A DNA stretch of 64,000 bases, taken from contig NZ_OY781371.1 of assembly GCF_963676665.1 (NCBI RefSeq), positions 248,001 to 312,000 of the forward strand. Reading direction: 5' to 3'. Made by a program: the position numbers and the translations under genes. Origin of the DNA: an uncultured Tolumonas sp. Its GTDB lineage: Bacteria > Pseudomonadota > Gammaproteobacteria > Enterobacterales > Aeromonadaceae. Shown here one piece after another: positions 1 through 64,000 of this stretch. Under the pieces are notes generated by a model that had not been told where the DNA came from, ran no database searches, and worked only from the letters and a program-made list of their open reading frames with translations. Position 1 is the stretch's first letter. Each line of letters starts with the position of its first letter.

Positions 1-243
1 AGCTCTACTAAATCGATGACTGGTCACCTGTTGGGTGCGGCTGGTGCGATTGAAGCAATCATTACTGTATTAGCACTGCGCGATCAAATTGCACCACCGA
101 CTATCAATTTAGATAATCCGGATGAAGAGTGCGATTTGGATCTGGTTGCCAATGTTGCTAAGCCAGGTAATTTTGAGTGTGCTTTATCTAACTCGTTTGG
201 TTTCGGTGGTACGAACGGTTCGCTGATTTTTAAACGCGTTTAA
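1..243 (+). CDS. fabF: 3-oxoacyl-ACP synthase II, C-terminal part
   Basis: The window opens inside this gene; 80 codons and the stop are visible. FabF is the beta-ketoacyl-ACP synthase that elongates acyl chains in type II fatty-acid synthesis in the cytosol. The visible part has the [13 protein letters not shown] segment, with the Lys and second catalytic His of the Cys-His-His triad, and the terminal [14 protein letters not shown] glycine-rich loop typical of ketosynthases. The active-site Cys lies upstream of the window. The following pabC, mltG, tmk and holB match the classical enterobacterial order after fabF, which favours FabF over FabB. A hairpin terminator follows. Confidence 0.95.
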
Positions 244-261
244 CGCTCGATCTTATTTAAG

Positions 262-295
262 AGGGCCTGATACACTGCGATCAGGCCCTTTTTAT
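262..295 (+). terminator. Rho-independent terminator after fabF
   Basis: A 9-bp perfect stem (GGGCCTGAT at 263-271, ATCAGGCCC at 280-288) with an 8-nt loop is followed by a run of Ts. It lies only 14 nt before the pabC start, so pabC must depend on read-through or on a promoter hidden in or before the hairpin. Confidence 0.85.
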
Positions 296-308
296 TTGCG
301 ACGAATTT

Positions 309-1121
309 ATGCTTTTGGTTAATGGTACATCTGCCACAACAGTTTCAGCTCAGGATCGGGGGTTAACGCTGGGTGATGGTCTGTTTACCACGCTGTATCT
401 GAAAAATCATAAACCAGTTCTGTGGCCATATCATGTTGCACGATTGCGCGAAGGATCTGCGCGACTCAAATTGCCGCTGCCTGATTTTGATTTGCTCTAT
501 GAGCAATGCTGTCAGTTAGCTACCGACTATGATGACGAGGCATGCGGTAAAATTATCATTACCCGTGGTACAGGTGGGCGCGGTTATAGCCCGCAAGGGT
601 GTGATACGCCGACCATTATTGTTTCTGCTCATCCTTATCCTATCCATTATCATGACTGGCAACTTGCTGGCATTAGCCTTGATATTGCGGAACAACGGTT
701 GGGTTGTCAGCCCATGCTGGCAGGATTGAAAACGTTAAATCGCTTGGAACAAGTGTTGTTAAAAAATGAGCTGGATGAGCGAGGCATACCAGAAGCGATT
801 GTGCTGGATTGGCAAGACCATGTGGTTGAGGCGGTGACAGCAAATATATTCTGGCGTAAAGGTGAACAGATTTTTACCCCTGACTTGAAACTGGTTGGGG
901 TGTGTGGTGTGATGCGCGCCTTTGTTATACAGCAACTGAACAGCTGGCAATATGAAGTAACATCGGTTTCTACAAGGCTGCCTGCGTTGTTAGATGCGGA
1001 TGAAGTTTGGATCACGAATGCGCTGATGGGTGTCGTGCCAGTTACAGGAATAAAAGATGTCAAATATCAAGATCATCGCTTTGTTAAACGGTTGCAAAAT
1101 GCGCTGGCAGCGTTGGCCTAA
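309..1121 (+). CDS. pabC: Aminodeoxychorismate lyase
   Basis: PabC is a PLP-dependent fold-type IV lyase that splits 4-amino-4-deoxychorismate into p-aminobenzoate and pyruvate for folate synthesis. The protein (270 aa; the E. coli enzyme is 269) has the early GDGLFTTLY segment, the catalytic-lysine region GLKTLNRLEQVL near residue 140, and a VTANIFW segment near 178, all typical of the branched-chain aminotransferase/ADC lyase family. The ATG at 309 is the first in frame after the fabF terminator. The 3' end overlaps the start of mltG, implying translational coupling. Confidence 0.93.
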   Translation: MLLVNGTSATTVSAQDRGLTLGDGLFTTLYLKNHKPVLWPYHVARLREGSARLKLPLPDFDLLYEQCCQLATDYDDEACGKIIITRGTGGRGYSPQGCDTPTIIVSAHPYPIHYHDWQLAGISLDIAEQRLGCQPMLAGLKTLNRLEQVLLKNELDERGIPEAIVLDWQDHVVEAVTANIFWRKGEQIFTPDLKLVGVCGVMRAFVIQQLNSWQYEVTSVSTRLPALLDADEVWITNALMGVVPVTGIKDVKYQDHRFVKRLQNALAALA

Positions 1122-2109
1122 AATAGTTCGAATTTTTACTTCCGCTGCGATCCTAGCGTTTTTGGCGGTTGCGGTATGGGGCTCTTTATCATGGCAGCAA
1201 CTTGATTCAGTGCTGCTGAAAGGCGATTCCCGGCTTTATACGGTGGCTAAAGGTAGCAAAGTGAAAGATGTCTTGATGGATCTCGCAGCAGAGCCAGTTT
1301 CGCCTTTTTGGTCAGTCGTATGGTTAAAACTGCATCCTGAGTTAAGCCAGATCAAAGCTGGATCTTACAAAATTGAAAAAGGCTGGAATGTAAAACATGC
1401 GTTGTTGCTGTTTGTGAGCGGCAAAGAGGCGGTCTTTTCAGTAACGCTGGTCGAAGGGCTGCGCATAGATGATTGGTTGCAAGCGCTGAGCAAAGCACCT
1501 TATCTGGATAAACCGCTGACTATCGATGATTTAGATAGTTTACGTCGTGAATTGAACATAGAGCAGGAAAATATTGAAGGCTGGTTTATGCCTGAAACCT
1601 ATTCTTATACGGTAGGTTCTAGCAGCCGGGATATCTTGCGTCGTGCGCATAATGAAATGAAAAACTATCTGGATAAGAACTGGAAAAGCAGAGATCCATC
1701 ATTGCCGTACGATTCGCCATATCAAGCCTTGATCATGGCGTCCATCATTGAAAAAGAGACGGCGAAAGTTGATGAGCGTCCACGGATCGCTTCAGTTTTT
1801 GTAAATCGGTTGCAGAAAAAAATGAAATTGCAGACCGATCCAACGGTTATCTACGGTGTTAAAGATCATTACGATGGCAATATTCACCGACGTGATCTTG
1901 AGGATAATAACCCGTATAACACTTATGTTATCGAGGGGTTACCACCGACACCTATCGCGATGCCGGGTAAAGAGGCGGTTAAAGCGGCATTACATCCAGA
2001 TAAAACCAATTTTCTTTATTTTGTAGCTAAAGGTGGCGGAGCACATCAGTTCTCAACTACGTTGGCAGAACATAACCATGCGGTGAAACGCTATGTGCTG
2101 GAGCAATAA
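1099..2109 (+). CDS. mltG: Endolytic murein transglycosylase
   Basis: MltG (YceG) cleaves nascent glycan strands at the inner membrane and helps terminate peptidoglycan polymerisation. The chosen ATG gives 336 aa starting MRWQRWPKIVRIF, a short basic cytoplasmic head followed by a single membrane segment (about residues 9-30) and a periplasmic domain. Family motifs are KAGSYKIEKG, EGWFMPETY, ASIIEKET with the catalytic Glu, and LQTDPTVIYG. An upstream in-frame ATG at 1057 would add 14 residues unlike the family. The start overlaps pabC by 23 nt, and the stop abuts the tmk start with no gap. Confidence 0.92.
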   Translation: MRWQRWPKIVRIFTSAAILAFLAVAVWGSLSWQQLDSVLLKGDSRLYTVAKGSKVKDVLMDLAAEPVSPFWSVVWLKLHPELSQIKAGSYKIEKGWNVKHALLLFVSGKEAVFSVTLVEGLRIDDWLQALSKAPYLDKPLTIDDLDSLRRELNIEQENIEGWFMPETYSYTVGSSSRDILRRAHNEMKNYLDKNWKSRDPSLPYDSPYQALIMASIIEKETAKVDERPRIASVFVNRLQKKMKLQTDPTVIYGVKDHYDGNIHRRDLEDNNPYNTYVIEGLPPTPIAMPGKEAVKAALHPDKTNFLYFVAKGGGAHQFSTTLAEHNHAVKRYVLEQ

Positions 2110-2739
2110 ATGAGCAGCAAGTTCATTGTCATTGAGGGGCTGGAAGGCGCTGGTAAAAGTACCGCGGTAAGTTATGTGTTGGATTGGTTGCGTCAGCATG
2201 GCATTACGCAGTTGGAAACAACCCGTGAACCGGGGGGAACGCCACTGGCAGAAAAGATGCGGGCGATTGTCAAAGAAGTGCATGATGAACCGCTGACCAT
2301 CCAGGCGGAATTATTGCTGATGTATGCAGCGCGAGTTCAGCTCGTTGAAAACCGGATCAAGCCTGCCTTAAAAAATGGTACATGGGTTGTCGGTGATCGG
2401 CACGATCTCTCATCTCAAGCATACCAAGGCGGTGGCCGCGGCATTGATGCCGCCCTGATCAACCAAATCAAGCAGGCTGTATTAGGTGATTTTGCCCCGG
2501 ATCTAACTTTGTATCTGGATATTGATCCGGCGATTGGTCTGGAACGAGCCAGACAGCGAGGGGAATTAGATCGCATCGAACAGGAAGCATTAGCATTCTT
2601 TCAGCGTACCCGTGCGCGTTATCTGGAATTGGCCAAGCAAGATCCAACCATACATATCATTGATGCGGCACAATCGCCGCAACAAGTGCAGATTGCCATT
2701 AATACTGTGCTGGAGCAGGCGCTATGTACCCGTGGCTGA
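2110..2739 (+). CDS. tmk: Thymidylate kinase
   Basis: Tmk phosphorylates dTMP to dTDP with ATP, an essential step of dTTP supply. The 209-aa protein has the P-loop [10 protein letters not shown] near residue 9, the DR(H/Y) motif [16 protein letters not shown] near 96-111, and a lid region with [12 protein letters not shown] as in bacterial enzymes. Its length equals the usual 205-213. The start directly follows the mltG stop, and holB begins 16 nt before its end, so mltG, tmk and holB are tightly coupled. Confidence 0.96.
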
Positions 2740-3683
2740 TGCCATACTGGGCGCGTTTCCAGCAAGTTTTTGCGAGTAAACGCCTGCCACATGCTTTTTT
2801 ACTGGTTGGGCCAACAGGTATTGGTAAATCAGCGTTAGCGACCCAGTGGGCCTCGCTATTTTTGTGTGAAAAGTTGCAGCAAAATGCACCCTGTGGGCAC
2901 TGTCATGCCTGTTTATTAGCGAAACAGCAGTCGCATCCCGATTGGCATATCTACGGTGCGGATGATGCTAAATCGATTGGGGTAGATACGATCCGGCAAT
3001 TGTCGGCGCAGTTAATGAATAGTCCGCAGCTTGGCCGCGGTAAAGTCGCGATCATTCTGCAAGCCGAACGCATGACGGAAGCGGCAGAAAATGCGTTGCT
3101 AAAAACGTTAGAAGAGCCACCGGGGAATAGCTTATTACTGCTGTTGACTGATTCTGCAATGAAACTGCTACCGACCATCGTGAGTCGTTGTCAGGTTTGG
3201 ACGTTACAGGCAGAAGAACAGCAAGCATTGACTTGGTTGCAGCAACAATCACCCACTCAAACTATTACGCCAGCATTATTACAGATGAACCAAGGTGCGC
3301 CACTGCGCACGCTGATGTACCTGAATGACGGGGGTGAACAGCAGCGCCAAGCGGTCATTAGCGCGTTGGAACTATACCGACAGCAATCCTGGACTATCAC
3401 TGCCCTGACTAAATGTTGGGTGTCGGCGATGCCAACCTCATTTGAATGGCTGAGTCGTTTATTGCTGGATGCCTTGAAGTTGCAGCAGGGTGTTACCATG
3501 CAACAACTACAATTTGCTGATCATGCGAATTTGTTGTCATTTTTGGCGGCTCGCCCGGCTGAGATCTTATTAGGTAGTTTGCAGCAGTTACTACTCTTGA
3601 AACAATCACTGCAGGATATGCCATCAGCGGTTCCTTCCATACTGTTTGCTGACTGGCTTGATCAACTTTTTACCAAGGAATAA
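2724..3683 (+). CDS. holB: DNA polymerase III delta-prime subunit
   Basis: HolB is the delta' stator of the clamp-loader complex that places the beta clamp on primed DNA. The protein (319 aa) has a Walker-A-like [11 protein letters not shown] near residue 29, a four-cysteine zinc module (CEKLQQ..CGHCHAC) at about 50-65, the sensor LKTLEEPP near 124, and the SRC motif (IVSRCQVW) near 152, followed by the helical oligomerisation domain. It overlaps tmk by 16 nt and is followed after 3 nt by the TatD-family gene, as in E. coli. Confidence 0.95.
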
Positions 3684-3686
3684 CCC

Positions 3687-4463
3687 GTGTTCGTTGATTC
3701 TCATTGTCATCTTGATCGTCTCGACTATGACAAAAAACACCATGATTTAGCTGATGTATTACAGAAAGCGCAGCAACGAGGCGTGAGCCATTTCTTATCT
3801 GTCTCGGTGACACTGGAAGCATTTCCGGCCATGTTGCAGTCGGTATTACCTTACCCGAATGTGTTTGCTTCCTGTGGTGTGCACCCGTTGGATCTGGAAT
3901 CAGCATGGAGCAGTGAACAGTTACGCGAATTGGCTGCTCATCCGCGGGTGGTGGCGATTGGTGAAACTGGGCTGGATTATTACTACAGCACGGACAATAA
4001 AGCGGAACAGCAGCAAGCTTTTCGCGAACATATCCGTCTTTCCCGTGCGCTGAAAAAGCCGGTCATTGTGCATACCCGTGATGCCAAAGAAGATACGCTG
4101 ACGATTTTACGGGAAGAGTGTGTGGGCGAAGCGGGTGGTGTGCTGCATTGTTTCACTGAGGATTGGCCAATGGCGCAAGCCGCATTGGCGCTGGGAATGT
4201 ATATTTCTATTTCTGGTATTGTCACGTTCCGCAATGCCGATGCATTACGCGAAGTAACTCGTCAGATCCCGGCTGATCGCTTGCTGATTGAAACGGATTC
4301 ACCTTATCTGGCACCAGTGCCACATCGAGGTCATCAGAATGAACCAGCTTATGTTGCTGATGTTGCGGCATTCATTGCTGAACTGCGTGGGGTGACAGTC
4401 GAAACACTGGCAGCGCAGACCAGCGAAAACTTCTTCCGTTTGTTTTCGCAGGCACAACGCTGA
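3687..4463 (+). CDS. ycfH: TatD-family metal-dependent hydrolase (YcfH-like)
   Basis: TatD-family proteins are TIM-barrel metallohydrolases with DNase activity; YcfH is the paralogue encoded after holB. The 258-aa sequence shows the metal-binding DSHCHLD at the N-terminus, GVHPLD, GETGLDYYY, HTRDA, HCFTED and ETDSPYLAP. The start is GTG, supported by AAGGA at 3674-3679 (TACCAAGGAATAACCC) and by alignment of the first residues with family members; there is no nearer ATG. It ends the fabF-holB operon, and ptrA is convergent. Confidence 0.93.
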   Translation: MFVDSHCHLDRLDYDKKHHDLADVLQKAQQRGVSHFLSVSVTLEAFPAMLQSVLPYPNVFASCGVHPLDLESAWSSEQLRELAAHPRVVAIGETGLDYYYSTDNKAEQQQAFREHIRLSRALKKPVIVHTRDAKEDTLTILREECVGEAGGVLHCFTEDWPMAQAALALGMYISISGIVTFRNADALREVTRQIPADRLLIETDSPYLAPVPHRGHQNEPAYVADVAAFIAELRGVTVETLAAQTSENFFRLFSQAQR

Positions 4464-4501
4464 TTTATCTGATTTCAGCGCAGTTAAAATCGATCAAGAA
4501 T

Positions 4502-7300
4502 TTAGATTGACTGAAACTGTGCTGAAGTTTGCTGAAACTCGGCTAAATAATCGATGTGCACGCCTTCCATGACATTATCATCGCTCTGATGCGCCTCTCC
4601 CTGACTATACATCACCACTCTGTCTGCCAACGATGAACGTAAAGAACGAATAAAGCGGATAAAATCTGCGCGGGATATTTCCATCAATGCGGCTGCCGCT
4701 TTTTCTCTTTGGCGGAAAGAAAAATCTCGACTGCCTATACTGCCCCATAGTCGTTGACTGCGCGCCCGTAAGTTGGCATCGGCCTCGGTCAATTGGCTGA
4801 GTAGCCCTTGTTTATTGCTCTGCCAGGTTTGTTCTGTCATTTCCAATAACTGCATATGGAAGGCATCGATAAACAGCTCTATCGCCGCCAATAAGCCATC
4901 AGGAGCCATCACCGGGGATTGAATATAGAACACTAACCCTGGATGTCGATTGAGCGGCAGATTGCCTGTGCCGACCACATAACCTAATTGCTGTTGTGTG
5001 CGCAGGTCATGGAAGAACGGTGACGACATGATATGGTTGGCTAATGTGTAGCAAGCAATGCTGTTGGCGTCTTTTTCCGGTGATTGATAATAAAGTAGCA
5101 ACGCGGAGTCATGGTGATGACAGTTGCATTCATAGAGCAATGTTCCAGCTTTGCGTATGTCCACTAACCGACGGCGGGTTTCCCGACTCGGTAAACTGTT
5201 TGGCGTAATTTGCCGCTCTAATAAACCGGCAACTTGCCGCACTTCATCTTCCAGCCAGTCACCGTGCGCCAATACTTCCAGATGTACCGCCTGAAATAAC
5301 CGACGCATAAATTGAGGTAACTCAGCGGGTTCAACCACTTCTAAATAGGGAATTAGTGCTTCCACCGGCGGATTATTTGGTTGCAATAAGCTGGTTAGCT
5401 GACTGAATAGCTGGGCAATCGGGCGGCCCTTATTCTGATTGCGCCAATTACGTAATAATTGTTCACGAATAGCGTAGAAGCGTTCCGGTTTGTAATGGCC
5501 GGCGGTGCGATTTTTCAGGAGCAATTCCAGCAGATGATAAAGACGACAGCTAAATCCGCTCAGTTGAATAGTGAAACCGCCCTGATGGGCATAAATATTG
5601 TAATTCAGGCCGGCGATCTCAGCCGGATAAGTAAATTCATTCAGATGGTCGAGTAACAATTCCACCATCAAGCGTGTCATGGCAATGTGATAGGGCGACA
5701 CCACGGCATGTTCACTGTCTACTGCAATAAACAAGCTGGCTTTAGGGCTGGCAAACGAATCGTCATGCAGGTGCCATACTCGCAAACCGGCCCGATGGAT
5801 CAATCGAGTGGGAATCGCTTTAGGTGCAGGATTAATCCGCGCTATTAATCGATCGGGCAAAAAAAGGTTGGGCTCTGGTAAGTGATAGCGTTTGGCATCG
5901 GGTAACCCCACATTCCGCCAGACGCTTAACCACGCATTTTCTATTGGCTCAACCTGATAGGGGGTGTCATACCATTTTGCCGTCTGATTGGTGTCAACTT
6001 CCGGCGCAACCAAGGTGATCCGCATATTATCTGGCGTCATAAACGCTAACATGCTCTTGATTTCATTAGCATCGAGCGAGGTCATCAAATAATCGCCGCG
6101 CACGACCTCTGCGGGAGGATAATGAAATAAGTTCATCGACAGGTGAGAGACATTGTCGAGCGGGCGAGGATGCTCCTGTATCTCATACATAATTTTTAGC
6201 AGCGACGCTTTTTCTTCATAACGCCAGCTTTCAATGCCCTGTTCGGCAATTAAGCGCAAAAAACTAAACAGATGTTCGATGATCGAAGTTTCGTGTTCCA
6301 GCCCTTTCGGGGTCAGTGAGAAATTCACCTGAAAATCGCGGAAATTGGAGCCACTGTTCCCGCCACCGGCAGAAAGTGCCGTGATCCAGCCTTGTCGTTT
6401 CATGTAACCGAATAGGCTGCCTTTTCCTTCGTAACCAAGTAAATGGCTGATATAGGTCAGTGGTTTAGTTGGGTAATAAGCATCGACGTTAGGTAATGCA
6501 AAACTTACCGATAAGCGACGTAGCTCTTTCATCGGCTTGATCTGAATTCTCAGGCGAAGATCTTGTTCCCGATAAAGCGGTGCCGATATCGGCGGGGTAA
6601 TGACCTTATTTTGCTCAATGGCTGGGAAAAATTGGCGTATGGTTTGCTCTTGCTGATCAAGAGACCAATCGGATTGTACGACCAGTGCCATTTTGTCGGC
6701 GCTATAATGCTGCGCAAAAAAGGTTTTGACCTCTTCGCGCAACGAGCCTTCCGTACTATCGTGCAAGGTGAGTAGGTTGCCGACGGAAAATTTACTAAAC
6801 GGATGTTCAGGGTTAACCGTCTCTTTATGTACTTGATAGCAGCGACGAACATCATCGCTGATTTTCATGCGATATTCTGACTCAATGGCATGTCGTTCAC
6901 GATCGACCAGCGAGGCATTGAAGGTCGGGCAGATAAAAAATTGTGAAAAACGATGTAATGATTCTTCGAAAAATTCGGTGGCTATATCAAAGAAATAATT
7001 AGAGTGCTCTGTGCCTGTCCAGGCATTATGGTTGCCGCCATGCTGTGAAATGAAGGCTTGATATTCACCGGGGTGCGGGAAAGCTTCGGTGCCCAAAAAC
7101 AGCATATGTTCAAGAAAATGCGCCATTCCCTGACGTTCAGGCGGATCAGCGAAATGCCCACAGTTGACTGCCAGCGAGGCCGCAGAGCGTTCTGCCACCG
7201 GGTCATGGATCAATAACACTCGCAACCCATTAGACAGCTCAAGATAGCGGTAATTACATCTGTCATCAGGTGCACGGTATATTTGCATAAGATCTGCCAT
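4502..7300 (-). CDS. ptrA: Pitrilysin-family (insulinase, M16) zinc protease
   Basis: An M16 peptidase of 932 aa, close to the 960 aa of protease III. The inverted zinc motif HFLEH lies near residue 62, with the distal Glu in HAIESEYRMK near 138, then four M16 half-domains, including the DLRTQQQLGYVV region in the third quarter that contacts substrate. These enzymes cut short peptides inside a closed chamber. E. coli protease III is periplasmic, but no signal peptide is evident here (MADLMQIYRAPDD), so a cytosolic location is inferred. The gene stands alone, convergent with ycfH and divergent from sixA. Confidence 0.9.
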   Translation of the reverse strand: MADLMQIYRAPDDRCNYRYLELSNGLRVLLIHDPVAERSAASLAVNCGHFADPPERQGMAHFLEHMLFLGTEAFPHPGEYQAFISQHGGNHNAWTGTEHSNYFFDIATEFFEESLHRFSQFFICPTFNASLVDRERHAIESEYRMKISDDVRRCYQVHKETVNPEHPFSKFSVGNLLTLHDSTEGSLREEVKTFFAQHYSADKMALVVQSDWSLDQQEQTIRQFFPAIEQNKVITPPISAPLYREQDLRLRIQIKPMKELRRLSVSFALPNVDAYYPTKPLTYISHLLGYEGKGSLFGYMKRQGWITALSAGGGNSGSNFRDFQVNFSLTPKGLEHETSIIEHLFSFLRLIAEQGIESWRYEEKASLLKIMYEIQEHPRPLDNVSHLSMNLFHYPPAEVVRGDYLMTSLDANEIKSMLAFMTPDNMRITLVAPEVDTNQTAKWYDTPYQVEPIENAWLSVWRNVGLPDAKRYHLPEPNLFLPDRLIARINPAPKAIPTRLIHRAGLRVWHLHDDSFASPKASLFIAVDSEHAVVSPYHIAMTRLMVELLLDHLNEFTYPAEIAGLNYNIYAHQGGFTIQLSGFSCRLYHLLELLLKNRTAGHYKPERFYAIREQLLRNWRNQNKGRPIAQLFSQLTSLLQPNNPPVEALIPYLEVVEPAELPQFMRRLFQAVHLEVLAHGDWLEDEVRQVAGLLERQITPNSLPSRETRRRLVDIRKAGTLLYECNCHHHDSALLLYYQSPEKDANSIACYTLANHIMSSPFFHDLRTQQQLGYVVGTGNLPLNRHPGLVFYIQSPVMAPDGLLAAIELFIDAFHMQLLEMTEQTWQSNKQGLLSQLTEADANLRARSQRLWGSIGSRDFSFRQREKAAAALMEISRADFIRFIRSLRSSLADRVVMYSQGEAHQSDDNVMEGVHIDYLAEFQQTSAQFQSI

Positions 7301-7429
7301 GGAGAAGATATCTTTATATTATCGGCCCTTATTTTAAGAACGTGCAAACCGTTTCCATAACATGTTGATTGTTTCCATGATTCGAAGGCAGTAGTATTTG
7401 TATTAATAGGGACATTAAAGGCTAATTGA

Positions 7430-7888
7430 ATGAAGATTATTGTAATGCGCCACGGTGAAGCTGCTCACGAGGCTGGGCGTGATGATCTGCGTCCATTAAC
7501 TGATAAAGGCCGTAAACAGTCGATCAGAATGGCGGAATGGGTGGCAGAGCAGTTGCCACGAATTGACCGTGTGTTGGTAAGCCCATTTTTACGTGCCCAG
7601 CAGACATGGGAAGCAATTCAAGCTTGTTTACCTGCTCCTGCACAAATTGAAGATGTTCATGATCTCGTCCCCTATGGTCGCTCCGAAGTGGTGACAGACT
7701 ATTTGCGTGCACTGGATGATGAATATGTATTAATAATCAGCCATTTACCTTTGGTTGGTTACATAGTGAACGATTTGTGTGCCAATGCTGTGCCGCCGAT
7801 GTTTGTGACGTCGGGCATGGCAGGTGTGACGCTGGTGGATGGCAAAGGGCGGCTCGATTGGCTGGAAGGGCCACACACCGTTCGTTGA
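7430..7888 (+). CDS. sixA: Phosphohistidine phosphatase SixA
   Basis: SixA removes phosphate from histidine in phosphotransfer proteins (the ArcB HPt domain, PtsO/NPr). The protein (152 aa) begins MKIIVMRHGEA with the RHG catalytic motif of the histidine-phosphatase superfamily, has SPFLRAQQTW near residue 51 and the second catalytic His in ISHLPLVGY near 107. Length matches the short SixA class. It is divergently transcribed from ptrA across 129 bp. Confidence 0.93.
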   Translation: MKIIVMRHGEAAHEAGRDDLRPLTDKGRKQSIRMAEWVAEQLPRIDRVLVSPFLRAQQTWEAIQACLPAPAQIEDVHDLVPYGRSEVVTDYLRALDDEYVLIISHLPLVGYIVNDLCANAVPPMFVTSGMAGVTLVDGKGRLDWLEGPHTVR

Positions 7889-8012
7889 TAATTTCTAATT
7901 TGTGCACAGTCTCTAACTTTAGTCTTTCTGTTCCACCGCTTCATTGAATTGCGGTATTGCTGCCCCGACTATACTCAATATAAGAGGGTAAATTGCAATT
8001 CGGAGGTGGACT

Positions 8013-8219
8013 GTGCGCATTTTCAAAAAGTATTTTCCGGCATTAATCGCCAAATATGTCAGAACTTTTTTCCGCGGTCGCTTATACATTCATGGGCGTG
8101 GTGGCTATGAATTTGAAAATGGCAAAGTAGTTATGCCGGTTGAAGCTGATCCAGTACATCGAGCAACAGTACAGGAACTGAACACTAAAATTGCGGAGAT
8201 CACGAAAAAGGCAGCCTGA
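8013..8219 (+). CDS. Small conserved-looking protein of unknown function
   Basis: A 68-aa basic protein (MRIFKKYFPALIAKYVRTFFRG...) that I cannot assign to a named family. Its N-terminal half is rich in Lys, Arg and aromatic residues and could form an amphipathic membrane-binding helix; the middle carries GRGGYEFENGKVVMP and the end looks helical. It starts with GTG, supported by a strong Shine-Dalgarno CGGAGGTGG at 8001-8009. A TATACT -10-like hexamer lies about 40 bp upstream of the start. It is convergent with smrB. Translation looks real because of the ribosome site and lack of competing frames; function is unknown. Confidence 0.7.
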   Translation: MRIFKKYFPALIAKYVRTFFRGRLYIHGRGGYEFENGKVVMPVEADPVHRATVQELNTKIAEITKKAA

Positions 8220-8240
8220 TCTTCTGCCTGAATGCTTTAT

Positions 8241-8765
8241 TTAGATATTTTGCTCAATCAGCACCAATATTGCAGCGTCGCCACCCCAGAGTTTGGGCGC
8301 CTGATGAAATGCCATAATATCGGGATGCTGAGCCAGCCATAACGGTATTTTCTGCTTCAAAATATTTTTTCCATGACCATGCATCACGCAAGCACAACGG
8401 ATGTGCTGACGCCGACAGGCTTCAATCAGTGCACCGAGTTCTAATTTGGCTTGTTGCTGCGTCAGACCATGTAAATCAAGCATCATGTCTGGAATGTAAT
8501 CACCACGGCGTAGTTTCTTCGCCTCATAAGCCGAGACATCGGAGCGCACATATCTAACAGGGCCTTCCTGACTTAATAGCGGCTCATATTCATCCGAAAA
8601 ATAGTGTTGCGCCTGCTGGGCTTCACGAATTTCCCGGATTTGTGCTTTCTGCTTGATCGCCGGAGACTGCAAACGTATGGTATCCTGCTTTATTTGCCGG
8701 GCACCTGTTATCGCCTCCCGAAAGAGGCTGACATCCTGGTCTTCCAGTACTATTTTTTTGCTCAT
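8241..8765 (-). CDS. smrB: Smr-domain ribosome-rescue endonuclease SmrB
   Basis: SmrB (YfcN) cleaves mRNA at collided ribosomes. The chosen start ([15 protein letters not shown]) gives 174 aa and aligns with family N-termini; an upstream in-frame ATG at 8798 would add 11 atypical residues. Visible motifs are [34 protein letters not shown] with the DLHG of Smr domains, and [14 protein letters not shown] with the HGxG catalytic loop near the C-terminus. The gene is divergent from prmB, the arrangement found across gammaproteobacteria. Confidence 0.93.
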
Positions 8766-8841
8766 AATTCGGTCAGTCATGCCTGATATACTAAACAACA
8801 GTGTGCAGCGAACGTGACAACCGGATTAACCGGAGGCGCAT

Positions 8842-9777
8842 TTGGATAATATCAATGTTGATGAGGTCATCGACGAATTCAGAACCCTCAATGACATGCT
8901 GCGTTGGGCCGTCAGCCAGTTTAATGCTGCGGGCTTATTTTACGGACATGGTACTGATAATAGCTGGGATGAAGCAATTCAATTGTTATTGCCCGCGTTA
9001 GATTTACCTCCGGTCATTGATAGCGATCTGCGTCAGTCCCGTTTAACTCGCACTGAACGGTCACATCTGGCTGGCTTGATCCAGCAACGGATTGAACAGC
9101 GCGTGCCAGCGCCATATCTGACCAATAAATCCTGGTTTGCCGGTATGGAGTTTTACGTGGATGAGCGCGTGTTGATCCCACGTTCACCGATTGCGGAATT
9201 GATCCATAAGCGCTTTGCACCTTGGTTACAGCATGAACCAACCCGGATCATGGATTTGTGTACCGGCTCTGGCTGCATCGCAATTGCCATGGCACATACG
9301 TTTCCGGCGGCGGAAGTGGATGCATTGGATCTCTCCGAAGATGCGTTGGCTGTTTGTGAGATGAATATTGAAATGCACGGCATGCTGGGGCAGGTGATCC
9401 CGATCTGTTCTGATCTGTTTGATGCACTGCCGGATGGTGATAAATATGATCTGATCGTCTCTAATCCACCGTATGTCGATGTGGAAGATATGTCAGATCT
9501 GCCGGAAGAGTTTCATCACGAGCCGGAAATGGCGTTAGCCGCCGGTGATGATGGCTTGGATCTGGTACGCCGAATTCTGGCAGAAGCGGGTGCATTGCTG
9601 AAAGATAATGGTGTATTAGTGGTGGAAGTAGGGAACAGTATGGTGCATCTGGCTGCACTGTTTCCGGAAGTCGAATTTGAATGGATTAAATTTGAACAGG
9701 GTGGTGACGGCGTGTTTGTGTTGACCAAAGCACAGCTGGATCAATACCAACCGTTATTCACACAAGCATTAAGTTAG
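8842..9777 (+). CDS. prmB: 50S ribosomal protein L3 glutamine methyltransferase
   Basis: PrmB methylates a glutamine of ribosomal protein L3 using S-adenosylmethionine. The 311-aa protein has the SAM-binding [15 protein letters not shown] near residue 136 and the NPPY motif (VSNPPYVD) near 206, which grips the glutamine. The N-terminus [13 protein letters not shown]...DMLRWAVS aligns with E. coli PrmB, which decides for the rare TTG start at 8842; CCGGAGG at 8830-8836 is an excellent ribosome site. aroC follows 10 nt later, as in E. coli. Confidence 0.94.
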
Positions 9778-9787
9778 TAGGGACATT

Positions 9788-10876
9788 ATGGCTGGTAATA
9801 CTTTCGGACAATTATTTCGGGTCACTACCTTTGGCGAAAGCCATGGTCTGGCTTTAGGCGCAATTGTGGATGGTTGTCCTCCGGGCATGGCATTAACAGA
9901 AGCCGATTTGCAGGGCGATCTGGATCGTCGTAAACCAGGTACTTCGCGTTTTACGACCCAACGTCGTGAAGATGATGCAGTTAAGATCCTATCTGGTGTC
10001 TTTGAAGGTAAAACTACCGGCACGTCGATTGGTCTGTTAATTGAAAATACCGATCAGCGTTCCAAAGATTATTCTGATATTAAAGATGTATTCCGTCCGG
10101 GGCATGCGGATTATACCTACCATCAGAAATACGGGATCCGAGATTACCGTGGTGGTGGTCGCTCTTCTGCTCGTGAAACCGCGATGCGGGTTGCTGCGGG
10201 TGCAATTGCGAAAAAATATCTGAAAGAACACTGCGGCATTGAGATTTTTGGTTATCTGGACCAACTCGGCCCGATCAAAGCTGAACGTTTCGATAAATCA
10301 ATCATTGAGACTAACCCGTTTTTCTTTGCTGATCCGGATAAATTGGATGAGTTGGATGCGTTCATGCGTGATCTGAAAAAACAGGGCGATTCTATCGGTG
10401 CAAAATTGAAGGTAGTGGCGACTTGTGTGCCGGTTGGTTTAGGTGAGCCGGTATTTGATCGTCTCGATGCGGATATCGCACATGCCATGATGGGCATCAA
10501 TGCGGTAAAAGGTGTTGAGGTCGGTGATGGCTTTGCCGTGGTTGAACAACATGGTTCAGAACATCGCGACCCTATGCGACCTGAAGGTTTCCAAAGTAAT
10601 CATGCGGGTGGCATTTTAGGCGGCATCTCCAGTGGTCAGGAGATTGTGGTGGGGTTAGCGCTGAAACCAACTTCCAGCATTATGGTGCCAGGTGAAACGA
10701 TTGATAAACAAGGCAACGCAGTCGAGATGGTAACCCGTGGTCGTCATGATCCTTGTGTTGGCATTCGTGCGGTACCAATTGCCGAAGCAATGCTGGCATT
10801 AGTGCTGATGGATCATTTGCTGCGTCATCGCGGCCAAAATTTTGATGTAGTTACAGAAACACCAAAACTGAAATAA
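9788..10876 (+). CDS. aroC: Chorismate synthase
   Basis: AroC converts 5-enolpyruvylshikimate-3-phosphate to chorismate using reduced FMN, the last shikimate-pathway step. The protein is 362 aa (E. coli 361). It starts [20 protein letters not shown], carrying the family signature with the active-site His; [14 protein letters not shown] and the [14 protein letters not shown]-binding segment follow near residues 120-135, and [13 protein letters not shown] near 317-329. It follows prmB by 10 nt and is closed by a strong terminator. Confidence 0.97.
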
Positions 10877-10892
10877 CAGTTATCCATATGTA

Positions 10893-10922
10893 AAAAGACC
10901 GCCGTTGGGCGGTCTTTTCGTT
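10893..10922 (+). terminator. Rho-independent terminator after aroC
   Basis: A stem AAAAGACCGCC (10893-10903) pairs with GGCGGTCTTTT (10908-10918) around a GTTG loop. A-tracts and T-tracts on both sides make it potentially bidirectional, also serving the convergent terC-family gene. Confidence 0.88.
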
Positions 10923-10960
10923 TCTAGGACTAACTAGTCGCAGTGAAGTATGCCGAGAAA

Positions 10961-11716
10961 TTACTGGTTCTCTTCTTCAAATGTTTTGTGCAGATGCACT
11001 GGTTTTTCAATACCCTTACGCATTTTGATATTGAGCATTTCCACAATCAGTGAGAAGGCCATTGCGGTATAGATGTAGGCTTTCGAGATATGCAGATCGA
11101 AACCTTCGGCAATCAGTGCCATCCCGACCATGATCAAAAACGCCAGTGCCAGAATTTTCAATGTTGGATTTTCATCAACAAAGTCGCCAATCGGTTTGGC
11201 TGCAAACATCATGACACCAACAGCAACCACGATAGCCAATACCATAACAGGGACATGATCAGCCATGCCAACAGCGGTGATGACGGAATCAAGGCTGAAC
11301 ACAATGTCTAGAATGGCAATCTGCAGCAGGGTAGAAAGAAAACTGACTTTTTTCTGACTATCATGATGTTCTTCAGCACTACCTTCTAGGCTAGAGTGAA
11401 TTTCATGGGTGCTTTTCCAGATCAGGAATAGACCACCAATAATCAGAATTAAATCCCGGCCTGAAATGGCTTCCGACATGATAGTAAACAGCGGAGCGGT
11501 TAGTCGCATCACCCAAGCTAAAGAAAGTAGCAGCAGGATGCGGGTGATCATGGCGCCGCCTAAACCTAAAATTCGACCACGCTGGCGTTGTTCAGGCGGC
11601 AATTTCCCGACCAGAATTGAAATAAAAATGATGTTATCTATACCTAATACAATTTCCAGCAGTGTTAAGGTAGCCAGCGCTACCCATGCTGAGGGATCAG
11701 CAATCCATTCGAACAT
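10961..11716 (-). CDS. ygdQ: TerC/YgdQ-family integral membrane protein
   Basis: A 251-aa inner-membrane protein with about seven hydrophobic segments. The two internally related motifs of the TerC family are visible: LEIVLGIDNIIFISILV near residue 20 and LDIVFSLDSVITAVGM near 135, each with a conserved Asp inside the membrane that may bind metal. YgdQ-type proteins are implicated in metal export coupled to secreted-protein metallation, but substrate cannot be read from sequence. A cytoplasmic loop near 105-120 is His/Glu/Ser rich. It stands alone, convergent with aroC. Confidence 0.85.
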   Translation of the reverse strand: MFEWIADPSAWVALATLTLLEIVLGIDNIIFISILVGKLPPEQRQRGRILGLGGAMITRILLLLSLAWVMRLTAPLFTIMSEAISGRDLILIIGGLFLIWKSTHEIHSSLEGSAEEHHDSQKKVSFLSTLLQIAILDIVFSLDSVITAVGMADHVPVMVLAIVVAVGVMMFAAKPIGDFVDENPTLKILALAFLIMVGMALIAEGFDLHISKAYIYTAMAFSLIVEMLNIKMRKGIEKPVHLHKTFEEENQ

Positions 11717-11807
11717 AGGGGTATCCAGTTAAAGAGAGCAATAAAACAGACCACAATAGAGTCTAGCAGTCTGTCTTTATCGTCGTTAGCAGGAAAAAAC
11801 GAAGTGA

Positions 11808-12275
11808 TTATTCGGTTTTGCTGATAGATTGTGATGTGTCAGTCAAATGATTGCTTTGGAGCTGGCGCCCAAGTGCTTCATCCGTTACGTCATATATTAA
11901 CAATCCAATATGCTGCACGTTACCGGTGAAGTCAGGTAGCGGCATAATAGTGACGTTCTGATACATGAATTCTGCACTGCCCGTGATGGGGCGATAGTTA
12001 GAAAAACGGAATAAATAAGGTTTTTGTTCCCATGAGATAAAAGCCCGGGTATTCAGCGTTTGAACCATCGCCAGCTTACGTTCTAACCATGCTTGATCGA
12101 GGTTTGGATAAATATCATACAAATCCCGATCTTTAACTTCACTGCTCAGTTTCCCGCTGTGACTTTCCATAAAGCCATTCCAGATCTGTACCCGATTTTC
12201 CAGATCGATGACCACCAGTCCAACGTCTAACGCTTGAATAATATTGGCAAGCCAATGGAATTCACGGATATCCAT
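11808..12275 (-). CDS. Stand-alone PAS-domain protein
   Basis: A 155-aa protein made almost entirely of one PAS fold: IIQALDVGLVVIDLENRVQIWNGFMESHSG is the characteristic PAS opening, followed by a PAC-like end (YQNVTIMPLPDFTGNVQHIGLLIYDVTDE). It has no output domain, so it probably modulates a partner. It lies 8 nt downstream of the receiver-CheC-like gene and in the same direction as the FIST-GGDEF-EAL gene, suggesting a three-gene signalling operon. Ligand (redox, flavin, haem or small molecule) cannot be told from sequence. Confidence 0.8.
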   Translation of the reverse strand: MDIREFHWLANIIQALDVGLVVIDLENRVQIWNGFMESHSGKLSSEVKDRDLYDIYPNLDQAWLERKLAMVQTLNTRAFISWEQKPYLFRFSNYRPITGSAEFMYQNVTIMPLPDFTGNVQHIGLLIYDVTDEALGRQLQSNHLTDTSQSISKTE

Positions 12276-12283
12276 GTTGCCTC

Positions 12284-13282
12284 CTAGAGCAGATGCATGA
12301 TCTTATGATTCATGAACTGGAGTGAATCTTCAGTAAATAATAGCAGCAAATCGCACTGCACCTGATGATCACGGATTTTATAGTTAATTTCGATCGCCAG
12401 TGTTCTGCGCCAGCGATGCTGATTTGCTTTAATTAAATCTTCAACAGGACGGTGCTGCCCAAGCACCACCGGATGTCCCTGATTAAATGGCACATCCAGT
12501 TGCATCGCAAAACCACGCAAGAAAGCACCAATCAAGACGTTAGACATATCCATCAGCAATTCCAGTTCGGCATTCCGATCCAGTACGCCTTGATATTTCA
12601 TCAGCTTGGCTAAGTCGGTAAAGCTGGAGTCATGGAATAAAACTAACGCCTCACCGGCAATACCAGCACCAATAAAGCCCTGACATACCGCAGATAGGGT
12701 GCTTTCACCCGATGCGGAGTTCAGCGCCATATGTAATTCACTGACTTCCAGCACATTCACGTTTGGGATTGGTAAAATAACAAATTGGCCTAACATCCGG
12801 GCTAACAGATCTGCTGCTTGCCCCATCGCGACGTTAGCCAATTCTTGGTAGACATCGCGAACCTCCACGCTCAGGTTTAGTGTTTGCTCGGCGAGGGCAG
12901 TTGATTCGCCGCCTGGCTGATAGAGATTAAATTCCTTCAATAAAGAGGCAATATCTTCGGAGGAGCAGGGTTTTTTGATAAAAGATAATGCTCCGAGTTG
13001 CATCACTTGCGCATGAGCTTCGGGCTGTATATCACCGGAAACAACGATGACTTTTGTTTTCAGTGCTTCATCTTTAATTGCCTGTAGCACTTGATAACCA
13101 TCCATCACTGGCATGGTCAGATCAAGAAATACCAGATCACCATGACCAGACAATATTTGCTCTAATCCTTCCTGACCATTGCCAGCAAAGTGAATATTTA
13201 CATTCCAGTCAGACGGTAATGCTCTGGCCAGCTGTTTACGGGCAAAACCTGAGTCATCACAGATCAATACATTTAGCGGCAT
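12284..13282 (-). CDS. Response regulator with CheC/CheX-like domain
   Basis: Residues 1-120 form a receiver domain with the acidic pair D9-D10, phospho-acceptor D54 (LVFLDLTMP), S82 and K103. Residues about 130-332 resemble the CheC/CheX/FliY phosphatase fold: the first conserved helix carries ELAN and the second DMSN, the latter with Asp in place of the usual Glu of ExxN. CheC-type proteins dephosphorylate CheY~P or other receivers. This gene may therefore act as a self-controlled phosphatase linked to chemotaxis or cyclic-di-GMP signalling. It is followed after 8 nt by the PAS protein and preceded by the FIST-GGDEF-EAL gene with 142 bp between. Confidence 0.82.
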   Translation of the reverse strand: MPLNVLICDDSGFARKQLARALPSDWNVNIHFAGNGQEGLEQILSGHGDLVFLDLTMPVMDGYQVLQAIKDEALKTKVIVVSGDIQPEAHAQVMQLGALSFIKKPCSSEDIASLLKEFNLYQPGGESTALAEQTLNLSVEVRDVYQELANVAMGQAADLLARMLGQFVILPIPNVNVLEVSELHMALNSASGESTLSAVCQGFIGAGIAGEALVLFHDSSFTDLAKLMKYQGVLDRNAELELLMDMSNVLIGAFLRGFAMQLDVPFNQGHPVVLGQHRPVEDLIKANQHRWRRTLAIEINYKIRDHQVQCDLLLLFTEDSLQFMNHKIMHLL

Positions 13283-13424
13283 GCTGATTTCTCATATCGG
13301 GTATTTTCTTGAGTATAAAATGAGAATGAGTAAATGAATGCGAGTTTCTGATCTACAAACACAGAAGCGCGATCCATTTATCTATTTAGCTGCATTCCTG
13401 TCAGCTAAATCGCAATTTATTACA

Positions 13425-15986
13425 TCATAATCGTAAGGCTTGTGATGAAAGTAACCGAAGTAAATCAGCTTCACTTACTGGCGGTGAGAGGTAATAACCT
13501 TGCAGATAATCAATTTTAAGACGTCGACAGATCTGTGCTAACTCGACGTTACAAACATATTCGGCAACGGTTTTGACGCCAATTTTTTTAGAAAAAGTAA
13601 CGATTGATTCAACGATATCAAGAATAAGCGGATCGAGATGACACTCTTTGATTAATGAGCCATCTATTTTTAGATGACCTGCACCCAGATGCGCCAAATG
13701 TGAGTAGTTGGAATAACCGGAACCAAAATCATCTACTGCCAACGATGCTCCCGCGAGAGCGATCCGTTTTTGAAAAGCTCGAACCAATTCATAGTCACCC
13801 ATGCTTTCTGTTTCCACAATCTCAAAAATCAGACGCTGGGCTATTGAACGGTCTGCCAGGATGCTGTCGATATAATTTAGTGTATCGGAATTGGTAAAAT
13901 CATGAGCACTGAGATTCACCGCAAAACTGTGTGCGGTGGACTTGATCATTTTTACAGCTTCGGTCAGCACTTTTTTGGTGATTTCAGGATACAAATTGGC
14001 TTTTTGCGCGACATGAATGAATTCATTCGGCGGTACAACTTTGCTTTCTTCATCAAAGAGACGGATCAGGCATTCAAAATGGCTGATGGTGTTGTTATTT
14101 GCATGATAAATAGGTTGATATTGCACCCATAGCTGATCGTTTTGTATCGCTCGTTTAACCTTTTTGGTCATGATCTGGTTAGATTCCATTTCTTGCAAAA
14201 TGGGCAGATCCTTATGATAAAACACGATACTTGAATGTTCTTTTCTGGCTTGTATCAGCGCTTTATCTGCGCGTGTCAGCAGTGGTGTGGCATTTTCCTG
14301 CCATTTCTCCGGGCGGGAGCTGATACCGGTGCAAAACTGAATGCTGAAGCGATCTTGTCTTACTTCAATATCTGCATGCTTAAAATCATCCAGCACATCA
14401 TTAATCGTATCGGTAAACGTAGTTTCCTGAATATGATTAGTGGCTGCTAAGGCGTATTGCCCACCAGTCAGATGATACAAACGATAGCTGGGAGTGGTAG
14501 TGACCGGAACCTGATTTTGAATTCGGGCAGCTACTTTATTGAGTACATGGTCGCCAGTATCAATACCATAAAAATCGTTAATCGCACTGAACGATAGAAT
14601 ATCCAGGATAGCTAAATGTCGGGGAAAAAAATCTTGGTTGTAAGTCAGATCACGCAACAGATGATTACGATTGGGTAACCCGGTCAGTTTCTTAAAATAG
14701 AGCTGATCATAGATGGTTTTTGTCTGTCGGTTAATTTCATCTTGTAGTGAATTATTGACCTGATCCAGTTCATTGCTGGTGGTACGAAATAAATGGTACA
14801 GACCGGATTGTTGCAAATTGGTTTGTAGTTTCCATTTTTCGATCGGTTTTTGCATGCTTAACGGCGCGGATTCTGACATCAACAAACAGGTTAAGGTATG
14901 CCCCAGAATATGTGCACTTTGCTTATGATGGAAAAATTCACCATAAGAAAAGAAGCCAGCTATATTCGGGTGATCCTGGAATATTTCCAGCTCTGACTGA
15001 ACATTCTCTTTCAGGTAGTCGAGTCGTCCGGCACAAGAATAGATAAAGGCTGCTTCAGCATGTGCTAATGGCAACTGCGATAATAGATAGCGTGATTCTT
15101 TGGCGATATTCGGCAGATCTGAGAACGCAAATTGTACCTTGCTGTTTTCCAATAACTTTCCATCAAAAGTAATTGACCCGTCAGCGTGAAAAATTCGTGG
15201 ATTGCGGGACAGCGTGACACCATTTTGTATTTGATACAGTGGAAAATCGGCCATGGCCGTTGATAAACAGGCTGCTACTTCAGCACCAAGATATTTAGCG
15301 TAGATATCCTGTGCTGGTTGATGGTCGATGGTAAATACTCGGTTGTACTGCACCGACGTCAGTGTGAGTTGTTTGCCTATCCCATTCCAACCAAAGGCAT
15401 ATTTGTTAAATAAATATAATTGGGATGATGATATCGAGGCTAATACGATACCTTGATCGGCAATACCGTGTTCTGTGAACTGTAATGGTGGCTCAGATGT
15501 TGATCCCTGAGATGAATAGCCACCGGCTAAAACGACATCCGGGTTTAACAAGCAAAGTTCATCCAGCAGAAAACCGGCTTGCTGAATCGAAGGGCTGGAA
15601 AATAACAGCATTAAGCGAGTATTTTCACTCACCAAACGCTGGTCTATCAACTTAGCTAATTCGGATAAATTATCCTGACATATTGGTATCAGTAATGTTT
15701 TTACCTGACTATGTTCAAAGACACAGAATTGTAAGATGGTGTGTTGAGAGCTATAACGTTGGCCTGCGATCCATGAACCGGTGGATGTGCCGATAATTTT
15801 TGCGTTGGGTAATACTGTTTGAATAGCACTAATGATGCCTGCTACGGCCGTTTTTTGCGTCAGGCAAGTGAATGCTTGTATCAGAGTTTGTTGTTCATCA
15901 GTGATATTGTGTTGCGAGCAAAAGGCGCGGAGTGAAGACAACAGTTCACTATGACTTTCAATTTCTAAAACATAAGTTTTAATCAT
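13425..15986 (-). CDS. FIST sensor with degenerate GGDEF and intact EAL domains
   Basis: An 853-aa fusion. Residues about 30-220 are a FIST N domain (KIIGTSTGSWIAG, VVLAGGYSSQG) and 220-390 a FIST C domain (FSYGEFF), a soluble sensor found with chemotaxis and cyclic-di-GMP proteins. A GGDEF fold follows (about 425-580), but its active loop reads GGQYA, so diguanylate cyclase activity is unlikely. The EAL domain (about 590-850) keeps ECLIR, VNLSAHD, FEIVETES, VDDFGSGYS, LKIDGSLIKE and QGYYLSPP, so phosphodiesterase activity is likely. No membrane segment is seen. Some FIST proteins (NosP) bind haem and nitric oxide; whether this one does is unknown. Confidence 0.88.
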   Translation of the reverse strand: MIKTYVLEIESHSELLSSLRAFCSQHNITDEQQTLIQAFTCLTQKTAVAGIISAIQTVLPNAKIIGTSTGSWIAGQRYSSQHTILQFCVFEHSQVKTLLIPICQDNLSELAKLIDQRLVSENTRLMLLFSSPSIQQAGFLLDELCLLNPDVVLAGGYSSQGSTSEPPLQFTEHGIADQGIVLASISSSQLYLFNKYAFGWNGIGKQLTLTSVQYNRVFTIDHQPAQDIYAKYLGAEVAACLSTAMADFPLYQIQNGVTLSRNPRIFHADGSITFDGKLLENSKVQFAFSDLPNIAKESRYLLSQLPLAHAEAAFIYSCAGRLDYLKENVQSELEIFQDHPNIAGFFSYGEFFHHKQSAHILGHTLTCLLMSESAPLSMQKPIEKWKLQTNLQQSGLYHLFRTTSNELDQVNNSLQDEINRQTKTIYDQLYFKKLTGLPNRNHLLRDLTYNQDFFPRHLAILDILSFSAINDFYGIDTGDHVLNKVAARIQNQVPVTTTPSYRLYHLTGGQYALAATNHIQETTFTDTINDVLDDFKHADIEVRQDRFSIQFCTGISSRPEKWQENATPLLTRADKALIQARKEHSSIVFYHKDLPILQEMESNQIMTKKVKRAIQNDQLWVQYQPIYHANNNTISHFECLIRLFDEESKVVPPNEFIHVAQKANLYPEITKKVLTEAVKMIKSTAHSFAVNLSAHDFTNSDTLNYIDSILADRSIAQRLIFEIVETESMGDYELVRAFQKRIALAGASLAVDDFGSGYSNYSHLAHLGAGHLKIDGSLIKECHLDPLILDIVESIVTFSKKIGVKTVAEYVCNVELAQICRRLKIDYLQGYYLSPPVSEADLLRLLSSQALRL

Positions 15987-16161
15987 AAATGCTGTTCACC
16001 GCTTACTTTGCTTATTTTCAAACTAATAGTATATCGATTATAAACATACCGATAATCTATTCTCATTTAAGTCATATCAACAACAGCTGGATTCGATGAA
16101 TCCGTGATCCGTTATACATAACATTCATAAAATTTTTCTAGTTCAACAACGAGAACATGTC

Positions 16162-16884
16162 ATGAATACGACGATTACTCAAATCAAAGCGCACAAATCC
16201 ATCCGTGCTTATACCGACCAACCGATCACCGCGGAGCAACTTGATGAAATTCTGGCTGCAGCGCAACAAGCTCCGAGTTCTAGTTTTCTGCAGGCTGCAT
16301 CGATTATTAGGATCACGGATAAAACGTTACGAGCTCAGATCATGCAGTTGTCTGCCGAACAAGCATACATAGCCGGCGCTGCGGAGTTTCTACTTTTTTG
16401 TGCGGATTTTAATCGTCATAAACAAATTGTTTCCGATGCCAAAACAGGGTTCGTTGAGCAGTTACTCATTGGTGCTACGGATGCTGCCATGATGGGACAA
16501 AATGCGCTGGTGGCTGCAGAATCACTGGGCTTGGGTGGGGTATATATTGGTGCGGTACGAAATCATCCGGCAGAAATTGGTGAATTATTAGGTTTGCCAG
16601 AACTGGTTATTCCTCTTTTTGGTTTGTGTTTAGGTTATCCAGCACAAGACCCAGAGGTTAAACCTCGTTTACCGCGTGCATTGGTTGTGCATGAAAACCG
16701 CTATCAACCGCTGAACAAAACACTGCTGGCGCAATATGATGACCAAATGCGGGCTTATTATGCATCACGCACAAGCAACAATAAGGACCAAAGCTGGTCA
16801 AGTCAGATCACGGCTATTTTGGGTAGGGAAGCGCGCCCTTACATGCTGAATTATTTACAGCAGCAGGGGTATTGCAAAAAATAG
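16162..16884 (+). CDS. nfsA: Oxygen-insensitive NADPH nitroreductase
   Basis: NfsA is an FMN-dependent, NADPH-using nitroreductase that reduces nitroaromatics and quinones by two-electron steps. The 240-aa length equals that of E. coli NfsA. Visible signatures are the N-terminal HKSIRAYTDQPI flavin-binding segment, QQAPSSSFLQAASI near residue 36, and GGVYIGAVRN then PLFGLCLGYP in the middle. The gene is separated from the minus-strand FIST gene by 175 bp and ends in a bidirectional terminator facing adhE. Confidence 0.92.
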   Translation: MNTTITQIKAHKSIRAYTDQPITAEQLDEILAAAQQAPSSSFLQAASIIRITDKTLRAQIMQLSAEQAYIAGAAEFLLFCADFNRHKQIVSDAKTGFVEQLLIGATDAAMMGQNALVAAESLGLGGVYIGAVRNHPAEIGELLGLPELVIPLFGLCLGYPAQDPEVKPRLPRALVVHENRYQPLNKTLLAQYDDQMRAYYASRTSNNKDQSWSSQITAILGREARPYMLNYLQQQGYCKK

Positions 16885-16913
16885 TTCACTAAAGCGGACA
16901 ATGTGCAGAAATG

Positions 16914-16943
16914 AAAAAAGCCTTCAAAATGAAGGCTTTTTTA
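16914..16943 (+). terminator. Bidirectional terminator between nfsA and adhE
   Basis: AAAAAAGCCTTC (16914-16925) pairs with GAAGGCTTTTTT (16931-16942). A-runs and T-runs at both edges make it work for nfsA on the plus strand and adhE on the minus strand. A second 9-bp stem (GTTATCCCT at 16960-16968, AGGGATAAC at 16979-16987) lies between it and the adhE stop and would also form in the adhE 3' end. Confidence 0.88.
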
Positions 16944-16998
16944 TGAAGCTTTGACTTTAGTTATCCCTATCTATCGACAGGGATAACAGCATCAGAAA

Positions 16999-19668
16999 TT
17001 ATTTTTTCTTTTTGCCTTCGTCTTTTTTAGCTTCTTTAACTTCTTCGCCCATGGTTACAGCTTCTGGAGCGTAAGCACGACCGTAGTAAGAGTCCAGCAA
17101 CAGCTGTTTCAGTTCAGAGATCAATGGGAAACGTGGGTTAGCACCAGTACATTGGTCATCGAACGCTTCAACAGCCAGTTGGTCAACTTTAGCCAGGAAC
17201 GCAGCTTCGTTCACGCCAGCTTCACGGATAGAAGCAGGGATGTCCAATTCAGCTTTCAGACCATCTAACCAAGTCAGCAGTTTTTCAACTTTAACGCCGG
17301 TACGGTCGCCAGAAGAAGTCAGGCCCAAGTGGTCAGCAATTTCTGAATAACGACGACGTGCTTGTGGACGGTCGTATTGAGAGAATGCAGTCTGTTTAGT
17401 TGGGTTGTCGTTCGCGTTGTAACGAATAACGTTTGAAATCAACAGCGCGTTAGCCAGACCGTGAGGAATGTGGAACTCAGCACCCAGTTTGTGAGCCATT
17501 GAGTGACACACGCCCAAGAAAGAGTTAGCAAACGCGATACCAGCGATGGTCGCAGCATTGTGCACTTTTTCACGAGCGATTGGGTCTTTAGAACCATTCG
17601 CATAGCTGCTTGGCAGGTATTCTTTCAACAGTTTCAGAGCTTGCAGCGCTTGACCGTCTGAGTATTCGTTAGCCAGTACAGAAACATAAGCTTCAACAGC
17701 GTGAGTTACTGCGTCAACACCACCGAACGCACACAGAGACTTAGGCATGTTCATAACCAGGTTCGCATCAACGATTGCCATGGTTGGAGTCAGCTCGTAG
17801 TCAGCCAGTGGGTATTTAACGCCACCGTTCAGGTCGTCAGTTACTACCGCGAATGGAGTAACTTCAGAACCAGTACCAGAAGTGGTAGTGATACATACCA
17901 GGTCAGCTTTCACGCCCATTTTAGGGAACTTGTAGATACGTTTACGGATGTCCATGAAACGCATTGCCAGTTCTTCGAAATGAGTTTCTGGATGTTCGTA
18001 CATAACCCACATGATTTTCGCAGCGTCCATTGGTGAACCACCGCCCAGCGCCAGGATCACGTCTGGTTTGAAAGAACGCATCATCTCTGCACCTTTCTTA
18101 ACGATGGTCAGAGTTGGATCTGCAGCCACTTCGTAGAATACTTCTACTTCCATGCCTTTGTCTTTCAGGATAGTAACCAGTTCGTCAGCATAACCGTTGT
18201 TAAACAGGAAGCCGTCGGTAACAACCATTGCGCGTTTTTTGCCTTCCAGGTCAGTCAGTGCGATTGGCAGAGAACCACGACGGAAGTAGATTGATTTTGG
18301 AAGTTTGTGCCACAGCATATTTTCTGCTCGCTTAGCTACTGTCTTCTTGTTGATCAGATGTTTTGGACCTACGTTTTCAGAGATGGAGTTACCACCCCAT
18401 GAACCACAACCCAGAGTCAGCGATGGAGCCAGGTTGAAGTTGTACAGGTCACCGATACCGCCATGAGAAGTTGGGGTGTTAACCAGGATACGAGCAGTCT
18501 TCATCTTGTCACCGAAGTAACGAACGCGATCGTCGTTCTTGTCTTGGTCGGTGTACAGAGCTGAAGTATGACCGATACCGCCCAGATCAACCATCTGGCA
18601 AGCGAAGTCAACAGCTTCAGTGAAGTCTTTCGCACGGAACATACCCAGTGATGGAGACAGTTTTTCGTGAGCGAATTCTTCTTCGTAGCAGATTTTAGCG
18701 CCTTCACCGATCAGGATTTTGGTGTCAGAAGGAACTTTGATGCCAGCTAGTTCAGCGATTTTGGTTGCTGGTTGGCCTACGATTGCCGCGTTCAGGGCAC
18801 CGTTGATCAGCAGAACTTTACGAACTTTGTCTGCTTCATCTTTATTCAGAATGTAGCCGCCGTGAGAAGCGAAACGTTCTTTTACTGCGTCGTAAACTGA
18901 ATCAACTACGATAACAGCCTGTTCAGAAGCACAAACTACACCGTTGTCGAAAGTTTTAGACAACAGGATAGAAGCTACAGCACGTTTGATGTCTGCAGTT
19001 TCGTCGATAACAACTGGAGTGTTACCTGCGCCTACACCGATAGCTGGTTTACCAGAAGAGTAAGCCGCTTTAACCATCGCTGGGCCACCAGTAGCCAGAA
19101 TCAGGTTAATGTCGTTGTGTTTCATCAGGTAGTTAGACATTTCTACTGATGGAGTGTCGATCCAGCCAACGATGTCAGCAGGTGCACCAGCAGCAACAGC
19201 AGCTTCCAGAACGATACGAGCAGCAGCAGCAGTTGAGTTTTTAGCACGTGGGTGCGGGGAGAAAACGATACCGTTACGAGTTTTCAGAGCAATCAGAGAT
19301 TTGAAGATTGCAGTAGAAGTCGGGTTGGTAGTTGGAACGATACCACAGATGATGCCGATTGGTTCAGCAATGGTGATAGTGCCGAAAGTTTTGTCTTCTT
19401 CCAGAATGCCACAGGTTTTTTCGTCTTTGTATTTGTTGTAGATGTACTCAGACGCAAAGTGGTTTTTAGTCACTTTATCTTCAACAATACCCATACCTGA
19501 TTCAGCTGCAGCCATCTGAGCCAAAGGAATACGAGCATTGTTCGCTGCCAGAGCAGCAGCACGGAAGATTTTATCAACCTGTTCTTGGCTGAAAGTTGCA
19601 AATTCGCGTTGAGCTTTTTTGACGCGAGCAATCAGTTCATCCAATTCAGCAACGTTGGTTACTGGCAT
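16999..19668 (-). CDS. adhE: Bifunctional acetaldehyde/alcohol dehydrogenase
   Basis: AdhE reduces acetyl-CoA to acetaldehyde and then ethanol during fermentation, regenerating NAD+; the family assembles into helical spirosomes. The protein (889 aa; E. coli 891) has an N-terminal CoA-acylating aldehyde dehydrogenase with the catalytic Cys in GVVCASEQ near residue 245, a linker near 440-450, and a C-terminal iron alcohol dehydrogenase (GGGSPMDAAK near 545, then LGVCHSMAHKLGAEFHIPHG near 720 with metal-binding His residues). The tail is unusually lysine/glutamate rich (EEVKEAKKDEGKKKK). AGGAG lies just before the ATG. It is divergent from ychE, as in E. coli. Confidence 0.97.
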   Translation of the reverse strand: MPVTNVAELDELIARVKKAQREFATFSQEQVDKIFRAAALAANNARIPLAQMAAAESGMGIVEDKVTKNHFASEYIYNKYKDEKTCGILEEDKTFGTITIAEPIGIICGIVPTTNPTSTAIFKSLIALKTRNGIVFSPHPRAKNSTAAAARIVLEAAVAAGAPADIVGWIDTPSVEMSNYLMKHNDINLILATGGPAMVKAAYSSGKPAIGVGAGNTPVVIDETADIKRAVASILLSKTFDNGVVCASEQAVIVVDSVYDAVKERFASHGGYILNKDEADKVRKVLLINGALNAAIVGQPATKIAELAGIKVPSDTKILIGEGAKICYEEEFAHEKLSPSLGMFRAKDFTEAVDFACQMVDLGGIGHTSALYTDQDKNDDRVRYFGDKMKTARILVNTPTSHGGIGDLYNFNLAPSLTLGCGSWGGNSISENVGPKHLINKKTVAKRAENMLWHKLPKSIYFRRGSLPIALTDLEGKKRAMVVTDGFLFNNGYADELVTILKDKGMEVEVFYEVAADPTLTIVKKGAEMMRSFKPDVILALGGGSPMDAAKIMWVMYEHPETHFEELAMRFMDIRKRIYKFPKMGVKADLVCITTTSGTGSEVTPFAVVTDDLNGGVKYPLADYELTPTMAIVDANLVMNMPKSLCAFGGVDAVTHAVEAYVSVLANEYSDGQALQALKLLKEYLPSSYANGSKDPIAREKVHNAATIAGIAFANSFLGVCHSMAHKLGAEFHIPHGLANALLISNVIRYNANDNPTKQTAFSQYDRPQARRRYSEIADHLGLTSSGDRTGVKVEKLLTWLDGLKAELDIPASIREAGVNEAAFLAKVDQLAVEAFDDQCTGANPRFPLISELKQLLLDSYYGRAYAPEAVTMGEEVKEAKKDEGKKKK

Positions 19669-20283
19669 ATGTGAATCTCCTAGTGAGTTTATAAAAACGG
19701 TTTATTAAGGCACGTACAACACTATAGCAGCTCAATTCATAGTGTGACTTAGTAAACAGTTTTCGAGCTTGATTATAGAAGTAGGTAATGTGTAAAAACT
19801 TGATCTGCATCAATAGTGTAAGCAAGCGATGCAAATTATGTATTAATTCTCTCGTTTAGTTAAAAAAGTATTGTTATCTACTTAAGTAAGTATTGTTACC
19901 GACGGACTCTATAAAAAAAACGAATTAAATGTAGATGTTCTGTGACATTTTCGTAACTAAAATATCACAATTCCCGCGTCATATAAGGCTATTCCTTGAC
20001 TAATTGGGCTGATCATACTTTTCCTTGCTAAGAGTGAGGATAATGCATTGTTTAGAATTCCATCTTGTCTTAAAAGCAGTCATTTTATGGACAGACCAGT
20101 GTTTTGTTAGAAATGATACTGGTTGTATGACTTGCGACAATTTCTCTTGTTCGGATAAAAAAAACTAATCCATCGCTTTAGGTCTATAAATTAATATTGT
20201 TAGTAGTGAATTGCTGTTTTCGCTACGCTAATCACAGTTTTCTGACATACTTGTTTCATCTATATTTAGGCCCGTATCGCACT
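19669..20283. other. Divergent adhE/ychE intergenic region
   Basis: These 615 bp hold the adhE leader, its FNR promoter and, towards ychE, AT-rich sequence with several T-tracts and A-tracts. I see no convincing open frame: the in-frame ATG at 20197 would extend ychE by 29 residues unlike the family. I see no repeat or RNA gene beyond the adhE promoter. The length leaves room for further regulators of adhE or for a long ychE leader. Confidence 0.6.
19772..19813 (-). promoter_or_regulatory. Class II FNR-dependent adhE promoter
   Basis: On the minus strand a perfect FNR box, TTGATGCAGATCAA (19813-19800), is followed by a perfect TATAAT -10 hexamer (19777-19772). The box centre is 29.5 bp from the first base of the hexamer, which places it at -41.5, exactly the class II activator position. 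Transcription would start near 19765, giving a leader of about 97 nt. No good -35 is present, as expected when an activator replaces it. This predicts anaerobic induction of adhE. Confidence 0.85.
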
Positions 20284-20922
20284 ATGGATCATCTCTCTTT
20301 TTCTGTTTATCTGAAGTTTTTTATTGGTCTGACCGCCATTATTAACCCACTGGGATTGCTGCCGGTATTCGTGAGTCTAACCAGTCAGCAAACACCACAG
20401 GAACGCTTACGGACAAATACCACGGCTAATTTTGCGGTGATGGTCATTCTCTGGGTTTCGATGTTTTTCGGGCAATTAATTCTGGATCTGTTTGGTATCT
20501 CGATTGCTTCTTTCCGTATTGCCGGTGGCTCTTTGATTGTGTTGATTGCCTGGTCAATGTTGCAGGGTAAATTGGGCGAAGTTCGGCATAACAAAGAAGA
20601 AAAAGGCGATACGCTGGCCAAAGAATCCATTGCGGTGGTACCACTGGCGTTACCACTGATGGCCGGGCCGGGAGCGATCAGCTCCACCATAGTTTATTCG
20701 TCGCAGTTCAATTCAGCCCAGCAGTTGATGGGCATGAGTCTGGTGGTCGTATTGTTCTGTTTTACTTCCTGGTTGATTTTCCGTGCAGCGCCCTTGTTGT
20801 TTCGTCTGATGGGGCGTACAGGGATCAACGTAGTAACACGTATTATGGGGCTGATCATGATGTCTTTGGGCATTGAAATCATGGTGGCTGGTATTAAGCA
20901 TATGTTCCCTGTGCTGGCATAA
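20284..20922 (+). CDS. ychE: MarC-family inner-membrane protein (YchE-like)
   Basis: A 212-aa protein with about six membrane segments of the MarC family (MDHLSFSVYLKFFIGLTAIINPLG at the start, VVPLALPLMAGPGAISSTIVY in the centre with the conserved PLxxGPG motif). The biochemical role is unsettled; MarC was once linked to multidrug resistance but that link was later withdrawn. The ATG at 20284 is chosen because the family starts just before this first helix. The divergent adhE/ychE pairing is shared with E. coli and supports the YchE assignment. Confidence 0.9.
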   Translation: MDHLSFSVYLKFFIGLTAIINPLGLLPVFVSLTSQQTPQERLRTNTTANFAVMVILWVSMFFGQLILDLFGISIASFRIAGGSLIVLIAWSMLQGKLGEVRHNKEEKGDTLAKESIAVVPLALPLMAGPGAISSTIVYSSQFNSAQQLMGMSLVVVLFCFTSWLIFRAAPLLFRLMGRTGINVVTRIMGLIMMSLGIEIMVAGIKHMFPVLA

Positions 20923-21053
20923 AACATCGCGCTTATCTAGGTAACCAAGGCTATAACAGGTTGAAAACGCATTACTTGGTACGTGTTTATTCGGATAGGA
21001 AAAAGAGTTTTTGGCGAGTATATTTAACATTTTGATTACATGAAGTACTGAAA

Positions 21054-21452
21054 ATGAACGATGTCAAACGCTATCCGAAAGGTGATCTGATCATCCGCAC
21101 CCAAGCGATGCCTGCAGACACCAATCAGAACGGTGATATTTTTGGTGGCTGGATCATGTCGCAAATGGATTTAGCTGGCGGCATGTTGGCTACTGAAATT
21201 GCGCGGGGACGAATTGCAACTGTTGCGGTTGAAGCGATGACTTTTCATCAACCGGTAAAAGTGGGTGACGCTGTATGTGTTCACGGTGAATGTACACGGA
21301 TAGGAAATACCTCTATCACCATCAAGCTTGAGGTTTGGATCAAACCGTTGCTGCGTTCAGAACGTTATGATCGCCATTGTGTCACCGAAGCGGTATTTAC
21401 TTATGTGGCTATCGATGACACAGGGCATCCTCGTCCGGTTCCTAAAGATTAA
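21054..21452 (+). CDS. yciA: Acyl-CoA thioesterase YciA
   Basis: A hot-dog fold thioesterase (132 aa, as in E. coli and Haemophilus) that hydrolyses a broad range of acyl-CoAs. The segment DTNQNGDIFGGWIMSQMDLAGG near residues 22-43 carries the catalytic Asp and the oxyanion region, and AVEAMTFHQPVKVGD near 63-77 the dimer interface. It lies 131 bp after ychE with possible separate expression, and is convergent with xseA with only 11 nt between the stops. Confidence 0.94.
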   Translation: MNDVKRYPKGDLIIRTQAMPADTNQNGDIFGGWIMSQMDLAGGMLATEIARGRIATVAVEAMTFHQPVKVGDAVCVHGECTRIGNTSITIKLEVWIKPLLRSERYDRHCVTEAVFTYVAIDDTGHPRPVPKD

Positions 21453-21463
21453 ACCGGATACAG

Positions 21464-22810
21464 TTAGGTTTCAGATTTAACCTCTTCGGTTCTTACTCGC
21501 AAAGCACCTTTGCCTAATTGAATATTTAACTGTTCTCCGGGTGTTACCTGGGAATATTCATGGATCAATTTACCAGCCATGTTGGTGGTGACTGAATAAC
21601 CCCGGGCTAACACTTGCAGCGGACTCAGTGCCTGTAGCTGTCCACTTAACTGTGCCAGTTTTTGTTGGCCGGCTTGTTGCCGATTTTGTATCACCTTGAG
21701 CAAGCGTTGCTGCAGAAATTCATGTTGTTGTTTCAGAGTTGATAAATGTCGCGCTGGTGATGCTTGCTGCAAACGTTGAGTTTGCTCTGAGTAATGGCGT
21801 GATGAGTTATCTAACTGTTGCTTGATCACGCGTTCTAAACGCCATTGCAATTCATCCTGCCGCTGCATTTTTTGCTGTAACTGATATTGCGGATTTTGCG
21901 CCGCCAAGCGCGATTGCTGCTGTTGCCAACGTAATACATGACGTTGTTGCTGCAACAAGGTGGCTTGTTTAAGACGTTGTATAAATTGCGTTAAACGATG
22001 CAGTTGTTGCTGTTGATCCCGGCTGACCAGTTCTGCTGCTGCAGATGGGGTAGGGGCGCGAAGGTCTGCGGCAAAATCAGCCAGCGTCACATCCGTTTCA
22101 TGGCCAACCGCACTGACAATCGGGATCGGGCTGTTGGCAATCGCACGCACTACGCGTTCATCGTTGAAACACCAGAGGTCTTCCAGCGATCCGCCACCGC
22201 GACCGATGATCAATAAATCGCACTCATCCCGTCGCCAAGCAGTTTCTAACGCCGCAAGCAATGCCGGAGCCGCACTTTCACCCTGCACGGCGCTGGGATA
22301 TAAAATCACCGGTAAGGATGGATCTCGTCGGGCTAGTATCGTCAGCATATCGTGAACAGCCGCACCGGTTGGGGAGGTGATGATGCCGATCTGTTTTGGT
22401 TGCGCAGGCAGTGGGCGTTTACGGCTTGGTGCGAACAACCCTTCCGCAGTCAGCTGCGCTTTTAAGGCTTCCAGTTTCATCTGTAACAGCCCATCACCGG
22501 CAGGTTGCATTTTTTCGACAATCAGCTGGTAATCGCCTCGGGCTTCATACAAAGAGAGTTGCCCTTGCACGAGGATCTGCTGACCATTTTGTGGCCGAAA
22601 ACTGACACGCCGGTTTTGCCCTTTGAACATGGCGGCTTTGACTTGTGCCTGAGAATCTTTCAGCGTGAAGTACCAATGACCAGAGCTGTGCTGTACCAAG
22701 TTAGAGATTTCAGCTGTCAGCCAAACGAGCCCCATTTCCTGTTCCAATAAGAGACGAACAACGGTATTTAACCGGCTGACGGTGTAGATAATAGGTTGTG
22801 ATATAGCCAC
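21464..22810 (-). CDS. xseA: Exodeoxyribonuclease VII large subunit
   Basis: XseA is the catalytic subunit of the single-strand exonuclease ExoVII. Residues about 1-100 form the OB-fold ([24 protein letters not shown]), followed by the catalytic core with [30 protein letters not shown] and [19 protein letters not shown] long glutamine-rich coiled coil (about 260-400) then contacts the small subunit, and a final conserved strand ends near residue 448. Length equals the usual 440-460. It is divergent from guaB, as in E. coli; xseB is not in the window. Confidence 0.95.
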
Positions 22811-22902
22811 GTATTCGCTCTTAATTTGCTGGAACAGGCGCTAATAATAACAATGACCTGCATGCTTCGCGAAAAAAAATGTGATTTAAAACGCAAAAAT
22901 GC

Positions 22903-22931
22903 TTTACCAACCCCTATGAAGTGCCTAAAAT
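22903..22931 (+). promoter_or_regulatory. Probable sigma-70 promoter of guaBA
   Basis: TTTACC (22903-22908) and TAAAAT (22926-22931) are separated by 17 bp and lie about 55 bp before the guaB start. An ACGCAAAA half-site resembling one arm of a PurR operator sits just upstream at about 22891, but the second arm is poor, so PurR control is only a possibility. Confidence 0.55.
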
Positions 22932-22985
22932 CTCGCTGCAATATTTTACCCACCCCCTTTCATACATTAACGGTGAGATGTTGCC

Positions 22986-24449
22986 ATGTTACGCATAGCC
23001 AAAGAAGCACTGACTTTTGACGACGTTCTGTTAGTCCCTGCTCATTCAATCGTTCTTCCTAATACCGCAGATCTGCGCACTCATCTGACAAAAGATATCG
23101 TGCTGAACATTCCTATGGCTTCCGCTGCAATGGATACCGTAACTGGTGCTCGTTTAGCGATTGCACTGGCTCAGGAAGGTGGTCTCGGTTTCATCCACAA
23201 AAACATGTCTATCGAACAGCAGGCGGACAAAGTTCGTCGCGTTAAAAAGTTCGAAAGTGGCATCGTGACTGATCCAGTTACTGTTCGTCCAGACATGACG
23301 ATTGCTCAGATCAAAGAGCTGACCTTCATGAGTGGTTTTGGTGGTTTCCCAGTGGTAGACACTGACGGTTCACTGATGGGTATCATTACGGGTCGTGACG
23401 TGCGTTTTGTGACCGACCTGAACATGCTGGTGCATGAAGTGATGACGCCGAAAGCGCGTCTGGTTACTGTGCATGAAAATGCATCCCGCGAAGTGGTTCA
23501 GGCTTTGATGCAAAAACACCGCATCGAGAAAGTGCTGATCGTTAACGACGATTTCAAACTGACCGGTATGATCACGGTTAAAGATTTCCAGAAAGCAGAA
23601 AGCAAACCGAACGCGTGTAAAGACGCGATGGGTCGTTTACGTGTGGGTGCTGCTGTTGGTGCGGGTGCAGGTAACGAAGAGCGTGTTGCTGCGCTGGTTG
23701 CTGCCGGTGTTGACGTGCTGTTGATCGACTCTTCACATGGTCATTCACAAGGCGTATTGGATCGTATTCGCGACACACGTAAAGAATATCCAAACCTGCA
23801 GATAGTCGGTGGTAACGTGGCAACAGCGAAAGGTGCGGAAGCACTGGTTGACGCGGGTGTGAGCGCAGTTAAGGTTGGTATCGGCCCTGGCTCTATCTGT
23901 ACGACCCGTATCGTCACCGGTTGTGGTGTGCCACAAATCACCGCTATTTCTGATGCTGCTGGTGCGCTGGAAGGTTCAGGTATTCCGGTCATCGCTGACG
24001 GTGGTATCCGCTTCTCTGGCGATATCGCGAAATCTATCGCGGCGGGTGCAAGTCTGGTAATGGTCGGTTCTATGTTTGCGGGTACTGAAGAGTCTCCAGG
24101 CGAAATTGAACTGTATCAGGGCCGTTCATTTAAATCTTACCGTGGTATGGGTTCATTAGGCGCGATGTCTAAAGGCTCTTCTGACCGTTATTTCCAGACT
24201 GACAATGCTGCAGACAAGCTGGTTCCGGAAGGTATCGAAGGCCGTGTTCCTTACAAAGGCTGGTTAAAAGAGATCATCCATCAACAAATGGGTGGTTTAC
24301 GCTCTGCCATGGGCCTCACTGGTAGTGCTACAATAGAAGACTTGCGTACTAAGGCAGAATTCGTGAAGATCAGTGGCGCAGGGATCCAGGAATCCCACGT
24401 CCATGATGTGACGATTACGAAAGAAGCCCCGAACTATCGCATGGGCTAA
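22986..24449 (+). CDS. guaB: IMP dehydrogenase
   Basis: GuaB oxidises IMP to XMP with NAD+, the committed step of guanine nucleotide synthesis. The 487-aa protein has the TIM barrel interrupted by two CBS domains (about residues 95-205: [15 protein letters not shown]... and [16 protein letters not shown]), the catalytic loop [13 protein letters not shown] near 300, the [12 protein letters not shown] phosphate-binding region and the flap with [10 protein letters not shown] near 395. ATG at 22986 matches the family N-terminus [19 protein letters not shown]. guaA follows after 97 nt. Confidence 0.97.
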
Positions 24450-24462
24450 ATTGACAGACAGT

Positions 24463-24488
24463 CAGGGCGCATAGCGCCCTGATTTATT
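24463..24488 (+). terminator. Hairpin between guaB and guaA
   Basis: A 9-bp perfect stem TCAGGGCGC (24463-24471) and GCGCCCTGA (24475-24483) with a 3-nt loop, followed by TTTATTT. It is probably a partial terminator or mRNA-stabilising hairpin that lowers guaA expression relative to guaB. Confidence 0.6.
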
Positions 24489-24546
24489 TCATACAAGATC
24501 TGGTTGATTCTTGTTTGGCCTCTCCTTAATGATGATTAGGACGACC

Positions 24547-26124
24547 ATGAGCAAAAATATTCATGAACACCGTATTCTGATCCTGGACTTCGGTTCGCAA
24601 TATACTCAGCTGATTGCACGTCGTGTGCGTGAAATCGGTGTGTATTGCGAATTGTGGGCTTGGGATGTTACTGAGGAACAGATCCGCGAATTCAAACCGA
24701 ACGGGATCATTCTGTCTGGCGGCCCAGAGTCAGTCACTGAAACTGGCAGCCCGCGCGCACCGGAATATGTGTTTAACGCTGGCGTTCCTGTTTTGGGTGT
24801 TTGCTACGGCATGCAAACCATGGCTGAACAGCTGGGCGGCAGTGTAGAAAGCTCAGACAAACGTGAGTTTGGTTACGCGAAAGTGCAGCTGGTAAAAGAC
24901 AGCGAATTGTTCCACAACATCGAAGATGCGATTGCAGAAAATGGCCGTCCTGAACTGGATGTATGGATGAGCCACGGTGATAAGGTTGCCACTATTCCTG
25001 CTGGCTTTGAAACCATTGCTGCGACACCGACTTGCCCGCATGCTGCGATGGCGAATGAAGCAAAACGCTTCTATGGTGTGCAATTCCACCCTGAAGTGAC
25101 ACATACCAAACAAGGCGCCCGTATGCTGGAGCGTTTTGTGAAAGAAGTTTGTAAGTGTGATGCCTTATGGACTCCAGCCACCATCATCGAAGATGCGATT
25201 GCTCGTATCAAAGAGCAGGTTGGTGACGATGAAGTGATCCTGGGCTTATCAGGTGGTGTGGATTCATCAGTTGTCGCGATGCTGATCCATCGTGCGATTG
25301 GTAAGAAACTGACTTGCGTATTTGTCGATAACGGCCTGCTGCGTCTGCATGAAGGTCAGCAAGTAATGGAAATGTTTGGCGACCATTTTGGGCTGAACAT
25401 TATCAAAGTGGATGCGGAAGAGCGTTTCCTGTCTGCGCTGAAAGGCATTGCTGACCCTGAGCTGAAACGTAAAGCAATTGGTCGTGTGTTTGTTGAAGTG
25501 TTCGATGATGAATCGAAAAAACTGAAAAACGCCAAATGGCTGGCGCAGGGCACTATTTACCCTGACGTGATTGAATCCGCCGCTTCTAAAACCGGCAAAG
25601 CACATGTGATCAAATCACATCATAACGTTGGCGGTCTGCCTGACGATATGAAGATGGGCTTGGTTGAGCCACTGCGTGAACTGTTTAAAGATGAAGTTCG
25701 CCGTGTTGGTTTGGAACTGGGTCTGCCTTACAACATGCTGTATCGTCATCCGTTCCCAGGCCCAGGCTTAGGTGTTCGTGTGCTGGGTGAAGTGAAGAAA
25801 GAGTATTGTGACTTGCTGCGCCGTGCCGATGCTATCTTCATTGAAGAACTGCATCAAGCTGAGCTGTATCACAAGGTTAGCCAGGCATTCACCGTATTCC
25901 TGCCGGTTCGTTCCGTCGGTGTGATGGGTGATGGTCGTAAATATGATTGGGTTGTTTCACTGCGTGCGGTAGAAACCATCGATTTCATGACCGCGCATTG
26001 GGCTCACTTGCCTTATGACTTCTTAGGTCATGTATCTAACCGAATCATTAATGAGATCAATGGCATCAGCCGTGTGGTTTACGATATTTCTGGTAAGCCG
26101 CCAGCAACGATCGAGTGGGAATAG
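24547..26124 (+). CDS. guaA: GMP synthase (glutamine-hydrolysing)
   Basis: GuaA aminates XMP to GMP with ATP and glutamine-derived ammonia. The chosen ATG ([21 protein letters not shown]) gives 525 aa, the E. coli length; an upstream in-frame ATG at 24511 would add 12 residues. The class I glutamine amidotransferase domain has the nucleophile in GVCYGMQ near residue 86 and HPEVTHT near 181. The ATP pyrophosphatase domain has [11 protein letters not shown] near 235, and the C-terminal dimerisation domain has KPPATIEWE at the end. Confidence 0.97.
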
Positions 26125-26169
26125 TAAATTACTGTTTCCAGATGTCTACAGGCATCTATCGATTGAATA

Positions 26170-26197
26170 TAAGCCCCTAATTTTAGGGGCTTTTTTG
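26170..26197 (+). terminator. Rho-independent terminator after guaA
   Basis: AAGCCCCTAA (26171-26180) pairs with TTAGGGGCTT (26183-26192), followed by a T-run. It closes the guaBA operon. Confidence 0.9.
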
Positions 26198-26562
26198 TTT
26201 CTGGTTGTCTACGGGTGAATATGTGCAGCTTTTTTCTGGTGATGGTGTTTTATTTATATGCTTTTAGCTAAATACCGGAATTTGTATAAACACCGATCTA
26301 TATTGGCATCCATTAATTCCATGCCGCTCAATACCTCGCCAAGAAAGATCAACAGTCCCTTGTTAGCCATGACAAATTATCATATTGGAGCCCATTTCTT
26401 TTTGCATCAAATTAAAGCCCCAAAATAAAGCAACCAAATACGGATTGTCTGTAAGACACCATGAATACACATGAATGTTTTTATTTTCATTACTTTTTGA
26501 ACAATAAATAGACAATATGCAATGAAACATAAAATTCGCTGTCCTCTTGCCTTATTGATTCA

Positions 26563-26578
26563 TGGCATAAAATTTGCA
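26563..26578 (+). promoter_or_regulatory. Sigma-54 promoter of the ATP-grasp operon
   Basis: TGGCAT (26563-26568), five bases, then TTGCA (26574-26578). The GG and GC dinucleotides are exactly 12 bp apart, the hallmark of RpoN promoters (consensus TGGCAC-N5-TTGCA), with one mismatch. Transcription would start near 26590, about 130 nt before the first gene. RpoN dependence implies an enhancer-binding activator and ATP-driven opening. Confidence 0.75.
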
Positions 26579-26719
26579 TTTTAAGGATAGTGCAGCATTC
26601 CACTGACATGCCTTATATAAGTTGTTTGTGCCCGTTGTGATAAAGCATTTAAGCAGCCTTTTACCGATATGCTCAGAGACAATGCATTGTGCCTGGTTGT
26701 TGAAAAGGATGTTACATCT

Positions 26720-28174
26720 ATGCATGAACTAACCAAAAATTATGATCCAAATGTTTATTATGATGAATTAATTGACTTTTCTGGGGCTCCCCGTCCTCCC
26801 GCTAAAAGACTGCTAAAATATCTGGATGCTCTTGCTGCTGACGAATTGGAAAAGCGCCGCCTGACGGCAGAGGCAACCGTTCAGGAGATGGGGATCAGTT
26901 TTACCGTCTACACTGAAGAGGGCAATATCGACAGAACTTGGCCCTTTGACATCATTCCCCGCACTATCGAAGTGAAAGATTGGGTGGTTGCAGAAGCTGG
27001 GCTGAAGCAACGACTTACTGCACTGAACCGCTTTATAGATGATCTGTACCACGATCAGAACTGCATTAAAGACGGCATCATCCCTGAATATATCATCACC
27101 AAATCTAAAAATTTCCGGCCAGAATGTGTCGGCGTGTCACCGGCTTACGGGGTGTGGGCCCATATTTGCGGCACCGATTTAGTCCGTGATGAAACAGGTC
27201 AGTTTTATGTGCTAGAAGACAACCTGCGTGTCCCTTCCGGGGTTTCATATATGCTGGAAAACCGGGCGATCACCAAACGGGTACTTCCTGAATTATTTGA
27301 AAATGATGACATTAAGCCTATTGATGCATATACCTCACAACTGTTCGACACGTTGGCTGCACTCTCTCCGCGTAAAATCGCCCGCCCGGAAATCGTGGTT
27401 TTAACCCCCGGGATCTATAATTCCGCCTATTTTGAGCACGCCTTTCTGGCACAGCAAATGGGCGTGGAATTAGTCGAAGGCAGTGATCTATTCATTGGTA
27501 AAGATGATTGTGTCTATACCAAAACCATCTATGGCCCTGAGCGGGTTGATGTTATTTATCGCCGGATCGACGATCTGTTCCTTGATCCGGAAGTGTTTGA
27601 TCCTGATTCTGTGCTTGGGGTGCCAGGGCTGATGCGGGCATGGAAAGCCGGTAATGTCGCACTGGCGAATGCACCAGGAGCCGGTGTTGCCGATGACAAA
27701 GTGGTGTATGCCTATGTACCGGCGTTGATCCGTTACTATCTGAACGAAGAACCGATTTTACCCAACGTCACCACCTATTTGTGCGAACGGGAAGATCACC
27801 GCGACTATGTGCTGAAGAATATCGATCAGTTGGTCGTAAAACCGGCGAATGAATCGGGTGGTTACGGCATGCTGGTTGGCCCGCACTCGACCCGGAAAGA
27901 GCAGCAATTATTTATTGAACTCATCAAAGCGAATCCGCGTAACTATATCGCACAGCCGACATTAAAACTCTCAACTGCACCAACACTGATCGGCAAAGGA
28001 GCGCTCGAACCACGCCATCTGGACTTGCGTCCGTTCATTTTGCAAAGCAAAGAGACTTATGTCACTACCGGCGGATTGACTCGGGTGGCGATGAAAAAAG
28101 GATCTCTTGTCGTTAATTCGTCACAAGGTGGCGGTAGTAAAGACACATGGATTGTTGAGACAAAGGGAGACTAA
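26720..28174 (+). CDS. Circularly permuted ATP-grasp type 2 protein
   Basis: A 484-aa member of the DUF404/DUF407 circularly permuted ATP-grasp family, predicted to form amide bonds between a carboxylate and an amine with ATP. Characteristic segments are VLEDNLRVPSGVSYMLENR near residue 168, VVLTPGIYNSAYFEH near 227, DVIYRRIDDLFLDPE near 274, VALANAPGAGVADDK near 312, VVKPANESGGYGMLVG near 371, and SQGGGSKDTWIV at the end. The ATG at 26720 follows AAGGA by about 11 nt; an in-frame ATG at 26669 is less likely. First gene of the sigma-54 operon, followed after 4 nt by the alpha-E gene. Substrate unknown. Confidence 0.88.
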   Translation: MHELTKNYDPNVYYDELIDFSGAPRPPAKRLLKYLDALAADELEKRRLTAEATVQEMGISFTVYTEEGNIDRTWPFDIIPRTIEVKDWVVAEAGLKQRLTALNRFIDDLYHDQNCIKDGIIPEYIITKSKNFRPECVGVSPAYGVWAHICGTDLVRDETGQFYVLEDNLRVPSGVSYMLENRAITKRVLPELFENDDIKPIDAYTSQLFDTLAALSPRKIARPEIVVLTPGIYNSAYFEHAFLAQQMGVELVEGSDLFIGKDDCVYTKTIYGPERVDVIYRRIDDLFLDPEVFDPDSVLGVPGLMRAWKAGNVALANAPGAGVADDKVVYAYVPALIRYYLNEEPILPNVTTYLCEREDHRDYVLKNIDQLVVKPANESGGYGMLVGPHSTRKEQQLFIELIKANPRNYIAQPTLKLSTAPTLIGKGALEPRHLDLRPFILQSKETYVTTGGLTRVAMKKGSLVVNSSQGGGSKDTWIVETKGD

Positions 28175-28178
28175 GAGA

Positions 28179-29108
28179 ATGCTATCAAGAGTGGCGGAAC
28201 GCCTTTACTGGAGCGCACGTTATCTTGAACGTGCGGAAAATACAGCACGCTTAGTCAGTGTCTATGATGATCTGCTTTACGATTTACCACGAGATATCGC
28301 TATCTCTTGGTACAACCTGATCGAAATTAATAGTGGCGTTGAACTGTTTGAACAGCGTTACAAAATAAAAGATGAACGGAATGTGCTGAAATTTTTGCTG
28401 GCCGATGACAGCAATCCGGGTTCACTTTTATCATCATTAAAGATGGTGCGGGAAAATATCCGGACCACTCGGGATGTGGTTCCCGGTGAGATGTGGGAGC
28501 TGATCAACGAACTGGATCTATATGCAAAAAAGCATATGAAACAAGGGATCAATCGTTCTGAACGGCACACTTACCTCAATACTATCATTGAAGGGTGCCA
28601 GAAAATTATCGGCCTTCTGAGCGGTTCAATGGACAGAGATGCCGGCTGGAGTTTTCTGAATATCGGGCGCTATCTGGAACGGGCGGATATGAACACCCGG
28701 ATTCTGGATGCGGCAAACTCGCTGCTGATGCAATCACGAGAAGAAGAGAGTGTTAAGCTGGGCCAGGTGATCTGGTCAAAGGTACTCAAATCACAAAGCG
28801 CCTATCTGAGTTTTCGCCGCACCATGCGCTGCTCCATTAAGGGGGCAATGGCCACCACATTCCTGCTGACTGATCCGCATTTCCCGCGCTCACAACGCTT
28901 TTGTCTGGAACAGATCAAACTGGCCGCAAGTTCACTGCCACGTTCTGAAGTTATTGCCGAACAGGTAGATGCACTGCTGAATAACACTCACGGTGTTGAA
29001 AAATCAGATGATTTAAATCAGAAATTCAGCCGTTATCTGAATGACATTCAATTACGTATTATCACATTACATCATCAGATTAAAGATAACTGGTTTCAGT
29101 ATCTGTAG
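28179..29108 (+). CDS. Alpha-E domain protein (DUF403)
   Basis: A 309-aa all-helical protein with the alpha-E signature MLSRVAERLYWSARYLERAENTAR at the start and SLMQSREEES and SFRRTMRCSIKG further on. Alpha-E proteins almost always accompany circularly permuted ATP-grasp enzymes and transglutaminases; a helper or substrate-holding role has been predicted from genome context, with no reaction shown. GGGAG at 28165-28169 precedes the ATG; an upstream in-frame start at 28107 lies inside the previous gene and is rejected. The gap to the next gene is 11 nt. Confidence 0.88.
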   Translation: MLSRVAERLYWSARYLERAENTARLVSVYDDLLYDLPRDIAISWYNLIEINSGVELFEQRYKIKDERNVLKFLLADDSNPGSLLSSLKMVRENIRTTRDVVPGEMWELINELDLYAKKHMKQGINRSERHTYLNTIIEGCQKIIGLLSGSMDRDAGWSFLNIGRYLERADMNTRILDAANSLLMQSREEESVKLGQVIWSKVLKSQSAYLSFRRTMRCSIKGAMATTFLLTDPHFPRSQRFCLEQIKLAASSLPRSEVIAEQVDALLNNTHGVEKSDDLNQKFSRYLNDIQLRIITLHHQIKDNWFQYL

Positions 29109-29119
29109 GGAGATGCCGC

Positions 29120-32100
29120 ATGACGATCCGCGTTGCAATACAGCATAAAACCACCTATGAATTCGACCGTTTTATCAATGTCTCACCCCATATTTTACGT
29201 CTGCGTCCGGCACCTCATTCCCGTACACACATTCATGGTTATTCGCTGAAAGTTCATCCGGAAAATCATTTCATTAACTGGCAACAAGATCCTTTTAGTA
29301 ACTATCAAGCCCGTTTGGTTTTTCCGGAAAAAACTCAGAAACTTGAGTTTGAGGTGGAAGTTATTGCGGATATGACCGTTATCAATCCGTTCGACTTCTT
29401 CATTGAGAAATATGCTGAAACATTCCCGTTTGATTATGATCTCGCATTAAAAGATGAGCTGGCACCTTACCTGAAAATTTCTGAAGATGGCCCAGAGTTG
29501 AAAAAATGGCTGTCTGACATCACAAAAACCGAAACCCGGATCGTGGATTTTCTGGTACAGCTCAACAGCCGGCTGGCGAATGAAATTGAGTATGGCATCA
29601 GAATGGAGCCCGGCGTGCAGACTTGCAAAGAGACGCTGACGCTGAAAAAAGGCTCCTGTCGCGATACCGCTTGGTTACTGGTGCAGATTTTCCGGCATCT
29701 GGGGCTGGCAGCCCGGTTTGTCTCTGGTTATCTGGTACAGCTGACTGCCGATATCAAAGCGCTCGATGGGCCATCCGGGCCTGAGCAGGATTTCACTGAT
29801 CTGCACGCCTGGTGTGAGGTTTATCTCCCTGGCGCCGGTTGGATCGGGCTTGACCCGACCAGTGGTCTGTTCGCCGGAGAGGGCCATATCCCTCTGGCAT
29901 GTACAGCAGAACCGGCCTCTGCCGCACCTATCAGTGGTTTTACGGATAAATGCGAATGCAAATTCAGCTATTCCAACGTGGTGATTCGCATTCATGAAGA
30001 TCCACGGGTGACGAAACCTTACAGTGATGATGAATGGCTGAATATTAAGGCTCTGGGACGCGCCGTTGATGCAGAGTTACAGGAAGGGGATGTTCGTTTA
30101 ACCATGGGCGGTGAGCCGACGTTTGTTTCCATCGATGATATGGATTCCGCCCAGTGGAACACGGAAGCACTGGGAGCCGATAAACTCAGGTTGGCCAAAG
30201 ATCTACTGCTGCGAATGAAAGAAAAATTCGGTGGCAATGGTTTGCTGCATTATGGTCAGGGCAAGTGGTATCCGGGCGAAGAAGTTCCCCGCTGGGCATT
30301 AGGATGTTTCTGGCGCACCGACGGCGAAGCCTTGTGGCATAACCCTGAGTTGCTGGCGCGGGTAGATAAAAATTATGGTTATGACGAACCACATGCCCGC
30401 CAGTTTGGCGCTGCTTTATGTCAGCAACTGGGCCTTGCTGAGTCATATCTGCAACCCGCCTTTGAAGATACTCTCTATTATCTGTGGCAGGAACGCGCGT
30501 TACCCGCTGATGCTGACCCACGAAAAGCGGATCTGAACGATGATCTGGAACGTCGCCGGCTGGCAAAACTGCTCACCCGTGGGCTGGATAAACCCACAGG
30601 CTATATTTTGCCAATTGAGTTTGACGGGATTCAGTGGCAAAGCAGCCTGTGGCAGATGCGGGCAGAGGTGATCACGCTGATCCCCGGCGACAGCCCGATG
30701 GGTTACCGCCTGCCACTGAATTCATTGCCAGCGGTTTCTGAAGAAGAGATTGATGCCGAGCGTGATCCGTTCGAGCCAAGAGATGCGCTGCCACTGTTTT
30801 CTATTGCCAGTGATGCACCAACCATTGCCGCACAACAAGCTTTGCAGCCGCAAAACCAGCCCCGGCTGAAAATTGTAAAAAATGTGGTTCGCACCGCATT
30901 GTGCTTAGAACCTCGGGACGGAAAACTGCATCTGTTCCTGCCTCCAGTGACTTATCTGGAAAATTATGTCGCACTGATTAATGCAATAGAAGCGGTTGCC
31001 ACCAAACTTAATCTGCCGGTTGTTATTGAAGGCTATGAACCACCGAAAGATTACCGTTTACAGAAGTTTTTGATCACCCCTGATCCCGGTGTTATTGAGG
31101 TCAATATTCATCCGGCCAAAAACTGGGATGAGCTGGTGTTCAACACTGAAACACTTTATGAACAGGCTTATCTGTCGCGGTTAAGTGCTGAAAAATTCAT
31201 GCTGGACGGCCGGCATACCGGCACTGGTGGCGGTAACCATATCACCCTGGGGGGCTGTACACCGGCAGACAGCCCGCTGCTCCGGCGCCCGGATCTGCTG
31301 CGTAGTCTGGTGACATACTGGCAACACCATCCAGGGCTGTCATATCTGTTTTCCGGCATGTTTATCGGCCCAACCAGCCAGGCTCCACGCCCGGACGAAG
31401 GCCGTGAAGAGATGCTCTATGAGATGGAGATCGCCTTCAGCAATATTCCAGATGGTTTTGTCGAAGAGCCCTGGCTGGTTGACCGTCTGATGCGCAACTT
31501 GCTGGTTGATATCACGGGTAATACACATCGATCTGAATTCTGTATTGATAAATTGTATGCCGCAGGCACCAGTAGTGGCCGTCAAGGTTTATTGGAGTTC
31601 CGGGGTTTTGAAATGCCGCCGCATGCACGCATGTCACTGGTACAAATGCTGTTACTGCGTTGTCTGGTTGCCCGTTTCTGGGCGGAACCGTACAAAAAAC
31701 CACTGATCCGCTGGGGCACACAGCTGCATGATAAATTTATGATGCCGCATTATGTCTGGCAGGACATCAAAGAGGTGGTTGATGACCTGCAAAGTCATGG
31801 TTATCCGTTCAAACTGGAGTGGTTGCGACCATTCGAAGAGTTCCGCTTCCCGCACTATGGTCGTCAGGTGATTGATGGCATTGAGCTGGAGTTGCGTTGG
31901 GCGATTGAACCCTGGCATGTGCTGGGTGAAGAGGTAACACAATCTGGCACCGCGCGGTATGTCGACTCGTCAGTAGAGCGCCTGCAAATACGCTTGTCCG
32001 GCATGACAGACGGACGCCATGTGCTGGCCTGTAATGGCCGACGGGTACCGTTAAGTCCGACAGGTCGCCACGGCGAAATGGTCGGTTCCGTCCGTTACCG

Positions 32101-32464
32101 GGCATGGGCACCACCATCAGCACTGCATCCAACCCTCGGTGTTGATACGCCATTAATCTTTGATTTGATTGATACATGGAACGGTCTGTCTATTGGTGGC
32201 TGCACCTATCATGTCAGCCATCCGGGTGGCAGAAACTACGATACATTACCGGTAAACAGCAACGAAGCAGAAGCCCGGCGTATCAATCGCTTCTGGGGTC
32301 ATGGCTTTACACAGGGGTTACTGACTCCACCACCGGCGTTTAATGCCCTGCGGAAGTTCTATGAACACGATCAGGTGCCACAGCCAATGGAGCCGCCGGT
32401 TGAAGAGGCTAACTTCGAATACCCGCATACTTTAGATATGAGAAAAAAGTATACTCGGCTGTAG
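29120..32464 (+). CDS. Transglutaminase-like protein fused to DUF2126
   Basis: A 1114-aa two-part protein. The N-terminal third has a bacterial transglutaminase N domain (TYEFDRFINVSPHILRLRPAP) and a cysteine-protease-type core with C180 (KKGSCRDTAW), H229 (DLHAWCEVY) and D245 (GLDPTSG), so the catalytic triad looks intact. The remaining 750 residues are DUF2126, with RLTMGGEPTFVSID near 325, HTGTGGGNHITLGG near 700, LEFRGFEMPPHARMS near 830 and SHPGGRNYDTLP near 1035. The role could be peptide-bond hydrolysis or transfer on a peptide made by the neighbouring ATP-grasp enzymes. No signal peptide is seen. Confidence 0.9.
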   Translation: MTIRVAIQHKTTYEFDRFINVSPHILRLRPAPHSRTHIHGYSLKVHPENHFINWQQDPFSNYQARLVFPEKTQKLEFEVEVIADMTVINPFDFFIEKYAETFPFDYDLALKDELAPYLKISEDGPELKKWLSDITKTETRIVDFLVQLNSRLANEIEYGIRMEPGVQTCKETLTLKKGSCRDTAWLLVQIFRHLGLAARFVSGYLVQLTADIKALDGPSGPEQDFTDLHAWCEVYLPGAGWIGLDPTSGLFAGEGHIPLACTAEPASAAPISGFTDKCECKFSYSNVVIRIHEDPRVTKPYSDDEWLNIKALGRAVDAELQEGDVRLTMGGEPTFVSIDDMDSAQWNTEALGADKLRLAKDLLLRMKEKFGGNGLLHYGQGKWYPGEEVPRWALGCFWRTDGEALWHNPELLARVDKNYGYDEPHARQFGAALCQQLGLAESYLQPAFEDTLYYLWQERALPADADPRKADLNDDLERRRLAKLLTRGLDKPTGYILPIEFDGIQWQSSLWQMRAEVITLIPGDSPMGYRLPLNSLPAVSEEEIDAERDPFEPRDALPLFSIASDAPTIAAQQALQPQNQPRLKIVKNVVRTALCLEPRDGKLHLFLPPVTYLENYVALINAIEAVATKLNLPVVIEGYEPPKDYRLQKFLITPDPGVIEVNIHPAKNWDELVFNTETLYEQAYLSRLSAEKFMLDGRHTGTGGGNHITLGGCTPADSPLLRRPDLLRSLVTYWQHHPGLSYLFSGMFIGPTSQAPRPDEGREEMLYEMEIAFSNIPDGFVEEPWLVDRLMRNLLVDITGNTHRSEFCIDKLYAAGTSSGRQGLLEFRGFEMPPHARMSLVQMLLLRCLVARFWAEPYKKPLIRWGTQLHDKFMMPHYVWQDIKEVVDDLQSHGYPFKLEWLRPFEEFRFPHYGRQVIDGIELELRWAIEPWHVLGEEVTQSGTARYVDSSVERLQIRLSGMTDGRHVLACNGRRVPLSPTGRHGEMVGSVRYRAWAPPSALHPTLGVDTPLIFDLIDTWNGLSIGGCTYHVSHPGGRNYDTLPVNSNEAEARRINRFWGHGFTQGLLTPPPAFNALRKFYEHDQVPQPMEPPVEEANFEYPHTLDMRKKYTRL

Positions 32465-32491
32465 ATTTTTTATCCGGATAATCAGGAACAT

Positions 32492-35032
32492 ATGACATCG
32501 ACTGCTTCTGACTTTATGGCACCCCCCGTTTCACCGGAGGGTGCCTACAACGAGGCGTTGGATATAACGCATTCGACACGACCGCACTGGCAACAGGTTA
32601 TGACCACCCTTGCTGGTTTAGGAACAGAAGGGATGCAAAAACGCCAGCGTCAGGCTCAGCGTATTCTTCGAGATGATGGTGCGACCTATAACCTGAACAG
32701 CGATCCGCTCTCACCCAATGTTTGGTCACTGGATATCGTTCCCTGCCTGCTCGACAGCACTGAATGGCAGGGGATCGAGCAGGGTCTGGTACAGCGTTCT
32801 ATACTGTTCGATCTGATGTATAAAGATCTCTATGGCGAACAACGCTTGCTGAAAGAGGGGATCATCCCTTCCGAAATCATCTTTGCACATCCGGGTTTTT
32901 TGCGGCAGTGCCATGGTATGCGGCAACCCGGGGTCCGGCAGCTGATTTTTCATGCGGCAGATATGGTTCGCGGTGCCGATGGACAGTTTGTGGTGATTGG
33001 TGACCGAACTCAGGCACCGAGTGGCACAGGCTACGTGCTGGAAAACCGTACCGCTGTCTCCCGCGTGATCCCGACGCTGTTTCATAACAGCAATGTACGG
33101 CGTCTATCCGTTTTTTTTCATGCGTTACGCAACACACTGGCTAATCTGGCCAGCCACAAAACAGATACCCCCAGAATCGTGGTGCTGACACCGGGTGCAT
33201 ACAGCAGCACCTACTTTGAACACGCCTATCTGGCGAACTATCTTGGTTTCCCGCTGGTTCAGGGGGGCGACTTAACTGTGCGCAATGGCCGTGTCTGGAT
33301 GAAATCGCTAAATGGTTTATCAGAGGTTGATGTCATTCTGCGCCGAATGGATGATGCCTATTGTGACCAAACAGAGCTGCGTTCTGATTCCCGCTTAGGT
33401 GTGCCCGGTTTACTGGAGGTTGCCCGCAACGGTAATGTCGTGCTGGCTAATCCATTAGGTTCCGGGGTACTCGAAGCACCGGCTCTGCTCTCCTTCTTAC
33501 CAGAGATCAGCCAATTCCTGATGGGGGAAAACCTCACCCTGCCCACGGTGAAAACTTGGTGGTGCGGCAATCCGTCCGATTTTCAGTATATTCATGAAAA
33601 TATCAACCAGTTGATCATTAAGCCAGCCTACCGCAGTTTTAACAGCAAAAGCATTTACGGCCATAGTCTGGATAGTCAGGCGCGGGAAAAAACGCTGCAA
33701 CTGATGAGAGCTAATCCGCAGGCCTATGTTGCACAGAGCTACATTCCCGGTTCTCTGGTGCCTATCTGGAACAACTCCCAGTTGGAAAACCGCCCGTGTA
33801 TCTTCCGGACATTCACTGTGGCGCACAAAGACAGCTATTGTGTCATGCCAGGCAGTCTCTCGCGGGTTGCAGAATCGGCGGAAGAGAGCATTGTAACCGA
33901 CCTTTCCGGCGCAAGAAGTAAAGATACCTGGATACTGAATCATGAACCGGATACCACACATATTTCATTAAGCGAGTCGATCCCACGGGATGAAGCGCTG
34001 GTTACAAACCTGCCCAGCCGCGTTATTGAAAATCTTTTCTGGTTTGGCCGCTATGCTGAAAGGGCGGAAATGAGCCTGCGACTGATGAGAACCATTTTCA
34101 AACAGCTAAACGGGGTGGAATATTTTCCACCGGAAAGCAGCGAAGTCCTGCTGGGGGCTATCTCTCATTTGACTGGCGCACTGCCGGGTTTTAGCCATAA
34201 CCCGACCTTGTGGCAAAACCCGGACAAAGAGTTGGCTGCACTGGTCACCGACAGCGAGCGGGTTGGTTCGATCAAATTCAACCTGCACAACATGCTGTCA
34301 TGTGGTGAGCAAGTAAAGGAAATGCTTTCTGCCGATACCCGGATTATTCTCAACGAACTGCGTGATCATATACACGCCGTTGAGCAGGCCTATAAAGAGG
34401 GTCTGCCGGCGGTTCCCGAAGAGTCACTCGATAGTCTGGTTACATCACTGCTGGCACTGTCAGGGCTGAACCATGAGAGCATGTTGCGCGGCATGGACTG
34501 GATGTTTCAAGAGATTGGCCGTCGTGCAGAACGGGCCAGACTGACCGCGACACTGCTAAAACACACACTGACTAAACCATTGCCTAGTATGCAACAGCAG
34601 CAGATTTTAGAATCGGTTCTCTTGAGTGTGGAAGCGCTGATCTCATTTCGCCGCCGTTACCGGGGCCGGAACAATATCGCTTTTGGGCTTGATCTGCTGA
34701 TGAGTGATATCACCAATCCCCGTTCGCTGATTTATCAGATCGAGCTGTTGCGTAAGTACCTTGCTGAGCTACCACATAATGGCAATCAGCCTTTAGGGCT
34801 GGTGCCGGAAAGCCGCCAGATCATCAAATCACAGAATGATATCTTGCTGGCAGATCTGGAATCGCTGGAACAGATCGATGAGGAAAGCGGATTACGGAAA
34901 AATCTGGAAGCTCTGATGACGCAGATCACGCAGCAGATCGAACAGTTTACCGCTTTACTGAGCGATAAATATTTTGATCATACCGCTGGCCCGCAGCCAC
35001 TGAACAACACAACATGGAAGACCGATTTATGA
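32492..35032 (+). CDS. Circularly permuted ATP-grasp fused to alpha-E domain
   Basis: An 846-aa fusion. Residues about 40-490 are a second circularly permuted ATP-grasp module (VVLTPGAYSSTYFEHAYL, DVILRRMDDAYCD, VVLANPLGSGVLE, LIIKPAYRSFNSKSIYG); residues about 506-830 are an alpha-E domain (LPSRVIENLFWFGRYAERAEMSLR). In the presumed nucleotide loop it has PAYRSFNSKS where the stand-alone paralogue has PANESGGYGM, so its chemistry or nucleotide use may differ. It starts 27 nt after the previous gene and overlaps the next gene by ATGA. Confidence 0.88.
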   Translation: MTSTASDFMAPPVSPEGAYNEALDITHSTRPHWQQVMTTLAGLGTEGMQKRQRQAQRILRDDGATYNLNSDPLSPNVWSLDIVPCLLDSTEWQGIEQGLVQRSILFDLMYKDLYGEQRLLKEGIIPSEIIFAHPGFLRQCHGMRQPGVRQLIFHAADMVRGADGQFVVIGDRTQAPSGTGYVLENRTAVSRVIPTLFHNSNVRRLSVFFHALRNTLANLASHKTDTPRIVVLTPGAYSSTYFEHAYLANYLGFPLVQGGDLTVRNGRVWMKSLNGLSEVDVILRRMDDAYCDQTELRSDSRLGVPGLLEVARNGNVVLANPLGSGVLEAPALLSFLPEISQFLMGENLTLPTVKTWWCGNPSDFQYIHENINQLIIKPAYRSFNSKSIYGHSLDSQAREKTLQLMRANPQAYVAQSYIPGSLVPIWNNSQLENRPCIFRTFTVAHKDSYCVMPGSLSRVAESAEESIVTDLSGARSKDTWILNHEPDTTHISLSESIPRDEALVTNLPSRVIENLFWFGRYAERAEMSLRLMRTIFKQLNGVEYFPPESSEVLLGAISHLTGALPGFSHNPTLWQNPDKELAALVTDSERVGSIKFNLHNMLSCGEQVKEMLSADTRIILNELRDHIHAVEQAYKEGLPAVPEESLDSLVTSLLALSGLNHESMLRGMDWMFQEIGRRAERARLTATLLKHTLTKPLPSMQQQQILESVLLSVEALISFRRRYRGRNNIAFGLDLLMSDITNPRSLIYQIELLRKYLAELPHNGNQPLGLVPESRQIIKSQNDILLADLESLEQIDEESGLRKNLEALMTQITQQIEQFTALLSDKYFDHTAGPQPLNNTTWKTDL

Positions 35033-35910
35033 GATATCGCGTACGCCATCTCACGGAATACAAATACAATAAACCGGTCAGTTTGTGCTACAACATGACC
35101 CATCTGTTGCCAAGGGATACTCCCAGTCAGCGTTGCCTGCATCACCGGATCCAGATCACGCCGACACCGGTTTATCAAAGTGAAGGTACCGATTATTTTG
35201 GTAATCAAACCTATTATTTTTCCATTCAGGAACCACACGAAAAACTGACTATCGATGTGGAAAGCTATTTTGAGACTGGCGTGAACGAGCTGGTCACGTC
35301 TGGCAGTATGCGCCCGACAACCTGTGGCGAGTTTCGGCAGTGGCTGGTTTTTCCGGCAACCCCGGAACTGCGGATGGTCAAAGAGTACCTGCTTGATTCG
35401 ACACTGATCCGCCGCTCTGAATTGCTGGCTGAATATGCACGGGCATCGTTTCACGATGACATGCCCGTACTTCAGGCTACCATCGACTTTATGCATAAAA
35501 TCTTTCAGGAATTCACGTTTGATCCGGTGGCGACAACCGTCAGCACGCCACCAGAACAGGTATTAGAAGAAAAACGGGGCGTTTGTCAGGACTTCGCTCA
35601 TCTTGCAATTGCCTGTATCCGCTCAATCGGCCTACCGGCCCGCTATATCAGCGGTTATCTGGAAACACTACCGCCACCGGGTGTAGAAAAGCTGGTCGGT
35701 GCCGATGCCTCGCATGCCTGGTTTTCGGTCTTTATTCCCGAATTTGGCTGGGTTGAATTTGACCCGACCAATGATCTGATGCCGGGAGAACAACATATCG
35801 TCACCGCATGGGGGCGTGATTATGCCGATGTAACCCCATTACAGGGCGTTATTTTTGATGGCGGAGAAACACTGGCTCTGCAGGTTTCTGTCGATGTACA
35901 GCGGGTTTAG
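35029..35910 (+). CDS. Transglutaminase-like cysteine protease-fold protein
   Basis: A 293-aa cytosolic protein with an N-terminal transglutaminase N domain (MRYRVRHLTEYKYNKPVSLCYN) and a core with C186 (GVCQDFAHLA), H229 (ASHAWFSVF) and D245 (EFDPTND), the complete triad. The start at 35029 shares the ATGA overlap with the upstream stop, preferred over the in-frame ATG at 35014. It is the last gene of the sigma-54 operon and the second transglutaminase paralogue within it, without the DUF2126 extension. Proteolytic versus transfer activity cannot be told from sequence. Confidence 0.9.
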   Translation: MRYRVRHLTEYKYNKPVSLCYNMTHLLPRDTPSQRCLHHRIQITPTPVYQSEGTDYFGNQTYYFSIQEPHEKLTIDVESYFETGVNELVTSGSMRPTTCGEFRQWLVFPATPELRMVKEYLLDSTLIRRSELLAEYARASFHDDMPVLQATIDFMHKIFQEFTFDPVATTVSTPPEQVLEEKRGVCQDFAHLAIACIRSIGLPARYISGYLETLPPPGVEKLVGADASHAWFSVFIPEFGWVEFDPTNDLMPGEQHIVTAWGRDYADVTPLQGVIFDGGETLALQVSVDVQRV

Positions 35911-36120
35911 GTGGCTTTGACAGCATCCCAAAATCTGAAACTGATGGAATACTAAAAACATTATCATTCGCATTAATGTTATTCATTGAATTAATCGTAA
36001 CTTGAAAAAAGACCGAAAATAGCTGATATTGAAACCATTAGTGCATGTAATTTCGTCTCTCTTTTTAACTTAATTGGTGCTGGTTTTTGAAGACGGCATT
36101 ATCGATTTATGATTTTTTAT

Positions 36121-36134
36121 TTGATAAAAATCAA
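36121..36134. promoter_or_regulatory. Perfect FNR-type palindrome
   Basis: TTGATAAAAATCAA matches the FNR consensus TTGAT-N4-ATCAA at all ten defined positions. The nearest -10-like hexamer (TACAAT, 36153-36158) is 4 bp too close for a class II promoter. The setting is AT rich, so chance cannot be excluded. Confidence 0.45.
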
Positions 36135-36190
36135 TTATTTAATATTTGAATGTACAATTGAGAGGGAATGATCCCTCACTAAGTATTTTG

Positions 36191-36218
36191 AAAAGCCCGC
36201 TTTATGCGGGCTTTGTTT
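36191..36218 (+). terminator. Terminator-like hairpin upstream of the LRR-kinase gene
   Basis: AAAGCCCGC (36192-36200) pairs with GCGGGCTTT (36206-36214), followed by GTTTAT. It lies 280 bp after the transglutaminase gene and only 17 bp before the kinase gene start. It either ends the ATP-grasp operon transcript or attenuates the kinase transcript. Confidence 0.75.
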
Positions 36219-36231
36219 ATGAGGTTGTGTG

Positions 36232-37590
36232 ATGCAAACAATCGACCAGCTCCGATCAGGCGAATTAGCTGGTGTCCGACGTCTGAATTTATGTTGTGGA
36301 TTAACGCAGTTTCCATCGGAAATATTTGATCTGGCGGATACGCTGGAGATCCTCGATCTATCTGGTAATGCTTTATCTGAGTTACCGGATGATCTTTATC
36401 GATTGCATAAATTGCGGATTATTTTTTGTTCTAATAATCAATTTATCGAGTTACCAGAAGTGTTAGGGCGATGCGCTGAATTGAGCATGATTGGTTTTAA
36501 AGCGAATAAGATCCGCTGCGTTTCGGCCAAATCACTACCGGCAAAATTACGCTGGTTAACACTGACGGATAACGAAATAGAGGCATTACCGCAAGAGATC
36601 GGTGATTGCCATTATCTGCAGAAATTGATGCTGGCAGGAAACCGGCTACAGACCTTACCGCCGACGCTGGCTAACTGTAAACGGCTGGAATTATTACGTA
36701 TTGCTGCCAACCAACTGCATACATTCCCAACCTGGTTGCTTTCTTTACCGCGGTTATCCTGGGTAGCGTATTCCGGTAATCCATTCAGTGCTGCGTTGGA
36801 ATCCGGAGCTTTAGCCGATTCATCCCTTGATGATATTCATTGGGATAGTCTGGAAATTGACCAGTTATTGGGGGAAGGGGCGTCAGGTGTCATTCACCGG
36901 GCGAAATATGCCGACGAAGACTCTACCCATGTTGCGGTAAAGTTGTTTAAAGGCGACGTAACCAGTGACGGTTTACCGCAGTGCGAAATGGCAGCTTCGG
37001 TCAGTGCCGGAGCACATCCCAACCTAATCAATGTACTCGGCAGGGTAACTGAACATCCATCCGGCGCTAATGGCTTAGTGATGGAATTGATCGATGCTGA
37101 ATTTAGTAATCTTGCGGGCCCGCCGAGTTTAGATTCCTGCACCCGTGATGTTTATTCTGCCGATGCTTGTTTTGAGTTACCGGTTGCATTGCGTATTGCT
37201 CGAAGCATTGTCTCTGTTGCACAGCATTTGCATCAGAGAGGGATCATGCACGGTGATCTCTACGGGCATAATATTCTGCATTGTGGTGAAGGCCGAACCT
37301 TGCTCGGTGATTTCGGTGCCGCATCATTTTATGCCACCGATGATCGAACATTAGCTGATGCATTGCAAAAGCTGGAAGTCAGGGCGTTTGGTTGCATATT
37401 GGAAGAGCTGATTGAGCGATGTTCCGTATCTGAGCTGACACAACATGTGCTTTACCAACTAAACGCTTTAATGTTGGCTTGTGTTCGCGAGGAAAATCAG
37501 TTGCGACCTGATTTTAATGAAATAGGTCGGCAGCTTGCGGCTATCAGCCGCGCGTATGAGCTAAAAACTGAACATGCCGGTGCAATATAA
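36232..37590 (+). CDS. Leucine-rich-repeat protein kinase
   Basis: A 452-aa cytosolic protein joining a leucine-rich-repeat region (about residues 15-190, seven or so repeats such as LEILDLSGNALSELPDDLY) to a eukaryotic-type kinase domain (about 205-445). Kinase landmarks are present: glycine loop LGEGASGVIHRA, Lys in VAVKLF near 235, the catalytic loop HGDLYGHNIL near 340 (HGD in place of HRD, with Asp and Asn kept) and DFGAAS near 359. It is therefore likely active, on an unknown substrate. ATG at 36232 is preceded by GAGG; a GTG one codon earlier is possible. No membrane segment is seen. Confidence 0.88.
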   Translation: MQTIDQLRSGELAGVRRLNLCCGLTQFPSEIFDLADTLEILDLSGNALSELPDDLYRLHKLRIIFCSNNQFIELPEVLGRCAELSMIGFKANKIRCVSAKSLPAKLRWLTLTDNEIEALPQEIGDCHYLQKLMLAGNRLQTLPPTLANCKRLELLRIAANQLHTFPTWLLSLPRLSWVAYSGNPFSAALESGALADSSLDDIHWDSLEIDQLLGEGASGVIHRAKYADEDSTHVAVKLFKGDVTSDGLPQCEMAASVSAGAHPNLINVLGRVTEHPSGANGLVMELIDAEFSNLAGPPSLDSCTRDVYSADACFELPVALRIARSIVSVAQHLHQRGIMHGDLYGHNILHCGEGRTLLGDFGAASFYATDDRTLADALQKLEVRAFGCILEELIERCSVSELTQHVLYQLNALMLACVREENQLRPDFNEIGRQLAAISRAYELKTEHAGAI

Positions 37591-37604
37591 GCATTGAGTT
37601 AAGA

Positions 37605-37880
37605 TTACTCATCATCAAATAATGGCAGTGTTGGCATTTCATCTGATGCTGGCGCTGCCGTTTCATTTTTGGCAGCTAATAAGCGGCGATATTTACGTTG
37701 GCGGCACAACCGAATGATTTCACGTTGTTGTGCGGGGCTATATTTTAGCCATTGAAAGCGTTCTTCACGCGAACGAAAACACCCCAAACAATAACCCTTG
37801 TTATCAGTTTCACAATAACCGATACAAGGGCTGGGGATAGGAAACAGCTCTAATTGCTCGTGATGATTTGGTTCACCCAT
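37605..37880 (-). CDS. DUF1289 (YdhL-like) cysteine-rich protein
   Basis: A 91-aa protein with the DUF1289 pattern PSPCIGYCETDNKGYCLGCFRS..ERFQWLKYSP at residues 16-48, containing four spaced cysteines (CxxxC, CxxC) that probably bind zinc or an iron-sulfur cluster. Function is unknown across the family. It is convergent with the kinase gene, with 14 nt between stops. Confidence 0.88.
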   Translation of the reverse strand: MGEPNHHEQLELFPIPSPCIGYCETDNKGYCLGCFRSREERFQWLKYSPAQQREIIRLCRQRKYRRLLAAKNETAAPASDEMPTLPLFDDE

Positions 37881-37911
37881 ATTGCGACGCTGCCACCATC
37901 TTTCGTTTCAC

Positions 37912-38295
37912 TCAAAAATGATAGATCACCACCATACCATAAGTTGACTCACCGTCTTTATGATTTACACGAGGTGCGACATACCATTTATCGGTTGCAT
38001 AAGCGCCAACAGCTGCACCAAAAGTACCGACGACCACATCGAGAACGGAAAAATCACCGCCCAAAGCATAATCGGCGGCTTCACCTAAAAAAGCTTCTGA
38101 TGTACTGACAGCAAAGCCAGTCCAGGCTGGAGATTTGACTTCTGGCCAGTATTTATCCGTGACATAAGTTGTTGCACTGGCGATGGCTGCATTGCCAGCA
38201 AAATGGCTGAATTCTGCATTAAAACTGTCGTTGGCTTGTGCCGCTGATGTCATAAGCAAACCGCTGAACATGATCCATGTAATTGACTTCATCAT
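37912..38295 (-). CDS. Small exported protein, YfiM-like layout
   Basis: A 127-aa protein with a clear signal peptide (MMKSITWIMFSGLLMTSAAQAND, probable cleavage after AQA). The mature part is rich in small residues with FSHFAGNAAIASATTYV and EAADYALGGDFSVLDVVVGTFGAAVGAYATDKW. This resembles the layout of the YfiM/DUF2279 family (an early His, a central Glu/Ser and a late Asp followed by Gly-Ala-rich helix), but I would not insist on it. The start is set by GAGGG five bases before the ATG. It lies 31 nt downstream-oriented from the divergent neighbourhood of yidE and upstream of the DUF1289 gene. Confidence 0.7.
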   Translation of the reverse strand: MMKSITWIMFSGLLMTSAAQANDSFNAEFSHFAGNAAIASATTYVTDKYWPEVKSPAWTGFAVSTSEAFLGEAADYALGGDFSVLDVVVGTFGAAVGAYATDKWYVAPRVNHKDGESTYGMVVIYHF

Positions 38296-38517
38296 GTTTC
38301 CCTCATGCAAGGAGTAAATGAACTACTTGTTACAAGTAATAATAGAACTCTTTTGGCGATACCCATCCCATTTCTGAGGAAATTTACTAATTTTGCCAAA
38401 TGGCACACAGGATCATTTCTAACATTAACGTATTGATAATGATGTGAGAAAAATTCTGGCTTGGATCAGAAGTTCCGGGCTTGAGGGATACCGGGGTTTA
38501 ATCAGGGGACCTTTAGC

Positions 38518-40170
38518 ATGAATGAAATAGCGTTGGCAGTGAGTGTGTTATCTCTGGTGGCCATAGTGGGATTGTGGCTTGGAAACTTGCGGGTTTATGG
38601 TGTGGGGTTAGGCATCGGCGGTGTGTTATTTGGCGGGATTGCCGTTGGTCATTTTGCTAAGTTATATGGGTTGGTTATCGATTTTCATACGCTCGATTTT
38701 ATCCGGGAATTTGGTCTCATCTTGTTTGTCTATACCATCGGCATACAGGTTGGCCCGGGCTTTTTTGCTTCGTTACGTTCATCGGGATTAAAGTTGAATG
38801 CGTTTGCTGCGTTATTGGTGGTATTGGGCGCCGTGATCGCAGTGATCATTCATAAAGTCTTAAATATTCCATTACCTGTAATTTTGGGCATTTATTCAGG
38901 TTCGGTGACCAATACACCTTCATTGGGGGCGGGGCAACTAATGTTGAGCTCGCTGGGGGCGGATTCCAATGTGATGGCACTGAGTTATGCAGTGGCATAT
39001 CCATTCGGTATTTGCGGCATCTTGCTTTCTATGTGGCTGGTCAGATTGTTTTTCCGGATCAATGTAGACAGTGAAGCTCGGTTATATCAGCAACAATCTG
39101 GCCTGGGGCATGCCGGATTGCAGACGATGAATGTGGAGGTCAAAAATACGAATCTTAATGGGCTGACCTTACAGGAAATTCCGGATTTAGAGGAAGGTGA
39201 AGTGGTCTGTTCCCGCCTGAAACGAAATAACGAATTGCTGGTTCCCAAATCAGATACTGTGATTCAGTTGGGGGATCTGTTGCATTTGGTCGGTGATAAG
39301 AAAGCGTTGCGTAAAGTCAGACTGGTTATTGGTGATGAAGTCGCTGCCTCTCTGTCAACTCAGGGCACTGACATGCGGGTTGAGCGGGTGGTGGTGACGA
39401 ATGAGAAGGTATTGGGTAAAAATCTGGGCGAGCTGCAATTTAAAAATAAATACGATGTGGTTGTTTCACGTTTAAACCGTGCGGGTATCGAATTGGTGCC
39501 AACCAGTGCCTCAGGATTGCAATTCGGTGATATTCTGAATCTGGTTGGGCGGCCTGAAGCGATTGATGCCGTTGCCGGGGTGGTGGGGAATGCACAGAAC
39601 AAATTGCAACAGGTGCAAATGTTACCTGTATTTATCGGGATCGGGCTGGGGGTATTAGTAGGGTCGATTCCCTTTTATGTACCGGGATTTTCAGCAGCGT
39701 TATCACTGGGGCTGGCTGGTGGACCACTGATTGTTGCGTTAATTCTGTCCCGTATTGGCAATGTTGGTTCTCTGTATTGGTTTATGCCGCCGAGCGCGAA
39801 TTTGGCGTTACGTGAAATCGGGATCGTTTTATTTTTATCGGTGGTTGGCCTGAAATCAGGGGGGGGATTTATTGCAACCTTGATTCACGGTGACGGGTTA
39901 CTCTGGATGGCATGTGGTGCAGCCATTACTTTACTCCCACTACTGATCGTGGGCGTGTTGGCCAGAATCTTCGGGCGGATAAATTACTTGTCTTTGTGCG
40001 GCTTGATGGCTGGGTCGATGACAGATCCCCCTGCATTGGCCTTTGCCAATGCGATCCATCCAACCTGTGATGCCGCTTCCTTATCGTATGCGACGGTTTA
40101 TCCGATGGTGATGTTTTTACGCATTATTTCGCCACAACTGTTGATTATCTTGTTGTGGAGCGGTGGTTAG
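38518..40170 (+). CDS. yidE: YidE/YbjL-family putative transporter
   Basis: A 550-aa inner-membrane protein of the AspT/YidE/YbjL antiporter family, very similar in layout to E. coli YidE (553 aa). It has two membrane halves, each with a repeated motif ([18 protein letters not shown] near residue 65; [17 protein letters not shown] near 440; NTPSLGAGQ near 140 and [11 protein letters not shown] near 500). They are separated by two RCK/TrkA-C regulatory domains (about 200-370). Substrate is unknown; related AspT exchanges aspartate for alanine. The gene stands alone between the exported protein and tkt. Confidence 0.92.
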
Positions 40171-40184
40171 GCGTGCTGAAAATA

Positions 40185-40216
40185 ACAAAGCCACCGATCT
40201 CGGTGGCTTTGTTTTA
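40185..40216 (+). terminator. Bidirectional terminator between yidE and tkt
   Basis: ACAAAGCCACCG (40185-40196) pairs with CGGTGGCTTTGT (40201-40212) around ATCT, with T- and A-rich flanks. It serves yidE on the plus strand and tkt on the minus strand. Confidence 0.88.
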
Positions 40217-40227
40217 TGGGAGAGACA

Positions 40228-42228
40228 TTAAGACAATAACGCTCGCGCTTTCGCCAGCACGTTTTCGTCACTAAACCCGAACAGCTTAAACAGCTGGTCC
40301 GCCGGAGCGGATTCACCAAAGCTGGTCATGCCAATCACCTCACCATCCAGGCCGGTGTAGCGTTGCCAGTAGTCGGCAATGCTGGCTTCAATCGCCAAGC
40401 GTGCACGCACGGCTTTCGGTAACACCTGCTCTTTGTACTCCGCCGCTTGTTTATCAAACCGCTCGGTGCAGGGCAGTGAAACGACGCGGACCTTCTTGCC
40501 TTCGGCGTTCAAGGTGTTGGCGGCGTTTACCGCCAAACTCACTTCAGAACCGGTCGCCATGATGATGAGTTCTGGCGTGCCGTCGCAATCTTTCAGGATG
40601 TAACCGCCCTTCTCAATGTCGTGCACTTGGCTTTCGGTTCTCGGCTGTTGTGTCAGGTTTTGACGTGAGAATATCAGTGCACTCGGGCCGTTCTGGCGTT
40701 CAATCGCTGCTTTCCAGCTCACCGCTGATTCTACCTGGTCACACGGACGCCAGGTTTCCATATTTGGTGTTAAGCGTAAGCTCGCCAGTTGTTCGACGGG
40801 CTGATGGGTTGGGCCATCTTCGCCCAGACCAATCGAGTCGTGGGTATAGACAAAAATCGAGCGTTGTTTCATCAGTGCGGCCATACGCACCGCATTACGG
40901 GCGTATTCCATAAACATCAGGAAGGTGCCGCCGTAAGGGATAAAACCACCGTGCAGTGTCACGCCATTCATGATGGCCGACATACCAAACTCACGCACAC
41001 CGTAGTGCATGTAGTTGCCCTGTGGGGTTTCAGGGGAAACGTCGAGTGCACTGGTGTGACGGGTCAGGTTGGATGGCGCTAAGTCCGCCGAACCACCGAG
41101 CAGTTCAGGTAAGATTTTCGCGTATTCGTTCAAGGCTTTCTGGCTGGCCTGACGGCTGGCGATGTTTGCAGGGTTAGCTTGCAGGTCAGCGATGTACGCA
41201 TTGGCTTTGGCAGCCCAATCGGCGGTTAATGTGCCTGCGCTTCGGCGTAACAACTCGGCGGCTTCTTGTGGGAACACTTCCTGATAGGCGGCGAATTGTT
41301 TATTCCATTCTTGCTGAACCTGTTGACCCTTAGCCTTGGCATCCCAGGCTTGATAAATATCAGCAGGAATTTCAAACGGGGCATGTGGCCAGTTCAGGAA
41401 CTCACGCACTTTAGTGACTTCATCTTTACCCAACGGTGCACCGTGGCAATCGTGACTGCCGGATTTATTCGGTGAGCCGTAACCGATAATGGTTTTACAG
41501 CAAATCAGCGTCGGGCGCTTAGTATCTGTTTTGGCTTCACGAATGGCAGCATCGAGTGCGCGCGGGTCATGACCATCGACGGCGTCAATCACCTGCCAGC
41601 CGTAAGCACGGAAGCGGGCAGGGGTATCGTCAGTAAACCAGCCATCGACATGACCATCAATCGAGATGCCGTTATCATCCCAAAACGCAATCAGTTTGCC
41701 GAGTTCTAATGTGCCGGCCAGTGAGCAGACCTCATGTGAGATACCTTCCATCAAACAGCCATCGCCCATAAAGGCGTAGGTGTAGTGGTCGACAATGTCA
41801 TGCCCCGGTTTATTAAACTGTGCCGCTAAGGTTTTCTCAGCCAGCGCCATTCCGACCGCATTGGCAATGCCCTGACCCAACGGGCCGGTGGTGGTTTCCA
41901 CACCCGGCGCATAACCGTATTCCGGGTGGCCCGGTGTTTTAGAGTGCAGTTGGCGGAACTGTTTTAATTCTGACAGCGGCAGGTCATAACCCGTGAGATG
42001 CAACAAAGAATACAGCAACATAGAACCGTGACCATTCGATAACACAAAGCGGTCGCGGTTTATCCACGTTGGGTCGGTGGGGTTGTGTTTTAAATGGTGA
42101 CGCCACAGCACTTCAGCGATATCCGCCATACCCATCGGTGCACCGGGGTGACCTGAGTTGGCTTGTTGCACGGCATCGACACTCAACATACGCACAGCGT
42201 TAGCGAGGGTTTTAGGATCTAAACTCAT
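40228..42228 (-). CDS. tkt: Transketolase
   Basis: Thiamine-diphosphate enzyme that transfers two-carbon units between sugar phosphates in the non-oxidative pentose phosphate pathway. The protein (666 aa; E. coli 663-667) shows the N-terminal His motif [23 protein letters not shown], the TPP-binding MGDGCLMEG...[10 protein letters not shown] near residue 153-190, and a pyrimidine domain with [20 protein letters not shown]. It follows tal by 184 nt on the same strand, an arrangement like E. coli talA-tktB, and both lie downstream of araBDA. Confidence 0.95.
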
Positions 42229-42314
42229 GAGCGGGGCTCCATTATTTTATTCAAAATAGAAACGAGTCTGGCGGATTAGCCAAAAGAGGGTAATGGGAAC
42301 AAGGTCAACGACCC

Positions 42315-42336
42315 GCCGCGCCAAGGATGGCGCGGC
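42315..42336. repeat. GC-rich perfect hairpin between tal and tkt
   Basis: GCCGCGCCA (42315-42323) pairs with TGGCGCGGC (42328-42336) around AGGA. There is no T-run, so it is probably not a simple terminator. The surrounding 60 bp (with CCCCATGGATGGGTTTACG) look non-coding and may be one copy of a dispersed repeat, but only one copy is seen here. Confidence 0.5.
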
Positions 42337-42412
42337 AGAGTCCCCATGGATGGGTTTACGACGTGCCGGTGGCGCTGTTTCCATTTACCGACCATCCATC
42401 CGAAAAACGAAA

Positions 42413-43366
42413 TCAAGCCAATCGTGTTGCCAGCAGCTGCTCTAACTTCACCTGGTCAATCGCAAAGTTACGAATGCCTTCGGCTAACTTCTCGGTCGCC
42501 ATGGCATCTTCATTGTGCTGCCAGCGGAACTCGGTTTCGGTCATGGCGGCAGGGCGGGCTAAACGCACGTCGTCATCGGCTAAATGACGTACCAATTCGC
42601 CGGAAGTTTCTTCCAATTCCTGCAACAGATTCGGGCTGATAGTCAGACGATCACAACCTGACAGTGCTAATACTTCATCGAGATTACGGAAGCTGGCACC
42701 CATCACCACGGTGGCATAACCGTGCTGTTTGTAATATTGATAAATAGCGCGCACAGACAGCACACCCGGGTCGGTTTCTGCGGTGTAGGTCTGACCGGTT
42801 TTGGCTTTGTACCAATCCAAAATGCGACCAACGAATGGTGAAATAAGATACGCACCGGCTTCCGCACAGGCCCGTGCTTGCGCAAAGCTAAACAACAGGG
42901 TCAGGTTGCAGTTAATGCCCTCTTTTTCCAACTGTTCTGCGGCACGAATACCTTCCCACGTGGACGCAATTTTAATCAGCACCCGTGAACGAGGAATGCC
43001 CTGATACTCATACAAGCCAATCAGCTTGCGGGCTTTTTCAATCGTGGCGGCGGTATCAAACGACAGACGCGCATCGACTTCGGTCGAGATGCGGCCCGGC
43101 ACGTGTTTGAGCACTTCACAGCCAATTGCGACGATGAGACGGTCAGCCGCTTCTTCGACTTGCACGGCGATATCAGCCGACAGTGGTTTCGCCTGTGTTA
43201 TTACGCTTTCCAGCAGCGGTGCATATTCCGGGCTGGCAACAGCTTTCAAAATCAATGATGGATTAGTGGTCGCATCTTCCGGTGAATACAATTTAATGGC
43301 GGGTAACTCGCCCGTGTCGGCGACGACCGTAGTAACGGCACGTAATTGTTGTAACAAACTGCTCAC
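42413..43366 (-). CDS. tal: Transaldolase
   Basis: Transaldolase moves a dihydroxyacetone unit between sugar phosphates via a lysine Schiff base. The chosen GTG start ([19 protein letters not shown]) gives 317 aa, the exact TalB length, and has AAGGAG five bases upstream. An in-frame GTG at 43450 would add a 28-residue tail encoded by the ERIC repeat and is rejected. Signatures are [12 protein letters not shown] near residue 31, the catalytic KIASTWEGI near 132 and [12 protein letters not shown] near 235. Located between araA and tkt on the same strand. Confidence 0.94.
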
Positions 43367-43393
43367 GATAGCTCCTTGTCGCTCTGAAAGGCC

Positions 43394-43519
43394 ATACCCT
43401 TTGTTCTTGAAGTTGCAGCTGCGTTGACGGCGTTCTTTCACCCCAATCACACAGTCTATCTATGCTCATGGGGATTCATTCTCTTGTCGCCTTGCTGCAA
43501 CGCCAATTACTTTGGGTAT
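43394..43519 (+). repeat. ERIC-family repeat, copy 1
   Basis: 126 bp bounded by ATACCC and GGGTAT, with extended inverted ends (TTGAAGTTGCAGC and GCTGCAACGCCAA). The core reads CACCCCAATCACACAG and CTCATGGGGATTC, equivalent to the ERIC core used for the ERIC1R/ERIC2 fingerprint primers. It lies in the 5' leader of tal, ending 28 nt before the tal start codon, and downstream of the araA hairpin. Confidence 0.85.
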
Positions 43520-43544
43520 ATGTCGAGGTTTATACAGAAGTTAT

Positions 43545-43566
43545 ACCCCCGTTGGGTAACGGGGGT
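43545..43566 (-). terminator. Hairpin after araA
   Basis: A 9-bp perfect stem ACCCCCGTT/AACGGGGGT around a 4-nt loop lies 8 bp beyond the araA stop. On the minus strand it lacks a long T-run (ATAACTTCT follows), so termination may be partial and read-through into tal is possible. Confidence 0.55.
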
Positions 43567-43573
43567 GTTAAAT

Positions 43574-45073
43574 TTATTTACAAAATTTGTAATAGACCTC
43601 ATTCCAGAGAATTTCTTTCTTCAATTCAGGGATTGTGGTGTTTTCATCAATCAGCAGGAACTCAATGCCCGCCATCTCAGCGTAGATCCGCAGATATTCG
43701 GCATCCACCGCCTGACTGAACACGGAGTGGTGTGCTGCACCCGCTAAGATCCACGCTTCTGCGCCAACTTCCAGATTTGGTTTTGGTTCCCACAATGCGC
43801 AAGCAACAGGTAGTTTTGGCAGCGCGTGAGGCAGATCAACCACATCCAAATTGTTGACGACCAGACGGAAACGGTTGCCCATGTCGATCAGGCTGGCATT
43901 CACTGCTTTGCCGGCAGGGGCAGAGAACAACAAACGTGCAGGTGGTGCTTTTTTACCGATGCCTAAGTGTTGCACGTCGAGCACTGGTTTTTTGCTGGCA
44001 ATAGATGGGCAAACCTCCAGCATATGCGCACCCAACACCAGATTCTTACCGTCTTCCAGATGGTAGGTGTAGTCTTCCATAAATGAGGTGCCGCCTGGCA
44101 GACCGTGTCCCATCACTTTCAATGTTCGGAGCAGTGCGGCGGTTTTCCAGTCACCTTCACCACCGAAACCGTAACCTTGTTGCATCAGACGTTGGCAAGC
44201 CAAGCCCGGCAACTGGTGAATACCGTACAGATCTTCAAAGGTAGTCGTGAACGCGCCGAAATTACCTTGTTGCAGGAATTTCTTCATGCCAAGTTCCTGG
44301 CGTGCCGCTTCGTATAACGATTCGCGGTAAGTGCCACCGACTTTCACGGCATCAGTCAGGGTATAAATGGTTTCATACTCATCCAGCAATGCATTGATAT
44401 CGCCAGCAGAAACGTCATTGATCACTTTGACCAGATCGCCGACGGGGTGGTAATTCACCTGATAACCGAATTGAATTTGCGCTTCAACTTTGTCGCCTTC
44501 CGTCACGGCGACATTACGCATGTTGTCACCGAAACGAGCGACTTTCATCTGTTTGCTGTCATAGACAGCAGCGGCAATACGCATCCAACGGGCAATTTTT
44601 TCATGTGCCGCTTTATCTTCCCAATAGCCAACCACAACGGTACGAGGCAGACGCAGGCGGGCACCCATGAAACCGAACTCGCGACCACCATGGGCAGTCT
44701 GGTTCAGGTTCATGAAATCCATGTCGATCTCGCCCCATGGCAGATCTTTGTTGAACTGAGTATGGAATTGCAGCAGTGGTTTGTTCAATTGTGTCAGCGC
44801 TGGGATCCACATTTTGGCTGGTGAGAAGGTGTGCATCCACACCATCACACCCACGCACTGCTGAGCGTGATTGGCATCGCGGGCAATGGCAGAGATTTCA
44901 TCCAGCGTAGTGCCAGTTGGTTTCAGCACAATTTTCAGCGGCAGACCGGCTTTTTCGTTCAGCTGATTGGTAATGATTTGGGCATGATCAGCCACTTGTT
45001 TCAGTGTTTCTGGGCCATACAAATGTTGGCTACCGACGACAAACCAAACTTCTAACTGTTTTAAAAATTCCAT
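43574..45073 (-). CDS. araA: L-arabinose isomerase
   Basis: AraA interconverts L-arabinose and L-ribulose with Mn2+. The protein (499 aa; E. coli 500) starts [22 protein letters not shown], has [13 protein letters not shown] near residue 90, and the metal and catalytic residues in [10 protein letters not shown] (about 305) and [13 protein letters not shown] (about 330). It lies 17 nt downstream of araD, the order araB-araD-araA differing from the E. coli araBAD order. Confidence 0.97.
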
Positions 45074-45090
45074 GATTCATTCCTCGTCTA

Positions 45091-45792
45091 TTATTTGGCG
45101 GTTGATTGACCGTAATAAGCATTTTTACCGTGTTTGCGCTGGTAGTGTTTTTCCAGCATGTAATCGGGCAGCGCTGCCGCTTGCGGGTTTAACTGATGAG
45201 TGATCCACGCCATGCGCGCAACTTCTTCCAGTACGACAGCGTTGTGCACCGCATCATGCGCATCTTTACCCCAGCTGAACGGACCATGATTGGCGACCAG
45301 AATGCCGGGCATGGTCAGCGGTGGCGTATCGCGCAGCGTTTCTACAATCAGGTGTCCGGTGAGACCTTCGTAGTCTTCGTGCACTTCTGATTCGGTTAAC
45401 AAGCGGGTGCAAGGCACATCGCCGTGGAAGTAATCGGCCTGCGTGGTGCCCTGGATCGGGATCGCGCGGCGTGATTGCGCCCAAGCGGTGGCATGGGTGG
45501 AATGGGTATGCACGACACCACCGAGTTCCGGGTAGCGGCGATACATCACCAGATGGGTTGGGGTATCGGAAGAAGGTCGCAGCGTTCCCTCAACACGGTT
45601 TCCCTCCAGATCCAATACCACCATGTCATCGACTTTCATGGTTTCGTAGCTGACGCCGCTCGGTTTGATCACCACTAAACCGCGTTCGCGATCGATAGCG
45701 CTGACATTACCCCAGGTGAAGGTCACCAGGTCGTAACGCGGCAGATCGAGATTGGCTTCCAGCACTTGCTGTTTGAGTTGTTGCAGGCTCAT
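45091..45792 (-). CDS. araD: L-ribulose-5-phosphate 4-epimerase
   Basis: AraD epimerises L-ribulose-5-phosphate to D-xylulose-5-phosphate through a zinc-dependent retro-aldol reaction. The 233-aa protein has [20 protein letters not shown] near residue 17, the zinc-binding [12 protein letters not shown] near 95-106, and [13 protein letters not shown] near 167. Its start overlaps the araB stop by ATGA, indicating translational coupling. Confidence 0.96.
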
Positions 45793-47480
45793 GCTGATTT
45801 TCCTTCGTTATATTTATCGGCGTTATACAGTGGCTCTGCCGCTTCGCCCCATTTCAGGTAACGTTGATAGAGGGTTTCGTATTCAGCGACTTTGTCTGCT
45901 TGTGGTTGGTGTGTACGTTCCACTGGGCTGGCCATGTTGTCTTGAGCAGCACTGATGGATGGATAAATATCCGCAGCGACCGCAGCAAAAATTGCGGCAC
46001 CTAATGCACAGCATTGATCAGAGGCCACTACTTGGATCGGGCGATTCATCACATCCGCACAAACCTGCATTACGGTCGGGGATTTACGCGCAATGCCACC
46101 TAACGCCATGACTTGTTCGACTGGCACATCCTGGCTGGTCATGCATTCCATGATGCTGCGAGCGCCAAAGGCGGTAGAGGCAATCAGTGCGCCGAATAAA
46201 TCAGGGGCATCGCTGCCGAGATTTAAGCCAGTGATGGTGCCTTTCAGGCGTTGGTTGGCATTTGGTGTGCGACGGCCATTAAACCAGTCGAGCACGACCG
46301 GCAGATGAGCCAGATCGACCTGTTTGTCCCACGATTGGGTCAGTGAGGCCAACATCTGCTGTTTGTAATTTTCCAGTGCGGTTTTCAATTCAGGATAGGT
46401 TTTGGTGAGTTGATCCAGCGGCCAGCTCAGCAGGCGCTGATACCACGCATAAATATCACCGAAAGCGGATTGTCCGGCTTCCAGACCGATCATGCCGGGC
46501 ACGACGCTGCCATCAACCTGACCACAGATGCCGGCAATTGCGCGGCGACCAATGGTGGCGTGATCCGCAATCAAAATGTCACAAGTGGATGTGCCGATCA
46601 CTTTCACCAGCGTATTCAGGCTGGCACCCGCACCCACGGCGCCCATATGGCAGTCGAATGCGCCGCCAGCAATCATCACATCATCTGGCAGATGCAGGCG
46701 TTCCGCCCATTCGGAGGTGATTTTCCCTACCGGAATATCGGCAGTATAGGTTTCCGTAAACAGTGGGTAGTCGAGATCTTTGGTCAGTAATGGGTCGAGG
46801 GCATTCAGGAAATCTGCGGCAGGCAGGCCACCCCATTCCGGGTTCCACAATGATTTGTGACCAGCAGAGCAGCGACCACGTTTGATGTTTTTCGGCGCTT
46901 GTGTGCCGCTCAACAGCGCTGGCACCCAGTCACACAACTCGATCCAGTTACAAGCGGCTTCACGCACAGCGGCATCGGCGCGGGAGACGTGCAGAATTTT
47001 GGCCCAAAACCATTCAGAAGAGTAAATGCCACCAATGTAGCGACTGTAATCAGTGAACTTACCGCTATGGCATAACGCGGTAATGGTTTCCGCTTCAGCA
47101 ATCGCGGTGTGGTCTTTCCACAACACGAACATAGCGTTCGGGTTTTTCGCAAACTCGTCACGCAGCGCCAGCACATTACCATCAGCATCAATAGGGGCCG
47201 GCGTTGAGCCAGTGGTGTCGACACCAATGCCGCGAATCGCAGCGCGTTGCGCAGGTTCTAATAACGAAACCACCTGCTGCACGGCTTTTTCCATCGATTC
47301 GATGTAGTCGAGTGGGTGGTGGCGGAATTGATTATTGATCGCGTCGCAAAACTTGCCTTCGCTCCAGCGTGGGTAATAGACCACGTGGGTGGCCAGCTCG
47401 GCGCCATCTCGGCATCGCACGGCTAATGCCCGCACGGAGTCGCTGCCGAAGTCGAGACCGATAACGATGTGCTCAGACAT
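45789..47480 (-). CDS. araB: Ribulokinase
   Basis: AraB, an FGGY-family kinase, phosphorylates L-ribulose with ATP. The 563-aa protein (E. coli 566) begins with the phosphate-1 motif [17 protein letters not shown], has [15 protein letters not shown] near residue 90, [14 protein letters not shown] near 275 and the FGGY-C region [24 protein letters not shown] near 465. First gene of the araBDA(tal-tkt) strand, divergent from araF across 366 bp containing AraC-like sites. Confidence 0.97.
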
Positions 47481-47846
47481 GGTGTTCTCCTGAAAAAATA
47501 GAATGAATGGAATCCTGTGATGGAAACCATAGGAGATGTTGGCAACGAGCAGTTAGTAATTGCCTGCTGAAAATATGGACATATTTGCTGTCTGATTGGT
47601 TTATGGAAGGCAGTTCAAATTTCGATATATGACTAAATTGCTAAAGATATAGACGAAATGGCTACAATTTTTCTGCGTGATCCAGGTCTCTAAATTTCCC
47701 TGAGAAAACGATTACAACTAATAGCGTTCAATCAACGAAGTCGATAAACAACTGTTTTAGCTTGCTGTTTTTCAGGTTGATGCCAACACACACAATTGAA
47801 GCATCAAATAATTGAATTTAACGACACAACAGCTGGAGACAACACC
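47481..47846. other. Divergent araB/araF control region
   Basis: The 366 bp contain tandem AraC-like 17-mers, described separately, and the araB and araF leaders. TGTGATGG near 47518 is half of a CRP site; no complete CRP palindrome (TGTGA-N6-TCACA) was found. No gene is visible. Confidence 0.65.
47574..47664 (-). promoter_or_regulatory. AraC-like binding half-sites
   Basis: Read towards araB on the minus strand, TAGCCATTTCGTCTATA (47664-47648) and AGC..TAGCAATTTAGTCATAT (47643-47627) are two 17-mers 21 bp apart with a 4-bp gap, the spacing and orientation of E. coli araI1-araI2 (TAGCATTTTTATCCATA). A third site, CAGCAAATATGTCCATA (47590-47574), lies further downstream. Together these suggest arabinose-bound AraC activates araBDA and, in the other direction, araFGH. 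Matches were judged by eye at 10-12 of 17 positions. Confidence 0.6.
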
Positions 47847-48830
47847 ATGAATAAAATGGTTAAAAATCTAATCACTGCAGGTTTAGCACTTGGTATAGCT
47901 AATTCTGCTTTTGCTGCAGAGAAGCTGAAGTTGGGATATCTGGTTAAACAACCAGAAGAACCATGGTTCCAGACTGAATGGGCCTTTGCAGACAAAGCCG
48001 GTCACGATCTGAATTTCGATGTCATCAAGATTGCTGTTCCGGATGGTGAGAAGACGCTGAATGCGATTGACAGCTTGGCTGCTAACGGTGCGAAAGGCTT
48101 TGTCATCTGCACACCAGATCCAAAATTAGGCCCAGCTATCATGGCGAAAGCAAAAAGCATGGATCTGAAAGTCATCACTGTTGATGACCAGTTTGTGAAT
48201 GCCAAAGGCAATCCAATGACTGATGTTCCGTTGGTGATGATGGCTGCGACCAAAATTGGTGAACGCCAAGGTCAGGAACTTTATAAAGAAATGACCGCCC
48301 GTAAATGGGATGTCAAAGAAACCGGCGTATTAGCTATCACTGCCAATGAATTAGACACCGCTCGTCGCCGTGTTGAAGGTTCAATCAGTGCATTGAAAGC
48401 AGCCAGTTTCCCTGAAGCGCAGATTTACAGCGTACCAACGAAAGCGAACGACATTCCAGGCGCACTGGATGCCGCCAACTCCATGCTGGTACAACATCCA
48501 AATGTGAAAAACTGGCTGATCGTGGGTATGAACGATAACACCGTATTAGGTGGTGTGCGTGCAACTGAAGGCCAGGGCTTCAAAGCTGAAAACGTCATTG
48601 GTATCGGTATCAATGGTGTGGATGCGGTGAATGAACTGTCGAAATCAAAAGCGACCGGCTTCTTTGGTTCTCTGCTGCCAAGCCCGGATATCCATGGTTA
48701 CAAGAGTATTCAGATGCTGAATGACTGGGTTGTGAAAGGTGTTGAGCCTGCCAAATTCACTGAAGTGACTGACGTAGTGCTGATCACTCGTGACAACTTC
48801 AAAGTCGAGCTGAAGAAAAAAGGTCTGTAA
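47847..48830 (+). CDS. araF: L-arabinose ABC transporter, periplasmic binding protein
   Basis: AraF is the high-affinity periplasmic arabinose receptor. The 327-aa precursor (E. coli 329) has a signal peptide MNKMVKNLITAGLALGIANSAFA cut before AEKLKLGYLVKQPEEPWFQTEW, then the two-lobed type I fold with ICTPDPKLGPAIM near residue 88 and WLIVGMNDNTVLGGVRATEG near 222. The ATG at 47847 has GGAGAC upstream; an in-frame ATG at 47796 precedes the signal sequence and is rejected. It heads araF-araG-araH-mcp. Confidence 0.96.
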   Translation: MNKMVKNLITAGLALGIANSAFAAEKLKLGYLVKQPEEPWFQTEWAFADKAGHDLNFDVIKIAVPDGEKTLNAIDSLAANGAKGFVICTPDPKLGPAIMAKAKSMDLKVITVDDQFVNAKGNPMTDVPLVMMAATKIGERQGQELYKEMTARKWDVKETGVLAITANELDTARRRVEGSISALKAASFPEAQIYSVPTKANDIPGALDAANSMLVQHPNVKNWLIVGMNDNTVLGGVRATEGQGFKAENVIGIGINGVDAVNELSKSKATGFFGSLLPSPDIHGYKSIQMLNDWVVKGVEPAKFTEVTDVVLITRDNFKVELKKKGL

Positions 48831-48846
48831 TCGGAATTAATATGCT

Positions 48847-48872
48847 CCGGCATGGGGGAAAGCCCATGCCGG
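48847..48872 (+). promoter_or_regulatory. Strong hairpin between araF and araG
   Basis: CCGGCATGGG (48847-48856) pairs perfectly with CCCATGCCGG (48863-48872) around a 6-nt loop, 17 nt after the araF stop and 15 nt before the araG start. There is no T-run. Such hairpins after binding-protein genes usually protect the upstream mRNA and let the receptor be made in excess over the ATPase and permease. Confidence 0.7.
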
Positions 48873-48887
48873 GCGCGGAGTGAAAAA

Positions 48888-50387
48888 ATGAATCAGTCAG
48901 TCCCTTATCTGGAATTTTGTGGCATCAGCAAAGAATTCCCCGGCGTGAAAGCATTGCAGAATGTCTCCTTCTCCTGCCGCGAAGGAACCGTGCATGCACT
49001 GATGGGTGAAAACGGTGCCGGTAAATCTACGTTGCTGAAAATTCTCAGTGGTTTTCAGGCACCGACAAATGGTGTTATCAAATTAGGTGGCACAGAAACC
49101 ACGTTCCAAAACACCGTGGACGCACTGGAAAGTGGTATTGCCATCATTTATCAAGAACTGCACTTGGTGCCGGAAATGACCATTGCAGAGAACATTTATC
49201 TGGGTCAGCTGCCGACTAAGCATGGTTTCATTGATAAAGAAAAACTTTATCAGGATGCAGCGCGCCAGCTCGCTCGTTTGGGTATGGATGTTTCACCCGA
49301 AACACCGCTGAAATATCTCTCTCTCGGACAATGGCAAATGGTTGAAATCGCCAAAGCGCTGACACGCGACGCGCGGGTGATTGCCTTCGATGAACCGACC
49401 AGTAGCCTTTCGTCCCGTGAAATTGAACAGTTATTCCGTGTCATCCGTCAACTGCGGGATGAAGGGAAAGTCATTCTGTACGTCTCGCATCGTATGGATG
49501 AAATCTTCGAGCTTTGCGATGCCATCACCGTCTTCAAAGATGGACAATTCGTCCGCACGTTCGAGTCAATGCAAGAAGTCGATCGTGACCTGTTGGTAAA
49601 AACCATGGTGGGCCGTGACCTGACCGATATCTACGGCTATGAGCCTCGTCCGCATGGCGAAATGGGTCTGCAGGTCAGCAATCTGATGGGGCCAGGCCTA
49701 AAAGCACCGGTCTCTTTCCATGTGAAACGGGGTGAGATACTCGGGATCTTCGGCTTGGTCGGTGCAGGACGCAGCGAAATGCTGAAACTGATCTTCGGCG
49801 CGGAAAAAATGGCATCCGGTGACATTTGTGTATTTGGCAAACCAGTACCGATCCGTAACCCAATTGATGCAATTCATAGCGGCATCATGCTTTGCACTGA
49901 AGACCGTAAAGCACTGGGCATCATCCCGATCCACTCGGTGCAGGAAAACATCAACATCAGTGCCCGTCGGCATAAAGCGCGTGGTGGCTTCCTCATCAAT
50001 CAGCAATGGGAAGATGAAAACGCCAAATTGCGTATCCGCGACATGCGGGTGAAAACGCCGTCGCCGCATCAGGCCATCATGCATCTGTCGGGTGGGAATC
50101 AGCAAAAAGCAATTTTGGGCCGTTGGTTGTCAGAAGACATGAAAGTCATTCTGCTCGACGAACCGACCCGAGGTATCGACGTCGGTGCCAAAAATGAAAT
50201 CTATAACGTGATCTACGATCTGGCTAAATCGGGTATCGCCGTGGTGGTGGTGTCCAGTGAGTTGCCAGAGGTGCTTGGCGTTTCCGACCGCATCATGGTG
50301 ATGCGTGAAGGACGGGTATCCGGCGAGTTGCTGCATACCGAAGCCAATGAAATTAAAGCCCTGCATCTGGCGATGCCAGCTCGTTAA
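48888..50387 (+). CDS. araG: L-arabinose ABC transporter, ATP-binding protein
   Basis: AraG is a tandem ATPase of 499 aa (E. coli 504). The first cassette has Walker [10 protein letters not shown] near residue 40, signature [15 protein letters not shown] and Walker [16 protein letters not shown]. The second has a degenerate A loop [10 protein letters not shown] near 290, signature LSGGNQQKA and [16 protein letters not shown]. The ATG at 48888 with GCGGAGTG upstream is preferred over an in-frame ATG at 48852, which lies in the intergenic hairpin. araH follows after 38 nt. Confidence 0.96.
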
Positions 50388-50425
50388 TAACCGGTTTCAG
50401 ATTTGAGATAATGAGGAGTTTTACC

Positions 50426-51424
50426 ATGGCAATAACCACTGCTGCACAAACAACAGCAAAAAAAGAGACAAGTCGCTCAGGGCTGCAAATCGCCCGCATC
50501 TGGGATCAATACGGCATGCTGGTGATTTTCGCCATCCTGTTCCTGTTGGCCAGTATGCTGATCCCAAATTTTGCCAGCATGATCAATATGAAAGGGTTGG
50601 GGCTGGCGGTGTCGATGTCCGGCATGGTCGCCTGTGGCATGCTGTTCTGTCTGGCGGCTGGCGAATTTGATATGTCGGTCGGCTCCATCGTCGCCTGTTC
50701 CGGCGTCACTTGTGCGGTCGCCATTAATGCGACTGAAAGCATCACCATGGGTGTGCTGGCAGGTTTAGGGGTCGGCGTGTTATTCGGTCTGGTCAACGGC
50801 ATCGTCGTCGCCAAATTCAAAATCAACGCCCTGATCACCACACTGGCGACCATGCAGATGGCGCGTGGTATGGGTTACATCATCTCTGATGGTAAAGCCG
50901 TGGGTATCGTCGAAGAGCAGTTCTTTGATATCGGCAACTCGGCCATGTTCGGTATTCCAACCCCAGTTTGGATCACCGCGGTTTGTTTTGTTCTGTTCGG
51001 TTTACTGCTGAATAAAACCACCTTTGGTCGTAACACCCTGTCGATGGGGGGTAATGAAGAAGCCTCGCGTCTGGCGGGTGTGAATGTAGTGCGCACTAAA
51101 ATCATCATCTTCACCATGACGGGTTTCATCTCGGCTCTGGCTGGCATCATTCTGGCGTCTCGTATGACCTCTGGTCAGCCAATGACTTCCATCGGTTTCG
51201 AGCTGATTGTTATCTCCTCCTGCGTATTGGGCGGGGTTTCCATGAAAGGTGGTATTGGCAAGATCTCTTATGTCATTGCCGGTGTGCTGATCTTAGGTTT
51301 GATGGAAAACGCCATGAACCTGCTGAATATCTCTCCGTTCGCACAATATGTGGTTCGTGGCCTGATCCTGCTGGCAGCCGTATTGTTCGACCGTTACAAA
51401 CAAGTTCGCAAAGCAAAAGTCTAG
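50426..51424 (+). CDS. araH: L-arabinose ABC transporter, permease
   Basis: AraH is the membrane channel of the arabinose importer. The 332-aa protein has eight to ten hydrophobic segments, a basic cytoplasmic N-terminus, [18 protein letters not shown] near residue 78 and [18 protein letters not shown] near 210, which is the coupling segment contacting AraG. ATG at 50426 is preceded by GAGGAG; an in-frame ATG at 50411 is less likely. A terminator follows. Confidence 0.95.
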
Positions 51425-51448
51425 TGTTCACCCCAGAACACAGTTTTC

Positions 51449-51477
51449 CAGCCAGCGGCAACGCTGGCTTTTTTTCC
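51449..51477 (+). terminator. Rho-independent terminator after araH
   Basis: AGCCAGCG (51450-51457) pairs with CGCTGGCT (51462-51469) around GCAA, followed by seven Ts. It separates araFGH from the chemoreceptor gene, which begins 45 bp later. Confidence 0.9.
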
Positions 51478-51521
51478 AACCAGCGATTGGTGTTTATAAA
51501 GATAAGAAACGAGGTTCTTGT

Positions 51522-53135
51522 ATGAAAATATCAGCCAAATTGATCCTGCTTATCAGCCTTGCATTCTTGGGTTGTTTGGCTGTCGGTGGTGTTGCGCTAG
51601 GGCGCTTGTCGGTGCTGAATACAGAAATTCGTTCACTGAGCGACAAAACCATTCCCGGTATTGAGCAACTGAAAAACATCAACACTGCATTTTTAGATCT
51701 ACGTCTGCTGGTTAACCGACATGCACTGTCATTCGATGGTGATGAGAAAAAAGCGCTGGATGAACGCATTCAAGCTAAACAACAGCAGCTCAAACAGAGT
51801 TTACAAAGCTACAAAGCTTTACTGACATCGGAAGAAAACAAGGCATATGCGCAGACGGAAAAATTATTACTCAGTTATCTGACGGCTGCCGATGAAGTGT
51901 TAACACTGTCGCGTAAATATCAAAATAGCAAAGCCCAGGAATTGATGGTCGCCCTGACCGAACAGGGCGATAAGATCACTACCTTGTTGGATCAAGCCAC
52001 CGCACAAAATCATCAGCAAGTGCAAACCAGCAGCCAGCGGGCGGGGGCGGCGTATGACAATGCATTAAGTCAGCTGATCCTGAGCGTTGTAGTAGTACTG
52101 GTCGGTTTAATGCTGGTGGGCGGCTGGTTGTTCTGGCAGATCCGGCATGGCATCCGCAGTGCGGTTTCTACCATCAGCCGCATTGAACAAAGCCGCGATT
52201 TTACCTTACGCGCCGAAATCAAAAGTAACGATGAAATCTCCCATCTGTTGATGGCCTTTAACGCCTTAATTGCCCGCTTGCAGGAAAACTTTGGTCAGTT
52301 TCAGCATGGTATTCAACAGGTCACCTCCATCTCAGATCGATTGTTAGATGCCGCCAGTGGCGTTTCCAATACGGCAGGTATACAGCAAACCTCTTCCAGC
52401 CAGATGGCCGCCGCCGTTGAACAGATGACGGTCAGCATTAATCACGTCGCCGATCAGGCGCAGGGCGCCAGCGATCGCTCGCATGAAGCCGGTGATCAAG
52501 CGACACAAGGGCTGGCGGTGATTGCCAATACCGTCGCCGATATTCATGCCATCTCTGCTGCGGTCAGCGAAGCGGCGAAAGAATTGCACAATCTGGAAAA
52601 CCAAAACCGAACCATAGCATCTGTCATTAACGTCATCAGCGATGTGGCGGCGCAGACCAACTTGTTAGCACTCAATGCGGCCATTGAAGCGGCGCGGGCT
52701 GGTGAAATGGGGCGTGGTTTTGCGGTAGTGGCAGATGAGGTGCGGAATCTGGCGGCACGCACGGCATCAGCCACGCAAGAGATCGGTAGCATCATTAATA
52801 ATGTGCAAAACCTGTCAGCCAGTGCGGTGCACCTGATGCAAGAAGCCGTTACCAAGGTGGAAGCGGGCGTTAGCAGTGCCGGTGAAGCGAGCCAGAAGAT
52901 GAATGATATCTGCAGTGTGGCGGGCGATAGCGAAGCATTAGTACAGGACATTTCTCATGCCATTCGTGAACAAGGGCAAGCTACGGACGTTATTGCGCAA
53001 CAGGTCGAAACAGTGGCGCAACAGGCGAATGAGAATAGCAGTTCGGCTGCATCCTGCCAGAAGTTGGCCAATGAACTGACCAGTATTGCACACAGCATGG
53101 ATGATGTTTTGCGGTCATATACCCTTAGTTCTTGA
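51522..53135 (+). CDS. Methyl-accepting chemotaxis protein in the arabinose cluster
   Basis: A 537-aa chemoreceptor. An N-terminal membrane segment (about 5-28) is followed by a four-helix-bundle periplasmic domain (30-185), a second membrane segment (about 188-210), a HAMP domain ([20 protein letters not shown]) and a cytoplasmic coiled coil. The conserved hairpin tip [20 protein letters not shown] begins near residue 374. It sits between araH and araC, so arabinose taxis, perhaps via AraF, is a fair guess. The C-terminus is odd: residues YTLSS and the stop codon are encoded by the ERIC repeat that begins at 53119. No CheR-docking pentapeptide is present. Confidence 0.92.
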
Positions 53136-53244
53136 CGTTGCAGTGTCGTTGACGGCGTTCACTCACCCCAATCACATAGCCTGTCTATGCTCATGGGGAT
53201 TCGCTCACTTGTCGCCTCGCTGCAACGCCAATTACTTTGGGTAT
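53119..53244 (+). repeat. ERIC-family repeat, copy 2
   Basis: 126 bp bounded by ATACCC and GGGTAT, in the same orientation as the other copies, with the core CACCCCAATCACATAG and CTCATGGGGATTC. It overlaps the last 17 bp of the chemoreceptor gene and provides its stop codon. Confidence 0.85.
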
Positions 53245-53375
53245 ATCACTGATGACATGGTCAGGCTGGCAAAATGATAACGTTTACACAGGTGTAATTG
53301 ATAAGTGTGATGGAACTCAATTACCTGATGGAATTATCCCCGATCTACACAGCAAATTAATGGTGGCTGAATACA

Positions 53376-54287
53376 ATGCATAAAGCTGATTTTTTTACCG
53401 AGAAGCTCTTCTCTGCGATGTCCACCATGCAAAAAGACAAACCTAAACAACTGAATCCGTTGCTGCCGGGTTATGCGTTTGACGTATTTCTGGTGTCGGG
53501 CATGACGCCAATTGAAAAAGGCAGCGTGCTCGATTTCATCATTGATCGTCCGAATGGCATGAAAGGTTACATCATGAACCTGACGGTCAAAGGGCGAGGT
53601 AAGATCTTTTCCGGTGAGCATGAATTTATCGTGGAACCGGGCGATCTGTTGTTGTTTCCACCGGAAGCGGTGCACTACTACGGTCGTGCTGATGACAGTA
53701 ATGAGTGGTATCACCGCTGGGTTTATTTCCGTCCACGCGCTTATTGGGCCGACTGGCTGCGTTGGCCACATGAGGTGGAACGTGTCGGGCACATCAAACT
53801 GGCCGATCAGCAATTAGCCAATGAGTTCGATAGCCTGTTTCTGAACATCGAAGAGACGCACAAAGAGATCCGCCCGATGTCGGAACAGTTGGCCATGAAC
53901 CTGTTGGAGCGGCTACTGATCCGTTGTTACGAAGTGTCGTCATTAGCCGATCATGCACCGATGGATCACCGCATTCTCGAAGCGTGCCAGATCTTAAGTG
54001 CCTCGCTTTCGGCGGAAGTATCGATAGAAGAATTAGCCGAGCAGGTGTTTTTATCGCCGTCACGATTAGCGCATCTGTTCCGCGAACAGGTAGGAGTCAG
54101 CATCGTCCGTTGGCGCGAAGATCAGCGGATCATCCGCGCCAAACTGCTGCTGCAAACCACGCCATTGCCGGTTGCTGTCATCGGTCAGCAAACCGGCTAT
54201 GACGATCAGCTCTACTTTTCCCGCGTCTTTAAAAAGCGCGTCGGGGTTAGCCCGAGTGAATATCGTAAGAGCAGCAGCCCGTTGTGA
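53376..54287 (+). CDS. araC: Arabinose operon regulator AraC
   Basis: A 303-aa AraC protein. The N-terminal cupin domain has [55 protein letters not shown] and [15 protein letters not shown], all close to E. coli AraC and including arabinose-pocket and arm residues. The C-terminal double helix-turn-helix (about 205-300) has [17 protein letters not shown] and [22 protein letters not shown]. The start is uncertain: ATG at 53376 adds 17 residues before the likely alternative [10 protein letters not shown] at 53427. Unlike in E. coli, it lies after araFGH and the chemoreceptor, not next to araB. A TGTGATGGAACTCAA CRP-like half-site is at about 53306. Confidence 0.93.
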
Positions 54288-54306
54288 GATCAGCCGTCAA
54301 TCGGTT

Positions 54307-54433
54307 GATACCCTTCGTACTTGAAATTGCAGCATCGTTGACGGTGTTCACTCACCCCAATCACATAGTCTATCTATGCTCATGGGGATTCGTTCACTTG
54401 TCGCCTTGCTGCAACTCCAATTCCTTTGGGTAT
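54307..54433 (+). repeat. ERIC-family repeat, copy 3
   Basis: 127 bp bounded by ATACCC and GGGTAT, the same orientation as the others, with the best-preserved core (CACCCCAATCACATAG, CTCATGGGGATTC) and ends (TTGAAATTGCAGC, GCTGCAACTCCAA). It lies 20 bp after araC and overlaps the 3' end of the acetyltransferase gene on the minus strand. Confidence 0.87.
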
Positions 54434-54936
54434 AGCGGGGTAGGCAGCAGTAGCTGGTAAAAGGCCAGATCCAGCCAGTCGCCAAACTTAAATCCGGCAT
54501 GCCGAATCGTGCCGGCATGCACAAAGCCCAGTTTCTCGTGCAACGCGATACTGCCTTGATTGCTGGCATCAATGCTGCCAATCAGCGTGTGATAGTTTTG
54601 CGCTTGTGCCAGTTCAATCAGATGTTGCATCAGTGTTTGCGCAATACCTTGTCCGCGAAAAGGGGCTGCCACATACACCGAATGTTCGAGTGTGTATTTG
54701 TTGGCCGGATAGGCGCGGAAGCTGCCGTAACTGGCAAAACCCATCAATTCACCGGATTCATTTTCGATCCCAATCACCGGATAGTGGCCGAGTTCCTTGT
54801 TTTTAAACCATGACACCATGTTGTCCATCGTGCGGGCCTGATAATCATACAGCGCGGTGGAATGCAAAATGGCATCGTTAAAGATGGCGAGGATAGCAGC
54901 CGCATGCCGCTCATAACTACATTGAATAATTTGCAT
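54394..54936 (-). CDS. GNAT acetyltransferase, phosphinothricin-type
   Basis: A 180-aa GNAT-family N-acetyltransferase similar to PAT/YncA proteins: AILAIFNDAILHSTALYDY near residue 14, a central acetyl-CoA loop PFRGQGIAQTLMQHLIE near 92, and ASNQGSIALHEKLGFVHAGTIRHAGFKFGDWLDL near 123-156. Substrate could be an amino acid such as methionine sulfoximine or an amine. The start at 54936 fits family N-termini; an upstream in-frame ATG at 54999 adds 21 residues. The last 12 residues (YPKELELQQGDK) and stop codon are encoded by ERIC copy 3, so the native C-terminus was probably replaced. Confidence 0.88.
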   Translation of the reverse strand: MQIIQCSYERHAAAILAIFNDAILHSTALYDYQARTMDNMVSWFKNKELGHYPVIGIENESGELMGFASYGSFRAYPANKYTLEHSVYVAAPFRGQGIAQTLMQHLIELAQAQNYHTLIGSIDASNQGSIALHEKLGFVHAGTIRHAGFKFGDWLDLAFYQLLLPTPLYPKELELQQGDK

Positions 54937-55024
54937 GATGAAGTGGGTTATGCCAAGTGGGTTATGTCGAAGTTTAAGTCGATGATAGCATAAGTGCATT
55001 CTTGTTCAGGAAGCTGAAAGCGTA

Positions 55025-55723
55025 ATGTCTTATTCAAAATGGAATTTATTTCGGAAGGGCTGGGTTGATACCTTGCCGCTGGTGGTTGCCGCTGCCCCGT
55101 TTGGCGTGTTGTATGGCGCACTGGCCATTGATAATGGCTTGAGTCTGTGGTCTGTGCTGGGCATGTCGTTGCTGGTTTATGCCGGTGCTTCTCAATTTAT
55201 TGCGGTCACTTTGCTGGCTTCGGCAACCGCATTGCCGATCATCTGTCTGACAGTGTTTATCGTCAATCTGCGGCACATGTTATATGCCGCCACGTTAATG
55301 CCGCATGTGCGTGATATTTCGCTACCACGGCGAACACTGATGGCCTTCTGGTTAACCGATGAAACCTTTGCGGTAGTCAGTCAACGCTTACAAAGCGAAG
55401 TGCAGCGCGGCGAGCTGGTCTGGTATTACCTCGGTTCCGCTTTGTTTATGTATTCCAACTGGGCACTGTGTACGCTGGTCGGTGTGACGGTCGGTAAACA
55501 ACTGCCCAATATGACCTCATGGGGGCTGGACGTCGCCATGGTGGTGGCATTTATCAGCATCGTGGTGCCGGCGCTGAAGAAGTTTCCGCAATGGGCTTGT
55601 GCGGCTGTTGCCGTGGTATGCAGTATTTTAATGCGTGATTGGCCGAACCAAAGCGGATTGATGATTGCTTCTTTATTGGCGGTAGCTACAGGGATGGTAT
55701 TGGAAAAAGGAATGAAGAAATGA
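55025..55723 (+). CDS. azlC: AzlC-family branched-chain amino-acid exporter, large subunit
   Basis: A 232-aa inner-membrane protein with about six to seven helices and family motifs PLVVAAAPFGVLYGALA, YAGASQFIAVTLL and VNLRHMLYAATLMPH, FWLTDETFAV. AzlC pairs with a small subunit to export branched-chain or related amino acids (YgaZ with YgaH in E. coli exports valine). The stop overlaps the azlD start by ATGA. It is divergent from the acetyltransferase gene. Confidence 0.92.
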   Translation: MSYSKWNLFRKGWVDTLPLVVAAAPFGVLYGALAIDNGLSLWSVLGMSLLVYAGASQFIAVTLLASATALPIICLTVFIVNLRHMLYAATLMPHVRDISLPRRTLMAFWLTDETFAVVSQRLQSEVQRGELVWYYLGSALFMYSNWALCTLVGVTVGKQLPNMTSWGLDVAMVVAFISIVVPALKKFPQWACAAVAVVCSILMRDWPNQSGLMIASLLAVATGMVLEKGMKK

Positions 55724-56034
55724 ATCATTGGACACTGATCATGGGCATGATGTTAGTGACCTTTTTGCCGCGCTATTTACCCTTGTTATTAGCTGGAAAA
55801 ATGGTGTTTCCCGAGTGGCTGGAACGGGCGTTTAACTATGTGCCGATTGCGGTATTAAGTGCCATTATCGCGCAAACCACGCTGATCCATGACGGTGTGG
55901 TGCAGCTGAATGTGCAAAATCCGTATCTGATTGCCGCCTTGGTAGCTTTTGTCGTCGCACTAAAATGCCGTCAGCAGTTGATCGTGATCAGCTGTGGTTT
56001 ATTGGCGTTTGGTTTGATGCGCTGGTGGCTGTAA
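55720..56034 (+). CDS. azlD: AzlD-family small subunit of the exporter
   Basis: A 104-aa protein with about four helices and the AzlD pattern LPRYLPLLLAGKMVFPEWLERAFNYVPIAVLSAII. It forms the small subunit with AzlC. The ATG at 55720 shares ATGA with the azlC stop, which decides the start over an in-frame site at 55639 inside azlC. Confidence 0.92.
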   Translation: MNHWTLIMGMMLVTFLPRYLPLLLAGKMVFPEWLERAFNYVPIAVLSAIIAQTTLIHDGVVQLNVQNPYLIAALVAFVVALKCRQQLIVISCGLLAFGLMRWWL

Positions 56035-56186
56035 TTATCTTCTAGTGAAGGGACAGATATCGGATGCTGAATTTAAATACTGAAACAACGGAACTTGTTT
56101 TGATTGATCTGTAAAAGGGGATTTTGGAATTATCGCTGACACCACATTTAGACTCAGATCGCAAAATATAGATGATATCCCCCTAA

Positions 56187-56223
56187 AAGATGTTATACCA
56201 ATGACCGTTAGGTATAACATCTT
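56187..56223. repeat. Long perfect inverted repeat
   Basis: AAGATGTTATACC (56187-56199) pairs perfectly with GGTATAACATCTT (56211-56223) around an 11-nt loop, 150 bp after azlD and 100 bp before the next chemoreceptor gene. On the minus strand it would be followed by a short T-run. It may be an azlCD terminator, an operator or a remnant repeat; none of these is proven. Confidence 0.65.
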
Positions 56224-56322
56224 GCTGCTTCATGATCCTTTATCAATACGATAAATTCGGAATATGAAGATGTGATAAAAGTGAGTTGGTTTATTAGCGT
56301 TTGGAATTGATTGGATATTTCT

Positions 56323-57909
56323 ATGACATTAAAAAAACAGCTGATGATAATTGTGGCGATATCTATTATCGGTTATGCAATCATCGGGGCATATGGGCTT
56401 TATTCGATAAAAGATAATCTGATAGAAAGCCGTAAGCATGAAATTCATACAATTCTGAATTTTGCCAGAAACCAGAGCAATCTCTATATTCAACAAAGTA
56501 AAAATGGCCAGCTTTCACAAGCTGAAGCAGAAAAGAAGGTCGTTGAGTTACTCTCAGGAATGAGAGAAGGTGCTTCATATATTTGGTCAAATGATAATCA
56601 TGCGATTTCAAGAGTACATCCAAGAATTGAAAAGCTAGGAAAATTGCAGGATTCATATGCTGGGCAAATGCAGCAACTACAGGGAAAAGAATATGACTTT
56701 ACTGTAGAAGAAAACATGAAGCCAGGAGCTGACGTTAAAGTCTTAAAGGTGAACGGATTTACGAAATTACCGGATTGGAATTGGGTTGTCGGTTTTGGTG
56801 TGTATATGGATGATATTCAAGAGCAATATTATGCATATGCGAAGACATTCTTCTTCATCGCAACGCCGATTTTGTTGATGGTTGTCTTTATCTCTTTCTA
56901 TATTTCAAAAACCATTATCCGCAAATTAGGTGGCGAACCTGATTATGCAGTGTCTGTAACTAAAAAAATTGCAATGGGACAGCTGACCGAAAAATTAGAT
57001 AGTTATCTTTCTCAGCAAAGTTTGATTGGGTCGATGGCGTACATGCAAAAATCATTGGTGCAAACAATTACGACCATTAAACAAGGGTTACATACACTGG
57101 CTCGTTTAAGTGCTGCATTGCAAGATCAAATCACAGTCATTGATTCGGCATCGAAAGGTTCTTCAGAAGCATCAGTATCGACTGCTGCATCGATTCAGGA
57201 ACTGTCTGTTTGTATTAAAGAGATATCCTATAATACAGAATTAACAGAGCAAAACTCAGAACAGGCCATGAATTTATGTCTTGATGGCAATCATGTGGTC
57301 AAAAAAACGAATGATTCAATTATTGATATATCTACATTTATTCATAGATCGATCGAAGATTTTAAGAAATTAAAAGACAGATCGAATCAAATTGGCGGCA
57401 TTGTAAATGTCATTAAAGAAATTGCAGACCAAACCAACCTGCTGGCATTAAATGCCGCGATTGAGGCGGCAAGAGCGGGTGAACAAGGGCGTGGATTTGC
57501 GGTTGTTGCTGATGAGGTCAGAACACTCGCGTCAAGAACATCGCAAGCGACTTCTGAAATTAATGAGATGATTCAGATCCTTCAAAATGAAACCAATAAT
57601 GTGGCAAAAACGATTGGGGATATTGCACCGAAAGTTGAGGAAAGTCTTAAAAACACCCATCAAGTAACAACGATGTTTAATGATATTCAGGAAAGCTCGA
57701 ATAATACGCTGAATATGATTAAACAGGTGACACATGCAACATCAGAGCAGGATCTTGCTTCTCGTGATTTAGCAGAACACATTGAACGAATTTCTGCGAT
57801 GGTGAAAGAAACATCTGATTCAATCGGTGATTTTTGTAACACGATTAATAATCTGAATGATTTAGCGAAAGAGATTGAAAAATCAGTAAGCGTTTTTGAA
57901 TTAGAATAA
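56323..57909 (+). CDS. Methyl-accepting chemotaxis protein with single-Cache sensor
   Basis: A 528-aa chemoreceptor with a membrane segment at about 7-28, a periplasmic single Cache 2-type domain ([57 protein letters not shown] at about 85-165), a second membrane segment near 174-196, a HAMP-like linker and a signalling hairpin [20 protein letters not shown] near 366. Cache 2 domains of this type often bind small carboxylates. The ATG at 56323 is preferred over TTG at 56311. The gene is clearly more AT rich than its neighbours, which may point to recent transfer. No CheR pentapeptide. Confidence 0.92.
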
Positions 57910-57975
57910 ATAACCCGCGTGGTTAATTTGGTAGTAGCGAATAAATAGTTATTGGTTAGAGGTAGACATGATATT

Positions 57976-58004
57976 AAAAAGGCGTCATTACGACGCCTTT
58001 TTAA
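57976..58004 (+). terminator. Bidirectional terminator between chemoreceptor and lysC
   Basis: AAAAAGGCGTC (57976-57986) pairs with GACGCCTTTTT (57992-58002) around ATTAC. A- and T-runs on both sides allow use by both convergent genes. Confidence 0.9.
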
Positions 58005-58019
58005 TTCAAGCCGGAAAAT

Positions 58020-59375
58020 TTATTTTCCCAGCAGACGTTGATGCAGTTTTTGTACAACCAATGAGGCATCCGATTCCGGCACCAAGAAGCAAAGGTTATG
58101 CGTGCTGGCACCGTAGCAGATCATGCGCACGTTATGTTCGCTAACCGCGTCGAAAACTTGCGTACCCACGCCATTCACTTCGCTCATGCGGTTACCAATC
58201 AGCGCAACCAGTGCCAGATCGGTTTCCACTTTCACTTTACAGAACGCATTCAGTTCATCTAATACACCGTCATTCAATACAGAACGACCGGTGGATGAGC
58301 TGCCGGTTTGATCCAGCGTGATAGCAACACTCACTTCAGAAGTAGTGATCAGATCAACCGAGATGCCGTGTTTGGCCAGAATGGTGAACACTTGGGCCAG
58401 GAAGCCGCAGGCATGCAGCATGTTCGGGCTGTGCAGCGTTAACAGGATCTGGTTACGGCGCAGAGCTACCGCACGGAATAGCGGGTTTGATTCGGTGGTA
58501 TCACGTACCCAGGTGCCGCCAGCTGCAGGCTCTTTACTGGAGCCAACAAAGACCGGAATACCTTTACGTACCGCAGGCTGCAAGGTCGCCGGATGCAACA
58601 CTTTGGCACCGAAAGTTGCCATTTCCGCCGCTTCAGAGAAAGAGATCTCCGGGATCGGGTGCGCTTCTTTCACCAAACGAGGATCGGTGGTGTAGATGCC
58701 CGGTACGTCAGTCCAGATCTCCAGTTCATCAACACCCAGTGCTTCTGCCAGCAATGCGGCGCTGAAATCACTACCGCCACGGCCCAGCGTGGTGGTTTGA
58801 CCATCAGCATTGGCACCGATGAAACCTTGCGTGATCACGATATGGTCTTTCAGCAGCCCAGCCATTTCCTGCTGTGCCAGATTATGGATCGCTTCAATAG
58901 CCGGTGTGGCGCGGCCAAAACGGCTGTCAGTGCGCAATACTTTACGCACATCAAACCACACGGCTTTGTGACCAAGATGGTTCATCATATCGGTGAACAG
59001 GCGGGTCGACATCAGCTCGCCTTGCGCTACTAAACGATCTTCCAGAGCAGCATCGCTGTTCTGAGTCGCCTGACGCGCCATATCGGCGATCTCTTTTAAG
59101 ATCCCATCAATGGTTTGACGCAGTGGGGCAGGGTTACCCAATTCATTCAGAATGTTGTCCTGAATAGATTTGAGTTTTTTCAGATGAATTTCCTGCTCGG
59201 CAGCGGATAACGTTCCCCGTGCCAGATCAACCAGCAGGTTGGTTACGCCAGAGCTGGCGCTCAACACCACCACACGGGTGTTAGCAGTTTGGGTAACGAT
59301 GGCTGCGCAACGGCGCATGGCTTCGGCATCGGCGACACTTGTGCCACCAAATTTAGCAACAGTAACCTTGCTCAC
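58020..59375 (-). CDS. lysC: Lysine-sensitive aspartokinase III
   Basis: LysC phosphorylates aspartate at the head of the lysine branch. The chosen GTG start (VSKVTVAKFGGTSVAD) gives 451 aa, against 449 in E. coli, and has AAGGAG seven bases upstream. An in-frame GTG at 59456 would add 27 residues encoded by the ERIC repeat and is rejected. Motifs are KFGGTSVAD, TTLGRGGSDFSAALLAEAL near residue 200, TDVPGIYTTDPR, and two ACT domains near 310-450 (SVDLITTSEVSVAITLD) that bind lysine. A lysine riboswitch lies in its leader. It is convergent with the chemoreceptor gene. Confidence 0.95.
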   Translation of the reverse strand: MSKVTVAKFGGTSVADAEAMRRCAAIVTQTANTRVVVLSASSGVTNLLVDLARGTLSAAEQEIHLKKLKSIQDNILNELGNPAPLRQTIDGILKEIADMARQATQNSDAALEDRLVAQGELMSTRLFTDMMNHLGHKAVWFDVRKVLRTDSRFGRATPAIEAIHNLAQQEMAGLLKDHIVITQGFIGANADGQTTTLGRGGSDFSAALLAEALGVDELEIWTDVPGIYTTDPRLVKEAHPIPEISFSEAAEMATFGAKVLHPATLQPAVRKGIPVFVGSSKEPAAGGTWVRDTTESNPLFRAVALRRNQILLTLHSPNMLHACGFLAQVFTILAKHGISVDLITTSEVSVAITLDQTGSSSTGRSVLNDGVLDELNAFCKVKVETDLALVALIGNRMSEVNGVGTQVFDAVSEHNVRMICYGASTHNLCFLVPESDASLVVQKLHQRLLGK

Positions 59376-59399
59376 GGGCTCTCCTTGAATTAAGCAGGG

Positions 59400-59525
59400 A
59401 TACCTTTCCCACTTGAAGTTGCAGTGGCGTTGGCTACTCTCATTCGCCCCAATCACATAGTTTATCTATGCTCATGGGGTCTCATTCACTTGCCGCCTAC
59501 CTGCAACTCCAATTGGTTTGGGTAT
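59400..59525 (+). repeat. ERIC-family repeat, copy 4
   Basis: 126 bp bounded by ATACC and GGGTAT, the most diverged of the four copies but with clear ends (TTGAAGTTGCAG, CTGCAACTCCAA) and core (GCCCCAATCACATAG, CTCATGGGG). It lies between the lysine riboswitch aptamer and the lysC ribosome binding site, ending 25 nt before the lysC start codon. Confidence 0.82.
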
Positions 59526-59582
59526 ATAACAAACTGATACAACGAAGGTGCAACTTGTGCGGCAGGAAGGGAATTCTTTCCA

Positions 59583-59748
59583 GCCAGAAGCGCTCCACCC
59601 TCAGGTGACAGCCCGGAGGATTCAGCCTCCGCAGCCGACAACCACCATCGCCAAAGATGATGCTTATCTCGGCGTTACTCCCCCTGACTGACCTTCAACG
59701 GTTTTTGGCACCTGTTGTCAGCGACCTGGGTAACGCTCCTCTTCTGGC
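59583..59748 (-). promoter_or_regulatory. Lysine riboswitch (L box) aptamer
   Basis: On the minus strand the closing stem P1 is formed by GCCAGAAG (59748-59741) and CTTCTGGC (59590-59583). Conserved L-box elements follow in order: AGAAGAGGAGCG at the start, GGAGGCTGAATCCTCC forming one arm hairpin, then GTCACCTGAGGGTGGAGCGCTTCTGG at the end (given here only as a position guide, 59610-59584). Lysine binding should reduce lysC expression. The usual expression platform next to P1 is interrupted by the ERIC element, described under findings. Confidence 0.92.
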
Positions 59749-59832
59749 CCCATTTAACGTAGCTGCGGATAGCAAAGCTATGCGGATCTGCGCTGTGTTG
59801 GATGGGGTGCAAATTTATGTATTTGCGCGCTT

Positions 59833-59841
59833 ATTGTAACA
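59833..59841 (-). promoter_or_regulatory. Extended -10 promoter for the lysC leader
   Basis: On the minus strand TGTTACAAT is an extended -10 element (TG-N-TACAAT), about 85 bp before the riboswitch P1 stem. No good -35 is seen. Transcription would start near 59826, giving a leader of about 450 nt that includes aptamer and ERIC. Confidence 0.5.
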
Positions 59842-59989
59842 GGCGATCACCAAAAAGGGGAATAGTTACCGCACGATCCGAGGTAAACAAAACTAAATAT
59901 TGAATGATTTCAGTGCTTTTTGCGGTGATGAAATGTGATGAAGGTTTAACTTTATGTTAATAGCTGGTAACGAATGCAACAAAATGTGA

Positions 59990-60097
59990 CGACTGACACG
60001 AACCACTATGGGGCAAGTTGGTAGATTGCGCTCCGTGGAAACCAGAAATCTCCATTGCCAAACCGGGGCCGCCCATTTTGCGGCCCCGTCTTTTTTT
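59990..60097 (+). ncRNA. Candidate small RNA upstream of a strong terminator
   Basis: No protein gene on the plus strand feeds this terminator, yet the sequence folds well. GGCAA (60012-60016) pairs with TTGCC (60055-60059); inside it GG-AGATT (60020-60027, one bulged T) pairs with AATCTCC (60047-60053); then TGG/CCA closes a 3-nt loop. A terminator hairpin follows: CGGGGCCGC (60064-60072) with GCGGCCCCG (60080-60088) and then seven Ts (60091-60097). The 5' end and promoter are unclear. It matches no small RNA I recognise. Confidence 0.5.
60064..60097 (+). terminator. Strong terminator convergent with argA
   Basis: A 9-bp GC-rich stem with a 7-nt loop and a T-run on the plus strand only; in the argA direction the following GGTTTGG is a poor U-tract. 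It ends the candidate small RNA. Confidence 0.88.
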
Positions 60098-60112
60098 GCT
60101 TCTTTTACTTTC

Positions 60113-61441
60113 TTACAGATCTTTCATCAGAATTTTAGAACGACGCTGGTAGTTATACAGGCGCTGTTTTTCCATCGGTAATGCACTCACTTCAACCGGC
60201 TCAAAACCACGTTCACGGAACCAGTGGATAGAACGTGTCGTCAGTACAAACAGCTTTTTGATATTCTTCGAGCGGGCCAAATCTTCGATCTGTGACACCA
60301 TACGATCACCACGGTTGGAGCTGCGGTATTCCGGATGTACGGCCACACACGCCATTTCCGCCATCGCTTCTTCTTTAAAGGGGTATAACGCTGCGCAAGA
60401 GATGATCATGCCATCACGTTCAATAATGAAGAAGTTGTCGATCTGCATTTCCAGCTGTTCGCGGGAGCGCTTAACCAGAATACCTTCCGCTTCCAACGGA
60501 CGGATCAGATCTAAAATTCCGCCGATATCATCAATGGTGGCCTGACGGGCTTGTTCCGCACTGTGGCGTACAATCTGCGTACCGATACCATCACGGGTAA
60601 ACAGTTCCTGCACCAGCGCACCGTCTTCACGGTAGCTGACCAGATGGCTGCGAGGCACACCACCACGGCAAGCGGCAATCGCGGAACGGAAATAACGCGC
60701 CGTACCTGAGCTGTCATCGCCGAGTTCTTCCAGACGAGTTAAATACTCTTCTGCCTGTTCTGGGAACAATTCAGGTACCACTTCGCCTTTTTCATTGATA
60801 ACACCCTGATGAGAACAGAATGAAATCAGTTTATTGGCATTAAGGGCAATCGCGACTTTCGCAGCCACTTCTTCTGAGCTGACACTGAAGCTTTCGCCAG
60901 TCACAGAAAAACCGAGCGGAGAGATCAAGACAATATTTTGCATGTCTAACTGACGTTTAATGCCATCAGCATCCACACGGCGCACACGGCCGCCATGGAA
61001 ATAGTCCACGCCTTCATCGACGCCCAGCGGTTGTGAGGTCACGAAGTTACCACTGACCACGTTCAGATGGGCACCGGCCATCGGGGTATTGATCAGACCC
61101 ATCGACATTTTTGCCATGATATCCATCTGCATGCCGCCGCAGACTTGTTTGATTACGCTGAATGTTTCATCATCAGTGACGCGAACATGCTTATGAAAGC
61201 GCAGAGGAATATTATCCTGAATCAGGGCTGCATCAATTTGCGGACGAGCACCAAAAACCAATACCAGCCTGATCCCCAGACTTTGCAGCAGCGCGATATC
61301 TGCGATCAGCGAGGAAAAGTTTTCATCAGCAACCGTTTCACCACTCAACATGATCACGAAGGTAGAACCACGGTGGTGGTTTACATACGGGGTTGAATGA
61401 CGGAACGCATGCACCAGCATTGCATCTCTTTCACGTACCAT
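60113..61441 (-). CDS. argA: Amino-acid N-acetyltransferase (N-acetylglutamate synthase)
   Basis: ArgA makes N-acetylglutamate from acetyl-CoA and glutamate, the first arginine-pathway step, with arginine feedback. The protein (442 aa; E. coli 443) starts [21 protein letters not shown] and has an amino-acid-kinase-like domain (about 1-290; [31 protein letters not shown]) that binds arginine. A C-terminal GNAT domain (about 300-442; [30 protein letters not shown]) follows. I looked for ARG boxes upstream and saw no convincing pair. Confidence 0.96.
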
Positions 61442-61550
61442 AGTCGGTAATGTCCTAACTACAAAAGTAGCGCTATGATGGTGAAAAACCCCACTCGCAT
61501 CAAGTATAAATAAGCAGAAATTGTGATTTTTTATGTATTTTGGTGCAGTG

Positions 61551-61585
61551 TGAAATAAAGGGTGAAATAAATAGCGGGAAATAAA
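61551..61585 (+). repeat. Short A-rich direct repeats before the HAD gene
   Basis: TGAAATAAA occurs at 61551-61559 and 61563-61571, and GGAAATAAA at 61577-61585, within the 5' region of the HAD gene and upstream of argA. They could be low-complexity sequence or regulator contact points. Confidence 0.4.
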
Positions 61586-61608
61586 TAATAAATAGAGAGG
61601 AGAGTGGA

Positions 61609-62283
61609 ATGGTCAGGGCAATTTGTTTTGATTTTGATGGCACGCTTGTGGACTCAGAGCATTTACATTATGCCGCATGGCAAGCGGAATTGCAGCCTTT
61701 TGGTTGTTCGCTGGAAAAGAGCCGGTACATGGCGCAATTTTCCGGTGTTTCAACTTATGCGACAGCAAAAACATTGATTCAGGATTACCAATTACCCATT
61801 GCGACAGAGCAATTGATGGCGCAGAAAACCGCGCGTTTTCTCTCTTTATTAGAAACTGAATTACCGACGCCTATGCCCGGTGCTTATGAGTTACTGCGTG
61901 ATATGCAACAAAGTGAACTGGCGGTTGCCTTAGTCACCGGCTCATATCGGAAGGAAATCGAACCGGTGCTGGATAGTCTGGGGTGGCGCGATTTCTTCCC
62001 GTTGATCATTACCCGTGATGATGTACAAAATGCCAAACCACATCCTGAACCTTATTTGACCGCACTGGAGCGATTGAATCTTTCGGCAGACGAATGTCTG
62101 GCATTGGAAGATTCGGCGACCGGTATTCGTAGTGCGCACGATGCCGGTTTAACCGTGTTAGCCATCACGACGCCACACACTAATCTGGCGCACGATGTAG
62201 GTTACAGTGCCTTGTTTTATTCACTGCCAGAGGTAGGGGAGCATGTCAGACAATTGCTTTTGTCGCCAAGCCGTCACTCATGA
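61609..62283 (+). CDS. HAD-superfamily phosphatase (beta-phosphoglucomutase-like)
   Basis: A 224-aa HAD hydrolase of the phosphoglycolate/beta-phosphoglucomutase subgroup: [17 protein letters not shown] with the nucleophile and acid Asp (DxD), a helical cap (about 15-85), [10 protein letters not shown] motif II near 105, Lys in [10 protein letters not shown] near 144 and [16 protein letters not shown] motif IV near 165. The substrate is probably a small sugar phosphate. GAGAGGAGAG lies before the ATG. Its 3' end overlaps the next gene by 41 bp. Confidence 0.9.
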
Positions 62284-62677
62284 TGCGTCTGCGTTAGCTG
62301 ATTTATTAACACAACTGGGTTATCCCGGTACCGCAGATTTTATGGTCAGCAAACTCAACGCCATAGCCAACGACGCCGCGGCAACTTGTTGGGTCGCCGA
62401 AATAAATCAACAAGTGGTGGGCTTTTTATCGCTGCACATTATTCCACAGCTGGCGCTGGCGGGTGATTTTGCCCGTATCAGCTATTTTTGTATTGATGAA
62501 ACCGCACGCAATCAGGGCATTGGTAATGCGTTATTACAACAGGCGGAAGCGTATGCCCGCGAGCAGCACTGTGATCGGATGGAAGTGCATTGCCATCAGC
62601 GCCGAGTCGATGCCCATCGTTTTTATGTGCGCGAAGGGTTCGCAGAATCACCCAAATATTTCATTAAAATGTTGTAG
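62243..62677 (+). CDS. GNAT-family N-acetyltransferase
   Basis: A 144-aa GNAT domain: N-terminal [19 protein letters not shown], central CFIDET-like segment YFCIDETARNQGIGNALLQQAEAYA with the QGIG acetyl-CoA loop near residue 90, and a C-terminal VHCHQRRVDAHRFYVREGFAESPKYFIK. The RxxxAHxFYxxxGF pattern is typical of antibiotic-type and AAC(6')-like GNATs, but the substrate is unknown. It begins inside the HAD gene with GGGGAG upstream, so the two are translationally coupled. Confidence 0.88.
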   Translation: MSDNCFCRQAVTHDASALADLLTQLGYPGTADFMVSKLNAIANDAAATCWVAEINQQVVGFLSLHIIPQLALAGDFARISYFCIDETARNQGIGNALLQQAEAYAREQHCDRMEVHCHQRRVDAHRFYVREGFAESPKYFIKML

Positions 62678-62739
62678 TTCCTACTAAAAAACAGGTATTA
62701 GATCAGCAGGATAACAATAGAAAACAGGGGGAATCACGG

Positions 62740-63204
62740 ATGTTGAACAAACAGGTCAATTTTATCGTCGATAGTCAGGGCCATCGGGTGGCGGCTGTGG
62801 TGCCGATCGATATTTTTGATGAATTAATGACCCTGCAAAAAGCCTTGATGAGCACCAAGCCGAACGAGCGGGAAATGTATCGTTTTCTGGTCAAAGATGC
62901 CGAAGCCAGCGGCTACCCGGTGGGGCAGCGTTATAAACCGGGTTTTATGATTGCCCAAGGTTCAACGGCAACCTTGGAACAGGCTGGATCATTACGGCAG
63001 GCAGTGATTGATCTGCGTAATAACTTATTAGTGAAAGGTGTGTTGGTGCGCACGAATAACTGCTATTTATTTACGGATGATTATCTGTTTAATAGCCCGA
63101 GCCTTGCTGCCAGCCTGATCGCCGGTAATAACCGCAGTGGTCTGGATGCCTGGAGCAACGACACAGGGTTTACCCTGAAACAATCCGGTTATGGGAAAAA
63201 ATAA
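62740..63204 (+). CDS. DUF4357-containing protein with Phd-like N-terminus
   Basis: A 154-aa protein. The first 35 residues (VNFIVDSQGHRVAAVVPIDIFDELM) resemble the strand-helix start of Phd/YefM-type antitoxins, and the C-terminal half (about 75-150; TLEQAGSLRQAVIDLRNNL...LFTDDYLFNSPSLAASLIAG) matches the DUF4357 pattern, found at the end of some nucleases and in stand-alone proteins. No toxin partner is adjacent: the next gene is polB, 6 nt downstream. Both domain calls are from memory and the first is weak. Confidence 0.65.
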   Translation: MLNKQVNFIVDSQGHRVAAVVPIDIFDELMTLQKALMSTKPNEREMYRFLVKDAEASGYPVGQRYKPGFMIAQGSTATLEQAGSLRQAVIDLRNNLLVKGVLVRTNNCYLFTDDYLFNSPSLAASLIAGNNRSGLDAWSNDTGFTLKQSGYGKK

Positions 63205-63210
63205 TCACTG

Positions 63211-64000
63211 ATGTTTATCGCCCGCCAGATGGGGTTTCTGCTGACCCGGCAAAGCCGGGATGTGGCAGAGCAAGCTCAAGTAGAATACTGGCTGGCGACG
63301 GAAGATGGCCCGGTTCGCTTAATTCTGGCTGGTGAACAGCTGAGTTTCTACCTGCCTTTGCGCGATAAAGAGCGCGCTTTAGAGCTATACCGTCAGCATC
63401 ATTTGCATGGTCGTTTGCGCACCACAACCTTAAACACCTTTCAGCAAGAACCAGTATTAGCCTGCTGTTTTCCCACGTTATCGGCTTATCACCGCGCGGT
63501 TGAGCTATTGCATTTGCACCAACTGACCATCTATGAAAGCGATCTGCGCTTTGCGGATGTCTGCCTGATGCAGCGATTTGTTACGGCAGGCATGCGCTTC
63601 AGTGGTCATTACCGGCAACGGGCTGGCTATCGGGAGGTAAAACTTACCGAACTTGAACCGGCTGAAGTGACGCCACATTTTCGCGTGTTATCGCTGGATG
63701 TGGAATGCGCGATGGATGGCGAACTCTATTCTGTTGCCTTATTGCTGCGCGAACCGGATGGCCGTGAGATTTCGACGGTGATCATGGTCGGCACCGCGCA
63801 ACCATCTGAGATGCACATTGAATGGGTGAATAACGAATACGCACTGCTGCTGGCGCTGGAGCGTTGGTTGTTGCGTCATGATCCCGATATCATCATTGGC
63901 TGGAATGTGGTGAATTTCGATTTCCGGCTGTTATTACGTCGGGCCGAATTTCATAAATACCCTCTGCGGTGGGGGCGTGGGCAAAGCCTGATGCGTTGGC
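63211..64000 (+). CDS. polB: DNA polymerase II, N-terminal part
   Basis: The gene runs off the window; about 263 residues are visible from ATG 63211. PolB is a family B, SOS-type DNA polymerase with proofreading. The start MFIARQMGFLLTRQSRDVAEQAQVEYWLATEDG aligns with the E. coli N-terminus, and the exonuclease domain has VLSLDVECAMDGELYSVAL (Exo I, with the DxE pair) near residue 160 and IIIGWNVVNFDFRLL (Exo II) near 230. It begins 6 nt after the DUF4357 gene. An SOS box is not seen in that short gap. Confidence 0.93.
   Translation, partial: MFIARQMGFLLTRQSRDVAEQAQVEYWLATEDGPVRLILAGEQLSFYLPLRDKERALELYRQHHLHGRLRTTTLNTFQQEPVLACCFPTLSAYHRAVELLHLHQLTIYESDLRFADVCLMQRFVTAGMRFSGHYRQRAGYREVKLTELEPAEVTPHFRVLSLDVECAMDGELYSVALLLREPDGREISTVIMVGTAQPSEMHIEWVNNEYALLLALERWLLRHDPDIIIGWNVVNFDFRLLLRRAEFHKYPLRWGRGQSLMRW

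Follow-up and report, generated by a model that had tools for sequence, protein, structure and literature searches.

A 126-nt ERIC element between the lysine riboswitch and the start of lysC in Tolumonas, possibly a tolerated insertion

We analyzed the leader of lysC in a Tolumonas genome (G000, 4.2 Mb), within a stretch of 64,000 nucleotides hereafter called the window, and found that a 126-nt ERIC element separates a complete lysine riboswitch from the ribosome-binding site of the gene. Sequence comparison and folding models suggest, at close to even odds (probability about 0.48), that the ERIC is a MITE insertion tolerated in a permissive joint, with the sensing and switching parts intact and lysine control probably kept. 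With matched empty sites in eight relatives, the locus amounts to an insertion experiment done by nature. One can test there to what extent, and through which output, a lysine riboswitch acts on a gene that a hairpin has displaced by 126 nt, and whether mobile hairpins contribute to the making of regulatory RNAs. A search of titles, abstract starts and text passages, from a literature with few subscription papers, brought up no ERIC reported from a riboswitch leader; a review deems riboswitch formation by MITEs conceivable (PMC10969869). The parts of the leader are as follows.

59833..59838, minus strand: putative -10 element of lysC, TACAAT, assigned by eye; the ERIC would then be transcribed within the leader
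59580..59751, minus strand: lysine riboswitch aptamer RF00168 (Rfam, 89.7 bits)
59583..59590, minus strand: 3' strand of P1, CTTCTGGC, used in P1 when lysine is bound and in the predicted anti-P1 helix when it is not
59544..59571, minus strand: anti-P1 strand, CCCTTCCTGCCGCACAAGTTGCACCTTC, predicted to pair in the ON state with the 3' half of the aptamer; it ends 19 nt upstream of the ERIC
59533..59540, minus strand: 5' outer arm of the predicted start-codon hairpin, GTATCAGT; the ERIC lies between this arm and the rest of the hairpin
59399..59524, minus strand: ERIC element (MITE), 126 nt, at a TA site, identified from the genome repeat family and the genus alignment
59391..59398, minus strand: 5' inner arm of the predicted start-codon hairpin, CCTGCTTA, which pairs with TGAGCAAGG on folding
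59381..59386, minus strand: Shine-Dalgarno (SD) sequence AAGGAG, assigned by eye
58020..59375, minus strand: lysC, lysine-sensitive aspartokinase 3, 451 aa, GTG start (NF006570 match)

The lysC product, with its GTG start at 59375(-), scored 694.2 bits against NF006570 (cut-off 455), and its nearest named relatives were Aeromonadaceae, among the best 80 of 580 candidates, a set from which near genomes may be left out. The preliminary description had placed an intact L-box aptamer at 59583-59748, and the Rfam match at 59580-59751(-) agreed with it, covering model positions 1-182 of 182 with an E-value of 4.3e-23 (gathering score 30). As expected for members of RF00168, the aptamer lies directly upstream of a lysine-biosynthesis gene. 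The putative -10 position reads TTACAAT or TTAGAAT in the genus alignment, and a promoter scan of the region found no sigma-70-like site. On the minus strand the order is complete aptamer, 58-nt platform, 126-nt ERIC, SD and lysC. The last base of P1 (59583) is 196 nt from the SD and ~207 nt from the GTG, so that the distance of over 200 nt from P1 claimed earlier holds for the start codon and is slightly too long for the ribosome site. We also noted that upstream of lysC its frame remains open for some way into the ERIC, as far as a GTG at 59456 that would add 27 residues; this codon has no clear SD and its use as a start is improbable.

We compared the site in 11 Tolumonas genomes, two of which, G000 and G006, belong to the same species. 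Every genome had one lysine riboswitch, ahead of lysC. The full ERIC was present in 2 of the 11 (G000 and G006), a clean empty site in eight and a short, internally deleted ERIC in one (G004). The distance from the aptamer end to the GTG was 204 nt in G000 and G006, 125 nt in G004 and 77-78 nt in the other eight; the equally long spacing in ERIC-free relatives that the preliminary description had named as a refutation was thus not seen. Relative to these congeners, the 126 nt (59524-59399) are added after ...GTTTGTTATA and before CCTGC, and there is one extra A beside the SD in G000. The eight ERIC-free genomes have in common GTTTGTTATACCTGCTTAT, followed by TC or CT and then AAGGAG. The empty target site reads GTTTGTTATACCTGC and the filled site GTTTGTTATATACCC...GGTATCCCTGC, indicating insertion at a TA with target duplication; the duplication is near-exact, with two extra bases at the right end of the filled site. 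G006, the second assembly of the species, carries the same element with one substitution, which makes an assembly error unlikely. The empty-site alignment and the repeat family thus bore out the claim of a 126-nt ERIC between the riboswitch and the lysC ribosome site.

The short element of G004 has both ERIC ends without the middle and occupies the same TA site. This coincidence would be explained by a single ancestral insertion that was precisely lost in most species, the G004 element being a remnant, and the grouping of G006 with the ERIC-free G008 (89/90) rather than with G000 in a 513-nt lysC tree points the same way. In that tree, whose deeper forks are open, G000 and G006 belong to a clade of six genomes from which G004 is excluded (95/99), and the insert is absent from four genomes within this clade and four outside it. 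Compared over 41 nt, the G004 element and the lysC ERIC of G000 have 7 differences; against three other G004 copies there are 3, 4 and 8. The closest of 57 copies, from G007 and G010, differ from it at 2 positions. Because G004 lies outside the clade and its element has closer copies elsewhere, two independent insertions are probable, favoured by these sequences and not proven, and the single-insertion account appears very doubtful. The G006/G008 grouping suggests that the history at the lysC locus was not simple.

The insert in the lysC leader is one of at least 35 ERIC-like matches in G000 (40 of 42 candidates scored). It aligns over its own length with 29 other copies in the genome, which identifies it as a real repeat. 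The family was named ERIC on the basis of the ERIC consensus, together with matches of its HMM in Kosakonia, Cedecea and Providencia. The number of matches per Tolumonas genome ranged from 2 to at least 40, and by ORF context 30 G000 copies comprised 16 between tandem genes, 7 convergent, 4 divergent and 3 unclassified. Three further copies occur in the window at 53131-53249, 54307-54434 and 43406-43521 (301131-301249, 302307-302434 and 291406-291521 in the coordinates of G000:C4). Two G000 copies, L182 1449-1537 and L183 1875-2024, are length variants, one through an internal deletion and the other through a small insert, and no autonomous parent was seen in these two partial copies. An Rfam scan reaching 1.5 kb to either side, run on 29 of the 34 G000 copies outside this leader and on 11 copies in related genomes, gave only tRNAs and no other riboswitch. 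Published accounts of the ERIC/IRU/RU-1 MITEs of enterobacteria and Vibrio describe palindromes of ~127 bp with TA ends and many intergenic copies (PMC2229807, PMC10969869). The Tolumonas copy resembles them in all these respects; it differs in its host, an Aeromonadaceae genus, and in lying within a riboswitch leader, downstream of the switching module and upstream of the ribosome-binding site.

We then considered the position of the insert relative to the switch. In the ON state predicted by folding, the platform strand CUUCCUGCC...GCACCUUC pairs with the 3' half of the aptamer (GAGGGUGGAGCGCUUCUGGCUGGAA), and the resulting helix is incompatible with P1. In the 7 of the 11 genus leaders that were modelled, the GGC/GCC core of this anti-P1 helix had a probability of 1.00 (ON model) or 0.64-1.00 (full-leader model). 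The ERIC is downstream of this whole predicted module, aptamer and anti-P1 strand, and the models therefore suggest that the ligand-dependent choice between P1 and the anti-P1 helix uses only sequence transcribed before the ERIC. The preliminary description had offered three outcomes, namely loss of control, a rewired platform, or termination or decay upstream; from sequence and models, a switching module that is whole upstream with an insert that is tolerated would fit best.

A rather unlikely alternative is that the ERIC uncouples the riboswitch, so that lysine is still bound while the start region has become autonomous and lysC is constitutive or expressed at an altered level. The growth of the aptamer-GTG spacing from 77-78 to 204 nt is in its favour. 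Against it, aptamer and platform of G000 show 0/166 and 0/58 changes relative to both G006 and G009, although a recent insertion would look alike, and the intact parts could also reflect one. For scale, G000 and the ERIC-free G009 differ at 102 of 1200 nt in argA and its surroundings and at 68 of 1000 in lysC, and in six close genomes the platform had 0/58 changes, the aptamer 0-2/166 and the promoter up to 37/300. Between G000 and G006 the differences were 1/127 in the ERIC, 1/300 in the promoter, 18/1203 in part of argA and 60/1296 in lysC. The idea that the ERIC is conserved as if functional was dropped, since its single change resembles the neighbouring promoter and is too few to tell.

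Folding of the start region bears on the same alternative. The predicted start-codon hairpin pairs CCUGCUUA with UGAGCAAGG and is extended by CAGU with ACUG. Within the ERIC of G000, 98% of the pairing was internal in both the ON and the full-leader models, in line with the earlier claim that the element folds on its own. With the real ERIC, P1 formed and the aptamer omitted, the mean probability of the inner hairpin was 0.81, and the outer helix, which the ERIC splits, reached 0.89. With 150 dinucleotide-shuffled inserts the outer helix fell to a mean of 0.02 and none of the 150 reached 0.89, while the inner helix was less special (shuffled mean 0.33; 28/150, or 19%, as high or higher). Other ERIC copies of G000 placed at the site held the outer helix above 0.5 in 21 of 29 cases, and the reverse complement gave 0.49. 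That shuffled inserts of the same length break the outer helix agrees with uncoupling, whereas the self-folding of the real ERIC, which keeps the hairpin in the aptamer-free models, argues against it. In the full-leader models, by contrast, run with no ligand and no tertiary contacts, the outer helix was weak, at 0.07 with the ERIC and at about 0.04 to 0.8 in the four ERIC-free leaders run, and the SD region paired partly with the aptamer core in some leaders. The folding energy of the start region was ordinary (41st percentile of 29 starts). The predicted cost of opening the start codon was 3.7 kcal/mol in ERIC-free leaders such as that of G009 and 1.8 kcal/mol in G000, and that of the initiation region 15.1 and 11.6 kcal/mol, respectively. 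With the insert the start region is thus predicted to open more easily, as uncoupling would have it, and expression may therefore change.

The beginning of lysC itself is also conserved. Across all 11 genus genomes the third base never varies at the eight degenerate codons that follow the GTG; overall, third bases are invariant in 36 of 138 codons, and the next-longest run is three. This pattern, judged on sequence, fits a constraint on the RNA of the start region. As a separate observation, the first nine lysC codons (59349-59375) are identical in 11/11 genomes, and the gene differs between G004 and G000 at 105 of 515 nt.

The reading of the ERIC as a barrier between aptamer and ribosome site presupposes that the riboswitch occludes that site. 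We therefore measured the best pairing of the platform strand with the SD/start region against shuffles. In all eight ERIC-free Tolumonas leaders it was -6.0 to -6.1 kcal/mol, and 97-99% of shuffles paired more strongly; in leaders with the full ERIC it was -10.4 to -10.7 kcal/mol, with stronger pairing in ~90% of shuffles. The test recovered the E. coli element CCCUUGUG/CACGAGG at -13.4 kcal/mol and gave -11.6 to -15.0 kcal/mol in 7/7 Aeromonas; these E. coli and Aeromonas pairings were themselves not above shuffles (10-47% of shuffles as strong). Low scores were also obtained for Pectobacterium (-6.1), Pragia (-7.4), one Aeromonadaceae MAG (-6.9) and Ruminobacter (-5.4 kcal/mol), so the low Tolumonas score is no proof of absence. 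On these model energies the classical RBS-switch premise is weakened without being disproved and appears doubtful. The abnormal spacing that the preliminary description inferred thus stands, while the occlusion it assumed is in question given the ERIC-free congeners.

The cost of opening the SD was also tried as a measure of translational control. From the P1-formed to the anti-P1 model it fell from 6.1-9.4 to 2.1-4.2 kcal/mol in 7/7 Aeromonas, with no such fall in any of the 11 Tolumonas leaders, ERIC present or absent. Among nine other enteric leaders, some with doubtful start codons and with Citrobacter left out as lacking the P1 motif, the fall was clear only in Pragia. In E. coli, a known translational switch, the two models gave 3.1 and 2.8 kcal/mol. 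The measure was discarded, as it did not separate the two models in E. coli, and the flat Tolumonas result for this reason carries no weight.

Intrinsic termination was also considered. No intrinsic terminator was found on the minus strand between 58900 and 60200; on the plus strand there were 2 terminator-like sites, against 1.7 in shuffles. Terminator or anti-SD platforms are usual in other lysine riboswitches. Such a platform could be present here and have been missed, as their common occurrence and the E. coli anti-SD would lead one to expect and as the failure of the duplex test on some other leaders allows, and a missed anti-SD in the ERIC-free leaders would also favour uncoupling. With no terminator-like site on the minus strand over that interval, and with anti-SD pairing not above shuffles in 8/8 ERIC-free congeners, we regard a missed platform as improbable. 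The E. coli lysC riboswitch resembles that of Tolumonas in its aptamer family, its lysC target and its large anti-P1 stem, into which the aptamer's 3' part is recruited. It has an anti-SD (CCCUUGUG with CACGAGG, of an energy not beyond shuffles), to which no comparable pairing was found in Tolumonas, and it lacks an insert such as the 126-nt ERIC downstream of the Tolumonas anti-P1 strand. The Aeromonas lysC riboswitches have the same gene, aptamer and anti-P1 design; they differ in the fall of the SD opening cost (7/7 against 0/11), a measure that is flat in E. coli too.

Under the preferred reading of a tolerated insertion, a transposable ERIC would have entered an ordinary lysine-riboswitch leader at a TA, in the joint that connects its switching module to the start region. 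There it would fold on itself and, in the aptamer-free models, make a side arm in an internal loop of the start-codon hairpin without loss of the inner or the outer helix. Lysine control of lysC would be retained, with the anti-P1 strand exposed upon lysine binding as the output, probably in place of classical anti-SD occlusion. The exposed strand may be a target of RNase E, by analogy with E. coli lysC, or of Rho. Rho as the output is a possibility: the 69 nt from the platform to near the SD are mildly C-rich, with 18 C and 12 G (E. coli, 27 C and 19 G in 84). The start hairpin would set a low basal translation rate, and the ERIC itself would be neutral or of mild effect on expression.

Alternatively, the ERIC may act in the mRNA, its folded RNA offering or hiding an RNase E site that sets lysC decay and adds to or replaces lysine-dependent decay. 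Published accounts describe Yersinia ERICs as co-transcribed, with an orientation-dependent, RNase E-linked effect on mRNA decay (De Gregorio 2005 via PMC2229807, PMC10969869), and E. coli lysC as controlled by translation and RNase E (PMC5234074, PMC5584792); both lend the idea support. So do the common orientation of the ERIC matches near lysC in named genomes (11/11 as here, tandem matches not being independent) and the near-identity of the ERIC in G000 and G006 next to a more divergent lysC. Against this, the RNase E site is only putative, the Yersinia effect reportedly concerned transcripts upstream of the element, and the low divergence of the ERIC is like that of the promoter and the argA part and need not mean constraint. 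We therefore hold a role in decay to be unlikely.

We also searched 111 loci with an HMM built from 30 G000 ERIC copies; the loci were 80 named lysC (the best 80 of 580), 30 Aeromonadaceae and one E. coli. There were 11 ERIC matches in 6 loci, all 11 in the lysC orientation. In Cedecea sulfonylureivorans (L096, 1734-1860) the ERIC is within the lysine aptamer, at the tip of P5, and the Rfam match is shortened to 1569-1729. This leader is like that of Tolumonas in carrying an ERIC in the same orientation in a lysine-riboswitch leader, and unlike it in that the ERIC is inside the aptamer rather than downstream of it. In its model, 99.6% of the ERIC pairing was internal, and P1 and the P5 base formed in part, with means of 0.31 and 0.25; the P5 base beat 145 of 150 shuffled inserts, while P1 did not stand out, being matched or exceeded in 63% of shuffles. 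Inspection by eye showed that the same P5 tip carries short hairpins in other Cedecea, Klebsiella and Kosakonia but not in E. coli; these are perhaps decayed inserts. Kosakonia had tandem or single ERICs in the lysC orientation (L086 1302-1680, L094 1461-1692, L090 1595-1683), the nearest of which end 1-22 nt ahead of the aptamer match, before P1. In Cedecea sp. (L074) an ERIC lies upstream of the lysine riboswitch, and in Providencia rettgeri (L107, 1460-1847) three tandem ERICs lie upstream of lysC, in a locus where a search at E 0.01 detected no lysine riboswitch.

The probable second insertion in G004 and the P5 ERIC of Cedecea sulfonylureivorans indicate that lysine-riboswitch leaders accommodate ERICs. 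It is conceivable, though we think it unlikely, that self-folding MITEs recurrently give riboswitch leaders new arms (5' of P1 in Kosakonia, at the P5 tip in Cedecea and twice after the anti-P1 strand in Tolumonas), and that here the ERIC is a working arm of the start hairpin in a rewired expression platform. A class-wide exact-pattern search for ERIC-like sequence in P5 or after the aptamer matched 11 and 13 genomes, respectively, of 369 searched each; apart from the window's own, these matches were judged by eye to be chance, in a set of 369 genomes that held few enterics. In a Succinivibrionaceae MAG (L066, 3553-3836), group II intron domains were seen directly downstream of lysC. Rfam RF02818 (Vibrio RNA AS5) matched the ERICs of L107, L096, L086 and L074 below its gathering score, and this family may itself be an ERIC.
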